From the NCBI GenBank assembly GCA_003696775.1, contig RFFS01000167.1, positions 1 through 54,237 of the forward strand: DNA of 54,237 bases, written 5' to 3'. The first letter of the stretch is position 1. Each line of letters starts with the position of its first letter. The notes beneath the pieces are model-generated. The model was not told where the DNA came from. It was given only the letters and a program-made list of their open reading frames with translations, and searched no databases. Positions 1 to 54,237 of the stretch are shown one piece after another. This stretch comes from Calditrichota bacterium (GTDB lineage Bacteria > Calditrichota > Calditrichia > Calditrichales > J004). A program made the position numbers and the translations under genes.

Positions 1-47
1 CATCGGATTACTTCCAGGCTATTTCAAAGTTGTTGCCATACAATCTT

Positions 48-109
48 AGTGCCTTTGTGTCTTTGCGGTTTTTTTTATTTATTCACCACAAAGGCGCCAG
101 GACGCAAAG
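48..109. repeat. Imperfect inverted repeat, CTTTGTG/CACAAAG type
   Basis: The left arm (48-69, with TTTGTGTCTTTGCGGT) and right arm (85-109, ACCACAAAGGCG...ACGCAAAG) form an imperfect hairpin around an AT-rich loop. The wording resembles the ACCACAAAG/CTTTGTGGT intergenic repeats that I recall from FCB-group genomes. It lies downstream of the transketolase gene, where it could act as a 3' mRNA structure. It has no good terminator layout. Confidence 0.5.
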
Positions 110-128
110 AGTTTTGACATTACCCTTT

Positions 129-157
129 GTCATTCCGAACGTAGTGAGGCATCCTCT
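129..157. repeat. Short intergenic repeat, CATTCCGAACGTAGTGAGG type
   Basis: The string CATTCCGAACGTAGTGAGG, followed by CATCCTCTC, closely resembles a short dispersed intergenic repeat (CATTCCGAACGnAGTGAGGAATCT) that I recall from Bacteroidota and related genomes. No second copy was noticed in the window, so family membership rests on recollection. It lies between the transketolase stop codon and the window edge. Confidence 0.45.
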
Positions 158-214
158 CTATTTTAAAACTAACAGAACGGATAACAACCCATGCTGAATG
201 ATGGGGCAAGCGGA

Positions 215-2215
215 CTATCCCTTCAACGAGTCCTTCACGGCCTGCGCCACGGCATCCGCCGTCATTCCGTAATGTTTATAAATTTCCTTATAAGGAGCGG
301 AAGCGCCATAGCGATCGATGCCTATGATCCGGCCCCGTGTGCCCACATATTTATGCCAGCCCAATGTGGAACCCGCCTCGATGGCCACCCGCACAGACAA
401 CGCTTCCGGCAGCACTTCCTCACGATATGAGGTGTCCTGGGCGTCAAACAATTCCGTGGAAGGCATGGAAACCACCCGAGTGGCGATGCCCTCCTCACTG
501 AGCTGCCGTTGCGCCAGGAGAGCAATTTCCACCTCCGATCCGCTGGCAATAATTATCGCCGCAGGCTTATCCGCGTCGCTTAAAATATATCCGCCTTTTT
601 CCGTCAGGTTTACAGAGGGAAAATCCTTTTCATGCATCACGGGCAGTTTTTGGCGTGTCAACACCAGCGCCGTGGGACCCTGAGTATGTTCGATGGCCGT
701 TTTCCAGGCAAAAGCCGTTTCCCGGGCGTCCGCCGGACGTATAACGGTCAGGTTTGGTATCAGGCGCAGGCTGGTCAGATGTTCAATCGGTTGATGCGTC
801 GGGCCGTCTTCTCCCAAACCGATGGAATCATGCGTAAACACATAAATGACACGCAGTCCCATCATGGCGGCCAGGCGCACACTGTTACGCATATAATCGG
901 AAAACACTAAAAAGGTACCGCCATAGGGTATCAGTCCGCCGTGCAAGGCCAGACCGTTCATGATGCCGCCCATGGCGTGTTCGCGCACGCCGTAATAGAT
1001 ATAGCGGTTACCATAGTGCCCGGACTCCAGCCCTTTTTCGGTTTTGGGCAGGGTATTATTGGAGCCGGTCAGGTCGGCGGAGCCGCCCAACAATTGAGGT
1101 AAGGCCGGCACCAGGACATCCAGCGTTTTACCGGATGCGGCGCGTGTGGCCAGGGCATCCGTATCTTCAAACGCAGGCAACAAGGCTTCTAAATCCACTG
1201 ATAGGTTATCTGTATGCAACTCTTTCAACAGAGCCGCCTGTTCCGGAGAGCAAGTCGCCACTTTTTCATCCCAGGCCCGATGTAATTCCGCCCCGCGTGC
1301 AACACAACCGCGCGCGGTTTCCAATGCCTGTTCGGAGATGTAAAAATCCTTATCCGCGGGCAACCCCAGTTTTTCTTTGGTTAATTTCACTTCTTCCGCG
1401 CCGAGAGGCGAGCCGTGCACCTTATTGGTACCGGCCATATGCGGGCTACCGAATCCGATCACTGTTTTGCAGGCGATGATGGAGGGTCGTTCGTCTTCCC
1501 GGGCTTTAAAAATCGCCTGGTCCACGGCGTTCATGTCATGGCCGTCCACGCGTTGTGTGTGCCAGCCATACGCTTCAAAACGCTGTAACACATTTTCCGT
1601 GAAACTCAGCCCGGTGCTGCCGTCTATACTGATTTGGTTATCATCATAAAGAAGAATCAGCTTGCCCAGTTTAAGATGTCCGGCTAACGATGCCGCTTCA
1701 TGGGAAATCCCTTCCATTAAACAACCGTCCCCGGCTATCACATAAGTATAATGATGCAGCAGACGGTGCTCCGGTGTATTCAGCCTTTCCGCGAGATGCG
1801 CTTCGGCCAGCGCCATCCCCACGGCATTGGCCACCCCCTGACCCAGCGGCCCGGTGGTGGTTTCCACTCCCGGCGTATGCCCGTATTCGGGATGTCCGGG
1901 CGTTTTACTGCCCCATTGGCGAAAATTCTTCAAATCATCAAGGGATACATCATATCCCGTCAGATGCAGCAGGCTGTACAACAACATACTGCCATGTCCG
2001 GCGGAAAGTACAAACCGGTCCCGGTTAAACCACTTTGGGTCCCGCGGATCGTGTTTGAGATGACGCATCCATAAAACCGTGGCCACATCGGCCATGCCCA
2101 TCGGCATCCCCGGATGTCCGGAATTGGCTTTTTGTACACCGTCAATGGATAAACCGCGAATGGTTTTGGCCATTTCCTGCAAATTGTTCAATTCCCGCGA
2201 ATCAATGTGTGTCAT
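215..2215 (-). CDS. tkt: Transketolase
   Basis: Transketolase is a thiamine-diphosphate enzyme that moves two-carbon units between sugar phosphates. It serves the regenerative phase of the Calvin cycle and the pentose phosphate pathway, in the cytoplasm. The product is 666 residues from the chosen ATG, normal for the family. Visible motifs are GHPGMPMG (33-40), the ThDP/Mg motif GDGCLMEG (162-169), and later GSADLTGSN and the YGVREHAM pyrimidine-domain motif. The open frame extends 22 codons further upstream, but that extension has no family similarity. The chosen ATG is preceded by AAAGGG. It is the last gene of the rbcL-rbcS-prk-tkt series, 69 bp after prk, which supports a Calvin-cycle role. 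No clear terminator follows it. Confidence 0.95.
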
Positions 2216-2284
2216 GAGCGTGTCCCTTTGCGTGTTTAGAATGAATCCACAAGTGTACAAAAACTTTAAAAAAAGTACCAAGAT

Positions 2285-3229
2285 TTATTGGGTTGCCACC
2301 TGAACGGGGTCTTGAGCCCGCACCAGGTGATAAGCGATGAGCATTTGCGCCAGAGCAAGCGGATACGAGACATGGTCTTTACTGCCGTCATTAAAAACTC
2401 CCAGCTTTTCCAGATTAAGCGCGCTGGCCACAGACATCAGGTGATTACCGAGTAATTTTTCAAGTTCGCCGCTTTTTTCCGCGCTGATATTTCCATCCAC
2501 ATTAAGGATATCCGCCGGTTTGCCTTCATCGCGGCCCAGACTCATGGAAATAGCCGGCGTCCCGTCACTATTGGCCGCGTGTTCCAGAACATCGCCCAGG
2601 TCGGGATGCGGAATACTGGGTTTGAGCGCCATTTGCACATTTAAATGGGAGCCGGTTTCTTTTTTATTTTGATCCGGCGGATAAAAGCTCACCACCAGAT
2701 CGGAAAACGAGCGTTGCGGATGAATAAAATGGGCCGCGTCATCCACCCGGGCATTGAGGGAACGCAACACTTGTTCCCGGGTATAGCCGCGTTTACTGGT
2801 ATCCCGTTTGATCTTCCACTCCACCCGCAGGTCTTCCACCGGTGCCAGATAAACTTTTACATCAAAGCAATTGCGCATCACCCGGCTGTGAAAACCCAAC
2901 AGGCCCTCCACAATCACAAACTTGGCCGGGCGTATGTATTCCGGCGGATCAAAATCCCCCGTGGAGTGATTATAGACCGGTTTCAGGATAGGCTGCCCCT
3001 GGCGCAATAAATTAAAATGCTGCTCCATAATATCCACATAATTACAGGCCGGATTCAGGGCCGTTATGCCCATGGCCCGACGTTGTTCCCGGTTGTAACG
3101 ATGATAATCATCGCTGCAAATAGCGGTCACATTTTCTTCGCCCAGCAAATTCACGATGCCCTTGGTTAATGTGGTTTTTCCGGAGGCGCTGTCACCCACA
3201 ACGCCCAGCATGACGGTTTTTCGGTTCAC
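2285..3229 (-). CDS. prk: Phosphoribulokinase
   Basis: This enzyme phosphorylates ribulose 5-phosphate to ribulose 1,5-bisphosphate with ATP, making the RuBisCO substrate. The protein is 314 residues and starts with GTG, supported by GGGAG six bases upstream. It has Walker A GDSASGKTT (12-20), the SDDYH motif (39-43), and a PVYNHSTGDFDPPE substrate region resembling the cyanobacterial/plant type more than the shorter proteobacterial type. The Walker A cysteine that forms the thioredoxin-regulated disulfide in plant and cyanobacterial enzymes is serine here (position 16). Its partner cysteine is retained (C38 in AICSDDYH), so classical disulfide control is unlikely. The C-terminal ~100 residues are less familiar. 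It sits 34 bp after rbcS, so it is probably cotranscribed. Confidence 0.93.
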   Translation of the reverse strand: MNRKTVMLGVVGDSASGKTTLTKGIVNLLGEENVTAICSDDYHRYNREQRRAMGITALNPACNYVDIMEQHFNLLRQGQPILKPVYNHSTGDFDPPEYIRPAKFVIVEGLLGFHSRVMRNCFDVKVYLAPVEDLRVEWKIKRDTSKRGYTREQVLRSLNARVDDAAHFIHPQRSFSDLVVSFYPPDQNKKETGSHLNVQMALKPSIPHPDLGDVLEHAANSDGTPAISMSLGRDEGKPADILNVDGNISAEKSGELEKLLGNHLMSVASALNLEKLGVFNDGSKDHVSYPLALAQMLIAYHLVRAQDPVQVATQ

Positions 3230-3263
3230 GTTAATCTCCCGTTGTTAATACGGCAATGTATGG

Positions 3264-3569
3264 TTACGCGGCTGGTTTAAAAGCTACAAAGGCCAACACT
3301 TGTCCCTGTCGGATATTATCATAACCGGTGATCTTGATATAGGCTTTCGGATTCTGTTCACGACAGGCTTTCAGTTCGCTCATCACTTCCTCCGCATTTT
3401 CCGCGTCAAACAACGGTAGTTTCCAAAAAAACCAATAGGCATTTTCCAGCCCCGGGTCTTCGGTATATTCAATACCCGGTATCCATCCGTTATCCATAAT
3501 ATATTTGATCTGCGCCGCCACTTCTTTTTCCGAAAAAGGCGGTAAATAAGAAAAGGTTTCTGTGTACAT
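3264..3569 (-). CDS. rbcS: RuBisCO small subunit, form I
   Basis: The small subunit caps the L8 core of form I ribulose-1,5-bisphosphate carboxylase/oxygenase. The 101-residue protein has the family N-terminus ETFSYLPPFSEKEV, the YWFFWKLPLF motif, and a C-terminal KITGYDNIRQGQ segment. This length matches cyanobacterial-type small subunits, which lack the long N-terminal extension of some proteobacterial ones. Its ATG has AAGGAG six bases upstream. It follows rbcL by 21 bp, so the holoenzyme subunits are almost certainly cotranslated from one message. Confidence 0.95.
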   Translation of the reverse strand: MYTETFSYLPPFSEKEVAAQIKYIMDNGWIPGIEYTEDPGLENAYWFFWKLPLFDAENAEEVMSELKACREQNPKAYIKITGYDNIRQGQVLAFVAFKPAA

Positions 3570-3590
3570 TCTCTGCTCCTTTTTTAGCGC

Positions 3591-5024
3591 CTACAAATCG
3601 AGGGCGTCCACGGTTTCAAATTCAAAGGAAATATCTTTCCATGTTTCCAGGGCTTTTTGCAATTCCGGCGAAAATCTTGCGGCTTCTTTGAGGATGGCCG
3701 GCCCTTCTTTTACAAGATCGCGCCCTTCATTACGGGCTTTCACGGAGGCTTCCAGCGCCACCCGGTTGGCCGTGGCGCCCGCCCGGCTGCCCCAGGGATG
3801 CCCCAGTGTGCCGCCGCCAAACTGCAACACGGAATCATCGCCAAACAGATGCACCAGTTCCGGCATATGCCACACATGGATACCGCCCGAGGCCACCGGA
3901 AACATGCCCGGTACGGAGCCCCAGGGCTGATCGAACAGGATACCTTCCGATTTGTTGGCCGGCACAAAATCATCCCTTAATAATTTGGCCACACCAAGCG
4001 TGGATTGACGATCGCCTTCCAATTTGCCCACAACGGTACCGTTATGCACATGGTCCGCACCGACGACCCGGCACCATTTAGCCAACACGCGCCAATGGAT
4101 ACCATGATTCCGCTGACGATCCAGCACGGCATGCAACGCCCTGTGCGCATGCAACAACACACCGTTTTGCCGCGCCCATTTAGAAAGAGACGTGAAGGCC
4201 GTAAAACCGACGGTCAGATAATCCACCATGATAATACGCGAACCGAGATCGCGCGCCAGTTCCGCGCGTTTATACATTTCTTCCATATCGCCGGCGGTTA
4301 CGTTGAGGTAGTGCCCCTTGCGCTCACCGGTTTCCGCTTCCGCCTTGTGCACGCCTTCCAGAACAAATTCGCAGCGATCGCGCCAGCGCATAAACGGTTG
4401 CGAGGTGATATTTTCATCATCCTTGGTAAAATCCAACCCACCGGCCAGGGCTTCATACACAACCCGGCCATAATTCTTGGCGGAGAGACCCAGCTTGGGT
4501 TTCATGGTGGCGCCCAATAAAGGACGCCCGTATTTGTTTAAACGATCCCGTTCCACCTGAATGCCGTGAGGCGGACCCTGAAAGGTACGCAGCAAAACAG
4601 GCGGTATGCGCAAATCTTCCAGACGCAGGGCGCGTAATGCTTTAAAACCAAATACATTGCCCACAATGGACGACATCAGATTGGCCATAGAACCTTCTTC
4701 AAACAAATCCAAAGGGTAGGCGATATAGGCCATGAACTGATCCTCATGGCCGGGGATTTCTTCAATTTTATAGGTACGACCGGCATAACGCTCCTGATTG
4801 GTCAGCAAATCGGACCATACCGTCGTCCATGTCCCCGATGAGGATTCGGCGGCAACGGCAGCGGCGGCTTCCTGCCAGGGGACACCTTCCTGTGGCGTTA
4901 CGCGAAAAGCGGCCAGCACTTCGGTGTCTTTCGGCGTATAACCCGGATCGTAATAATAACGTCCGGACTCGCTGTAATCACGCACACCGGCATCAAAACC
5001 GACGTTGTCTCTATTCTTGCCCAT
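3591..5024 (-). CDS. rbcL: RuBisCO large subunit, form I
   Basis: The large subunit of ribulose-1,5-bisphosphate carboxylase fixes CO2 onto RuBP. The 477-residue protein keeps spinach numbering exactly. E60, T65 and N123 are present, as are K175 and K177 in KPKLGLS and the carbamylation lysine K201 with D203/E204 in FTKDDEN. H294/R295, H327, K334 and S379 are also present. All catalytic residues checked are intact. The segments DQPWGSVPG and the C-terminal [13 protein letters not shown] resemble form IA/IB (green-type) enzymes, with IA-like wording; this subtype call is by eye. The start has AAGGAG seven bases upstream. It is the first gene of the fixation operon. No rubisco activase (cbbX or cbbQ/O) or carboxysome gene is seen in the window. 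Confidence 0.97.
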
Positions 5025-5067
5025 GGGCCATCTCCTTATTTGATTGATTGCTTTGGTCTTATATAAG

Positions 5068-5082
5068 TCAAAACGCGTGCCA
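5068..5082 (-). promoter_or_regulatory. Candidate sigma-54 (-24/-12) promoter for rbcL
   Basis: Read on the minus strand, the sequence is TGGCAC, five bases, then TTGA, against the consensus TGGCAC-N5-TTGC. The -24 element is perfect and the -12 element has one mismatch (GA for GC). A start about 12 bases downstream would leave a 5' leader of roughly 30 nt before the rbcL ATG, with room for the AAGGAG site. The gene immediately upstream encodes a sigma-54 activator, which makes the match more meaningful than an isolated hit. Confidence 0.55.
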
Positions 5083-5356
5083 AATGTGACGCAATATTAT
5101 ATAAATGGCGCTAAGCTTTTATAAATATTAGATTTAAGGGAGTGAAAGCCGGCATGATCCCAAAACAGATATGAGTCCCAAATGACACATATCATGTTTT
5201 AAGATGAATTTTTTTGGGAATAATTCACTTTTTTAATTAGATCATCCGCATGATATATTTTTACACAAATATATAAATTACAATATGTTATAAAATCTTT
5301 ACCACATTGTGAGCCATGTTTGACACATAGAAAGCGGAGATTGTGCCTTGATTGTC
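5083..5356 (-). promoter_or_regulatory. AT-rich upstream region with repeated motifs, possible activator sites
   Basis: This gene-free stretch separates the sigma-54 activator from rbcL. Several repeated motifs are visible. TCCCAAA occurs as a direct repeat at 5158-5164 and 5176-5182 and inverted (TTTGGGA) at about 5213-5219. TGACACAT occurs at 5183-5190 and 5321-5328. Short inverted repeats are ACAT-ATC-ATGT (5187-5197), ATCAT-CCGC-ATGAT (5241-5254) and ATGT-N5-ACAT (5316-5328). They lie about 75-245 bp upstream of the candidate -24 element, a usual distance for enhancer sites of sigma-54 activators. Which of them, if any, is the real site cannot be told by eye. Confidence 0.35.
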
Positions 5357-6664
5357 TCACTTGTTCTTGCGCAGGCCCAGCCGCGCCATCAGGCGGTAAA
5401 ATGAACGTCGCGGCATGCCGGCCATGCGCGCCGCCTGGCTTACATTGTTTCCGGCCTGCTTAAGATAATCCAACACCAGGCGCCGCTCAATGGCATCCAG
5501 CAAGTGGCGGCGTTTCTCCGCCAATGTGCCGCCGGCGGGATGGGTCGGGCCGTCGGTTGCCTGTACAAAGGGAAGATGTTCCCGCTCCACTTGATGCTTT
5601 CGGGCCAGAATAACGGCCCGTTCGATCACACCCTGAAGTTCACGGAGGTTGCCGGGCCAGTCATAGCTCATCAGCGCATCCATGGCAGCGGATGAAATGG
5701 ATTCAACACGTTTATTGGCGCGCACCATGGATTGTTTAAGGAAATGATAAGCATATAACGGAATATCGGAACGGCGCTTGCGCAAGGCGGGCAGATGAAT
5801 GGTAAAGGCGTTTAATCGATAATAGAGATCGGATCGGAATTGCTCATCGGCAATCGCCTTGTCCAGATTTTTGTTGGTTGCGGCTATGACCCGTACCGTT
5901 ACTTTACGCGCCTCCGTGGAACCGACGGGTCGAAATTCACCGGATTGCAAAAAGCGTAGCAGCTTCACCTGCATTTCCAACGGCAGATCGCCGATCTCAT
6001 CCAAAAACAAGGTGCCGCCGTTGGCCTGTTCCACCAAGCCGATTTTATCCACAAGCGCCCCGGTGAACGCCCCTTTTTTATGACCAAACAATTCGCTTTC
6101 AAATAAATTAAACGGCAGGGCTGTGCAATTGATGGCCACAAACGGACTGTCGGGGCGCGCGCTTAAGCGGTGAATTTCCCGGGCAACCATCTCCTTGCCG
6201 GTACCGGTTTCGCCAATGATCAACACGGAGGAGGGCGTGGGCGCCACATCGCGGATCATTTCCATAACCCGAAGCATGGCCGGATCATTACCCACCAGCA
6301 GGGCCGGGGCTGTGCGCGGGTTTTCCGCCGACTGGGCGTTTCGGATGCGTTCCTCGCGTAACTCCCAGAAAAAACGCGCCGCCCGTCCGCCCACCACTTC
6401 ACTCTCCGGTTCTTTTTCCCTTAATAAAGCTTCCTGTACCGCGCGGCTTTTTGTTACATTAAAAATCAAATCCGGTTTTTCGCGGAGCAACGGGCGGAAA
6501 TCATCGGCGATGGGCACGCCAAGCTGGCGGGCCAGACGCATGCCCTGCGTATCGGATTTGCTGTCAACAATGGCCAGGATGTGACAATGCGGGTCGTTGT
6601 AAAACAATTCCAGTAATTTACGGCCGCCCTGCCCGGCGCCGACAATCAAAACGGTATTTTCCAT
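5357..6664 (-). CDS. Sigma-54-dependent activator with Rossmann-like N-terminal domain
   Basis: This is a bacterial enhancer-binding protein of 435 residues. The N-terminal ~110 residues have a Rossmann dinucleotide-binding look: VLIVGAGQGG with GxGxxG glycines at 9, 11 and 14, and an acidic residue at the end of strand two (D34). No receiver, GAF or PAS domain is recognised. The AAA+ domain follows, with Walker A GETGTGKE (151-158), the sigma-54-contacting GAFTGA (198-203) and Walker B LFLDEIGD (219-226). A Fis-type helix-turn-helix forms the C-terminus (NNVSQAARMAGMPRRSFYRL). It lies directly upstream of rbcL in the same direction, 332 bp away, so it is the obvious candidate regulator of the Calvin-cycle genes. 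The ligand is unknown; NAD(P)(H) is an inference from the fold alone. Confidence 0.88.
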   Translation of the reverse strand: MENTVLIVGAGQGGRKLLELFYNDPHCHILAIVDSKSDTQGMRLARQLGVPIADDFRPLLREKPDLIFNVTKSRAVQEALLREKEPESEVVGGRAARFFWELREERIRNAQSAENPRTAPALLVGNDPAMLRVMEMIRDVAPTPSSVLIIGETGTGKEMVAREIHRLSARPDSPFVAINCTALPFNLFESELFGHKKGAFTGALVDKIGLVEQANGGTLFLDEIGDLPLEMQVKLLRFLQSGEFRPVGSTEARKVTVRVIAATNKNLDKAIADEQFRSDLYYRLNAFTIHLPALRKRRSDIPLYAYHFLKQSMVRANKRVESISSAAMDALMSYDWPGNLRELQGVIERAVILARKHQVEREHLPFVQATDGPTHPAGGTLAEKRRHLLDAIERRLVLDYLKQAGNNVSQAARMAGMPRRSFYRLMARLGLRKNK

Positions 6665-6718
6665 AGTTCAGCCTCATAAACAAGTAATAAAAAAGAATGG
6701 AAAATGGCAAGGCTGTAA

Positions 6719-6749
6719 ACAAAAAAACCCGCCTTACGGGCGGGTTTTT
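6719..6749. terminator. Rho-independent terminator, bidirectional
   Basis: An 8-bp stem AACCCGCC/GGCGGGTT (6726-6733 with 6739-6746) with loop TTACG is flanked by A and T runs. It lies 19 bp beyond the SusD-like stop codon on the minus strand. It therefore ends the susC-susD transcript and insulates the downstream activator gene. Confidence 0.85.
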
Positions 6750-6767
6750 CAACTTACATACGATCTA

Positions 6768-8066
6768 TCATCCGGGTATTTCGGTTTCCGGCTTGGGCAT
6801 CTTATCCAATACCGTGTCACCGTCACGGTCCACCGGCAGATCGCCCAGTTTGCCATAACGACGCATATCTACCCAGCGGTGGCCTTCCATAAACAGCGAA
6901 TAACGCCGCTCATGCAGCAATTGATCCACGGCGTTTCCGGCATCCAGCGTAACCGGTGCCAGGCCGTAGGCCGCGCGGATAACATTGATATCGGTGGCCG
7001 CGTCACTGTAATTCCCTTTTTGTATATTGGCTTCGGCGCGTAACAACAGCAGTTCCTCATTACGGATAATATAAACAGGGTCCGTGCTGCTGGAGGTGAT
7101 GGTTACCGACATGGTGGATTGCAAATCATCAAATTTAGTGGTATCCGGCTGACCGTTGCCATCCAGATCGCGCACCAACACTTTGCTTGCAAACCGACCG
7201 TCGCCGGCTTCGGCATCGGTACCAAAAGAGGGATGCGCCATCAGTTTCACAAAAGACGCTTCCGGATTTTCATAAATGCCGTTGGTCTGATCACCGACAC
7301 CGGTGCCGTAAACCAGATAGACACCATGATTCAGATCGCCGGCGGCATCGATAAACGAACCGCTCAGGGCGGAAAGAACACCATCCCAATCTTTATCATA
7401 GGCGGCCACACGGGCACGCAAAGCACGGTTAAACATATCGAATCCGGCGGGGGTATCAAATCCTCCGCTGGCAAATCCGTCGGAAAGCGTAAACGGGAAA
7501 GACGATCCGGCGGAGCCCAGGGCGGTATGCGCATCATCCAATTCGGATTTAATATGATTCAACGCTTCCTGCTTGCTGACGAACGGGGTATTGATATCCG
7601 TGGAAAGTTCAATTTTTATCCCGTTATCATCCATGTAGTTCAGGTTGAGCAACAGTTCATACGCGCGCATGGTTTTGGCGTATCCGATCAAACCGTTTGC
7701 TTCCTCGCCGCTTTTACCCGCCGCGCGGCTGAGAATTTCCTCGGCAATACGGGCCGCCGAATAACGCGCGCTCCAGGGACGCAGAACAAGAAAGCCGCCC
7801 GGATCGGGTGTGCCACGTAACAGGTTACCCGTATAACGGGGGTCGGCCGGTTCAAAATAATAGACTTCACGTCCCAGGCTGCCCACCACGCGCAGGTAAA
7901 TGGCCAACTCATCACGGGTACCGGCTTCCACACCGGATACCAACGCCTGATCCGGAACCACATCCAGCGCGGGATCGTTGGGATTCGGGAAATCACGTTC
8001 TTCGCACGCGGTGAAGAGCAACGCCCCGAATGCTATCATTATTAAAAGAAATTTATATTTTTTCAT
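6768..8066 (-). CDS. SusD/RagB-family outer-membrane lipoprotein
   Basis: SusD-type proteins are surface lipoproteins that form a lid over a SusC TonB-dependent channel and help capture oligosaccharides, peptides or other nutrients. The 432-residue protein has a lipoprotein signal with lipobox LFTAC (Cys21). The C-terminal region is typical of the family: an RNEELLLLRAEA TPR-like helix, NVIRAAYGL, and LLHERRYSLFMEGHRWVDMRRYG. It is shorter than many Bacteroidota SusD proteins (~500-600). It follows the SusC gene by 18 bp. No glycoside hydrolase or peptidase is next to it, so the substrate cannot be inferred. Confidence 0.9.
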   Translation of the reverse strand: MKKYKFLLIMIAFGALLFTACEERDFPNPNDPALDVVPDQALVSGVEAGTRDELAIYLRVVGSLGREVYYFEPADPRYTGNLLRGTPDPGGFLVLRPWSARYSAARIAEEILSRAAGKSGEEANGLIGYAKTMRAYELLLNLNYMDDNGIKIELSTDINTPFVSKQEALNHIKSELDDAHTALGSAGSSFPFTLSDGFASGGFDTPAGFDMFNRALRARVAAYDKDWDGVLSALSGSFIDAAGDLNHGVYLVYGTGVGDQTNGIYENPEASFVKLMAHPSFGTDAEAGDGRFASKVLVRDLDGNGQPDTTKFDDLQSTMSVTITSSSTDPVYIIRNEELLLLRAEANIQKGNYSDAATDINVIRAAYGLAPVTLDAGNAVDQLLHERRYSLFMEGHRWVDMRRYGKLGDLPVDRDGDTVLDKMPKPETEIPG

Positions 8067-8084
8067 AAGTATTACCTCTCGTTT

Positions 8085-11024
8085 TTACAGACCAAGGGAC
8101 AGATTAAAATACACGCTGCGTGACGACGGATAAGGAATGGTATCCACACTGCGTCCGATGGCCACGTTACCAAACTGGCTTACTTCCGGATCATATCCCG
8201 TATAATCGGTAATCATATACAGATTACGCCCGGAAACCCCTACGCGCAGATAATCCAAAGCGCCGTTGAAAAGACTCTTGGTCATTTCCTGTGGCAACGT
8301 ATAGGTGATATGCGCTTCACGCAGTTTGATATAGGAACCGTCTTCCACATAGGGCTTGGTTTCCGAACCCAGCTTGGAAAGACGTTCGGCAGCCGCGCCG
8401 GTGTCATAATCTTCCGTGGTCCCGCCCAGGTCGGTAATCAATTTACCCAGGTTGATCACATCGCCACCGTTTTTCCAGTGTACCAGGAAGCCCAGCGAGA
8501 AATCACCGATTTTAAAATTGTTATTAAAACCCATTTCAAAATCAGGCGTTTCGTTGCCAATCGGCTTAAAGGAACCGTCGGCATTTTTCTCGGCGCCGAT
8601 GATGGTTGTGGGCGACAAACCTTCCTCAATGCGATAAGTACCCAGGAACGTGGCAAATCCGCCTTTATTAAACGGGTCCACATCCAATTGGGTAATTTCG
8701 CTCCAGGTTTTGTAAAAGTTTACCTTGGATGACCAACGGAAGGTTTCGTTTTCCACGGGAATAATTCCGAGCGAGAATTCAATCCCCTGGGTATTCATGG
8801 AACCGGCATTGATGTACTGCTCGGTAAAACCTGAAGAAGGCGGTACATCGGCAATTAAAATCAGGTCGGTGATATTTTGGGTATAATAGGTAAATTCCAC
8901 ATTCCCCATATCATTCATAAAAGAAAAATCAAGACCGGTTTCGATTTCCTGGGTTCTTTCGGGACGAATGTCCGGATTACCCTGACGGGAAGCCAGCAAC
9001 AGACCCGTTTTACCACCCACGTTATTGGGTACCAGGGAATTATATTTGGCATTGGCGGGCGGCGCGTTACCCGTTTCACCATACGCGACACGCACCTTGG
9101 CTTCATTGATCACATCTTTCATACCTTCCCAGAAATCTAGTTGGGAAAGACGCAACGATGCCGATGCCTTGGGATAGTAGAAGAATTTATTCACATCACC
9201 GTGCGCGCTGCTGCGGTCACCGCGAAATCCGGCGGTCAGGAACAACATATCTTCATAATTGAATTCTTCCTGAATGTAAAAGCCGTCATCCACCTGCTTC
9301 ACACGGTTTTCATACACATTGACCGAACCGGATTGATCCACATTTTGCTGGGTCACAATGACGGAACGGGCTTCGGTGAGCACATTGTCGGATTCAAGAT
9401 TTTCGAACTGCAAACCGGCGGAAGTACGGAAGGAATAGCCGCCCTCACCATACAAATGCACGGCGCTCAGATAGGTATTCCAGTTCAGGCTGTTGGTTTT
9501 ACCGTTCAGCACGGCACCGGGCTGGTCGCTGTTTTTCTCATATTGCAGCTCAGGCGGTGAAAACACAAAGTTTTCCATGGCATAGGCGTCAAAACCAGAC
9601 TGCAGAACCAGGTCCAGGTTTTGGGTTTCCGTCCGCCAGGCGTTCCATTTCAAATTCAATGCATTGATGGTACGGGTAACCGTTTCCGTGTTTTTAAACA
9701 CATCCCGTGTATGAAAGGGGTTGGACGGATTGAACGGATGATCCGGATAAACACCGTTTTTCGGCCTTAAATCCAAAAAGCTGGGTGTAAAGGCCAACGA
9801 AAATCCAAATGTGGTATTGGTGTTATCGTTACCCGTAATACCGCGATCGGAGATTGTGCGGGTTAAACTGGTTGTCACATTGATATCCAATCGGTCATTG
9901 AATTTATGGGTAATATTCAAATTACCGGAATTGCGTTTATAGCCCGTATTTTTAATGATGCCGCCATCGTCCTGAAAGGTACCGCCCAGATAATAACTGG
10001 TTCGGTTGTCCCCACCGGACAGGCTGAGATTGGTCTGTTTAAGAAGGCCCAACTCGCCGTACATCAACTCTTCCTGATCGAAATATTTACCACCGTTAGC
10101 GTTAAACAACGCAAGACCTTCCGGCCCATACTGTTCTTCCGCGGTTTTGGCCGTAAACTTACGGGTACCGATCTTTTTAAGAAGCGAGCTGAAGCCCACG
10201 CGCTGATTGAATGTAATACGCGGCTTGCCGATTCGTCCTTTTTTTGTCGTGATAATAATAACACCATTGGACGCTTTGGCACCGTAGATAGCAGCGGCGC
10301 TGGCGCCCTTGAGCACTTCGATGTTTTCAATATCTTCCGGGTTGATATCGGCCACGCGGTTAACGGGCTGACCCTGCGGGTTGGAGCTTCCCGCGCCGGC
10401 GGCTTTGGTTACCAGGTCAATACCGGACTGGATAGCCGCGTTATTAATGATAACGCCATCCACAACATAAAGCGGTTGCGTGCCGCCCTCAATTGTGGAC
10501 ACACCACGCAGATTTACGGAAATACCGCCACCGGGCGCACCGGTATTTTGGCTGACGTTCACACCGGCGAATTTACCGGCCAGGGCCGATTCCATCGATT
10601 CGGTGGGTGTGGGCACCAATTCTTCCGAGGAAAGTGTTGCCACCGAATTGGCCAGGTTTTCCCGTTTAACCGAGGAGGCCAGACCGGTTACCACAATTTC
10701 CGATGCCTTAAAAACGTCTTCTTCCATACGAATCATTAAATTTTCCGTACTTTCGGAAAGTACAACTTCTTTGGTTTTATAGCCCACATAACTAAACTCT
10801 AAACGGGCTTCATTCATGTCCGGCAATTTTAAACTAAAATAACCGTCCAGGTCCGTAACAGCGCCCAATAACGTGCCTTTAACCAGCACATTCACGCCGG
10901 GCAACGGCTCCTGATCGTCTTTGTTAACAACTATCCCTTTTATCTCCAGGCCCTGTGCCATCAACCCCGAAAAAGCCAATAACAGCGTGAGATAAAATAT
11001 TTTGTATCGATTCTTTATCACCAT
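8085..11024 (-). CDS. SusC/RagA-type TonB-dependent outer-membrane transporter
   Basis: This is a TonB-linked 22-strand-type outer-membrane channel of 979 residues from the chosen ATG, which has AGGAG six bases upstream. It has a signal peptide ending near LLAFSGLMAQ. A carboxypeptidase-regulatory-like domain follows (EIKGIVVNKDDQEPLPGVNV... to about residue 105). The plug domain carries SusC hallmarks such as LYVVDGVIINN and ASAAAIYGAKASNGVIIITTKKG. A long beta-barrel ends in FNLSLGL with a terminal hydrophobic residue. The open frame extends eight codons upstream without an SD sequence. Together with the SusD gene it forms a nutrient-uptake pair. No dedicated regulator is adjacent. Confidence 0.93.
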   Translation of the reverse strand: MVIKNRYKIFYLTLLLAFSGLMAQGLEIKGIVVNKDDQEPLPGVNVLVKGTLLGAVTDLDGYFSLKLPDMNEARLEFSYVGYKTKEVVLSESTENLMIRMEEDVFKASEIVVTGLASSVKRENLANSVATLSSEELVPTPTESMESALAGKFAGVNVSQNTGAPGGGISVNLRGVSTIEGGTQPLYVVDGVIINNAAIQSGIDLVTKAAGAGSSNPQGQPVNRVADINPEDIENIEVLKGASAAAIYGAKASNGVIIITTKKGRIGKPRITFNQRVGFSSLLKKIGTRKFTAKTAEEQYGPEGLALFNANGGKYFDQEELMYGELGLLKQTNLSLSGGDNRTSYYLGGTFQDDGGIIKNTGYKRNSGNLNITHKFNDRLDINVTTSLTRTISDRGITGNDNTNTTFGFSLAFTPSFLDLRPKNGVYPDHPFNPSNPFHTRDVFKNTETVTRTINALNLKWNAWRTETQNLDLVLQSGFDAYAMENFVFSPPELQYEKNSDQPGAVLNGKTNSLNWNTYLSAVHLYGEGGYSFRTSAGLQFENLESDNVLTEARSVIVTQQNVDQSGSVNVYENRVKQVDDGFYIQEEFNYEDMLFLTAGFRGDRSSAHGDVNKFFYYPKASASLRLSQLDFWEGMKDVINEAKVRVAYGETGNAPPANAKYNSLVPNNVGGKTGLLLASRQGNPDIRPERTQEIETGLDFSFMNDMGNVEFTYYTQNITDLILIADVPPSSGFTEQYINAGSMNTQGIEFSLGIIPVENETFRWSSKVNFYKTWSEITQLDVDPFNKGGFATFLGTYRIEEGLSPTTIIGAEKNADGSFKPIGNETPDFEMGFNNNFKIGDFSLGFLVHWKNGGDVINLGKLITDLGGTTEDYDTGAAAERLSKLGSETKPYVEDGSYIKLREAHITYTLPQEMTKSLFNGALDYLRVGVSGRNLYMITDYTGYDPEVSQFGNVAIGRSVDTIPYPSSRSVYFNLSLGL

Positions 11025-11230
11025 AGTAACTCCTATTAGAATGAACATTTACAAACCTTTTGTATGACCAGGGACTCATGGACTCCTCACATGCATACAT
11101 CTAAATAAGTAAAGCATATGCCCTCCTTTGCATTAAAAAATTATATCAAAAATCTGGGATGAGTTAACATTAAGGTGTTGCACTTAATTATAGCCTAATA
11201 ATGCAAAAAAAGCAAAACAGAATCAGATAT

Positions 11231-11270
11231 AAAAAAACCGCACAGCCCGAGGGGATCGGAGGCCATGCGG
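11231..11270 (-). terminator. Probable terminator of the CHAT operon
   Basis: On the minus strand, CCGCATGGCC (11270-11261) pairs with GGCTGTGCGG (11247-11238), with a two-base internal mismatch and a 13-base loop, and is followed by a run of seven T. It lies about 65 bp downstream of the CHAT-protein stop codon. A second perfect small inverted repeat, ACCGG-GAAT-CCGGT, sits at 11278-11291 just before it. The rest of the 11049-11335 gap is AT-rich and presumably holds the susC promoter; no motif was recognised there. Confidence 0.55.
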
Positions 11271-11335
11271 CGGAGTAACCGGGAATCCGGTATTATGTGT
11301 TCATAGTATAAGAGACATCTAATATTATTTTTTTC

Positions 11336-13960
11336 TCAAGTAAAAAAGTTTTTTTTATTTTTTAAATACATCGCCCCCAGTACAAATGCCAAAAATAGCC
11401 CCCCTATCCAAAGAAAAAGTTCAAGAGCGTGGTTATGGGATACAAACGGATTCCATGTATCACCGAATAAATTATAGGAAGCCCAAAAATAGGGATGCTT
11501 GAAATTTACATCTAAAAAATTTTCGCCACGGCCGGCGCTCCTTTTGGCTTCTTCCAATGCCCGGGCAAAAGAATGGTATTTTTCTTTGAATGCATTTTTA
11601 TAAAAAAGCCGCATCAACTTCGAACTGTAGTTATCGGCCACATCCCATTGGGCCATAAGAACCGTGGAAGCACCCCGCGTGATAAATGTACGCGCCAAAT
11701 TCAATGTACCTTCGCCTTCCAGCACCGTACCGGCGCCGGTTTTACAGGCGCTGATGGTTACCAGCACGGGATGACTTTTAAATTTTTCCAGTTCAAACCC
11801 CATTAGCAAACCATCATGCCGGCTTTGAGGCGAAACAGCCAGTTTAAGGCTGGTAAAATGGGAAGACAGTGAATCATACAGAGCATGTGTGGCAAAATGC
11901 CAAATGGCAAAATCGGGCGCCTGATTGTAAAAAGCCTGTTCCGTGGCCTTTTGGCCGGTAAGCAACACACTCTTGGGTAGTAACTTGTGTAGGGCTTTAC
12001 CCTCCGCCAGGGCATACAACAAAGGGTCCGTCTCAAAAAACGGATCGGACTGTTCAGCGGTGGAGTCAGCAGGGTCGGCAACAATTAATGCTCTGGCTTC
12101 CATAGGTTCTACCGTCTCAGTCAGCATCCATAACCCGGGTAGTGTGGCCAGATTATAGTGCTGCAAAATTAAATACGGCCAGTAATCCGGTTCCTTTTCC
12201 GGGGTATAGTGCCTGATATTGGGTTTTCGGTTAATCAAAGTGGCCAGTGGCAAGGCCTCCATATCCGGGTCTTTTAGGACTAAGATATCTCCGGAAGGTT
12301 CCAGATAGGGCTCCAACGGTTGCCAGATGCGTTGGTAAAAGTAATAAGCCAGACCGGCATCATAGACACTATGGGCCGCCCCATTTGACGGATAGAGCAA
12401 AGAGAGATATTTATTCAGGGAATCTTTAAACGTGGTATAGTGAACCGGTAGGGGAATGTAGGCCTGTTTATGTGCATCCATATACAGGGCATACGATGCC
12501 AGCGGATTAAAATCATAAACAAGTAAACCGGCGTTTCTTTTTTTAAGCGCGCGCTTTATATCCGACACCGGCGGCACCAACTTACGTTTTTCCGTTCCCA
12601 GGTTGTTCAGCTTTAATAAGCTCTGTATGGTGGCCAGCCGTTTCACGATGAGCGCTTCCGCGCCCTTTTGCCCGGCCTTTTTCCCAAGTCGTATGGCTTT
12701 CTGATAATTTTCCAGATCATGTTTACGAACCAGATAGTTATGGTAAGCCACGCTGGCGGTATCGGTTATTTCCTTATGTTCAAACCGCCGCCCCCTGGAC
12801 AGCATGGTATATTTTAGCAATGAATCGGTAATGGCGAAATCCGCTTGCTGTTCATACATTTTGGTTAAAACATATTTCATATGGAAATAATTGACGGTAA
12901 ACTTACGGGAAAAAGACTGATACATATCGGCATTATCAAATTTTTTACGTCCCTTTTCCAAAATACGAATACTTCGCCGGGCATAACTATAAGCGGAATC
13001 CAGTTGTCCCAATAGAGCCAGCGGAAAACTTTTAACAGCGAACAGATGGCCTTTCCGTTGCAAGGGATAGGCAAAAGGGACATGTTTCATTTGAAGAATA
13101 AAAGAGAGAGCCGTATCCGGTTGTTCCATAAAGGCATATACATAAGCCTTTTCCAATAAATTGGCCCATATATAACTATTTAAACCATACATTCGGGCCA
13201 GATGATATGAGCGGTTGTAATAGTGGAGTGCCTGTTGCCAGTTTTCCCTGTCGAAGTAAATATCGCCAATTCGGTTCAGTACATAAGCATTCATCTTTTG
13301 TGTAAGATTTTTATTTATAAAGGTCGAATCATTTAAGATCAAATGATACATTTCCAATGCCTTGTCAAAACGCTGCAAACTATGATAACTGGTGGCCAGA
13401 CCAATCCACTTAAATTTTCTGTAGCGCCGGCGTTCCGTCTTAAAATGCCGGAAGACATCAATCGCCAGCCGATAAAAGCCAAGGTCCCGATAAATTTCAG
13501 CTTTATTCAGCACAATTTTTTCATACACAGCGGGATGTTCAGTCGGGTGTTGTCGCATGTATTGTTCAATATCTTCTCCGGCCCGGATCATATAATCCAG
13601 GGCGCCGGATATATCATCAAGATAAATTTTACTGACCATGGCCATGGTGTACAGCCATCGGGCCGTTCCGTACGTTTCCCCGCGTGGTGAAAGGGACATG
13701 GCTTTTTTAAGATTTTTCATGGCCTTGCGGGGTTTTTCCATGCGGGAATACAGATCGCCACGTAATCCGTAAATATAGCTATGCAACAGACTGTCCGGTT
13801 GATTGCTCACATACGCTTCCGCGTCATTCAGCAAATTAAATATACGCGTGCTGTCTTTAACGATCAGATTGGTTCTTTTGAGTTTTTGCAGCCAGGAAGA
13901 AGAGGTCTCGGCCGGCAGGTTTAAGGGAATACACAATAAGAGTAAGGCGAACAACCGCAT
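11336..13960 (-). CDS. Secreted TPR-CHAT protein (caspase-like protease), membrane anchored
   Basis: CHAT proteins are caspase-fold cysteine proteases. From the chosen ATG (signal peptide MRLFALLLLCIPLNLPAE) the product is 874 residues. The middle part is helical repeats of TPR type (for example around residues 35-420, with IGDIYFDRENWQQALHYYNR). The C-terminal CHAT domain has the catalytic pair HFATHA (His about 692) and ISACKTG (Cys about 739), then RTFITRGASTVLMAQWDV. A final hydrophobic segment (LFLWIGGLFLAFVLGAMYL) and a basic tail suggest an inner-membrane anchor with the bulk in the periplasm. It is the last gene of an operon with a sigma factor and two small proteins. A TTG start 22 codons upstream is possible but would hide the signal peptide. 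Targets are unknown. Confidence 0.85.
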   Translation of the reverse strand: MRLFALLLLCIPLNLPAETSSSWLQKLKRTNLIVKDSTRIFNLLNDAEAYVSNQPDSLLHSYIYGLRGDLYSRMEKPRKAMKNLKKAMSLSPRGETYGTARWLYTMAMVSKIYLDDISGALDYMIRAGEDIEQYMRQHPTEHPAVYEKIVLNKAEIYRDLGFYRLAIDVFRHFKTERRRYRKFKWIGLATSYHSLQRFDKALEMYHLILNDSTFINKNLTQKMNAYVLNRIGDIYFDRENWQQALHYYNRSYHLARMYGLNSYIWANLLEKAYVYAFMEQPDTALSFILQMKHVPFAYPLQRKGHLFAVKSFPLALLGQLDSAYSYARRSIRILEKGRKKFDNADMYQSFSRKFTVNYFHMKYVLTKMYEQQADFAITDSLLKYTMLSRGRRFEHKEITDTASVAYHNYLVRKHDLENYQKAIRLGKKAGQKGAEALIVKRLATIQSLLKLNNLGTEKRKLVPPVSDIKRALKKRNAGLLVYDFNPLASYALYMDAHKQAYIPLPVHYTTFKDSLNKYLSLLYPSNGAAHSVYDAGLAYYFYQRIWQPLEPYLEPSGDILVLKDPDMEALPLATLINRKPNIRHYTPEKEPDYWPYLILQHYNLATLPGLWMLTETVEPMEARALIVADPADSTAEQSDPFFETDPLLYALAEGKALHKLLPKSVLLTGQKATEQAFYNQAPDFAIWHFATHALYDSLSSHFTSLKLAVSPQSRHDGLLMGFELEKFKSHPVLVTISACKTGAGTVLEGEGTLNLARTFITRGASTVLMAQWDVADNYSSKLMRLFYKNAFKEKYHSFARALEEAKRSAGRGENFLDVNFKHPYFWASYNLFGDTWNPFVSHNHALELFLWIGGLFLAFVLGAMYLKNKKNFFT

Positions 13961-14038
13961 AAATTCAGACCCGTAAAAAATAATCGTCCGTAATTTATGC
14001 CATATTCTTTCTGGGTCAAGGCCCAAAATTTTATACGG

Positions 14039-14911
14039 TTAAAAATAATTGCTCAGGATGTCCAATCGTTTTTTTATTTCCACGGAATGAATACGAGAAA
14101 CCCATTCCCGCGCGGCATCTGGTTCGCCATTAAGCAACAAGGCCAAAACATAAAAATAAATTTCGGTTTCATTATCGGGATGAAGATTTTTCTGAAACAG
14201 ATGAACCGCCTGTCGGGCATGGACGCGTTGTATTTTTTCCGGTAACCGTTTATCCGAGGCCAGGGCCACATGACTTAGGGCTTTGTAAAACCAAACATTC
14301 TTCCGTAAGGCGGTTTTCGGATCAAGCCTGGACCATTGAATCAGGGCATTATCATAGTCACAGGCCAAATATGCCTTGATCCCCTGAATAAAAATCTTTT
14401 CCTCACTGGTTGAAAGTTCATTGTTACCACGCATAATAGTGGAGTTAAAAGCCAACGGAGGGGTATCCTGAAAATTTAGCCTGTCACGAAGACTGTCGGA
14501 GGGCCAAAACAGAAACCCGGTTAACACAGCGGCCAGGGGGAGCAGCCAGCGCCATGCATCGCGCCGGATATGGATATGTTTGGTCTTTTTGTTTTTTTGT
14601 GTCTTTTCCGTCCGCAGCATCCGGCTGTGGTCTTTCATGCGCCGTACAAACAGCCCGGCTAAACGATCATCGTGCATTAACCAGCCTTTGAACTTTTGCA
14701 AATCCTCCGCCGGGAGGGTGCCTTCCCAATAAGCGGTCAACATGCGATCGATATGAACCAGAGAACCGGCTTCAGTACTCTCTTTTGTGTCTATTTCCAC
14801 CAGTTCTGCCAATAATTGTATATAGAGCCGATGGACCGGGAATGAAAACAAGGCCTGTTCCGGACGGATGTGGCCCGAAAGGATATTACGGATCATTTGC
14901 AAATCGTTCAT
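14039..14911 (-). CDS. Single-pass membrane protein, putative anti-sigma factor with TPR-like outer domain
   Basis: The 290-residue protein has a cytoplasmic part containing LTAYWEGTLPAEDLQKFKGWL (about 59-79), which resembles the helical sigma-binding segment of ECF anti-sigma factors but has no zinc-binding HxxxCxxC. A basic stretch follows, then one transmembrane helix (about 121-138, WLLPLAAVLTGFLFWPS). The outer part of ~150 residues is helical and TPR-like (AYLACDYDNALIQWSRLDP). It starts inside the end of the upstream gene (ATGA-type 4-bp overlap) with a good AGGAG site. By position it would link the sigma factor to the CHAT protease. The anti-sigma assignment is inference. Confidence 0.6.
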   Translation of the reverse strand: MNDLQMIRNILSGHIRPEQALFSFPVHRLYIQLLAELVEIDTKESTEAGSLVHIDRMLTAYWEGTLPAEDLQKFKGWLMHDDRLAGLFVRRMKDHSRMLRTEKTQKNKKTKHIHIRRDAWRWLLPLAAVLTGFLFWPSDSLRDRLNFQDTPPLAFNSTIMRGNNELSTSEEKIFIQGIKAYLACDYDNALIQWSRLDPKTALRKNVWFYKALSHVALASDKRLPEKIQRVHARQAVHLFQKNLHPDNETEIYFYVLALLLNGEPDAAREWVSRIHSVEIKKRLDILSNYF

Positions 14912-15282
14912 ACTGACTCCTGTCCGCGTTTTTTTTCACGTTCCAGGATAAACCGTCTTAAAACGATGCTATAGGCTTCGAACCAGGAAAAATTATCATT
15001 CAATTGGCGGGCCAGACGGGTACAATCCTCCTGATTGGAATTTAATAGTAACAGACGTATAAAAAAATCCACCTGTTCCTCATTAAGGCCCTCTTCATTG
15101 GTAGCCCAAAGCGCCGGTTCTATGGAAAGTGTCGCATCAGGATTTTTCTGCAATGCGTTATACCTTTGTTTCATCCATTTATACTCGGTAAGCATTTCTG
15201 ACGGAACGGGTTTTTCTTTTTGTTCTTCCAACAGGGCAAGTAAAATTCCTAATTGTGTCGGGCTAATGACCACGTTACTCAT
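14908..15282 (-). CDS. Small soluble protein of the sigma/CHAT operon
   Basis: This is a 124-residue protein with no signal peptide or membrane segment, predicted mostly helical. I do not recognise a family. The stretch LWATNEEGLNEEQVDFFIRLLL (about 58-79) has the same pattern (W...G.L..E....F) as the putative anti-sigma segment of the next gene, so it may be a related adaptor or second anti-sigma module. Its gene overlaps the following one by 4 bp, implying coupled translation and roughly equal amounts. The SD sequence is weak. Confidence 0.6.
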   Translation of the reverse strand: MSNVVISPTQLGILLALLEEQKEKPVPSEMLTEYKWMKQRYNALQKNPDATLSIEPALWATNEEGLNEEQVDFFIRLLLLNSNQEDCTRLARQLNDNFSWFEAYSIVLRRFILEREKKRGQESV

Positions 15283-15346
15283 CTCATTTTATAAATCGTC
15301 TAACATAAATAAAGAGACAGGCAAACATTTTTTTTTCTCAAGTATA

Positions 15347-15958
15347 TTAAATGATATCTACTTTTTTCAATTTCTGTTTTAAACGATTCAGGGCCAATTG
15401 AATGGCGCGCAGGCTCAATTGATTGTTACAAGGGAGTTTGAGTAACTCTTCCGGAGAGAAATCGGCAAAGGCATATAAAAGAAACAAGGCGATGTCTCTT
15501 TCCGTATGTACGCTGTTTTTTGCGGCCATGCGCCGTATATTGTGAACGATGTATTCGTACAATTCCCACCGGTCATCATTGCCGGCGCTCTCCTCGGGTA
15601 CGGCCTGTTCGTTATCAAAATACAACCTGGAATAATTTTTTTGCATGTAACGCAAAGCGACACGGTTAATTAAAATGGACAGCCAGGCGGCAAACCTCTC
15701 TTCGGAATCGCGATGACGAAAGGACGCGATATGATCCCGAATGGTGACCATCGCTTCCGACAGGATATCATTAACCACATCTTTAAACAGCGGATGGCCG
15801 GCATGGAGGTTTTTATGGACAGCATACACGGCATAAGCGCGCATTCTGGGTTGATAGCGCCGCCAAAACAGACGCCAGCCGCGTTCCATTTCTTTAGGTT
15901 GTTCCCTGTTGCAGCACAACAGTAACAGGGCTTCCTGATTTAATTCCGTAGCCTTCAT
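15347..15958 (-). CDS. ECF-like RNA polymerase sigma factor
   Basis: The 203-residue protein has a region-2-like N-terminal half (FWRRYQPRMRAYAVY..., FKDVVNDILSEAMVTIRDHI, RFAAWLSILINRVALRYMQK). The C-terminal region-4-like helix-turn-helix (DFSPEELLKLPCNNQLSLRAIQLALNRLKQKLKK) is divergent from standard ECF sigma70. It would direct RNA polymerase to a small regulon, probably including its own operon. It heads the unit sigma - small protein - membrane protein - CHAT protease. The start has AAAGGA before it. The gene begins 21 bp after the upstream enoyl-CoA hydratase gene, so some read-through is likely. Confidence 0.75.
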   Translation of the reverse strand: MKATELNQEALLLLCCNREQPKEMERGWRLFWRRYQPRMRAYAVYAVHKNLHAGHPLFKDVVNDILSEAMVTIRDHIASFRHRDSEERFAAWLSILINRVALRYMQKNYSRLYFDNEQAVPEESAGNDDRWELYEYIVHNIRRMAAKNSVHTERDIALFLLYAFADFSPEELLKLPCNNQLSLRAIQLALNRLKQKLKKVDII

Positions 15959-15978
15959 TATTCCTTTACATTCAGATA

Positions 15979-16731
15979 TCAGGTTTTATTGATAAAACCG
16001 GCTAACCGTTGTTTCCATTCCCCGGTCATGGCCAGTTCGGCAAAATGATTGGCGGCGGTTTCCATTTCTGACTTCATAGCGGCAACAAGCGGTTCGTTCA
16101 ACATCATTTTGGAAAGCGCCAAAGCCTGATCCGGGCTTTTTAGTATTTCCCGCGCCAACATTCGGATGTGGGCATCACATTGATCCGCCTCTACCATAAA
16201 ACGGGCCAGTCCCATGGCAACGGCTTCCCGCGCCGTGACTCGCCGCCCGGTAAGCAACAAATCCTTTAAATTACCCGAACTCGTTAAATGTTGAAGCACC
16301 CTGGTCAGGGTGGAGGGTAAGATCGTTCCCAGACGACCGGCCGGGATGCCCACCACCGTTGAGGGTGTCATTACGCGTATGTCCGCCGTGGCCGCCAGCA
16401 CCAAACCACCGCCCAGCGCGTAACCCTCAACCCGTGCAATCATGGGCTTGGGAAAATTCAAAAGAGTGATGATGGTTTCATCGAGAAGGCGGGCAAACGA
16501 CCGCGCCTGTTCCCTGTCTTTAAAGGCGGCCAGTTCATCGATATCCACGCCGGCGCAGAAAGTTTTGGGCAGAGCACTGCTTAATACAACCAGCCGGACA
16601 CTTTCATCGCGCGCAAGGGTATGAAAGGTTTCCTGAATGCGTTTAAGAAACAAACTGTTGAGCGCATTCTGCTTGTTCGGACGCTGTAAAAAAACCGTTG
16701 CCACCGGCCCGTTGTTTTCCTGATATATCAT
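15979..16731 (-). CDS. Enoyl-CoA hydratase/isomerase family protein
   Basis: This is a crotonase-fold protein of 250 residues from the chosen ATG. Crotonase features are LQRPNKQNALNSLF near the N-terminus, the oxyanion-hole segments KTFCAGVDIDEL and EGYALGGGLVLAAT, and RLGTILPSTLTRVL, where many hydratases carry the catalytic glutamate. The position usually holding the second glutamate of true enoyl-CoA hydratases is not clearly conserved, so the reaction (hydratase, isomerase or other) cannot be assigned. The frame extends 24 codons upstream, but that part is hydrophobic and outside the family. It is divergent from the SpoIIE phosphatase gene. Confidence 0.85.
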   Translation of the reverse strand: MIYQENNGPVATVFLQRPNKQNALNSLFLKRIQETFHTLARDESVRLVVLSSALPKTFCAGVDIDELAAFKDREQARSFARLLDETIITLLNFPKPMIARVEGYALGGGLVLAATADIRVMTPSTVVGIPAGRLGTILPSTLTRVLQHLTSSGNLKDLLLTGRRVTAREAVAMGLARFMVEADQCDAHIRMLAREILKSPDQALALSKMMLNEPLVAAMKSEMETAANHFAELAMTGEWKQRLAGFINKT

Positions 16732-16827
16732 TAGTGCAAATATTCTTAACGTACGTATATGAAAAATAAAGGCAAGATACATTAAGCCGATCATATACAT
16801 CAAACATTAATTATATCAATAAAACCC

Positions 16828-17766
16828 ATGAACTCAGAAGAATATCGCCTGGCGCAGGATATGCTTATCAGTGAGTACGAGCAATCTTTATTGCAAAAGT
16901 ACGGTCTGGAGCATTTATTGGAAAAGCTGATTTTAAGGCAGACGCAATTGATGGAAAAAAATCAATTGCTGGAACAACGCCTTTCCATGGTGGATGAGGA
17001 GTTGAACCATGCCCGTGAAGCGCAGATGAACCTGTTACCCAGGGATATCCCCGATCTCGACGCCATTGAGTTCCGGGCCCGTTTTTTCCCTTCGCAATAT
17101 GTATCGGGGGATACGTATAATGTCATCCGGCTGGATGAAACCCGCGTGGCGGTTTATCAGATCGATATTTCCGGTCACGGTGTTTCGTCCGCTTTGTTCA
17201 GCGTCAGTTTGTCGCATATGCTGAATGCCTCCGGCAGCCACAATCTGCTCAAATCACATATGAACCGGCCGCCTTTTTACCGGATTCATGAACCTGATGA
17301 GGTGATCCGGTTGCTGAACGAGGAGAATTTCTTTGACCGGTATGGTTTTTATCTGACCATGATTTATATGTTGATCGATGTGGAAAGCGGCATGATGCGT
17401 TATTCCCGCGCCGGACACAACCCGCCCATTATTCAGAAAGCGGACGGCTCCATCATTGTAGATGAACGGGGCGGTTTACCCCTGGGGTGGGATTTTGGAC
17501 GGACGGACCCGGTTATCGAACACCGGTTGCAGCCCGGCGACAGGATTTTTATGTATTCCGACGGCATTTGTGAAGCTTCCGCGCCGGATGGCGCTTTGTT
17601 TGGACGCGAGCGGCTAACCGAAATAATTCGACAACATGCCGAAACGACCAGTGACGAAACGCTTGACGCTTCCATCCGCGCCTTAACGGCACACACCCGC
17701 CGCACGCGTTTTGAAGATGATGTTTCGCTGCTGGCTGTGATGTTTAAGGGAACCCATCGTCATTAA
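16828..17766 (+). CDS. PP2C-type SpoIIE/RsbU-like serine phosphatase
   Basis: The protein is 312 residues. A helical, probably coiled-coil N-terminus (about 1-68) precedes a PPM/SpoIIE phosphatase domain. Metal-site motifs are SGDTYNVI (93-100), [13 protein letters not shown] (113-125), [14 protein letters not shown] and [10 protein letters not shown]. The usual GGDxYD motif reads SGDTYN, with asparagine at 98 replacing the second aspartate. Such proteins dephosphorylate anti-sigma-factor antagonists in partner-switching pathways; no such partner (STAS or RsbW-like kinase) is adjacent. No receiver or sensor domain is present. Its stop codon overlaps that of the convergent msrP gene by 4 bp. 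No strong SD is visible. Confidence 0.85.
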
Positions 17767-18719
17767 TACCATTTTTCCAGGTCCAGATTTTTATAAAGCG
17801 CGCCCACTTCATCCGCATACCCGTTAAACAATTGTGTCTCTCTTTTAAAAAAGGTGCCGATGCGTCGTTCCCGTCGCTGACTCCAACGCGGATGATCCAC
17901 CTCGGGATTCACATTGGCATAGAAACCATACTCCCCCGGCGCCAGTCGCTGCCAGGTGCTTACAGGCATGGTATCCGTAAAGCGTATGCGCACTATGGAT
18001 TTTATGCTTTTGAATCCATATTTCCAGGGCACCACTAAACGCAATGGCGCGCCGTTTTGATTTGGCAAAACCCGCCCGTAAACCCCAACGGCCAAAAAGG
18101 TTAAAGGATGCAGCGCTTCATCAAGGCGCAGTCCTTCCATATAGGGCCAGTCCAGTATATGGGCGCGTTGTCCGGGCATCTCCGAGGGACGATAAACCGA
18201 GGTAAATTCAACGAATCGCGCCGTGGAACGGGGTTGCGCTTTTAACAATATATTTTTCAGCGGCACGCCGATCCAGGGGATCACCATGGACCAGGCTTCC
18301 ACACAACGCAGGCTATACACCCGCTCTTCCAGTTTTTTTGCGGGAATCAGGTCTTCCAGTTGATAGTGTCCCGGTTTATCACATAAACCGTCGATGGCCA
18401 CCGACCACGGGCGCGGCTTAAAGGCCCGGCTATTTCGTGACGGCGCGCTTTTATCCGTGCCGAATTCATAAAAATTGTTATAGGTGGTTATTTCCGTCCA
18501 GCTATTGGGTTTTTCTCCGATGCTCATCGCCTTATTCCGAACGGCATTTAATGCCGTGTATTTATTTTTATCCTCATCGGAAGCGAACAGACGCACGGGC
18601 GCCAGGGCCGGCGCGGTCAATGTCCACGCCGAAAGTTTAAGGAAATCGCGCCGCCGCATATAATCCTTTTCCGATGTGATTTCCCGACCTGTGTAGCGTT
18701 CTTTGTTTTTGATGAGCAT
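17763..18719 (-). CDS. msrP: Protein-methionine-sulfoxide reductase catalytic subunit MsrP
   Basis: MsrP (YedY) is a periplasmic molybdopterin enzyme that repairs oxidised methionines in envelope proteins. The 318-residue product carries a Tat signal ([12 protein letters not shown], 21-32) and the molybdenum-ligand cysteine in LRCVEAWSM (Cys139). The family-typical segments [28 protein letters not shown] and [19 protein letters not shown] are present. The ATG start has GGGGAT upstream; a GTG eight codons earlier is less likely. MsrP normally receives electrons from the haem membrane protein MsrQ, but no msrQ is seen nearby. It lies 46 bp downstream of the antiporter gene on the same strand. 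Confidence 0.95.
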
Positions 18720-18765
18720 GGCATTGATCCCCGTTTTAAACACGACACAGATTAACAGGTAAATT

Positions 18766-19746
18766 TCACGAAATATTGGTAAAGGTGTAATAAATGTAAA
18801 GTAAATAACCGCTGAACAAGAGCAGACTAAGCAGACGCCCCAGCCTTTTTAAGAAGAACAGCGCAAAAATAAGCAACAGGGTAAACAGAATCATTACCGG
18901 AAAATCCAACGTAAGATTGGAAGCGGCGACCGGTATGTTAAACATCAGGGCGATCGGCCCGGCCACACCGAGGATATTAAAGATATTACTGCCAATGACA
19001 TTGCCCACCAGAATTTCATTTTCTTTTTTAATGACACTGATGATGCCGGTGGCCAGTTCGGGAAGGGAGGTCCCGAACGCCACCATGGTCAGACCGATCA
19101 CGATCTGGCTGACGCCAAGATATTCGGCGATGGCCACGGCGGCATCGATGGTTATTTCCGACCCTTTGCCCAAAACAACAATACCCCCTACGGTACCAAT
19201 CGCCAAAAGGAACAGTTTTGTGCCCCGGGAGCGGGAGTCCAGCCAAAGCCAACCGGTGGCTACGCCGGGGACATCATCCGCCACATCGGCGTCCCGGTTT
19301 TGCATGCTCCGGCGGATGAGCAGCCCGGTAAAAACAAAAATCCCGATGGTTAGCAGCGCCCCTTCCCAGGTGATCACCTGCCGATCCATGGCAAAAGCAA
19401 AAAAAAGCAGCGAGGCCACCAGCACCCAAATCAATTCATCACGTATCCCGTCGGTTACTTTTTTTATGGGACGTAATAAGGCGGATAGGGCCAATACAAG
19501 TCCTATATTCGCGATGTTGCTGCCTACAATATTCCCCACGGCCACGTCAATCTTACCGTTTAGGGCGGCAATTAAACTGACGATGAATTCCGGCGCCGAC
19601 GTCCCGAAGGCCACAACTGTCAACCCGACAACCATGGGCGCTATATCCAGCAAAAGCGCCATGCGCGACGAAGCGCCCACCAGCAACTCCGCACCGATAT
19701 AAAGTAACAACAACCCCCATACAAAAAATATAATCTGCTCAGCCAT
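18766..19746 (-). CDS. Calcium/sodium antiporter, CaCA family (YrbG-like)
   Basis: This is an inner-membrane cation/Ca2+ exchanger of 326 residues with about ten hydrophobic segments. The two inverted alpha repeats that form the ion path are clear: [14 protein letters not shown] (about 41-54) with [12 protein letters not shown], and [14 protein letters not shown] with [13 protein letters not shown] in the second half. A short hydrophilic loop ([16 protein letters not shown]) separates the halves. It likely exports Ca2+ in exchange for Na+ or H+; the coupling ion cannot be read from the sequence. It is possibly cotranscribed with msrP and divergent from the HDOD gene. Confidence 0.9.
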
Positions 19747-19872
19747 CGTTCGTTTTCACGTTCCTGTAATATACTTAAAAATAAATGCTCCGGAATTAAC
19801 CCTTTAGAAAACAAAAATAAAGTAAACGTCTGAAAAAACGAAATTTATAATTACACAATAAGGTAAGTAAAA

Positions 19873-20874
19873 ATGGGCCCCAATATCATTGAAATTATTG
19901 AACAGGTGGAAGACTTCCCGGCCATGCCGCATGCCGTGATACAGTTATTTCGCATGGCGAATCAGGAGGATATTTCCCTGGCGAATATCGCCCGGCTGAT
20001 CAGTCAGGACCCTTCCCTGTCATCGCGTATATTAAAAATGGTGAATTCCAACTATTATAATTTCCAACAAACGGTCACCAATATCAATCAGGCGGTCTCC
20101 TTTTTGGGCCTTAAAACCATTCGCGACGTTGCCGTTACGGTTTCCATGATGAATATCTTTCCCGGAACACATCAGGAAATGTATAAAAAACTATTCCTGC
20201 GCTCGCTGTGTGCCGGTGTCACCTCCTCCCTGATTGTGGATTTTGCCGGCAAGGGCGATAAATCCGAAGCGTTTCTGGCCGCCCTGCTTCAGAATATCGG
20301 TCAGTTTATATATTTACGGTATATGACCAAACAATACATTGCCGTAATTGAAGAGGCGGTGCAAAACGGTATTGAGTTGCCTTTTATAGAAAAACTCCGG
20401 TTGCGCATCACCAATGCCCAGGCCGGTCAGATCGTTGCCGAGCGCTGGAATTTACCTCATAAGGTGATAATGGCGATCCGTTATCAGTATAATATTCAAC
20501 TGGCATATAAAAAGGCACTGCCCAAGGAAACCCTGCAAATTATTGAGCTGGCTTACCTGGGCGGCCTGGCGGCCGATTTTTTTACGGGCTATAACAAAAA
20601 TTTCAAATGGGCGCTGTTTCGCACCCGTCTTGAAAAACTTTTTGGCAAGGGCCGCTCGGCCTCCGATGATATTTTGTCTTCCATACCGCCTCTGATCAAC
20701 AACATGGGTTTTTGTTCACTGGTGGGCGAAATTGACAGCTACGAGAAAAACATTAAAAAAGCCGAGCTGGAATTGATTCATTCCTATTCCACTTTTAACA
20801 AGACATACCATGCGCTGAATCAATTGAAACAAAAAAAACTTGCCGAAGAACTTTTATCCGCCAACCCCAATTAA
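19873..20874 (+). CDS. HDOD-domain signalling protein
   Basis: The 333-residue protein contains an HDOD domain, a metal-less relative of HD phosphohydrolases. It begins with the typical LP/FPAMPHAVIQLFRMAN and continues with LARLISQDPSLSSRILKMVNS and INQAVSFLGLKTIRDVAV (about 15-95). The rest of the domain extends to about residue 210, and a helical C-terminal part follows. HDOD proteins are linked to motility, chemotaxis and stress signalling, but the molecular output is generally unknown. It has no receiver or GGDEF domain. AAGGTAA precedes the ATG. It appears monocistronic. Confidence 0.88.
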   Translation: MGPNIIEIIEQVEDFPAMPHAVIQLFRMANQEDISLANIARLISQDPSLSSRILKMVNSNYYNFQQTVTNINQAVSFLGLKTIRDVAVTVSMMNIFPGTHQEMYKKLFLRSLCAGVTSSLIVDFAGKGDKSEAFLAALLQNIGQFIYLRYMTKQYIAVIEEAVQNGIELPFIEKLRLRITNAQAGQIVAERWNLPHKVIMAIRYQYNIQLAYKKALPKETLQIIELAYLGGLAADFFTGYNKNFKWALFRTRLEKLFGKGRSASDDILSSIPPLINNMGFCSLVGEIDSYEKNIKKAELELIHSYSTFNKTYHALNQLKQKKLAEELLSANPN

Positions 20875-20920
20875 TTTAAGAAACCACAACGCCCGGCCTT
20901 TTGGTGAACGCGATAAAAGA

Positions 20921-20942
20921 AACGCCTCGTTTTTGGGGCGTT
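20921..20942 (-). terminator. Candidate terminator of the VIT-vWA gene
   Basis: AACGCC (20921-20926) and GGCGTT (20937-20942) form a stem with a 10-base loop. Read on the minus strand it is followed by TCTTTTATC, a weak U tract. It lies about 27 bp past the end of the minus-strand VIT-vWA gene, between that gene and the convergent HDOD gene. Confidence 0.5.
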
Positions 20943-20968
20943 GGTAAGGGTGTGACTTGACACAAGGG

Positions 20969-23131
20969 CTATGGCGTTACCTGTATCCATTTGCCGTCAC
21001 ATTTAAATAGCAGCTTGTCACCCAATGCCCAGACCTCATTTAGCTCAGGTGTCCTTTTAACCATTGTCCAGTAAGCTTCACTGCCGAAACGCAACTTTTT
21101 AATTCGAAGCGGAGGCCGGTCGGACTTTTCTCTCCAGAATCCTTTTATGTAAATAAACAGGCGACCCAGGACACGACGTTGTGTGACCAGAATATCTTCC
21201 TGCCGTTCTTCTCCGCCGATTAATTTTTGCATTATCTCACTTTCCAAAACGGCACTCATGCCCACGGAATTTTGTACCGCGCCGGATTGAGCGCGATGCG
21301 CGGCCGAACCCAGCATGGCACGTATTTTTGAAGGCGATCCACCCGCCGCGTTTTGCGCCGACAGGGTATTGAGACGTTGCACCATCTTTTCATCCATATC
21401 GGCCATGGCCTGTTCGTCTTGTGTAACCAGATAAGCCGTGTAGGGCGTAACGATGCCATAGGTCTCACCCAGTTTTTTTATGGTATCCACCCATTCCTTA
21501 TTTTCGCCTTCAAAGCGCAGGCGGCCCAATAAATCATCAATTCGACGTCCGGCCCATAAGCGGGCCACAAAATCATGTTTCTCTTCTCTTTTGGGCAACA
21601 CAATCCGATATGTTTTTTGTAATTTTTCACCATTACGGTTGCCTGTCAATGTAAATTTTACAATGCCCCCTTTGCTGTAACGACCACTAATAATCAACTT
21701 TTGGCCCTTATATAAATCGGGCAAAACGGCCGGATAAAGAGTGTGTATCTTATGCGCGGGATAGTCCAGCGATACCCCTGTTAAAACCGGTGTGGAAATT
21801 TTACGGAAGAGACGGGTGATCGGCCCTTCCACACTTTCTTCAGGCTTCACATAACGTGTTTTCCCCTGATTTTCCCGCGCCAGACGGTCCAACAGCCAGG
21901 TATTGACATCATAGCCCACGCCAAAGCTAAACAGCCGCACATGGGCGTGACGTTCCGGCTCCAGGCGTCGAACCAATTCCCTCACATCGGTAACCCCTTC
22001 CGTTGGCAGACCATCCGTTAACATGATTACTGTTTGTGTACGTGAATGTTGGGGCGCTTTAAATTGCCGGAAGGCGCTTTTCAGGGGTTCGAACAAATTT
22101 GTTCCCCCGGATGCCTGTAACCGTTGTACAAAATAGAGGGCATTTTGGATATTTTCTTGCGTGGCGTGGCGCAGGTTATCGGAAAAAGGGATCACATCCC
22201 CGGAAAACCGGAGAATCTGGAAACGATCTTCGGGATGGAGGGCTTGCAGACAATATTTCAACGCCTGACGCGCCTGTTCTATTTTTTCACCGCCCATGGA
22301 ACCGGAACCATCCACCACAAACACAACATCCCTGGGAATCCGACTGTCCGATTCCGACGGAAATGCGGGCTGAAAAATCAACTGAAAAAATCCGTCCTGA
22401 TCCGTTCGCGGACGAAAACTCAAAACATGTCCGTCCACATCGGCGTCGGATTCGGCATAATAGATGATCAGATTTTTATCCGCGGGGGCCTGCCCGGCCG
22501 AAAAACGGATGACGGCCTGTCGGGCATTGACACGTTGCACCTGTATCGGATGGCTCGGTGAATAGATAACGCCGAGCTGCCCCGTCACATCAATATGCAC
22601 GGTTATATCCATCTTATCGATCGTACCCTGCCCGCTTTGTCGCAGGGGTAATTCAAAACGATAAAGATTATTATCATCCGACAATGATTGTTCATAACGT
22701 AATTCGATACGGCGATTTTGTCCGGGTTCCATTGGGAAGATGCGCGCTTTAAACAACCCCCAGTCCATGAATTCCAACAATGCCGGGTCCCGCATGGCGC
22801 GCACAATGGCCTCATACGTTTTACGGGCCTTTTGTGCGGTTAAAAGTCGGCCTTTTGTCTTTTTACCGTTTATATAAAGCGAAAAATCCCTGACTCGTGT
22901 GTCTCCGGAAAAACTATACAAATATTCCCCTTCCAACCGGCGGTTATTGGGATTATAAAAACTTTGATCCAGTGTTACATCCGCGATGTTATTTTGGATA
23001 TGCACCTTTGTACGAACTTCTTTTAAAACTACCGGCGATGCTTCGGGCATGGGATCGGGGATGATAATCCGTCCCTGCCCCACTACAAGGGTCATTATAG
23101 TGGATAACCAAAAAACAATACGTACCGACAT
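20969..23131 (-). CDS. Secreted VIT and von Willebrand A domain protein
   Basis: The 720-residue protein has an N-terminal signal peptide (MSVRIVFWLSTIMTLVVGQG). A VIT domain follows (about 33-165, with LDQSFYNPNNRRLEGEYLY and the AQKARKTYEAIV motif typical of inter-alpha-trypsin-inhibitor heavy-chain proteins). A vWA domain begins near 268 with an intact MIDAS, VVDGSGSMGG; the TN and TDGLP segments complete the metal site. The C-terminal ~250 residues contain LLGRLRFEGENKEWVDTI and YGIVTPYTAYLV, also usual in this family. It probably mediates metal-dependent protein binding in the periplasm or at the surface. It is divergent from an ECF sigma gene, 95 bp apart, so it may belong to its regulon. 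Confidence 0.9.
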   Translation of the reverse strand: MSVRIVFWLSTIMTLVVGQGRIIIPDPMPEASPVVLKEVRTKVHIQNNIADVTLDQSFYNPNNRRLEGEYLYSFSGDTRVRDFSLYINGKKTKGRLLTAQKARKTYEAIVRAMRDPALLEFMDWGLFKARIFPMEPGQNRRIELRYEQSLSDDNNLYRFELPLRQSGQGTIDKMDITVHIDVTGQLGVIYSPSHPIQVQRVNARQAVIRFSAGQAPADKNLIIYYAESDADVDGHVLSFRPRTDQDGFFQLIFQPAFPSESDSRIPRDVVFVVDGSGSMGGEKIEQARQALKYCLQALHPEDRFQILRFSGDVIPFSDNLRHATQENIQNALYFVQRLQASGGTNLFEPLKSAFRQFKAPQHSRTQTVIMLTDGLPTEGVTDVRELVRRLEPERHAHVRLFSFGVGYDVNTWLLDRLARENQGKTRYVKPEESVEGPITRLFRKISTPVLTGVSLDYPAHKIHTLYPAVLPDLYKGQKLIISGRYSKGGIVKFTLTGNRNGEKLQKTYRIVLPKREEKHDFVARLWAGRRIDDLLGRLRFEGENKEWVDTIKKLGETYGIVTPYTAYLVTQDEQAMADMDEKMVQRLNTLSAQNAAGGSPSKIRAMLGSAAHRAQSGAVQNSVGMSAVLESEIMQKLIGGEERQEDILVTQRRVLGRLFIYIKGFWREKSDRPPLRIKKLRFGSEAYWTMVKRTPELNEVWALGDKLLFKCDGKWIQVTP

Positions 23132-23226
23132 GATTTACCTCCGGGGTTCATTTGAATATATAGGTTCTTTCCCGTAAAATTCCGTTTACTATTGCCCTGT
23201 TAATATCATTAACCAAGAAAAGGTAA

Positions 23227-23787
23227 ATGCTGAAACGCTTTCTGCTTTCCGATAAAGAAATTGTACGCCGTGTACGGGAAAATGACCGTACGTTGCTGGG
23301 TCAGCTTTATATCCATTACAGCCCCGCCATCGTTCGGTTTGTAAAAAATCACGGCGGCAGCCAAAGCGACGCGGAAGATGTGATGCAGGAAGCCATTATA
23401 GTATTATGGAAACGCATTGTGGCCGATACACTGGAACCCCGGGCCCGGATAAGCACCTTTTTGTTTGCCGTGGCCAAAAATATCTGGTTTAACGAAACCA
23501 GGCGCCGGAAACGCCACGCCATTCCGGGAACGGATCAGGAGGCGCATGCGGATAGCACGCCCGATGCACTGGAAACGGTATTGAGCACGGAACAACAGCA
23601 ACAGGTCCACCGTGCCCTGAACGCCCTGCAAAAGGTTTGCCGGGATTTATTACTGTTATTTTATTTTGAGAAAAGATCGATGAGCGAAATTGCGGCGCAT
23701 CTCAATTTTGCCAACAGCAATACGGCCAAGGCCAAAAAATATCAATGTTTAAAAAAACTTAAAGAACAAATGAGCCATGCACATTAA
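23227..23787 (+). CDS. ECF-family RNA polymerase sigma factor
   Basis: The 186-residue protein has region 2 (LLGQLYIHYSPAIVRFV, DAEDVMQEAIIVLWKRI, STFLFAVAKNIWFNETRRRKR). Region 4 carries a helix-turn-helix (ALQKVCRDLLLLFYFEKRSMSEIAAHLNF...AKAKKYQCLKKLKE). This architecture matches FCB-type ECF sigma factors. AAAAGGTAA precedes the ATG. The next gene, a membrane anti-sigma-like protein, overlaps it by 11 bp, indicating a coupled pair. The divergent VIT-vWA gene is a likely target. Confidence 0.92.
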   Translation: MLKRFLLSDKEIVRRVRENDRTLLGQLYIHYSPAIVRFVKNHGGSQSDAEDVMQEAIIVLWKRIVADTLEPRARISTFLFAVAKNIWFNETRRRKRHAIPGTDQEAHADSTPDALETVLSTEQQQQVHRALNALQKVCRDLLLLFYFEKRSMSEIAAHLNFANSNTAKAKKYQCLKKLKEQMSHAH

Positions 23788-24937
23788 TCCGGAAAACATT
23801 CATGAATGGCACGATCGTTATTTAAACGGCGCGTTGTCCGATGAAAAACGCGCCCATTATGAAGACTGGTTAGCCACACACCCGGAAGCGCGCCGGGAAC
23901 GCGAAGAATGGGAAAGGCTTTTCAAAAGTATAGAACAAGCCGGTCACGAGGCCATGAAACAGGAAATCATGGATCAGGCGGCACGTTTGCAACACAGACA
24001 ATGGCCCATGCTGGCCTGGTACCGGGCCGCGGCGATTTTATTTTTTATAGTGATCCTGCCGGTGGTGCTCATCTACTCACCGGATTTTAAAAAGCCCGGA
24101 ACGGACATCACGCAAAAAGCGCTCGAAACGCCTTCAATATCGGCTTTGAAAGAAGAACTCGAACGTGAAAGAACGCTATCCGAACGTTCGACTTCCAGCC
24201 GGACTGACACATCGCTTTCGCATGGGAATAATAATAGTGCCCGGGGCTGGTCACTCGGAAACACACCCCGACAAACATACGGCAGCAAAGCTCACGAAGG
24301 CAGCAATTCAAACGCGGAATTCGCGGATAACATGGCAGATTTGCTAAGTGATGTTAAACCTAAAGCAGGCATAACGCCCCCTTCTGAACGGAACCGGCCC
24401 ACAAGGCGTGATGAGACCGGGAATACGAAGGCGGGCGCTTCCAAACAGAATATAAAAGCACCCGTAAACGCTGCGCAGGGCATGGGCGGCATCGCGCAAA
24501 GCGGCGCCTTGCTGACCCAAAGCATAAACAACAACGACACACCGGCATTGCTCTCCAAACAGGAACCACTTAACGGGAACATCGAAGCAACGGATATGAC
24601 CGAATGGAAGGAAAACCATCCCCCCATGCGATTGATGGAACCCGCGGTAAACACAATAGTCAAACTTACGTTTTCCGACAGCCCTTATATCCTGTTTATT
24701 TTACCCTGGTCATCCGCTGTTTCCATGGACACGCTTGATTATCGGATTTCCGAACAAAAAACACCGAAAGAAATTTATCTTAACGTACCCGAATCTTTTT
24801 ATTATGAAAAAGACAGCGTGCGCCTTGAATCCGATTCAACCCAGTATATTCGTATTAACTTTGACAGCAAACGCACCTTTTGGCTTGATAAAAACCGTAT
24901 CAGCGGACAGGCCATAAAAAAACCCCGCTCTCAATGA
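23777..24937 (+). CDS. Membrane anti-sigma factor-like protein
   Basis: The 386-residue protein begins with a cytoplasmic domain containing WHDRYLNGALSDEKRAHYEDW (about 11-31), the anti-sigma helical pattern without zinc-binding Cys/His. One transmembrane helix follows (about 82-100, AAAILFFIVILPVVLIYS). Next comes a long Ser/Asn/Thr-rich, low-complexity outer segment (about 105-290). A more ordered C-terminal ~95 residues (VKLTFSDSPYILFILPWSS...) may be the sensing part. It overlaps the ECF sigma gene by 11 bp and probably holds it at the membrane. The last codons lie inside the terminator hairpin of the convergent gene. The ligand is unknown. Confidence 0.8.
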   Translation: MHINPENIHEWHDRYLNGALSDEKRAHYEDWLATHPEARREREEWERLFKSIEQAGHEAMKQEIMDQAARLQHRQWPMLAWYRAAAILFFIVILPVVLIYSPDFKKPGTDITQKALETPSISALKEELERERTLSERSTSSRTDTSLSHGNNNSARGWSLGNTPRQTYGSKAHEGSNSNAEFADNMADLLSDVKPKAGITPPSERNRPTRRDETGNTKAGASKQNIKAPVNAAQGMGGIAQSGALLTQSINNNDTPALLSKQEPLNGNIEATDMTEWKENHPPMRLMEPAVNTIVKLTFSDSPYILFILPWSSAVSMDTLDYRISEQKTPKEIYLNVPESFYYEKDSVRLESDSTQYIRINFDSKRTFWLDKNRISGQAIKKPRSQ

Positions 24938-24945
24938 GAACGGGG
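24916..24945 (-). terminator. Rho-independent terminator of the minus-strand lipoprotein gene
   Basis: CCCCG...CGGGG (24923-24927 with 24941-24945) extends inward through T-A and CTC/GAG pairs around an AAT loop, with one C-A mismatch. On the minus strand it is followed by seven T (24922-24916). The hairpin lies within the last codons and stop of the plus-strand anti-sigma gene, so the two convergent units share this DNA. Confidence 0.8.
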
Positions 24946-24969
24946 TCGGGGGTGTGTATGTATATGGCG

Positions 24970-25536
24970 TTATTGATACATATTAAATTGTGCTTTGGCG
25001 CCGTTTAAGGTTATCTGTCCCACGCCACCATCATCAAGGGTCACTTCATAGGTTTCGCCATCCTTGCGTACAACGCCTTCACCACTGCCATCCGGAGCAA
25101 AATTGTATTCCGCTACAAGTATCGGATCATCACCGTTTTCAAAGGAGGCGCGATTCTGATAAACAGCGTAGTAGAGATAAGACGAGCCGTCCTGATAGTA
25201 TTCGGCGCGTACATCCACATAAAAACTATCATGGGTTACCCAATAACCGGTCAGCACGGAAAGCTGATCCTGTTCTTCCATGGTAAAGCTGCCATAGGCG
25301 CCGTTACGACGGGTAACATTAAGTGTAGTGATATTATTGAAGAAATCCTTGGTAAAATTAATGCGCACGGAATCCACATCGCCGGAAGCGAAATCTATCC
25401 GTTCAAAGAAATTGGAATGGAAATAACCGGCCACGGAATCCGCGCTGACCGCCGCCGAACGGAATATGGTTTTAAGATAACTCTCGGCGGGAAATGTCCA
25501 GGTTGCCTCATAACTGCCGTTACCATCGTCTTTCAC
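24970..25536 (-). CDS. 3' part of a frameshifted lipoprotein gene
   Basis: This 188-codon open frame begins at a GTG that follows no SD sequence and lies exactly where the upstream lipoprotein frame stops. Translating this frame further upstream gives EGTFNQV directly before KDDGNGSYEATW, a natural continuation of the beta-rich sequence ending SGVTV in the upstream frame. It is therefore best read as the C-terminal part of one ~477-residue exported protein interrupted by a 1-nt deletion at about 25549-25556. Content is beta-strand-rich, with repeated DGxG turns (DDGNGSY, APDGSGEGVV, DDGGVGQI). No family is recognised. It ends just before a strong terminator. Confidence 0.6.
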   Translation of the reverse strand: MKDDGNGSYEATWTFPAESYLKTIFRSAAVSADSVAGYFHSNFFERIDFASGDVDSVRINFTKDFFNNITTLNVTRRNGAYGSFTMEEQDQLSVLTGYWVTHDSFYVDVRAEYYQDGSSYLYYAVYQNRASFENGDDPILVAEYNFAPDGSGEGVVRKDGETYEVTLDDGGVGQITLNGAKAQFNMYQ

Positions 25537-26399
25537 CTGATTGAAAGTACCCTCACCGTGACGCCACTGCGCAGGGTGCGGCTAAAAGACCCGGTACCGT
25601 CTATATTAAAAGTAATGGTACTGGTACGCGATGTGCCGTCATCAAAATAGAAGGTTTGAGTTACCGTTGATGTGCCGTCAATCTGAAAATTTAAAAGTGC
25701 AACGGTGCTGTCCAGACGGGAAGAATTGTAAACCGATGTGGTTTTGCTTGCAAATGATTGCACCTCATCATTGGTAAATGATGTGATATCCATGACGGTA
25801 GTGGTGGATTGTACCAGATAATCGGGTTTAAATAATTGTATAGCGAAAATTTGCTGGGGTTCCAAATTTTCGAAATTCTGGCCGGAAAAGGTGAATTTTA
25901 TTTCCGTCGAATCATAGGTCATATTCAGTGTTACATTGCGGCCATTAACGTTACGGGAAGCGAATTCATAAATCACATAATAAAAACGCATGGTACCGTT
26001 TACCGCATCCACTAATGCAGCCGAACGATATTTATCCCCGTTTTCATTAACCGAATCTTCATAAAATAATGGCACTTCACCCTGTACTTTCTGCAATGTC
26101 TGCACATCTTTTATATAACCTTTAATGCGGTTAAAACGGGCAATGGCATGGTTGGAGCTTTGGGTTTGGCTGTTCATTACCCCAAAACCGCTGTTAATAT
26201 CCGGGTTATCAAAACCGGATGTCATCATTTCAATTTCATCACCGGTGGCCACGTATTGATTAACCTGGTAGCCCAAAGCCGCCTGCTCGGCAACGCTTTC
26301 GTCCACTTGCAGTTCCTTCTCCGTATTGTCTTTGGTGGGGTTTTCCTGACAGGAAAAAGCCCAGGCCAGAGCCATTAAAACAATAATCCATTTACGCAT
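25533..26399 (-). CDS. 5' part of a frameshifted lipoprotein gene
   Basis: From the ATG with AAGGAG seven bases upstream, the product is 288 residues with a lipoprotein signal peptide, MRKWIIVLMALAWAFSCQ (lipid-modified Cys17). The mature part is beta-rich and of unknown family; it includes FYYVIYEFASRNVNGRNV and an NIDGTGSFSRTLRSG turn region near the end. The frame ends in SGVTVRVLSIR, whereas the overlapping frame continues with a more plausible sequence, so the last few residues are probably a frameshift artefact. It is monocistronic apart from its 3' half. The protein would sit in the outer or inner membrane facing the periplasm or the outside. Confidence 0.65.
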   Translation of the reverse strand: MRKWIIVLMALAWAFSCQENPTKDNTEKELQVDESVAEQAALGYQVNQYVATGDEIEMMTSGFDNPDINSGFGVMNSQTQSSNHAIARFNRIKGYIKDVQTLQKVQGEVPLFYEDSVNENGDKYRSAALVDAVNGTMRFYYVIYEFASRNVNGRNVTLNMTYDSTEIKFTFSGQNFENLEPQQIFAIQLFKPDYLVQSTTTVMDITSFTNDEVQSFASKTTSVYNSSRLDSTVALLNFQIDGTSTVTQTFYFDDGTSRTSTITFNIDGTGSFSRTLRSGVTVRVLSIR

Positions 26400-26533
26400 G
26401 ATTGTCTCCTTTATTTTAGACATACATTTATTTTAGATGCGTTGACAAACTAAACACAGGCATTCCGATAAGTCTTTGCGCTGTGTCAAGATTAATAAAA
26501 AAGCATTATCGGTGGATTGATAAAGGCTATAAA

Positions 26534-26560
26534 TAAAAAAAGGCCTTTTGCAAAAAGGCC
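26534..26560 (-). terminator. Rho-independent terminator of mdh
   Basis: The stem GGCCTTTT/AAAAGGCC (26542-26549 with 26553-26560) has a tiny GCA loop. On the minus strand it is followed by a run of T (26541-26534). It lies 32 bp beyond the malate dehydrogenase stop codon. Confidence 0.85.
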
Positions 26561-26591
26561 ATATTTATAAATAGTTATAAAAAAGATGGGC

Positions 26592-27551
26592 TTATTTCTG
26601 TGTCATGGCAATCACTTCATCCGCCGTTTTTTGCACGGAAGCCACGGATTTTTTGAAGGCTTCTTTTTCGGCATCGGTCAATTCCATTTCGATCACTTTT
26701 TCCACGCCGTTTTTACCGAGTACCGCCGGTACACCGATAAACAGGCCGTTTACACCGTACTCACCCTGCAGCAAGGTGCTGACGGGCATAATTTTCTTTT
26801 TGTCGTAAGCGATGGCCTCGGCCATTTCCAAAGCGCTCCAGGCGGGCGAAACAAACGCGGAACCCACGCCGAGCAGCTTAACCACTTCACCGCCTGCTTT
26901 ACGCGTACGGGCTTCGATAGCGTCTAGTTTTTCCGGCGATACAAATTTTTCCACGGGCATGCCGGCAATACGGCAGGCGGAACGGATCGGCAACATATCG
27001 TCGCCATGGCCACCAAGAACCATTGCCTGAACATTATCCACCGATACACCGGCTTCCTGCGCGATAAACAGACGATAACGCGCGGAATCCAAAATACCGG
27101 CCATTCCGATCAATCGGGAACGGTCTTTTTTAAGGTTCATGTGCAGACGATAAACGATGGCGTCCAGCGGGTTAGCTATGGAAATAACCATGGCGTCCGG
27201 CGCGAATTTGGCGATGCCTTCACTAACAAAATCGGTAATTTTCAGGTTGGTACCCAGCAATTCTTCACGGGTGGGCATGGTGCCGTCCGGACGTGTGGTA
27301 CGCGGCACACCGGCGGTGTTGATAATGATATCGGCTCCTTCAATCACATCATACTCTTTGGAACCTTCGACCCGGATATCGGCGCCGATCACAGGTGTTC
27401 CCTCGGCCACATCAAGACATTTCCCCCTGGCAAATTCGGGCGGTTTCACATCCACCAGGGCCACATTACGGGCCAGACGACGGCTGACGGCTTCCTGTAC
27501 AACCACACCACCGATATTACCTCCACCAATTACGGCAATCTTATTTAACAT
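26592..27551 (-). CDS. mdh: Malate dehydrogenase (NAD-dependent, LDH-like type)
   Basis: This enzyme interconverts malate and oxaloacetate in the citric-acid cycle. The 319-residue protein starts at an ATG with AAGGAG upstream; the longer open frame of 17 more codons is unlikely. It has the Rossmann motif KIAVIGGGNIGG (4-15) and an Asp for NAD specificity (LVDVKPP). It also has NTAGVPRTTRPDGTMPTREELL (substrate arginine loop), ISIANPLDAI, and the catalytic histidine motif MVLGGHGDDMLP. The substrate loop carries the RxxGMPTREEL-like pattern of malate-specific enzymes. The gene appears monocistronic with its own terminator. Confidence 0.94.
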   Translation of the reverse strand: MLNKIAVIGGGNIGGVVVQEAVSRRLARNVALVDVKPPEFARGKCLDVAEGTPVIGADIRVEGSKEYDVIEGADIIINTAGVPRTTRPDGTMPTREELLGTNLKITDFVSEGIAKFAPDAMVISIANPLDAIVYRLHMNLKKDRSRLIGMAGILDSARYRLFIAQEAGVSVDNVQAMVLGGHGDDMLPIRSACRIAGMPVEKFVSPEKLDAIEARTRKAGGEVVKLLGVGSAFVSPAWSALEMAEAIAYDKKKIMPVSTLLQGEYGVNGLFIGVPAVLGKNGVEKVIEMELTDAEKEAFKKSVASVQKTADEVIAMTQK

Positions 27552-27732
27552 GATACATCTCCTTAACGGTTTATCAGGCGCTTGATGCCTGGTTGAAATC
27601 AAGTAAAAAATTTACATACTACAACCGGGTAAAGCAAACCTGTTGCCTTTTCTATTTCCGGTTATTTATCGGCAATCCGATTGGTACACATCCTTTTATT
27701 GGGCATTCCCTAGTCCGGTCTTTTACAACGGA

Positions 27733-28248
27733 TTATTGCGACATCAGCGCATGAATGGCCCGGGTTTGGGCACCGGCCAGATAATTGGCCGCTTCCCATT
27801 CATGCAACGCGGGGGACCAGTCCCGGTCATACATCCGGCGGAGATAGACCATTTGCGCGTAATGATACAAATAGTGGTGAGCCATGTGTAATATAACCTC
27901 GGCAAAACCATGACGGACAGATTTATGATCCGGGAGCAAACGTGTCCATTCCAGATTCGGACGGGAAAACAGGGCAAGCAAGGCGTGCCGGCGCGCCACC
28001 CATTCCGTTAAAGCCGCCTGAGGAGACGTTTCACCCGGATCATCTCCAGGGGAGTCCAATCCAAACTGTTGCAAAAACCAGTTATCCACGCGTATGCTAT
28101 GGTGCAGCATTTCACTAATGGACCGGGAATTCGGCGCAGGCCGCCAGGCAAACAATCCGGCATCGATATCCCGCAACACCGTGTCGATCAATTTATGACA
28201 AGTTTTGTGAAATTCACATAGTTCCTTTATGGGAGTCGGTTCTTTCAT
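27733..28248 (-). CDS. DinB-family protein
   Basis: The 171-residue protein belongs to the DinB/YfiT-like four-helix-bundle superfamily, whose members often bind a divalent metal with three histidines. Candidate ligands are in EMLHHSIRVDNW (about 47-57) and MAHHYLYHYAQM near residue 128-140. The latter ...HHYLYHYAQM...R is typical of the last long helix. Roles in the superfamily include thiol-transferases and stress proteins; none can be assigned here. The ATG has AAAGGA upstream; a 19-codon extension is unlikely. The 28306-28550 gap upstream shows no clear feature. Confidence 0.8.
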   Translation of the reverse strand: MKEPTPIKELCEFHKTCHKLIDTVLRDIDAGLFAWRPAPNSRSISEMLHHSIRVDNWFLQQFGLDSPGDDPGETSPQAALTEWVARRHALLALFSRPNLEWTRLLPDHKSVRHGFAEVILHMAHHYLYHYAQMVYLRRMYDRDWSPALHEWEAANYLAGAQTRAIHALMSQ

Positions 28249-28550
28249 AGCGGTTCCTTTGTTAACACATGCAACCAGGATAGCACAATTCCAAACGGTA
28301 AGCAATTTCCCGCACTATATTTCCGCCTTACCGCGGATTGTCGGAATTTTCATCACCCGACCTCTAACCGGCCAATCGTTGACGGCAGAATGGTTGGGTT
28401 TCAACTAAAAATACATTTTTCGAACAGGGCTATGTGCCACAGATCAAAAACCAACGGTCATAAGTTTGTTCCGTCCAAAATAAACTCAATATCAGTCCCC
28501 TTCCCGCCGAAGATTGCTTAATCCGATATTCATGTAAACGAGAGAATCTT

Positions 28551-31500
28551 ATGATGCCATCCAAATACATTCATACATTTGTCATCGTCTTATTGTTAAT
28601 CGCTACCGGCCGGGCCCAATGGTATCAGGCCTATGAAGACATTAATGCCGGAACCATAAACCGGATAAGCGATCAATACGGCGATTTTACCAACATCTAC
28701 GGCGCCGGTAACAGTGGACGGGTCTTTAAATCCCTTGATCGCGGACAAACATGGACTTTTACCGATTTGGCCGTTCCCAAGAACTTTAACGACATCACCC
28801 TCAGCAGCACGATGATTTTCGTCGCCGGCGACAGTTCCCTTATGTACCGCAGCACCGACGGTGGCTCTTCCTGGGAACCCTTATCGACACCCACATCTTC
28901 GGATATTACCGCTATTTATTACGATTCCTATAGCGTGCAACTTTGGTATGGCACCAACAATAACGAGTTGTATTATTCCAATGATGACGGTCAGTCCTGG
29001 CAACAACTCATCTTAAACGACGGCTTTAAAGACGTAACCGGCTACAATTTTGTCGATATATCAGGTGATTATAACGGACTGATTATCGCCGCCACACGCA
29101 ACGACACATCCTTTGTGCAACGTGTTGACCCTTACGGGAGCATCACGCTCATGCCCGCCCCCGGGGATACGCTACCCGATTTTTCCGTCAGCCGTCTCCA
29201 TTATGACTCTTATAACTTAAAATATTATATCAGCGGAAACCGGATAAGCGATCAACGGGGATTTATTTATACACGCGCGGCATTCAGCATTTCCCTTGAA
29301 TTACCGGTGGAAATTTTCCAGGGTGATGTGGGACGTATTAACAGTGTGGCATATTATCAAACACCACAAGCGCTTAACGCCCAAAATCAAAAGAAACCGG
29401 CTGCCGTTCCCAATGAACATATATGGTTTGTTACCGATAAAGGCGAGTTATACGACAGTGCCGATAATGGTTCGTGGCAGATGGTTTATCGGGACATCAA
29501 CAACCGAAACTTAACGGATATTTTACCGAACAACTCCGGAGACTCCACACCCGGTATTGGCCTGGCAACGGGCGCTGAAAGCGTCTCTTTACGCAATGAT
29601 TTCTTTAACGTTTCCATTTATCCATCTTTTAATGATATCGTGCAACTCCCCGCTGGTTTCCTGGAATGGAATTATAATGTGCCACCCGATCTCTCCATCA
29701 TTCAGGATTCCGTCCGCATTTTCAGTAACGTTTCCGGTAATGTGCCGTTTAGCGCCTCCTATGACATGGCTGATTCCGGCCGGATACGTTTCAATGTCAC
29801 ACGCAACCTTGCTCCGGAAGGGGTTCCGGGTGAAACCTGGACCGTTTATGCACCGCAATTCATTCGCGCCCTCAAACCGGATTTCTATAAGGTTCAAAAA
29901 TCCACAGCGGACGTGATTCATCTTGTACCGAATCAGTCCCATCCGTTTGATTACACAAATCGCCCGGCACAAAACCGACCCTATTCACCCGGCAGCAATG
30001 TGGTTACCGGCTGGTTCAATGATGATGATATTTTTGACGGTGCTCTATATCGTAACGATTCGCTTATCGTATTCCAATTTTCGGATTCGGGAACAGTGAA
30101 CAGCATGCAGGCTTTTTATATGAATTTAGGCATAATCATTGACAACCAATTGCCACAACAATTACAAGCGTGCGACCCTGATGGAGACGGCCGGCCGGAC
30201 TTCATCATTTATGACCGGGACAATGTTTACATCATAGAAAATATCAGCAATGGCGGCACGTTCGATTTTACCCCCGGCATAAATCTCTATCATACCCGGA
30301 ATATACGGCAGGTGGGCCTGATCAATATTGAAAGCAATCCGTTACCCGACCTGCTGATCAGCAATGATTCGCTTTTTATCGTGAAGGACTTTTCACTAAC
30401 CAGCCGCGGCGCACCGCCTTATTTCATCTTAAACAATAATATCAATGCGTTATTCAAAGTAACCGACCTGTTCCGAAATGGCCAACAAGACCTGGTGTGC
30501 CTGCAATACGACGGTGATCTGGTTTATTACGAAAACCTTTCCAACGGCTATATCAGCCCTTCGGAAGTTGTTATTGCCCCGGGCCAAAACTACAGTATGT
30601 TGGAAACAGCCGATCTGACCCTGGACGGCATTCCTGAAATCATTGTTTCCGACGGCACATTGGTGGATATCTATTCATTCGATTTTACGGGCAATAAATT
30701 CGTTCAAAACACTGGATTCTCTTTTATACCCACCGTACCGGACACTATCCGCTCCTTGCGCGTGGGTGAATGGGGTCACGAACAAAACACTTCCGCCGAC
30801 ACCCGGTTTTTGGATCTGGTTCTGCTTACCCGGGGCGACAAAGTGAAATTTTTTGAGAATATGGGCAACGAAACCTTTCAGGAAGTGGTCGGAGCGGAAC
30901 AGACTCTCAGCTTTCCGGCCGATCAGTCCGCTGTATATGACGCCGATCGCAACGGCACACCGGATATTCTGGCGGTCAACCGTTCCGACGGCAGGATGCA
31001 TTTTGTGGGCATCCATTTCTGGCAGCCTGTTATCACCTATCTTGGCACGGAAAGCGACGGCGTGCGCCTGAACTGGACGCCCTTGCCGGCCAGCGAAGGT
31101 AATCTGGATTTTTACCGTGTTTATCGGGATAGTGTAGGCAGCGACTTTTCACATGCCGACAGTTTTGATTTTGGCAACCTTAACGACACCACTTTTCTCG
31201 ACACCCAAACATTTCCATTCAATACCTATTGGTATAAGGTTGTTGCTTTTTATAACGGCAAGACCAAAAAAGGTGTTTCCGATCCTAAGGAAATCACGCT
31301 TATTAAACTTCTTACGGGCGGTTTGTCCGGCAGTCTTACCGACAGCATTAACGGTTTTGTGGTCTATGATTCCATTTTTGTGGCGCCCGGCCAGCAACTG
31401 GTTATCGGGCCGGGTGTTAAAATCGCCTTTGGCGACTCGGCTGCTTTTAATGTGCATGGCGGATTACAGGTCCTGAGTACAGTGGATCAGATAACTGATT

Positions 31501-34500
31501 TCACTACCATTCGCTCGGATTCGACACGGTTTCTTTGGAATGGCATCCGTTTTTTTCCGGCAACCGATACCGTGCGTTTTGAATGGTTTAATATTGATGG
31601 CGCCGTTACAGGCATTAATGCTTCCGGCCGCCCTCTCCGGTTGCAATACGGTAGTATTCACAATTGTGAGCAGGGTATTCTTCTCGATCAGGATACTTTA
31701 TCTATGATCAACATCCAGATGGATTCAACCTACACGGGCATTTTACTGGGCAATGGCAGCCGGACGTTGATCAAAAACATCGATATCCTGAACAGCCGGG
31801 ATGACGGTTTGCATCTGGCCGCGGGCGCCCGGGCTTCTGTACGCAACTGCATTGTTTGGTTTAACCAAACGGCAGGAATCCGGGTGGCTGCCGGCGCTCA
31901 ATTAAAATTAAGTTACAGCACGGTGGATTCCCTTGTCGGTAATGCCGAGAGTTACGCTGTTTCCAATCTCCCGCCGGTTTTTATGGCTCAGGATGACGAT
32001 ATGTACCAACCCGACCCCCTTTCGCCCACGGTGGATGCCGGCGATCCCAACGATCCCTTTGACATGGAACCGGAACCCAATGGAGGCCGAATCAATCAGG
32101 GCACCTTTGGTAACACCCCATTTGCCACCCAGTCGTTCCGTCCCGTTATTAGCGTGGAAATGGATAGCCTGTTCTTCATGGCCTTTTTAAACCAATCCGA
32201 TACCCTAAACCTTGATGTCAAAAACAATGGCAGCGAAGACCTGATCGTTAGCAACGCGACCATGATCAATCATCCGGAAATGTACAGCCTTGAAAATATT
32301 CCCGCTTCCGCCATATCACCGGGAAGCGTGGCCACGTTGCGCGTTATTTTTTCTCCGGACAGCCGCGGCGCCTATTATGACTCTCTTGAAATAACCAGCA
32401 ATGACCCCTCGTTTCCACGGCTTTATGTTCCGGTTCGTTCCAACAGTCCCAACCGGCCGCCCTACTTTACCGATGAACCGCCGCTCTTGGCATTAAGTGG
32501 CGTCCCTTACAGTTATACGCCCGCTTACAACGATGATGACGCGGATGATGTTACCCTTACGGCTGACATCTTACCCGACTGGCTGAACTTCAGCACGGCA
32601 TCCGGCTCGCTGAACGGCACCCCTGCTCTGACCGATACCGGGGATCATCCCGTGCGCCTGGTATTGGAAGACAGCTTCGGAGATACCACGCAATTCAATT
32701 ATGTCTTGCGTGTTATCCGTGAGAACCAACCGCCTGTCTGGACCGGAGCGGATACGCTGGAATGGTATGAAGATAAAGATTGGGTCATGGACCTGTCTGC
32801 CGTAATTGAAGACGATATCACGCCTGCCGGACAAATCATATTTAATGTTACCGGTAACAGCAATCCGGCGCATTTAACCGCCACAATTACCGATTCCATT
32901 CTTACCGTGCGTCCTTCCGCCGATTATTTCACATTCGGCGCTCCGGATACCCTAATTCTGGAAGCCACGGACAGCGACGGTGCCGTTGCCCCACACCGGG
33001 CATTGGTTTGGGTTTTACCGGTGGACGATCCTCCGCAAATCATCGGGTTGACCGACACCACCATGTATACCAATGTTTTATTCCGATACCGTCCCGAAGT
33101 GCGGGAAGTGGATGGCGACACACTGTCCTATGAGCTGCAATCTACACTGGATATGGCCGTATCCGACAGCGGTGTGATCAGTTATACGCCCATTCTGGCG
33201 GACACAGGCACCTATGACGTCTCCTTTTGGGTTTACGACGGCCATTCCGTTGTGACGGATACTTTTGTGGTGACTATAAAACCCAATTTTATCAATCCGG
33301 TAGAAAATCTGACAGTGAGTGGCGCGGACCAGGCGCTGACTGTGCAATTCACCCTGCCGGAAAACGAATTTTACAGCGGTACGGTCATCCGTTATTCCGC
33401 TACGGACACCCTGGCCGGGCCCGAAGACGGGCAAGTCGGTCTGGATTCCGCCTTTAGTGTTTCGCCCGGCACCCAGGTTTCAGCCATGCTAACCGGCTTG
33501 AGTATCAACCAGACCTATCACATTGCGGTATATAATTACTTCAATCAAAACGGTACAATCTTCTCGCCCCCGGTGCGGGATAACGGACAAACAAACGCGC
33601 CGTTGCTGGAACTGGCCGACGCTGCCCGAAATATCATACTGCCTGTCAACAGAGTTTATTCTGATAGCTTACGTATATATAACAACGGTGACGGAACATT
33701 GCTTTTCCGCTATCACTATAAGCCGGATTCACTAACCGATGTCTGGTTTAGTGTTGATACAATGATGCAGACCATCGCGCCTCATGATTCCGGTACGGTG
33801 GCTTTTAGCCTGCATCCCAACAAGTACATGCCAAGGGGTATTAAAACCGTTGTTTTGGAAGCGGCGGGCAACGCCCCTAACCTTACCGGCCAGACATCAC
33901 GCATCACCATGCAACCCATTTTCGATGATTTCGCGCCACATGTAGAATTGCTGTTCCATTCCGATAGTCTGAACAAAGAAAGCGCCTTCCGGGCCGCTTT
34001 TCTTGCGGACGATACCAGCGACGTACCGTTGGGTTACATCGAGGACAGCCTGCTGTACAGCTATCGTTTATGGCGTATGGCCGACAGTTTTCTTGTGGCA
34101 TCGGTGGACGGCAGCCGGGAACATACCGCCCTTATTTATCCTCTCGAAGAAGGATTCTACACATTCCGGGTTTGGGCCTACGACCCGGAAGATAACGGTC
34201 GCGGTGGACTACATGCCCAAAGTATGCCTTTTTATGTGCGGGCAACCAAACGCACCGTCGTCCGTAACCGCTGGTTTATGTTCAGCATTCCCAAGGCGGA
34301 ACCATTCCGGTTTTCCGGTACCGTTCCGGACAGTGTGGTGCAGATGTACCGTTGGAATAACTCCAAAAACCGCTACGACGCCCAGGGCGCCTTTATAAAT
34401 AAGGAATTCCCCTACGGCCAGGGCGCCTGGTTGATAAGCGCTGTTTCATTTCCTGTAGATCTCGGCACGCCGCTGTTTCCCGATTCCGACGCCGTGTTGA

Positions 34501-35555
34501 CCACACCCGTGCAACAAGGGTGGAATCTGCTGGGCATTCCGGTCACATGGTCCGTTAATTGGCGGTCCATGGCCTTTGCCGATAGCAACGGCGGGCAATT
34601 CACTCTGGTCCAAGCCGTACAGGATTCCATCATCGAAGATGCCGTTTTTTGGTACACCTATGATACGGACGCCGGAACGCAGGGTTACAAATGGGCGCCC
34701 ATCGATGAAGCCGTGGCCGAGCCGTGGCAGGCTTATTGGGTGTTTGCCCGTCGCCCCGGCAACCTGATTTTCAGTACCGAAGCCGCAGGACTGTTTCCCG
34801 ACACTTTATTTAAGAAGGCTTCGACTCCCAATTTAGCCAGCGCGACGGAGACTTTTATGATCAATATCAGCGCGCGCGGAAAAGGCTTTAATGACAGTCG
34901 TAATGAATTTGGCGTGGCCCCTGAAGTTAAAAGCACCATGGAGCCGCCATCATTTAATGAACAAGGACGCTTCTATTTCACCACAAATAACGGTCAGCCC
35001 GTTACCCGTTCCCTGAAGACCATGCGCCATACGGAAGATTTACTTGAATGGCGTGGGGTTATCGAAACCACGGGGAAACAAACCGTGACCCTGAGCTGGC
35101 AACCGCGGGCGGATCAACAAGATCTGCACGCCTGGCTGGTGGATAACAAAGGGCAACATATCGTGGATATGAACAGGGAAACGCACTACACCGTGGAAGT
35201 GAACGGTCGTTATGTCCTGACTTTTCAGGTCAGCGCGGACGATAGTTATCAGCCGGTATTATTACCCGAACGTTTCACATTGTACCAAAATTATCCCAAT
35301 CCCTTTAACCCGGTCACAACCATTCGCTTTGCCCTGCCGGCCGATGCGGACGGCGCTCGGGTCAGTGTGGAAGTCTATGACATCCTTGGCCAGAAGGTAA
35401 CCACCTTATTGGACGCTCCCTTAAAGGCCGGTTATCATGAGGTGCAATGGAAAGGGGTCAGCGATCGTAAAATCCGCGTATCCAGTGGTGTTTACTTTTA
35501 CAAAATTCAAGCGGGCCGCTACAATGCCACGCGTAAAATGGTTCTAATCAAATAG
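28551..35555 (+). CDS. Giant multidomain secreted protein with type IX-like sorting domain
   Basis: This is a 2334-residue exported protein. The signal peptide is at 1-23. Next comes a beta-propeller-like part with three Asp-box motifs (61-68, 101-108, 143-150; S.D.G..W). An FG-GAP/VCBS-like region has DPDGDGRPDF near 541 and similar Asp-rich loops to about 820. A fibronectin-III-like domain follows (about 827-925, with LNWTPLPASEGNLDFYRVYR), then a right-handed beta-helix (about 1016-1136) and a HYDIN-like immunoglobulin domain (about 1203-1297). Several cadherin-like/He_PIG modules (about 1301-1570) and a second Fn3-like domain (about 1580) come next. The C-terminus (2240-2334) is the LYQNYPNPFNP...SGVYFYKI...RKMVLIK sorting domain. 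No catalytic domain is evident, so it is probably a surface or released adhesive/structural protein. It is monocistronic. Confidence 0.88.
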   Translation: MMPSKYIHTFVIVLLLIATGRAQWYQAYEDINAGTINRISDQYGDFTNIYGAGNSGRVFKSLDRGQTWTFTDLAVPKNFNDITLSSTMIFVAGDSSLMYRSTDGGSSWEPLSTPTSSDITAIYYDSYSVQLWYGTNNNELYYSNDDGQSWQQLILNDGFKDVTGYNFVDISGDYNGLIIAATRNDTSFVQRVDPYGSITLMPAPGDTLPDFSVSRLHYDSYNLKYYISGNRISDQRGFIYTRAAFSISLELPVEIFQGDVGRINSVAYYQTPQALNAQNQKKPAAVPNEHIWFVTDKGELYDSADNGSWQMVYRDINNRNLTDILPNNSGDSTPGIGLATGAESVSLRNDFFNVSIYPSFNDIVQLPAGFLEWNYNVPPDLSIIQDSVRIFSNVSGNVPFSASYDMADSGRIRFNVTRNLAPEGVPGETWTVYAPQFIRALKPDFYKVQKSTADVIHLVPNQSHPFDYTNRPAQNRPYSPGSNVVTGWFNDDDIFDGALYRNDSLIVFQFSDSGTVNSMQAFYMNLGIIIDNQLPQQLQACDPDGDGRPDFIIYDRDNVYIIENISNGGTFDFTPGINLYHTRNIRQVGLINIESNPLPDLLISNDSLFIVKDFSLTSRGAPPYFILNNNINALFKVTDLFRNGQQDLVCLQYDGDLVYYENLSNGYISPSEVVIAPGQNYSMLETADLTLDGIPEIIVSDGTLVDIYSFDFTGNKFVQNTGFSFIPTVPDTIRSLRVGEWGHEQNTSADTRFLDLVLLTRGDKVKFFENMGNETFQEVVGAEQTLSFPADQSAVYDADRNGTPDILAVNRSDGRMHFVGIHFWQPVITYLGTESDGVRLNWTPLPASEGNLDFYRVYRDSVGSDFSHADSFDFGNLNDTTFLDTQTFPFNTYWYKVVAFYNGKTKKGVSDPKEITLIKLLTGGLSGSLTDSINGFVVYDSIFVAPGQQLVIGPGVKIAFGDSAAFNVHGGLQVLSTVDQITDFTTIRSDSTRFLWNGIRFFPATDTVRFEWFNIDGAVTGINASGRPLRLQYGSIHNCEQGILLDQDTLSMINIQMDSTYTGILLGNGSRTLIKNIDILNSRDDGLHLAAGARASVRNCIVWFNQTAGIRVAAGAQLKLSYSTVDSLVGNAESYAVSNLPPVFMAQDDDMYQPDPLSPTVDAGDPNDPFDMEPEPNGGRINQGTFGNTPFATQSFRPVISVEMDSLFFMAFLNQSDTLNLDVKNNGSEDLIVSNATMINHPEMYSLENIPASAISPGSVATLRVIFSPDSRGAYYDSLEITSNDPSFPRLYVPVRSNSPNRPPYFTDEPPLLALSGVPYSYTPAYNDDDADDVTLTADILPDWLNFSTASGSLNGTPALTDTGDHPVRLVLEDSFGDTTQFNYVLRVIRENQPPVWTGADTLEWYEDKDWVMDLSAVIEDDITPAGQIIFNVTGNSNPAHLTATITDSILTVRPSADYFTFGAPDTLILEATDSDGAVAPHRALVWVLPVDDPPQIIGLTDTTMYTNVLFRYRPEVREVDGDTLSYELQSTLDMAVSDSGVISYTPILADTGTYDVSFWVYDGHSVVTDTFVVTIKPNFINPVENLTVSGADQALTVQFTLPENEFYSGTVIRYSATDTLAGPEDGQVGLDSAFSVSPGTQVSAMLTGLSINQTYHIAVYNYFNQNGTIFSPPVRDNGQTNAPLLELADAARNIILPVNRVYSDSLRIYNNGDGTLLFRYHYKPDSLTDVWFSVDTMMQTIAPHDSGTVAFSLHPNKYMPRGIKTVVLEAAGNAPNLTGQTSRITMQPIFDDFAPHVELLFHSDSLNKESAFRAAFLADDTSDVPLGYIEDSLLYSYRLWRMADSFLVASVDGSREHTALIYPLEEGFYTFRVWAYDPEDNGRGGLHAQSMPFYVRATKRTVVRNRWFMFSIPKAEPFRFSGTVPDSVVQMYRWNNSKNRYDAQGAFINKEFPYGQGAWLISAVSFPVDLGTPLFPDSDAVLTTPVQQGWNLLGIPVTWSVNWRSMAFADSNGGQFTLVQAVQDSIIEDAVFWYTYDTDAGTQGYKWAPIDEAVAEPWQAYWVFARRPGNLIFSTEAAGLFPDTLFKKASTPNLASATETFMINISARGKGFNDSRNEFGVAPEVKSTMEPPSFNEQGRFYFTTNNGQPVTRSLKTMRHTEDLLEWRGVIETTGKQTVTLSWQPRADQQDLHAWLVDNKGQHIVDMNRETHYTVEVNGRYVLTFQVSADDSYQPVLLPERFTLYQNYPNPFNPVTTIRFALPADADGARVSVEVYDILGQKVTTLLDAPLKAGYHEVQWKGVSDRKIRVSSGVYFYKIQAGRYNATRKMVLIK

Positions 35556-35591
35556 GATTTCCGGTAACCTGGGGGTTGGGTTCGCTGATCT

Positions 35592-35606
35592 CCCGTGAAT
35601 CACGGG
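35592..35606. repeat. Perfect 15-bp palindrome downstream of the giant protein gene
   Basis: CCCGTGA-A-TCACGGG is a perfect inverted repeat 37 bp after the plus-strand stop codon. It lacks a U tract and sits ahead of the stronger terminator at 35652-35677. It may be a 3' end-stabilising hairpin or a protein-binding site. Confidence 0.5.
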
Positions 35607-35651
35607 GAAACCATCCGTTAACACCTGGAATATGACAGAAGCACATAAAAA

Positions 35652-35677
35652 AGCCCGGTCTCTCACGAGGCCGGGCT
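35652..35677. terminator. Bidirectional Rho-independent terminator
   Basis: The stem AGCCCGG/CCGGGCT (35652-35658 with 35671-35677) has a 12-base loop and is bordered by six A on the left and TTT on the right. It ends the minus-strand sugar-dehydrogenase operon (stop at 35701) and probably also the plus-strand giant gene (stop at 35555). Confidence 0.85.
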
Positions 35678-35700
35678 TTGCATTTAAGAAAGAAGAGAAA

Positions 35701-37011
35701 TCAGGCTTTAACGACGTTTTTCTTATCGCCTTTTACACTATCCGTGGCGTTGCGGGTATCCACAACCAGTTTGGAATGCTTAACAATAAAATCAAAGTCA
35801 TACGCCGAGTGATCGGTGGAAATCAAAACGCAATCATACGCGCCCAGATTTTCCGGGGTGAGTTCCACGCTTTCACGTTGGATGTCATAATGCCGCATGC
35901 TGGGTAATACCGGCACATGGGGATCGTTATAATCCACTTCCGCGCCTTTATCCAGTAAAATTTCCATCAGTTTAAAGGAAGGCGACTCGCGTGGATCGTC
36001 TATATCTTTTTTATAAGCGGCGCCCAGCACCAACACTTTGGAACCGCGCAGGCTTTTACCATGCTCGTTCAGGGCATCCATCACCTTGTTGACCACCCAG
36101 TAAGGCATGGAAGTATTTACTTCACCGGCCAGCTCGATGAAACGTGTGTTCATTTCATATTCACGGGCTTTCCAGGTGAGATAAAAAGGATCGATGGGAA
36201 TACAGTGCCCACCCAGTCCCGGACCGGGATAAAAAGGCATATAGCCGAAAGGTTTGGTTTTAGCGGCATTGATCACTTCCCACACATCAATCCCCATTCG
36301 ATCAAGGATCATTTTCATTTCGTTCACCAAAGCAATGTTCACACTTCGGAAAATATTTTCAAGCAACTTGGTGGCTTCGGCGGCCTGACTGCTGGATACG
36401 GGTACCGTTTTCACGATAACTTTTTCATATAGGGCCTGTACCAGTTTACGGGCGTATTCCGTGTTGGCGCCCACTACCTTGGGAATGGTGCGTGTATTGT
36501 ATTTGGGGTTGTTCGGGTCTTCGCGTTCCGGAGAAAAGGCCACCCAAAAATCCTCATCGGCTTTCATGCCGCTTTCTTCCAAAATAGGCTTAAGCACTTC
36601 TTCCGTGGTGCCCGGGTAAGTGGAACTTTCCAGGACGATAAGCTGATTCTTACGGATATTCGGGGCCAGGTTTTTGGCGGTGCCGATGATGAAAGACATA
36701 TCCGGCTCACGATGTTTGGTCAGCGGTGTGGGGACGGCAATCAGGACACAATCCACTTCCTTAATGCGTTTAAAATCGTCCGTCGCTTCAAAAATACCGC
36801 TGTCACGTACCTTTTTAACCCGGTCTCCGGCGATATGCTTGATATATGATTTACCTTCATTAAGCATGTCCACTTTTTTCCGGTCGATATCAAAACCAAC
36901 GGTTTTAAAGCCTTGTTCAACAAACTCCATCAGCAACGGCAGGCCCACATAGCCCAGGCCTACAACACCGACAACCACATCATTATCTTCGATACGTTTT
37001 AATAAATCCAT
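35701..37011 (-). CDS. wbpA: UDP-N-acetylglucosamine 6-dehydrogenase-like nucleotide sugar dehydrogenase (WbpA type)
   Basis: The enzyme oxidises the C6 hydroxyl of a UDP-sugar to a uronic acid with two NAD+. The 436-residue length and the motif GPGLGGHCIPIDPFYLTWKA (catalytic Cys in GGHCIP) are those of the WbpA/UDP-GlcNAc dehydrogenase branch. The Rossmann motif VVGVVGLGYVGLPL is at about 13-26, with SSTYPGTTEEV and AYKKDIDDPRESPS further on. The exact sugar (UDP-GlcNAc or a relative) is inferred from the motif. It follows the UDP-glucose dehydrogenase gene by 17 bp and precedes a terminator, forming the end of an exopolysaccharide precursor unit. Confidence 0.85.
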   Translation of the reverse strand: MDLLKRIEDNDVVVGVVGLGYVGLPLLMEFVEQGFKTVGFDIDRKKVDMLNEGKSYIKHIAGDRVKKVRDSGIFEATDDFKRIKEVDCVLIAVPTPLTKHREPDMSFIIGTAKNLAPNIRKNQLIVLESSTYPGTTEEVLKPILEESGMKADEDFWVAFSPEREDPNNPKYNTRTIPKVVGANTEYARKLVQALYEKVIVKTVPVSSSQAAEATKLLENIFRSVNIALVNEMKMILDRMGIDVWEVINAAKTKPFGYMPFYPGPGLGGHCIPIDPFYLTWKAREYEMNTRFIELAGEVNTSMPYWVVNKVMDALNEHGKSLRGSKVLVLGAAYKKDIDDPRESPSFKLMEILLDKGAEVDYNDPHVPVLPSMRHYDIQRESVELTPENLGAYDCVLISTDHSAYDFDFIVKHSKLVVDTRNATDSVKGDKKNVVKA

Positions 37012-37028
37012 CTTTTAAAACCCTTCTG

Positions 37029-38357
37029 TTAGTTGTTATCTTTATTAGGACGACCGATGGAGAAATAGTCGATTCCATATTTTTTCATGCGTTTGGGATT
37101 GTAAATATTCCTTCCGTCAAAAATCACCGGATGAGAAAGCGATTCTTTGATCAGGTAAAAATCAGGTTCGCGGAATTCGTTCCATTCGGTCATTATCACC
37201 AGCGCATCGGCGCCTTCGAGCGCATCATAACGTTTTTTATGCAGGGTGATACCCTTGCCCACATTTTTACCGAAACGCCATTCCGCTTCTTTTAAGGCTT
37301 CGGGATCATGCGCCTGAACTTTAGCGCCGGCGGCATTAAGGGCATTCACCATCTCAATCGCCGGGGCTTCACGCATATCATCGGTCTTCGGCTTAAAGCT
37401 CAACCCCCACATGGCGATGGTTTTCCCTTTTAAATCGTTGTTAAAATATTTTTTGATTTTTCCGAAGAGAATGGTCTTTTGCGCGGCATTCACATCTTCC
37501 ACCGCGCGTAGGATTTTCAACTTCAAGCCGTAATCTTCGGCGGTTTTAATGATCGCTTTCACATCTTTGGGAAAACAGGAGCCGCCGTAACCGGTACCCG
37601 GAAAGATAAAATACGGCCCGATGCGCACATCGCTGCCGATGCCCTTGCGCACCATATCCACATCAGCGCCCACCAAATCACATAAATTGGCTATCTCATT
37701 CATGAAAGAGATTTTAGTGGCCAGCAGGGCGTTGGCCGTGTATTTGGTCAATTCGGCGCTGCGCTCATCCATAACGATAATGGGTTTTCCCGTACGCACA
37801 AACGGTTCGTACAGATTGCGCATAATTTCGGCCGCTTCTTCGTTACTGGTTCCGATCACCACCCGGTCCGGCTTCATAAAGTCCGCGATCGCCGCGCCTT
37901 CTTTCAGAAATTCCGGATTGGAAACCACCGCGAAATCATGATCGGTATGTTTACGTATTTCCGCGGCAACCAAATCGGCAGTGCCCACCGGCACGGTGCT
38001 TTTATCCACCACCACTTTAAACCCGTTCATGTGCTTACCGATATCACGGGCCACCGCCAAAACATATTTCAGGTCGGCGGAGCCATCTTCATCCGGCGGC
38101 GTACCCACGGCGATGAATATCACAGTGGATTCCTTCACCGCGCCGGCAATTTCCGTTGTAAAGAAGAGACGTTCTTCACGGACATTACGCTTTATCATCT
38201 CTTCCAGGCCGGGCTCGTAAATAGGCACATGACCTTCATTCAGAGCTTTTACCTTTTTCTCATCTATATCAACACAGGTGACCTCGTTACCGGTATCCGC
38301 AAAACAGGTACCGGCCACAAGGCCTACGTATCCGGTTCCAACAACCGCAATCTTCAT
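37029..38357 (-). CDS. ugd: UDP-glucose 6-dehydrogenase
   Basis: This enzyme makes UDP-glucuronate from UDP-glucose for polysaccharide synthesis. The 442-residue protein has [20 protein letters not shown] (1-20), [23 protein letters not shown], the catalytic cysteine in [13 protein letters not shown], and [16 protein letters not shown]. All of these are typical of the TuaD/RkpK-like Ugd group. The ATG has AAGGAG eight bases upstream. It lies between the Wzc-like kinase gene and the WbpA-type gene on the same strand. Ugd in several bacteria is activated by tyrosine phosphorylation from a Wzc-type kinase; that link here is an inference from gene order. Confidence 0.94.
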
Positions 38358-38445
38358 AATCGCGCTCCTTGCACTTTATAATTTTAGAATGAATCTGTTT
38401 TCGGTTCTATTCGTGGAAAATTAAGGATTATTTTCCTTTATGCTA

Positions 38446-40722
38446 TTAATAGCGCCGTTTCTTTTTGCCTCCCGGCTTGGAATAATAATGGTGGTAATAA
38501 TAATAGTAATACGAACCATACATGCCGCCTACTTCCACACCGTTGAGCAAGGCTCCAAGAATACGGGTATTAACGGCATCAAGTAGTGATTTAGCGCGCA
38601 CCAGGGCATCATAATTTGTTTGGCCGGCCTTAACAACCAGGATGGCGCCATCCACAATGGTACCCAAAATAGCCGCGTCGGTTACGGCGATGATCGGAGG
38701 TGTGTCAAACAATACAAAATCAAAATCGTTACGTAAACGCTCCAATAGTTTTTTCATTTTTTCCGATTCAAGCATTTCGGACGGGTTGGGTGGTAAAACA
38801 CCGCTGGGAATGACATAAAGATTATCCATGATGGATTTTTTGATCATCGTATCATAATCGATGTCATCCATCATGTAATTTGTCAGCCCTTCATCCTTAT
38901 CCATGCCAAATATGCTATGCACCACGGGACGCCGCAGGTCAGCGTCTATAAGCACCACCCGTTTGCCGGACTGGGCCATGGCGATGGCCAGGTTGGCCGA
39001 TGTGGTGGACTTCCCTTCCTTGGGTCCGGAACTGGTTACCAGTACCGCCTTGATTTTTTGATCCACCCGGCTGAACTGAATATTGGTGCGCAGGGAACGA
39101 TAGGCTTCGGACACGGGGGATTTGGGATCGAGATGGGTGATCAGACGGGCTTCGATGCGTTTGCCTTCCATGGGACCCATTTTGGCCAGACGCGCTTCCA
39201 GCTTCTCCTCCACCTTGCTCATCTCTATTTTCGGGATGGTAGCCAGAATATTAAAGCCCAATTGTTCCAGTTCTTCCTGGGTTTTAATGGAGTTATCGAA
39301 ATATTCTCTTAAAAAGGTTATGCCAATGCCCAAACCGATGCCCAGCACCACCCCCAGGGCAAGATTCAGTTTCTTTTTGGGTTTAGTGGGAAACAGCGGT
39401 TCAATCGCTTCATCCACCACCCGCACTTCCTTACGTTGGCCGGCTTCCTGAATTTTGGTCTCTTCCAAACGTTTGGTCATCAGCATATAAGTTTGCTCGT
39501 CCACCATTTGGCGGCGTTTCAGGCGGGCCAGTTCCAATACTTTTACCGGCAGGCTTTCCAGTTGCGCGTTGTAGGTGTTGATCACTTCCTGCAACGTGTT
39601 GATTTTAGCCGTGTTGGCTTTAATCTCGGCGTCCAGATTAATAATCCGGCTCACCAGTTCCTGCGTCAGTTGAAACGGGTCCTGCACCATGCTGGAAGTG
39701 GACAGTTTTTTGGCTTCTTCCTCCAAACGTTGCTTCAACGATTTGATTTTACTGTCGTATTCCGCGATTTGGGCATTAAAATAATCGGAATTCACACCGG
39801 TGGCCTGGGAAGCGACAGCTGTTTCATACTTGGTTTTCTCGGCCACTATGCGCGCCAATTCTTCCTGCAGGGTTTGAATATAGGGCGTGGAAATTTCACT
39901 TAACTCGGATGAAACGGTTTCGCGTCGTTCATCCAGTTGTTTTTCCAGTGAATTTTTCATTTCCAGGGAAGCCTGCAACATAACCTGGCTTTGCTCCAGT
40001 TCCGCTTCCACGGCGGAAAGGCGGGTGATCAGCTCCGAGGTTTCTTCATCCAGGCTGGCTACCCGTTCCCTTTCCTGATAATCACGCAACAATTCCTCGG
40101 AGGAAGTCAGTTCCTGCCCCTTTTTTCGAAGTTGCTCCTCGAGGAATTTGCGCAGGTCTTTCAGTTCACCCTGATTGAATTCCACACTGGCGTCCGCGTA
40201 TTCCTGTGCGATGGCGTTAACGGTATAAGCCGCTTCAAAGGCGGAAGGCGCGGAATAGGTTATTTCGATGATATCCGTTTCTTTTTTATTGATTACTTCC
40301 ATGTTTTCACGGATGATTTGCGCCATTTCGCGCAGTGTGAGGTACTCGCCGTCATCATTGGGATGAAACAGGGAAAGCGAATCGCGCACATTGGAAAGCT
40401 CCATGCGTTTAATAACCCGCTCCGCTATGGTTCGGCTTTTAATGATTTCGATCTGGTTGGAAATATGCGTGCTTTGATTGCCGAAACTGTTAAAATCAAA
40501 CAGGGCGTTTTCCATGGCATTGGATTTGTCAATAATCAGGGTGGTGGTGGCGTCATAAACCGGATCGGTGGTGAAGGTATAGTAAACCGTGCCGGTAAAT
40601 ACCACCAGGAAAGAAAAAAGGACGATCCAGCGTCCCCGGTAAATAATTCTTAAATAATCGGTCAGCGTGACATTCTGCTGACCCGGGTTTTCAATACCTG
40701 CTTCCACAGAGGGATGATTCAC
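38446..40722 (-). CDS. Wzc-type polysaccharide copolymerase and tyrosine autokinase
   Basis: This is a 758-residue inner-membrane protein controlling export and chain length of capsule or exopolysaccharide. The N-terminus has a Wzz domain with the first transmembrane helix (about 31-50). A long periplasmic coiled-coil segment (about 190-400) and a second transmembrane helix (about 447-470) follow. The cytoplasmic BY-kinase has Walker A SSGPKEGKSTT (near 562), Walker A' LIDADLRRP and Walker B VLFDTPP. The C-terminal tail is a tyrosine cluster (YGSYYYYYYHHYY) followed by a basic end, the autophosphorylation site. The start is GTG with AGGAG upstream. Wzx, Wzy and glycosyltransferases are not in the window. 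Confidence 0.92.
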   Translation of the reverse strand: MNHPSVEAGIENPGQQNVTLTDYLRIIYRGRWIVLFSFLVVFTGTVYYTFTTDPVYDATTTLIIDKSNAMENALFDFNSFGNQSTHISNQIEIIKSRTIAERVIKRMELSNVRDSLSLFHPNDDGEYLTLREMAQIIRENMEVINKKETDIIEITYSAPSAFEAAYTVNAIAQEYADASVEFNQGELKDLRKFLEEQLRKKGQELTSSEELLRDYQERERVASLDEETSELITRLSAVEAELEQSQVMLQASLEMKNSLEKQLDERRETVSSELSEISTPYIQTLQEELARIVAEKTKYETAVASQATGVNSDYFNAQIAEYDSKIKSLKQRLEEEAKKLSTSSMVQDPFQLTQELVSRIINLDAEIKANTAKINTLQEVINTYNAQLESLPVKVLELARLKRRQMVDEQTYMLMTKRLEETKIQEAGQRKEVRVVDEAIEPLFPTKPKKKLNLALGVVLGIGLGIGITFLREYFDNSIKTQEELEQLGFNILATIPKIEMSKVEEKLEARLAKMGPMEGKRIEARLITHLDPKSPVSEAYRSLRTNIQFSRVDQKIKAVLVTSSGPKEGKSTTSANLAIAMAQSGKRVVLIDADLRRPVVHSIFGMDKDEGLTNYMMDDIDYDTMIKKSIMDNLYVIPSGVLPPNPSEMLESEKMKKLLERLRNDFDFVLFDTPPIIAVTDAAILGTIVDGAILVVKAGQTNYDALVRAKSLLDAVNTRILGALLNGVEVGGMYGSYYYYYYHHYYSKPGGKKKRRY

Positions 40723-40881
40723 TATCCTGTCTCCTGAAAATATTTTTTAGTCGGATTAATCTCGCATTCTTCGGTAAATTCTTGAAGATTATGAATTTAA
40801 AGTATTCTTTTCTTTAAACAAAAAGGAAAAGCGCTTTTTATATGTATCCGCGCGATTAAGAAAATATTCGTACCCGAAAAC

Positions 40882-41511
40882 TCACCTCAGGTCCACAACC
40901 CGTACACCGGGCTTTGCCTCAAAAACAAATTTTTTATCCGGTATGGGATGCTCGGTATCTATATGTGAAATTTCAAAGGCAGTACGGTTGCCGTTCAGGT
41001 CGGTGGTTTCGATCTTTTTAATCAGCCAACGGTCATCTTCCACCCAAATTTTCATACTCTTAATCACACCGGTAACCTTACCCCTGGGCGTCAGTTTGAT
41101 GACAAACAGATCGTTCCCGTTTTGTTTCTCGGTACGTAGTAAAGTGGACAGATATTCCCTGGGATATTTAAACAACATATCACGGGGCAGCAAGGCGCCG
41201 GATTCGGTGCGCACCCGGTCAACAATTACCTGTTTATTCAGAGCGTTGTAACTCCAAACGGTTTTACCGTCCGTTACAATCTGCTGATCGTCGCTTTCAA
41301 ATCGGTATTTTGTGCCGTCTTTCACCCAAACCTTGCCAACCGTTTCACTAACAGTGCCGGTCAATTGAAAGGTTTCCACCCGTTTAAACAGGGCGCTGAA
41401 GTTTTCCATATCTTCATATCGCTCCTGAACATCCTCGATTATATCTTCCACATCCTGGGCAGACAGCAGTACCGGTAGCAAGAACAATACAGACACTAAA
41501 AGACATTTCAT
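40882..41511 (-). CDS. lolA: Outer-membrane lipoprotein carrier protein LolA family
   Basis: LolA ferries lipoproteins across the periplasm. The product is ~209 residues from the chosen ATG, with signal peptide MKCLLVSVLFLLPVLLSAQ. The LolA fold follows: YEDMENFSALFKRV near the mature N-terminus, GKVWVKDGTKYRFES, IVTDGKTVWSYN, and MKIWVEDDRWLIKKIETTDLNGN. The exact start is uncertain: other in-frame ATGs are at 41523 and 41568, and GGAAT before the chosen one is modest. The gene follows ftsK by about 70 bp, the same order as in many Gram-negative bacteria, which supports the assignment. Confidence 0.88.
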   Translation of the reverse strand: MKCLLVSVLFLLPVLLSAQDVEDIIEDVQERYEDMENFSALFKRVETFQLTGTVSETVGKVWVKDGTKYRFESDDQQIVTDGKTVWSYNALNKQVIVDRVRTESGALLPRDMLFKYPREYLSTLLRTEKQNGNDLFVIKLTPRGKVTGVIKSMKIWVEDDRWLIKKIETTDLNGNRTAFEISHIDTEHPIPDKKFVFEAKPGVRVVDLR

Positions 41512-41582
41512 AACATATTCCATTTTGTTTTTGAGAGTATATAACGTTTGGTAAATAAGGTTGTTCATATTGTTTTAAAAAA

Positions 41583-43970
41583 TCACGACATCTGGTTCAG
41601 TTCTTCCAGCGTCATCAAAACTTCTCGGGGTTTCCCCCCCACGGCGGCGCCTACAACGCCTTCTTCTTCCATCATATCTACCAGACGCGCGGCGCGTGAA
41701 TAGCCGATTTTAAGTCTGCGCTGCAACAATGAAATGGAACCGGACTGATTTTGCACGACGATGGCCCGGGCATCGGCGTATAACGGATCGGTGGCAGAAG
41801 CGCCGGCATCGTCATACATGCTTTTTCGGCCTTCCGCCGGTTGGGGCAAACTGTAATACGGCAACCTGGGTTGTTTTTTGATATGGCGGATAATCGCTTC
41901 CACCTCTTCGATGGCCACGAAGGGATTTTGCAAACGGACCGGCTTGGCCGTGCCGGTGATTTTAAACAACAGGTCGCCATTGCCCAGCAACTGATCGGCG
42001 CCGTTGGCATCCAGGATGGTGCGGGAATCGATTTTTGTGGCCACCTGATAAGCGAGACGCGCCGGCAGGTTGGCTTTAATCAAACCGGTGATCACATCCA
42101 CACTGGGGCGTTGGGTGGCTACAATCATGTGGATACCGCCGGCACGCGCCATCTGCGCCAAACGAGCAATGGGCAGTTCGATCTCCTTGGCGGATACCAT
42201 CATTAAATCGGCCAGCTCGTCTATGATGATGACGATGTAGGGCAACAATTGATGTTCCGTTTTTTTATAGGCACGCGGATTTTTAAGAATTTTACGATTG
42301 TATTCCCGGATATCACGTACGCCAAGCTGGTGCATTTTATCCTGCCGGCGTTCCATTTCCAACACCATGGTATTTAACATGCTTACGGCGTTATTGGGCT
42401 TGGTGATCACATCTTCGTCCAAATCCGGGCGGTACAACAGATAATGATCGCGTAGCTCACGATAAGGGGAGAGTTCCAGCTTTTTAGGATCGATCAGCAC
42501 AAACTTGACCTTGCCGGGGTCCACGGCGTACAATAAGGAGCAGATGATGGTATTAATACCCACGCTTTTACCCGCTCCCGTGGCGCCGGCGATAAGCAGG
42601 TGCGGCATTTTAATCAGGTCCACGATAAACGATTCGCCGTTAATAGCCTTCCCCACGGCAATGGGCAGCTCAAATTCACCGGTATTGAATTTTTCGGATT
42701 TTATTAACGAACGCAGATAAACCATTTGCGGTTTGCGATTGGGGATTTCGATCCCAACCGCCGCCTTTCCCGGAATAGGCGCGATGATGCGTATGCCGCG
42801 CGCTTCCATGCCCAGGGCCAGGTCGTTTTCAAGATTGACGATCTGACTGACTTTAACACCCGGCGCCGGTTGCAATTCGTACAAAGTAATAACCGGTCCG
42901 GCCGTCACTCGTACCACCTTGGCTTTAACACCGAAATCCAACAGTTTCATCTCCAGCAGTTCGGCGTTGGCTTTCAGTTCCTCGCGTGTTACACGGTATT
43001 GATCGGGCGGCGGACTGTTAAGCAAATCGATGGATGGAAAGGTATAACGGGCAATGCTTTCTCTTACAAGGTCGTCATAATCCACCTCGTCCTCTTCCAC
43101 GGGCGCCTGCATTTCAAATTCCCCGGGGGAGGGTACCGTTTCCTCCGTTTCCGGTTCAAAGCTACCGGTATGTGTGGCGGGTGGCGTCTCGGCTTCATTG
43201 GTATCCGGCAGGGAAATTTCCGGTTGAAAGGGCTCCGTATGTTGTTCGATAGGTTCTTCGATCTCCGGGACGCTGCGGACCTTACCGGTTACGGTCTTTG
43301 TTTCCTTTTCGGGGTTGACGCTTTTTGTTTTTTTCTTTTCCTGACGTGCTTTCCGGCGCGCCGCGCGTTTTTCCTGACGGGATTGCCGCAGGGTTTTCCA
43401 TTGTAGGAGCAAAGAGTTTTTAAGACGCGCCCCCGCCAACAGAATGGCATCAAAGCTCATATTTATCGTTAGGGACAGAAGCAGCACAAATAAAAACAGA
43501 TAGATGAGTACGGCGCCGACGTACCCGGTGTAAAGCACCAGATGTTCCGCCAGCCATCCGCCGATAAGTCCGGCCGGGAAATAGTCGCTTAGATGCGCCG
43601 AAGCACGTATGGCCCGGGGCAGGGCCAATCCCACGGATAACCATAACATCCAGATGCCGCTTTTAGCCATGGCTGTCAGGGGACGTTGAAACAGTTTTTT
43701 ACCGAGGATATGCAAGCCGGCGGCGAACATGACTGTTGGAATGATTAAGGCCGCGTATCCGAATGTCCATTGTATAAAAAACCAGGAAATCACCGCGCCG
43801 GCGGGACCGAGCCAGTTACCGGTTTGAATCAAACCATCACCTGATAAGGTCACCGGATCATCAGGGTGGTAACTCACGATGGAAAGGAATAATAACAATG
43901 CCATGCCGCTTAAAAAAAGGCCCGCGAACGGTTGGAGCGATGCTTGTTTTTTATTTCTTTTTACTGCCAT
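41583..43970 (-). CDS. ftsK: DNA translocase FtsK
   Basis: FtsK pumps chromosomal DNA at the division septum and couples segregation to cell division. The 795-residue protein has about four or five N-terminal membrane segments (within 1-180), then a Glu/Pro-rich linker (about 215-300). The motor domain follows: ITLYELQPAPGVKVS, Walker A GATGAGKSVG (near 464), Walker B IVIIIDELADLMM, and RPSVDVITGLIKANLPAR. The C-terminal winged-helix gamma domain is present (LLQRRLKIGYSRAARLVDMMEEEGVVG), which in FtsK reads the chromosome polarity sequences. AAGG is six bases before the ATG. lolA follows on the same strand. Confidence 0.95.
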   Translation of the reverse strand: MAVKRNKKQASLQPFAGLFLSGMALLLFLSIVSYHPDDPVTLSGDGLIQTGNWLGPAGAVISWFFIQWTFGYAALIIPTVMFAAGLHILGKKLFQRPLTAMAKSGIWMLWLSVGLALPRAIRASAHLSDYFPAGLIGGWLAEHLVLYTGYVGAVLIYLFLFVLLLSLTINMSFDAILLAGARLKNSLLLQWKTLRQSRQEKRAARRKARQEKKKTKSVNPEKETKTVTGKVRSVPEIEEPIEQHTEPFQPEISLPDTNEAETPPATHTGSFEPETEETVPSPGEFEMQAPVEEDEVDYDDLVRESIARYTFPSIDLLNSPPPDQYRVTREELKANAELLEMKLLDFGVKAKVVRVTAGPVITLYELQPAPGVKVSQIVNLENDLALGMEARGIRIIAPIPGKAAVGIEIPNRKPQMVYLRSLIKSEKFNTGEFELPIAVGKAINGESFIVDLIKMPHLLIAGATGAGKSVGINTIICSLLYAVDPGKVKFVLIDPKKLELSPYRELRDHYLLYRPDLDEDVITKPNNAVSMLNTMVLEMERRQDKMHQLGVRDIREYNRKILKNPRAYKKTEHQLLPYIVIIIDELADLMMVSAKEIELPIARLAQMARAGGIHMIVATQRPSVDVITGLIKANLPARLAYQVATKIDSRTILDANGADQLLGNGDLLFKITGTAKPVRLQNPFVAIEEVEAIIRHIKKQPRLPYYSLPQPAEGRKSMYDDAGASATDPLYADARAIVVQNQSGSISLLQRRLKIGYSRAARLVDMMEEEGVVGAAVGGKPREVLMTLEELNQMS

Positions 43971-44119
43971 ATCCTGCCTTGATTAAACGGTATCCGAATA
44001 TAAATAATCACCCGTCGCAACACAAACGACAAAATATTGATCGTTTCCATGCGATTTGCTTACTTCAATGTGCTTTTTCCGATAATCTAAGAAAATCATT
44101 TTAGTTTTGAGGAGTACCC

Positions 44120-46099
44120 ATGAAGACCATTAAGTCTAAACTTATCGCTTTGTTTCTGGTAGTGGCCCTGCTGCCTCTCATTGCCACCAACTGGATCGAT
44201 ATGGAACATACCCGTTCTCTTCTGAAGGATAAGATTCAGGGCGAATTGAAACATGTTGCTTATTTAAAACAATCCGCTTTGGAATCGCATCTCAATATGA
44301 TCGGACACAACGCCGCGGCTCTGTCCCATGTGAGCGCGCTTATCCACTATCTTCAGGCAAATGATTCAGGTCAGGATAATCCTCTGGCGCATAAAATAGC
44401 CTATGATGTGTTGTTGAATTATCAGGAAAAAAACTGGGGCATCTATCATCATATATTTATTGCCAACCCGGAAGGCGAGGTTGTCCTGAGTCCGGGTCAT
44501 AATGGCAGTAAAAAGTCGCATGCGGGGCAAAACATTTCATCTTCGCCTTTTTTTAGCAAAGCGTTATACACACCACAGGTTACGGACTTTTTCGGTTTTG
44601 CCGAAACAAATCACTTTCACCAGCTTTATATGCAGCCGATAAAAGATGAAAATGGGCAATCGCTGGGTGTGCTGGTATTTGAAGTGGAAATCGGCCATGT
44701 CAATCATATTTTAAATGAAGGCTTTGCACTCGGTGAAAGCGGTCATATTTTTTTGGCGACATTGAAAAAACAACCGGTGGTTCAAAAGAAAGTCGATTTT
44801 ACGGGGCAACTCAAAAAACCCGGATTAGATGTTGCCCTGTCACAAGGACACGCCTTTTCCGAATTCAGGGATGAAAAAGGCGTGGAAAAAGTCGGTGTGT
44901 ATCTGAAAAGTCAGCATTATCCCTGGATAGTCGGAGTGGAAATTAACAAAGACGAAGTATATGCCTCTTTGGACGGTCAGTTTACCCGCTTTTTGCTCAT
45001 CCTTTTTGTAGCCGCATTATTTGTCATCGTTTCCGGATACGTCTTCAGCAATATGTTCAGCAAACCGATAACAGAAATGGTGGAAAAAGCCCGACAGGTG
45101 GCTGACGGTGACCTGGACACGCATATTGACCATAACAGCCGTGACGAAATCGGTGAATTGGCCGAAGCGTTGAACCACATGATCAACCATCTGCGCAATG
45201 TGATCCACTCACTCAGGGAAAACACGGACTTATTGAACAGCGCAGCGGAGGAACTGTTACAGGTTTCCGGCCAGATGACCAGTAATTCACAGAATTTGAA
45301 CGAGAAGGCCAATAATGTCGCCAGCGCCACGGAAGAAATGAGCGTGACCATGGAAACCATCAGTTCCGTGGCCCAAAGTGCGACGACCAATATTTCCACG
45401 GTGGCTTCCTCTTCGGAAAGTATCACACAAAATGTGGGGCTCATCGCCACTAACGCGCAACAGGCACAAAAGGTTACCGAAAACGCTGTACAGGAAATCA
45501 AGGAAGCGTCTCAACTGGTGGAAGCATTAAATAATTCGGCCATGGAAATCAATCAGGTCAGTGAAGTCATTTCGGAAATCGCCGAGCAAACCAAATTACT
45601 GGCCCTGAACGCCACCATCGAAGCCGCGCGCGCCGGCGAAGCAGGCAAGGGCTTTGCCGTGGTCGCCAACGAGGTGAAGGAACTGGCCAAGCAAACCAAT
45701 GAATCCACCGAACAAATTACCCAGCGCATTGCCGCCATTCAGAACTCCACCAAAGAAACCATCGAAAAATTTTCCGTTGTCAACGAAGTGATCGACAATG
45801 TAAGCAACATCGTCGCCGAAATCACCCAGTCGGTGGAAGCCCAATCCTACAGCACGCAGGATATCAACAACAATATTGTATCCGCGGCCGAAGGGATGAA
45901 TGAGATGTCGTCCAATATCGGTGAAAGCGCCAATGTATCGCGCATGATTGCCAGCGACATCATTCAGGTTAACCAGGTGAGTGACGATGTGATTCATAAT
46001 AGTGAAATGGTACAAAATTGTGCCCGGGATTTATCGGATATCAGCGAAAAACTGAAAGAGGTCACGGCGGTTTTCAAAACCCGATACCATCAAAATTAA
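44120..46099 (+). CDS. Methyl-accepting chemotaxis protein
   Basis: This is a transmembrane chemoreceptor of 659 residues. It has TM1 (about 7-24), a periplasmic sensor of ~260 residues with a Cache-like pattern ([37 protein letters not shown]), and TM2 (about 288-311). A HAMP domain follows (about 312-364). The cytoplasmic signalling domain has the conserved hairpin tip [19 protein letters not shown] (488-506) that contacts CheA and CheW. It lacks the C-terminal pentapeptide tether for CheR. No che genes are adjacent, so it would work with a system elsewhere. A clear GAGGAG SD precedes it, and a strong terminator follows. Confidence 0.93.
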
Positions 46100-46125
46100 A
46101 TCGGGTAAGGTTTCTTTCAACCCAT

Positions 46126-46148
46126 GCCCCTTAACGAGGGGCTTTTTT
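46126..46148 (+). terminator. Rho-independent terminator of the chemoreceptor gene
   Basis: The stem GCCCCT/AGGGGC (46126-46131 with 46137-46142) has a TAACG loop and is followed by six T. It is 27 bp after the chemoreceptor stop codon and overlaps the final codons of the convergent UPF0489 gene. Confidence 0.88.
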
Positions 46149-46859
46149 ATTGTCAAAAATATGCCGTATCCAGGCAAGGGCTTCTTCCTGATCCATAAAA
46201 AACGGGCTGGTGGCAATGGTTATCATCACCGCTTTTCGGGCCCATTCCCGAATACGCTTCACCTTCAGATCGTTTCCGATATAATCCAGTTCCGGCGCCA
46301 AAAAATCCATATCAAGGTCCAGAACAAACGGTGTCTGATACCGTTCACCCAACCGGTAACTGCTGTCCACCACATGTACCTGACCAAACCAGCCAAGCTT
46401 TAAGGCCGGTTGAATAAAATTGCCCACATTAAGCGTAAAGTTTGTATAGTCAAATACCGCCTGCCTGTCTGCTTCCGGAGCCAAAAACACCGAAGGCATG
46501 CGCATATCACTGTGTTGATCCACATGCACTAAATCGATGCCGAAGGGAATAAGGCCCTGCTGCCGCGCCACATACCAAAAATAGAAGGCATGGTTATGGT
46601 TATCAAAAACATATACAGGCACACCCCGGTAATCGGTACGGATAAATGTTTCCAATCCGGCAAAAGCCTTTTCCCGGCCTTCTTCCCATTCGGAAAACAC
46701 CACTTCCCTGCCCGGTTTCAGGTCATCCCAGCCGCCAACATACAGGGGCGGTACATAGAGCCGCCTCACTTTGCGTTTTTCCCAGGAAAAGGCGTTATTG
46801 CCGAGAGGTTTATCGAGATAAAACCCCTTATAGAAGGCATCCGCCGGGCCATTGCGCAT
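46131..46859 (-). CDS. UPF0489 family protein
   Basis: This is a 242-residue cytoplasmic protein of the uncharacterised UPF0489 family, which I associate with the arginase/deacetylase-like fold. Its motifs look like a metal site: VYVFDNHNHAFYFW (about 88-101), LVHVDQHSDM (about 110-119), FVLDLDMDFLAPE and IATSPFFMDQEEAL. The Asp/His spacing (DxHxD, DLDMD) suggests a hydrolase with a divalent-metal centre, but the substrate is unknown. The ATG lies 2 bp after the gcvT stop codon, indicating translational coupling. It is the last gene of the uvrA-plsY-gcvT unit. Confidence 0.8.
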   Translation of the reverse strand: MRNGPADAFYKGFYLDKPLGNNAFSWEKRKVRRLYVPPLYVGGWDDLKPGREVVFSEWEEGREKAFAGLETFIRTDYRGVPVYVFDNHNHAFYFWYVARQQGLIPFGIDLVHVDQHSDMRMPSVFLAPEADRQAVFDYTNFTLNVGNFIQPALKLGWFGQVHVVDSSYRLGERYQTPFVLDLDMDFLAPELDYIGNDLKVKRIREWARKAVMITIATSPFFMDQEEALAWIRHIFDNKKAPR

Positions 46860-46861
46860 GT

Positions 46862-47938
46862 TTAGACAAAAGGCGGCTTAATGATGGTGGCCGGCAACCG
46901 TCGCCCGCGGATATCGATTTCTATGGAGGTGCCCGTTTTGGTATGGGGCCGGTTTACATATCCCAGACCTATACCTTTTTCCAGAATGGGTGAAACGGTG
47001 CCACTGGTCACCTGCCCCACATTTTCACCATCTTTAAGGATTGGATATCCTTTCCGCGGGAATCCGGGCTTATCCAGCACAAAAGCCACCAACCGACGGG
47101 TAACGCCCTGCTCCTTAATTTTTTGCAAGGCTTCACGACCGATGAAATCGCCCTTATCGAGTTTGGTTATCCAACCCAGACCGGCTTCAAGCGGATTGGT
47201 GGTATCATCGATGTCATTGCCGTACAGGCACATTTTTTTCTCAAGACGCAGGGAATCTCGCGCGCCCAACCCGATGGGCTCGATATCGAATTCAGCACCG
47301 GCGCTGAAAATGTGCTCCCAGACCTCTTCGGCAGGCGCATTGTCAAAGTACAATTCAAAACCCGGTTCTCCCGTATATCCGGTTCGGGAAATGATCATAG
47401 GCACGCCGGCCAAAACGCCTTCCGTAAACCAGTAAAAAGGAATGGCGTTCAAATCCACATCGGTTAGTTTTTGCAGAGTGGCTTCCGCTTTTTTTCCCTG
47501 AACCGCCAACTGGGTATAGCGTGCGCTCTGGTTTTCTATTTCACATCCGTCAATCTTATTTTCCAGCATCCAGTTAAAATCCTTTTCGATGTTGGCCGCA
47601 TTGACCACCAATAAAAACCGGTCGGCAAAACGATACACCAACAGGTCATCCACAATGCCGCCATGCGGGTAACACATGGCCGTATATTGGGCCTGTCCCA
47701 CGGCAAGCGAAGCCACATCGTTAACGGTCAGCTTTTCCACCATATCCAGGGCCCTGGGGCCGCTGATGACAATTTCCCCCATATGGGAGACATCGAACAC
47801 CCCAACCGTTTGGCGTACACGCCGGTGCTCCTCGCGTATGCCGCGATACTGAACCGGCATGGCATATCCGGCAAAGGGGACCATCTTGGCATGCAGGCGC
47901 ACATGCACATCATATAGGGCCGTTTTTTTCAAATCCAT
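46862..47938 (-). CDS. gcvT: Aminomethyltransferase (glycine cleavage T protein)
   Basis: GcvT transfers the aminomethyl carbon from lipoylated H protein to tetrahydrofolate, releasing ammonia. The 358-residue protein shows KTALYDVHVRLHAKMVPFAGY at the N-terminus, FDVSHMGEI, the catalytic aspartate region GGIVDDLLVYR (93-103), SRTGYTGEPGFELY, and LGARDSLRLEKKMCLYG. The C-terminal barrel has VGQVTSGTVSPILEKGIGLGYV. These are features of a true GcvT, as against the related YgfZ or dimethylglycine oxidases. AAGGAG precedes the ATG. The other glycine-cleavage genes (gcvH, gcvP) are not in the window. Confidence 0.94.
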   Translation of the reverse strand: MDLKKTALYDVHVRLHAKMVPFAGYAMPVQYRGIREEHRRVRQTVGVFDVSHMGEIVISGPRALDMVEKLTVNDVASLAVGQAQYTAMCYPHGGIVDDLLVYRFADRFLLVVNAANIEKDFNWMLENKIDGCEIENQSARYTQLAVQGKKAEATLQKLTDVDLNAIPFYWFTEGVLAGVPMIISRTGYTGEPGFELYFDNAPAEEVWEHIFSAGAEFDIEPIGLGARDSLRLEKKMCLYGNDIDDTTNPLEAGLGWITKLDKGDFIGREALQKIKEQGVTRRLVAFVLDKPGFPRKGYPILKDGENVGQVTSGTVSPILEKGIGLGYVNRPHTKTGTSIEIDIRGRRLPATIIKPPFV

Positions 47939-47939
47939 C

Positions 47940-48560
47940 CTAAGACTCCTTTTTTTCGTACGGATTGCCGAAAATCACATCCGGCAACCGCTCCAAATGT
48001 TTCAGAAAGACGATGAACATCATCGCCAGGGTTAACAATAAAATATGCGGTGCAAAAAACTTATCGCCAGTAAAATACACAATTAAAGGCAATAAAAATG
48101 TGGCTACGAGATTGGCGACGATGTGTTTGCGTATCAAAATAAAATACAACAGCCAGACCAGACCCCAAACCAAAATCACCAACGGCGCCACGGCCCCGAA
48201 AAAACCGGCGGATACGGCCAGCCCGCGCCCACCGTGGAAACGCAACCAAACAGGATAGCAATGCCCCAGTATAACGCCGATACCTGCGAATAAAAACATC
48301 AGATTGTCCGCAAAGCCGTAATACATTAGCAAAGCCGGGGGCAGCCAGCCTTTCAACACATCCAAAAACAGAACAATCAGCGCGCTGAGCGGGCTGTGGG
48401 AACTTCGATAGGTATTGAGCGCGCCCACATTTCCACTGCCCCGCGTCCGGATATCCGTGCCGTCACGCAGGCGCATCACAAGCCAGGCGCTGGGCAGGGA
48501 ACCGGACAGATACGCGCCGATGCCCACGGCGCCGTAAATCAATATCGATTCAAAAGCCAT
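47940..48560 (-). CDS. plsY: Acyl-phosphate:glycerol-3-phosphate acyltransferase PlsY
   Basis: PlsY makes lysophosphatidate from acyl-phosphate and glycerol 3-phosphate, the first step of phospholipid synthesis, in the inner membrane. The ~206-residue protein has five or more hydrophobic segments and the family motifs LSGSLPSAWLV, RTRGSGNVGALNTYR, LDVLKGWLP and GHCYPVWLRFHGGRGLA. The usual GSGNPGATN reads GSGNVGALN and GGKG reads GGRG, modest departures from the consensus. The chosen ATG lies just after the uvrA stop codon; an ATG at 48575 would overlap uvrA and has its SD too close. It abuts gcvT (1-bp gap). Confidence 0.88.
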   Translation of the reverse strand: MAFESILIYGAVGIGAYLSGSLPSAWLVMRLRDGTDIRTRGSGNVGALNTYRSSHSPLSALIVLFLDVLKGWLPPALLMYYGFADNLMFLFAGIGVILGHCYPVWLRFHGGRGLAVSAGFFGAVAPLVILVWGLVWLLYFILIRKHIVANLVATFLLPLIVYFTGDKFFAPHILLLTLAMMFIVFLKHLERLPDVIFGNPYEKKES

Positions 48561-48562
48561 GA

Positions 48563-51388
48563 CTAACCGCCCCATTCCTGTTTAAGGTAACGCCCCGTGT
48601 GTGATGCAGCCACAGCGGCCACCTGCTCCGGCGTGCCCGTGGCGATGATTTCACCGCCGCGATTGCCTCCTTCAGGCCCGACGTCGATGATCCAGTCCGC
48701 GCATTTGATAACATCCAGGTTGTGTTCGATCACCAAAACCGTATTGCCGCGCTCCACCAGGGACATCAAGACATTAAGCAACAGGCGGATATCTTCAAAA
48801 TGTAATCCGGTTGTCGGTTCGTCCAAAATGTAAAACGTACGTCCCGTTTGCACTTTGGAAAGTTCCGTGGCCAGCTTCACCCGTTGCGCTTCCCCGCCGG
48901 AAAGGGTTGTGGCCGCCTGGCCCAGATGAATATAGCCCAGTCCCACATCGGAAAGCGTTTGCAGCCTTCGCCGGACCGACGGGATATTTTTCATAAAATC
49001 CAACGCCTGATCCACCGTCATTTCCAGCACATCGGCTATGGATTTACCCTTGTATTTGATTTCCAGGGTTTCGCGATTATAACGTCTTCCCTTGCAGACT
49101 TCACACTGTACAAACACATCGGGTAAAAAATGCATCTCGATTTTTTTCACGCCGTCGCCTTCGCAGGCTTCGCAGCGGCCGCCCTTTACATTAAAGCTGA
49201 AACGGCCGGGCTTGTAGCCCCGTATTTTGGATTCCGGCAACTGGCTGAACAGCTCTCGTATGGGGCCGAACAAACCGGTATAGGTCGCCGGATTGGAACG
49301 CGGCGTGCGCCCGATGGGCGACTGATCCAAATCGATCACCTTGTCGATATGTTCCAGACCTTTAAGCTGTTTATGGGGCAGCGGATTTTTTTTAGAGGCA
49401 TAAAAATGGCGGGATAAGGCCGCGTAAAGCGTTTCATTCACCAGCGTGCTTTTCCCCGAACCGCTGACGCCGGTAACGCAAATGAAAACGCCAAGCGGGA
49501 AACGCACCGTAACATTTTTAAGGTTATTGCCCGTGGCGCCTTTCAGCTCCAAAAAAAGCCCGTGCCCTTTACGCCGCTTGTCCGGAATGTCAATGGCGCG
49601 CGCGCCGCTGAGATACTGACCGGTGAGACTTTTCCTGCTTTTTTTAATTTTAGAAGCGCTGCCGCAGGCCACCACCTGTCCGCCGTGCCGTCCGGCCCGC
49701 GGCCCCAGATCGATGATATAATCCGCCGCTTCCATGGTTTCCCGGTCGTGTTCCACCACCAAAACCGTATTGCCCAGGTCGCGTAGATGCAACAAGGTAC
49801 GGATCAGCCGATCATTATCCCGTTGATGCAAACCGATGCTTGGCTCATCCAGTATGTATAACACACCCATTAACTGCGAGCCGATTTGCGTGGCGAGACG
49901 TATGCGTTGCGCTTCGCCGCCGGAAAGCGTTCCCGCGGCGCGGTTCAGGCTCAGATATTCCAGGCCCACATCCACCAAAAACTGAAAACGCTGACGGATT
50001 TCCTTAAGAATTTGCCGGGCGATCTGTTCTTTTTGGGGCGTCAGTTGTAAATTTTCAAAATACGCCGCGGCTTCGCCAATGGACAGTCGTGTGATGTCGT
50101 CTATGGAACGGCCATTCAGACGTACGGCCAAAGCTTCGGGGCGTAATCGTGCGCCTCCACAGGCATCACAGGGGATGTTGTTCATAAAGCCTTCTATCCA
50201 ACGGCGGATATTCATAGAGGCTGTTTGACGGTAACGTCGTTTGAGATTGTTCACCACCCCCTCGTAGGTATTGGACCATTCCACATAACCGCTTTTTCGT
50301 TTATAACGAAAAGTGATTTTTTCATCCCCCATACCGTACATAAGGATGTGCCGCGCTTTTTTGGGCAATTTTTTCCAGGGCGTTGTCAGGCTGAATCCCT
50401 GTTGCCGGGCAATGGCTTCCACCATTTCATAATTCCAACCCTCGCTGCGCGGCGTTAAAACACGAATGGCCCCTTGGCTGATGGAAAGGTTTTTATCCGG
50501 CACAATCAAATCCGGATCAATTTCCGTTAAAAAACCCAATCCGTCACATTTGGGGCAGGCGCCGTGCGGACTGTTAAAGGAAAACAGGCGGGGCGCGGGC
50601 TCTTCATAGGACTTTCCACTGGCCGGATCATAATAATGTTCGCTGAATAACTGCACACGGTCATCATCCGGGGTGTGGATATAAAGAATTCCGTCGCCCA
50701 GCTTTAGAGCCAGCTCAAGCGATTCCGTCAGACGCTTGGCCACATCTGGGGCGATCACCAGACGATCGATGACCACTTCGATATCATGCTTACGATTTTT
50801 ATCCAACGTAATATCTTCTTCAAGCAGGCGCATGGTGCCATCCACCCGTACCCGCAGATAGCCTTCCTTACGCAGCTGTCGGAACATTTCCACATATTCC
50901 CCTTTACGGCCACGCACCAACGGCGCCAAAACCTGGATGCGCGTGCCTTCCGGCCAGTCCAAAAGCGTATCCGTGATTTGTTGCACGGTTTGTTTTTGCA
51001 GCGGTTTTCCGGTAACGGGGGAATGCAGCGTGCCCACCCGCGCGAAGAGCAATCTCAAATAATCGTATATTTCGGTCACCGTGCCCACGGTGGAACGCGG
51101 GTTGCGGCTGGTTGATTTTTGCTCGATGGAAACGGCGGGAGACAAACCGTCGATGTAATCCACATCCGGCTTTTCCATCAATCCCAAAAACTGCCGGGCA
51201 TAGGCCGAAAGGGATTCCACATAACGCCGTTGACCTTCCGCGTAAAGGGTATCAAAGGCCAGGCTCGACTTGCCGCTGCCTGAAAGGCCGGTGATCACCA
51301 CCAGTTTTTCACGTGGAATGGAAACATCGATATTTTTAAGATTATGTTCCCGGGCCCCTTTTACTGTAATGTGACTTTTTTTACTCAT
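48563..51388 (-). CDS. uvrA: Excinuclease ABC subunit A
   Basis: UvrA recognises DNA damage and loads UvrB in nucleotide excision repair. The 941-residue protein has two ABC ATPase modules. The first has Walker [10 protein letters not shown] (34-42) and signature [16 protein letters not shown]. The second has Walker [10 protein letters not shown] (near 641) and [15 protein letters not shown]. Zinc-binding CxxC pairs are visible: CPKCDGLGF and CDACGG in the first half, and CEACEGDG and [10 protein letters not shown] in the second. The insertion containing [22 protein letters not shown] is typical. It heads the packed unit uvrA-plsY-gcvT-UPF0489. The 51389-51606 gap upstream holds the promoters of both divergent units; no motif was recognised there. 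Confidence 0.97.
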
Positions 51389-51606
51389 GCCATCCGTTTG
51401 TTTGAAAACCCGAAATATACCATAATGCGTGGATATTAGCTACACCGGGTCCCGCTTCCGGTCAGGAAAAAACAAAAATAATTTTTTTTCTAATGATATT
51501 TATCACAACGTCCGATTAGGGTGCCCGTTATAATACATGCGACTTTTCCATTCCTCTTTTTCACATAATTGATGCAGCCTTGTCATCAGATTTTTGGGGT
51601 TATTCT

Positions 51607-51996
51607 ATGAACACAATCAATAAATGGATTTTCATTGGAATATTTATCGCCGCCGGGCATATAACAGGGCAGGCAAATGGGCCCGCACACACAACAATGG
51701 TGCGCTGGCAAAAACAGATGCTGGCCATCCGGCTCACGGCGGAGACCATGAAACGTTGGGAAACCCAAAACACTACATTAAACGGCTTTACCGGCAATCC
51801 GGAATTCGACGCCCTGGCCGCGTCCATCAATGTAAGCGCGATCGAGCTGTATATCGACCATAAAAACCCAACACCGCAAAAATGGTTGATTCTCTATTTT
51901 AATTCGGAACTGGACGGCACGGACATTGTGAATGACTTTTTACAATTACCTTGTGTCAAACAGGCTCAGATAGTCGGGGTTCGCACGTTGGCCTGA
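51607..51996 (+). CDS. Small secreted protein resembling the propeptide of the adjacent subtilase
   Basis: This is a 129-residue protein with a signal peptide (about 1-24). Residues 60-79 (GFTG...DALAA...V..I) and 93-125 align with the N-terminal propeptide of the downstream protease at 65-84 and 106-138. From W93/W106 to G124/G137 the alignment is gap-free, with matching Trp, Phe, two Asp, two Val, Ala-Gln and Gly. S8 propeptides act as intramolecular chaperones and inhibitors, and free-standing relatives of inhibitor family I9 exist, so this may be a separate inhibitor or folding helper. No protease domain is present. It lies 47 bp upstream of the protease gene, on the same strand. Confidence 0.7.
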   Translation: MNTINKWIFIGIFIAAGHITGQANGPAHTTMVRWQKQMLAIRLTAETMKRWETQNTTLNGFTGNPEFDALAASINVSAIELYIDHKNPTPQKWLILYFNSELDGTDIVNDFLQLPCVKQAQIVGVRTLA

Positions 51997-52043
51997 TAAA
52001 AAGAAATTCATTATATCACACAACAAAATAAAGGGGATCGCTT

Positions 52044-54237
52044 ATGCGTTTTTTTACTTTTCATTTCATGTTATTATGTATCGTTTCCGGTATGTGGGCG
52101 GGAGATGTTAAACTTTATCAGCCTTCTTCCACGCAATCCGTCCAAGCGGAATCTCGTGTTAAATCGTATGAAATCACCGTAAAGTTTTCACCTGAATTAT
52201 GGAACCGGTTTGACTTGCAACGTGCCCAAAGCGAAGGCCTTACCGGTGTGGATGCCGTGGATCAACTGGCCGCGCAATTACCCGTTGCGCGCATCTATCA
52301 GCAATTCCCCCGCGCCAAATCCACCGATATATACGGCCGCCCCATGAATCTTCTCGGATGGTTTAAAATCCGTTTTTCCACCGATGTGGATGTTTACGAC
52401 GCGGTTCAAAAATACAAATTGATCAACGGTGTACAGGACGCTCAGGTAATCGGCATTCATCCTGTTGACCTGGTGACCCCCAATGATCCCAATTACACCA
52501 ACGGAGACATGTGGTATCTTAATCAAAGCCAGGACCATGATGTGGACGCACCCGAAGCCTGGGATATCAACCGGGGCAACGCAAGCATTATCGTGGCCGA
52601 CCTGGACAGCGGTTTCCGTTATTATCATAAAGACCTGGGAGGCGCCAATGCCGCTTTTAACAATAAAACCGCTTCCCGCGGCAATATGTGGATCAATGAT
52701 GCGGAACTGAACGGCACCGCCAATGTGGACGATGACGGCAACGGTTATGTGGATGACTGGATCGGTTGGGATTTTGTTACCGGCAACCCGCAAAATTTTG
52801 ATGTGGGAGATGATTACGATGTGGAAGATAACGATCCCAGCGATCATAACGGACACGGTACGCATACCATGGGTTCCATCGCCGCCATTTCCAATAACGG
52901 CTACGCGGTAAGCAGCATTTCCGGCGGCAATGGAGAAACTAACGGTCAGGGCAACGGTGTAAAAGGTATGTGTCTGCGCATCGGTTGGGATGATTTTCTC
53001 GGACTGGGTTTTGTGGGCATGGATTTTGCCGCCAATGCCTTTATTTATGCCGCGGACAACGGCGCTAAAATCGCCAATTGCAGCTGGGGCTCTTCCAACA
53101 CGGGTGGCTTGGCCGAAGCGATCGATTATTATCTTTACGGCACCACCACACCTACCGGTAACGAACCGCAATTACGCTTGATATTTAAAGCAGCCGGTAA
53201 TGATAACAACGAGCAATCGGATTATATGCTGGATCGCAGTGATGTTATTGGCGTGGCGGCCACCGATTCCAACGATGTGAAAGCCAGCTTTTCCACTTAC
53301 GGAACCTTTGTGGACATTTCCTCGCCGGGTGAACATATTATGAGCACCTACCACGATAACACCGATGACGCCAACGATTATGTGGCCTTTTTGGATGGCA
53401 CCTCGATGGCCACGCCAATTTGTGCTTCCGTTGCCGCGTTGGTCTGGAGCCATAACAATGCCCTGACAGCCACGGAAGTAGAGCAAATACTTTATAACAC
53501 AGCTGATGATATTGAGAGCATCCCCGGCAACTCCAGTTATATCGGCAAACTGGGCGCTGGTCGCGTAAATGCCTTTGCCGCCGTGAATCAGGCCGACCAA
53601 ACCCTGCCGGTTGAACTGACTTCTTTTACGGCCTCGGCCCGGAACGGCGCGGTTGTGTTAAACTGGAGCACCGCCAGCGAAATCGACAATATGGGCTTTG
53701 CCGTTTATCGCTCCACCTCCCAATTCGGTGATTATGAGAAACTGGCCGACTTTAACGACTATGACGCCTTACGCGGTCTCGGGACTTCTTCCCAGGGACA
53801 GGACTACCACTTTACAGACAATACGGTAAATGTTTCCGAAACCTACTGGTATATTCTCAAGGATATCGATGTGAACGGTGTGGAAACCGAACATGGCCCC
53901 ATCAGCGTATTTGTGAGCCCGGATGCAGGCGTTAAACCGGGACAATTGCCGGTAAAATTTGAACTGAGCGGCAATTATCCCAATCCGTTTAACCCGGAAA
54001 CCCATTTTACGCTGAGTATTCCCGCGCTTAAGGAAAACGGCACCGATGTTCGTATAACCATTTATGATTTGTTGGGTAAAAAAGTGAAAGAGCTCTATGC
54101 CGGACACCTGCAAAGCGGGGTATATAACTTTACATGGAACGGCACCAATGATAACGGTCATATAATGCCTTCCGGAATGTACATATACAGGGTGATCACC
54201 AATGAATTTCAACAATCCCGCAAAATGGTACTGATGA
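52044..54237 (+). CDS. Subtilisin-like serine protease with type IX-like sorting domain (3' end cut by window)
   Basis: This is an exported S8 peptidase of 731 visible residues. The frame runs off the window at ...RKMVLM, so probably only one or two codons are missing. The signal peptide is at about 1-19 and the propeptide at about 40-140. The catalytic triad is D188 in ADLDSG, H271 in GHGTHT and S454 in GTSMATP. After the protease domain come an Fn3-like module (LPVELTSFTA...LNWSTASEIDNMGFAVYRS, about 524-620) and the C-terminal sorting domain starting NYPNPFNPE near 645. It is likely secreted through the outer membrane and attached to or released from the surface. AAGGGG is seven bases before the ATG. 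The small propeptide-like gene is directly upstream. Confidence 0.93.
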   Translation, partial: MRFFTFHFMLLCIVSGMWAGDVKLYQPSSTQSVQAESRVKSYEITVKFSPELWNRFDLQRAQSEGLTGVDAVDQLAAQLPVARIYQQFPRAKSTDIYGRPMNLLGWFKIRFSTDVDVYDAVQKYKLINGVQDAQVIGIHPVDLVTPNDPNYTNGDMWYLNQSQDHDVDAPEAWDINRGNASIIVADLDSGFRYYHKDLGGANAAFNNKTASRGNMWINDAELNGTANVDDDGNGYVDDWIGWDFVTGNPQNFDVGDDYDVEDNDPSDHNGHGTHTMGSIAAISNNGYAVSSISGGNGETNGQGNGVKGMCLRIGWDDFLGLGFVGMDFAANAFIYAADNGAKIANCSWGSSNTGGLAEAIDYYLYGTTTPTGNEPQLRLIFKAAGNDNNEQSDYMLDRSDVIGVAATDSNDVKASFSTYGTFVDISSPGEHIMSTYHDNTDDANDYVAFLDGTSMATPICASVAALVWSHNNALTATEVEQILYNTADDIESIPGNSSYIGKLGAGRVNAFAAVNQADQTLPVELTSFTASARNGAVVLNWSTASEIDNMGFAVYRSTSQFGDYEKLADFNDYDALRGLGTSSQGQDYHFTDNTVNVSETYWYILKDIDVNGVETEHGPISVFVSPDAGVKPGQLPVKFELSGNYPNPFNPETHFTLSIPALKENGTDVRITIYDLLGKKVKELYAGHLQSGVYNFTWNGTNDNGHIMPSGMYIYRVITNEFQQSRKMVLM

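Follow-up and report, generated by a model that had tools for sequence, protein, structure and literature searches.

A stand-alone homologue of subtilase propeptides encoded ahead of a subtilase with a type IX sorting domain in Calditrichota: a candidate periplasmic inhibitor

The stretch of DNA analyzed here (the window, 54,237 nucleotides) is the entire contig RFFS01000167.1 of a bacterium from the deep-branching phylum Calditrichota. Two neighbouring genes near its 3' end are the subject of this study (Table 1): a small ORF of 129 residues (51607-51996, + strand), predicted to encode an exported protein, and a subtilase, both of them present as a previous reading made from the letters of the DNA (the sequence-only reading) had claimed. 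The contig ends (54231-54237) no more than one or two codons from the subtilase stop, the encoded C-terminus being ...MVLM in the window and ...MILMK in the orthologues.

Table 1. Positions of the features discussed, in window coordinates
Feature	Position	Strand	Description and basis
Palindromic box TGATATTTATCA, putatively CRP/FNR-type	51494..51505	+	within conserved block CTAATGATATTTATCACAACGTCCGATTAG; seen directly
-10 box TATAAT, shared promoter	51529..51534	+	identical at 5 of the 6 related loci
Small gene	51607..51996	+	stand-alone Peptidase_S8_N homologue, signal-like N-terminus; Pfam, AF2, hhalign, orthologues
Predicted signal-peptide region, ~residues 1-24	51607..51678	+	by eye from sequence and orthologue alignment
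Propeptide-like domain, residues 35-129	51709..51993	+	AF2 model m9e000040a60b
C-terminal strand and tail VKQAQIVGVRTLA	51955..51993	+	10 of 13 residues invariant in four genomes
Gap between small gene and subtilase, 47 nt	51997..52043	+	no + strand terminator, no consensus promoter
Subtilase, 731 codons in window	52044..54236	+	signal peptide, own propeptide, S8 catalytic domain, T9SS type A sorting domain
Protease's own propeptide, ~residues 31-144	52134..52475	+	PF16361 over cut-off, AF2

The subtilase matches the Pfam families PF00082 (3.3e-34) and PF16361 (1.4e-8, over the cut-off), and its catalytic residues D188, H271, N386 and S454 were assigned from motifs, the triad being intact. Its mature part starts near T145; alignments with structurally characterized mature subtilases begin at residues 145-147. 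The T9SS type A sorting domain was recognized by TIGR04183 (40.4 bits, cut-off 23), and SprA is encoded in the same genome (match over the cut-off). No such C-terminal sorting domain was found in the small protein (Pfam scan and TIGR04183 search) and its N-terminus has no lipobox; the signal region, which ends in ...LFA/QNT in the orthologues, was modeled with low confidence by AF2. Rfam gave no match, and a false ORF was ruled out by dN/dS together with the conservation of the gene in four of four genomes.

The sequence-only reading had aligned the small protein with the propeptide of its neighbour, and all the residue pairs it listed (W93/W106 to G124/G137) proved correct, as did the block G.TG....D.LAA...V..I that both proteins contain. 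In the gap-free part (W93-V125 against W106-I138), 9 of 33 residues are identical. The local alignment score of 86 compares with 25.2 +/- 4.4 for shuffled sequences (0 of 2000 shuffles as high), BLASTP gives E = 4e-7, and the neighbour's propeptide is also the top non-self match (E 0.004) when the whole genome is searched in six frames. Profile-profile comparison (hhalign) of four orthologues with 32 propeptides, drawn mostly from PF16361 hits, gave 98.3% probability and an E-value of 1.2e-14 over 102 columns (small-protein residues 30-129). Shuffles, BLASTP and profile comparison rule out chance similarity, and on these alignments the small protein is a homologue of the Peptidase_S8_N (PF16361) propeptides of subtilases. 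The PF16361 profile itself scores it at 15.9 bits (E 0.019, below the cut-off of 30.5) and its orthologues at 18-21 bits, and an S8 catalytic domain on the same chain is missing, the protein being a stand-alone ORF in all four genomes; since the single-profile cut-off was missed and no protease is fused to it, it is not a standard member of PF16361. Inhibitor_I9 (PF05922) had no match anywhere in the genome, the small protein included, and a PDB sequence search with the small family returned only spurious matches to repeat proteins.

AF2 predicted the small protein from four sequences with a pLDDT of 71.5 (core ~80-90), and its elements are a first strand (35-43), two helices (45-54 and 65-73), two further strands (76-84 and 91-100), a helix (104-112) and a last strand (117-127). 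The protease's own propeptide, modeled from 32 sequences with a pLDDT of 88, is predicted to have the same order of elements (b-a-a-b-b-a-b), in line with the resemblance claimed from the sequence. Foldseek against the PDB found generic ferredoxin-like matches only, whichever of the two models was the query, and is not diagnostic either way because a genuine propeptide gives the same outcome.

A total of 385 genomes were searched, one of the searches taking in all 40 genomes of the class in this set. For two other phyla, PF16361 surveys of 1 and 4 genomes were too small to be informative. The free-standing gene was found in all four genomes of the genus and in no others among those searched, always in one syntenic locus, where it immediately precedes the same subtilase and is oriented divergently to uvrA, so that the suggested co-occurrence of the pair in relatives was borne out. 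A single-sequence scan of genome contigs gave no match, and with the alignment it recovered the same three genus genomes; the remaining matches to the small-family profile are all N-terminal propeptides of subtilases. One apparent free-standing copy, a 243-aa frame in G017:C172, was rejected as a frame-broken subtilase: at positions 1-1995 of this locus (L039) the subtilase lies in two frames through an apparent frameshift, real or due to misassembly, and can pass for a free-standing propeptide in a scan. A second stand-alone Peptidase_S8_N protein (~135 aa) was seen in another family of the class at an unrelated locus (L092, G024:C49, ~2733-3140, + strand). It is a probable lipoprotein (lipobox LFAC/STT) with a PF16361 score of 30.7 bits, over the cut-off, and no subtilase was seen in the 8-kb stretch examined; this protein suggests that the S8_N domain has split from its protease probably more than once.

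In the sister genus (two genomes) the same protease lies beside uvrA without the small gene, and parsimony favours neither a gain in the genus nor a loss in the sister genus. There, the orthologous protease is directly followed by a second subtilase-like gene (L038 6919-9091, L090 8498-10255) with a different N-terminal region (EHTNIERLNRLKEKYHQRY...). Both genera share a recognizably related block of promoter sequence (TAATG-N3-TT-N-RTCACAA-N3-CCGA ... TTATAAT or a variant), which lies before the small gene in all four members of the genus and before the protease in the sister genus. As the related promoter fronts the protease directly in the sister genus, the small gene sits inside the leader of the protease.

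The conserved promoter block spans positions 51490-51534 of the window, and the centre of TGATATTTATCA is 29.5 nt upstream of TATAAT (replaced by TTAATAT in the G005 locus). If TATAAT occupies -12 to -7, the centre of the box would be at -41.5, which is the class II position of CRP/FNR-type activators, although the activator family is itself inferred. A consensus scan picked up no sigma70 -35 hexamer, which fits an activator-dependent promoter, and a regulon search of the genome for the block, allowing up to 2 mismatches, found no second copy. Because the short gap between the genes contains neither a + strand terminator nor a consensus promoter, one transcript is likely, and the small gene and the protease are probably co-transcribed; intergenic gaps are similarly short in the three other members of the genus. 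Adjacency in 4 of 4 genomes, with a shared promoter that lies solely before the small gene, matches the arrangement of a protease-inhibitor operon of the Spi/staphostatin kind.

The sequence-only reading went further and proposed a duplicated propeptide. Its account was upheld for the propeptide homology, the order of fold elements and the co-occurrence of the pair, while descent from the propeptide of this particular protease was neither supported nor rejected by the trees, so that a duplicate of the neighbour's own propeptide is not established. The four small proteins form one clade with a very long stem (~2.3 changes per site), and the tree does not join them to the neighbouring propeptides; when they were held with these, the AU test gave p 0.24-0.33, and p 0.55 for other placements. 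Within the clade the branch to the window copy is short, so this copy may have changed least since the ancestor. Some further propeptides from the order (G015, G017) score as high against the small family as the neighbour's does, or higher. This match, together with the unsupported placement beside the neighbour's propeptide, would suit an inhibitor of other subtilases, either the cell's own secreted S8 proteases (e.g., the 901-frame S8_N protease of contig 173) or foreign ones, the operon being incidental. We regard such a role as quite improbable, given the strict linkage to one protease in 4 of 4 genomes, directly behind the promoter of that protease.

The small gene is under purifying selection as judged by its substitutions, with dN/dS of 0.14-0.16 between orthologues and 0.22-0.25 in those comparisons with the window copy whose synonymous sites are unsaturated; the corresponding values are 0.04-0.05 for the protease propeptide and 0.005-0.02 for its catalytic domain. 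The third strand (9 of 10 residues) and the last 13 residues (10 of 13) are the most conserved, the first helix (2 of 17) the least. The tail is of interest because in subtilase propeptides the C-terminal strand runs into a tail that fills the substrate cleft (PMC6993865). In the window, the small protein stops at ...RTLA (51987-52020), 11-12 residues before the end of the orthologues, which go on ...TLAFEEVK plus 5-7 residues, apparently because of a small indel close to the stop codon. Aligned with the neighbouring propeptide, the window copy ends at the P3-equivalent residue, and P2-P1 contacts may therefore be missing; with the subtilisin BPN' capping motif as the starting point of the count, its length would reach P1. 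This shorter tail is the main caution for a tail-dependent inhibitor. Along with the fast divergence, it would also suit a functionless remnant of a duplicated propeptide, kept by chance, yet this is hardly credible and appears disfavoured by the substitution pattern, considering the low dN/dS between orthologues, the frame that is intact in all four genomes, and the conserved start, signal-like segment and core.

We consider it fairly probable that the small protein acts in the periplasm, is co-expressed with the protease, and inhibits enzyme that has matured too early. The shared promoter would drive the small gene ahead of a subtilase that retains its own propeptide, and the small protein would be exported with a Sec signal and remain in the periplasm, which its Sec signal and lack of a T9SS sorting domain make the most likely location. 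If any protease matured prematurely, the small protein would bind its catalytic domain there in the manner of a propeptide, its beta-sheet against the surface helices of the enzyme and its C-terminal tail in the substrate cleft, and the enzyme would stay silent until type IX export parts the two. The cargo of the T9SS is believed to fold in the periplasm, with proteases such as gingipains kept there as zymogens by their prodomains (PMC10202324). An exported regulator of surface proteolysis, also suggested by the sequence-only reading, is less likely than periplasmic action, since only the protease has the T9SS sorting domain. The homology, the predicted order of the fold, the conserved pairing, the position between promoter and protease, the purifying selection and the conserved tail were all observed here, and to these our explanation adds a presumed export route, co-transcription, binding, inhibition and a protective purpose. 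Faster evolution than that of the protease propeptide (0.15 vs. 0.04-0.05), the far divergence, the truncation of the window copy and the confinement to one genus speak against an inhibitor.

The small protein could instead be a trans-acting folding chaperone that supplements the covalent propeptide while the protease folds in the periplasm. Propeptides of this class are folding catalysts as well as inhibitors (PMC6993865), the small protein would be translated first and close to the protease, and a precedent is the separately encoded ORF2 of the Aeromonas sobria subtilase ASP, as cited in PMC5638518. By gene arrangement the two systems are alike in that a bacterial subtilase adjoins a separate partner gene; they differ in that ASP has no propeptide and is followed on its 3' side by ORF2, while the Calditrichota protease keeps its propeptide and has its partner on the 5' side. 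That well-conserved propeptide (dN/dS as above), and a sister-genus protease that does without the small gene, make a chaperone rather unlikely. For the inhibitor that we prefer, it can be proposed, more tentatively, that this subtilase has two propeptides, one covalent and one separate, the latter a periplasmic inhibitor that is stripped off by type IX secretion, so that crossing the outer membrane would amount to activation.

In fungi, plants and protozoa, stand-alone propeptides of subtilases are already on record and are attributed partly to convergence; in the open-access literature searched, no described bacterial stand-alone S8 propeptide was found. POIA1, yeast PBI2, Arabidopsis SPI-1, Toxoplasma TgMIC5 and SUB1-ProM are stand-alone propeptide-like proteins that inhibit or regulate subtilases (PMC6993865). 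The first three, which are MEROPS I9 inhibitors, and TgMIC5 resemble the small protein in being free-standing with a subtilase propeptide fold; unlike them, it has no PF05922 match, goes with the distinct PF16361 type of propeptide, and still has detectable direct homology to a protease propeptide. SUB1-ProM of Plasmodium is likewise a secreted stand-alone protein, conserved genus-wide, whose gene lies beside a subtilase with a similar propeptide, and it has been shown to inhibit that subtilase; it differs in being eukaryotic, with no operon and a target released into the parasitophorous vacuole (PMC6993865), whereas the Calditrichota gene is bacterial and lies 47 nt upstream of a protease with a T9SS sorting domain. 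The pairs SpeB-Spi, staphopain-staphostatin and bfp/bfi and btp/bti of Bacteroides also combine a secreted bacterial protease with a small co-transcribed inhibitor, which is thought to neutralise prematurely active enzyme, both partners being exported in Bacteroides; these are, however, cysteine proteases (C10/C47) with unrelated inhibitors and no subtilase propeptides (PMC3462683).

Related genomes with and without the gene at one locus show a route by which a stand-alone propeptide could arise, with a propeptide domain placed between the promoter and the start codon of the protease. If confirmed, the pair would be a bacterial S8 counterpart to the SpeB-Spi and staphostatin safety systems and would bear on how T9SS-exported proteases are silenced in the periplasm.
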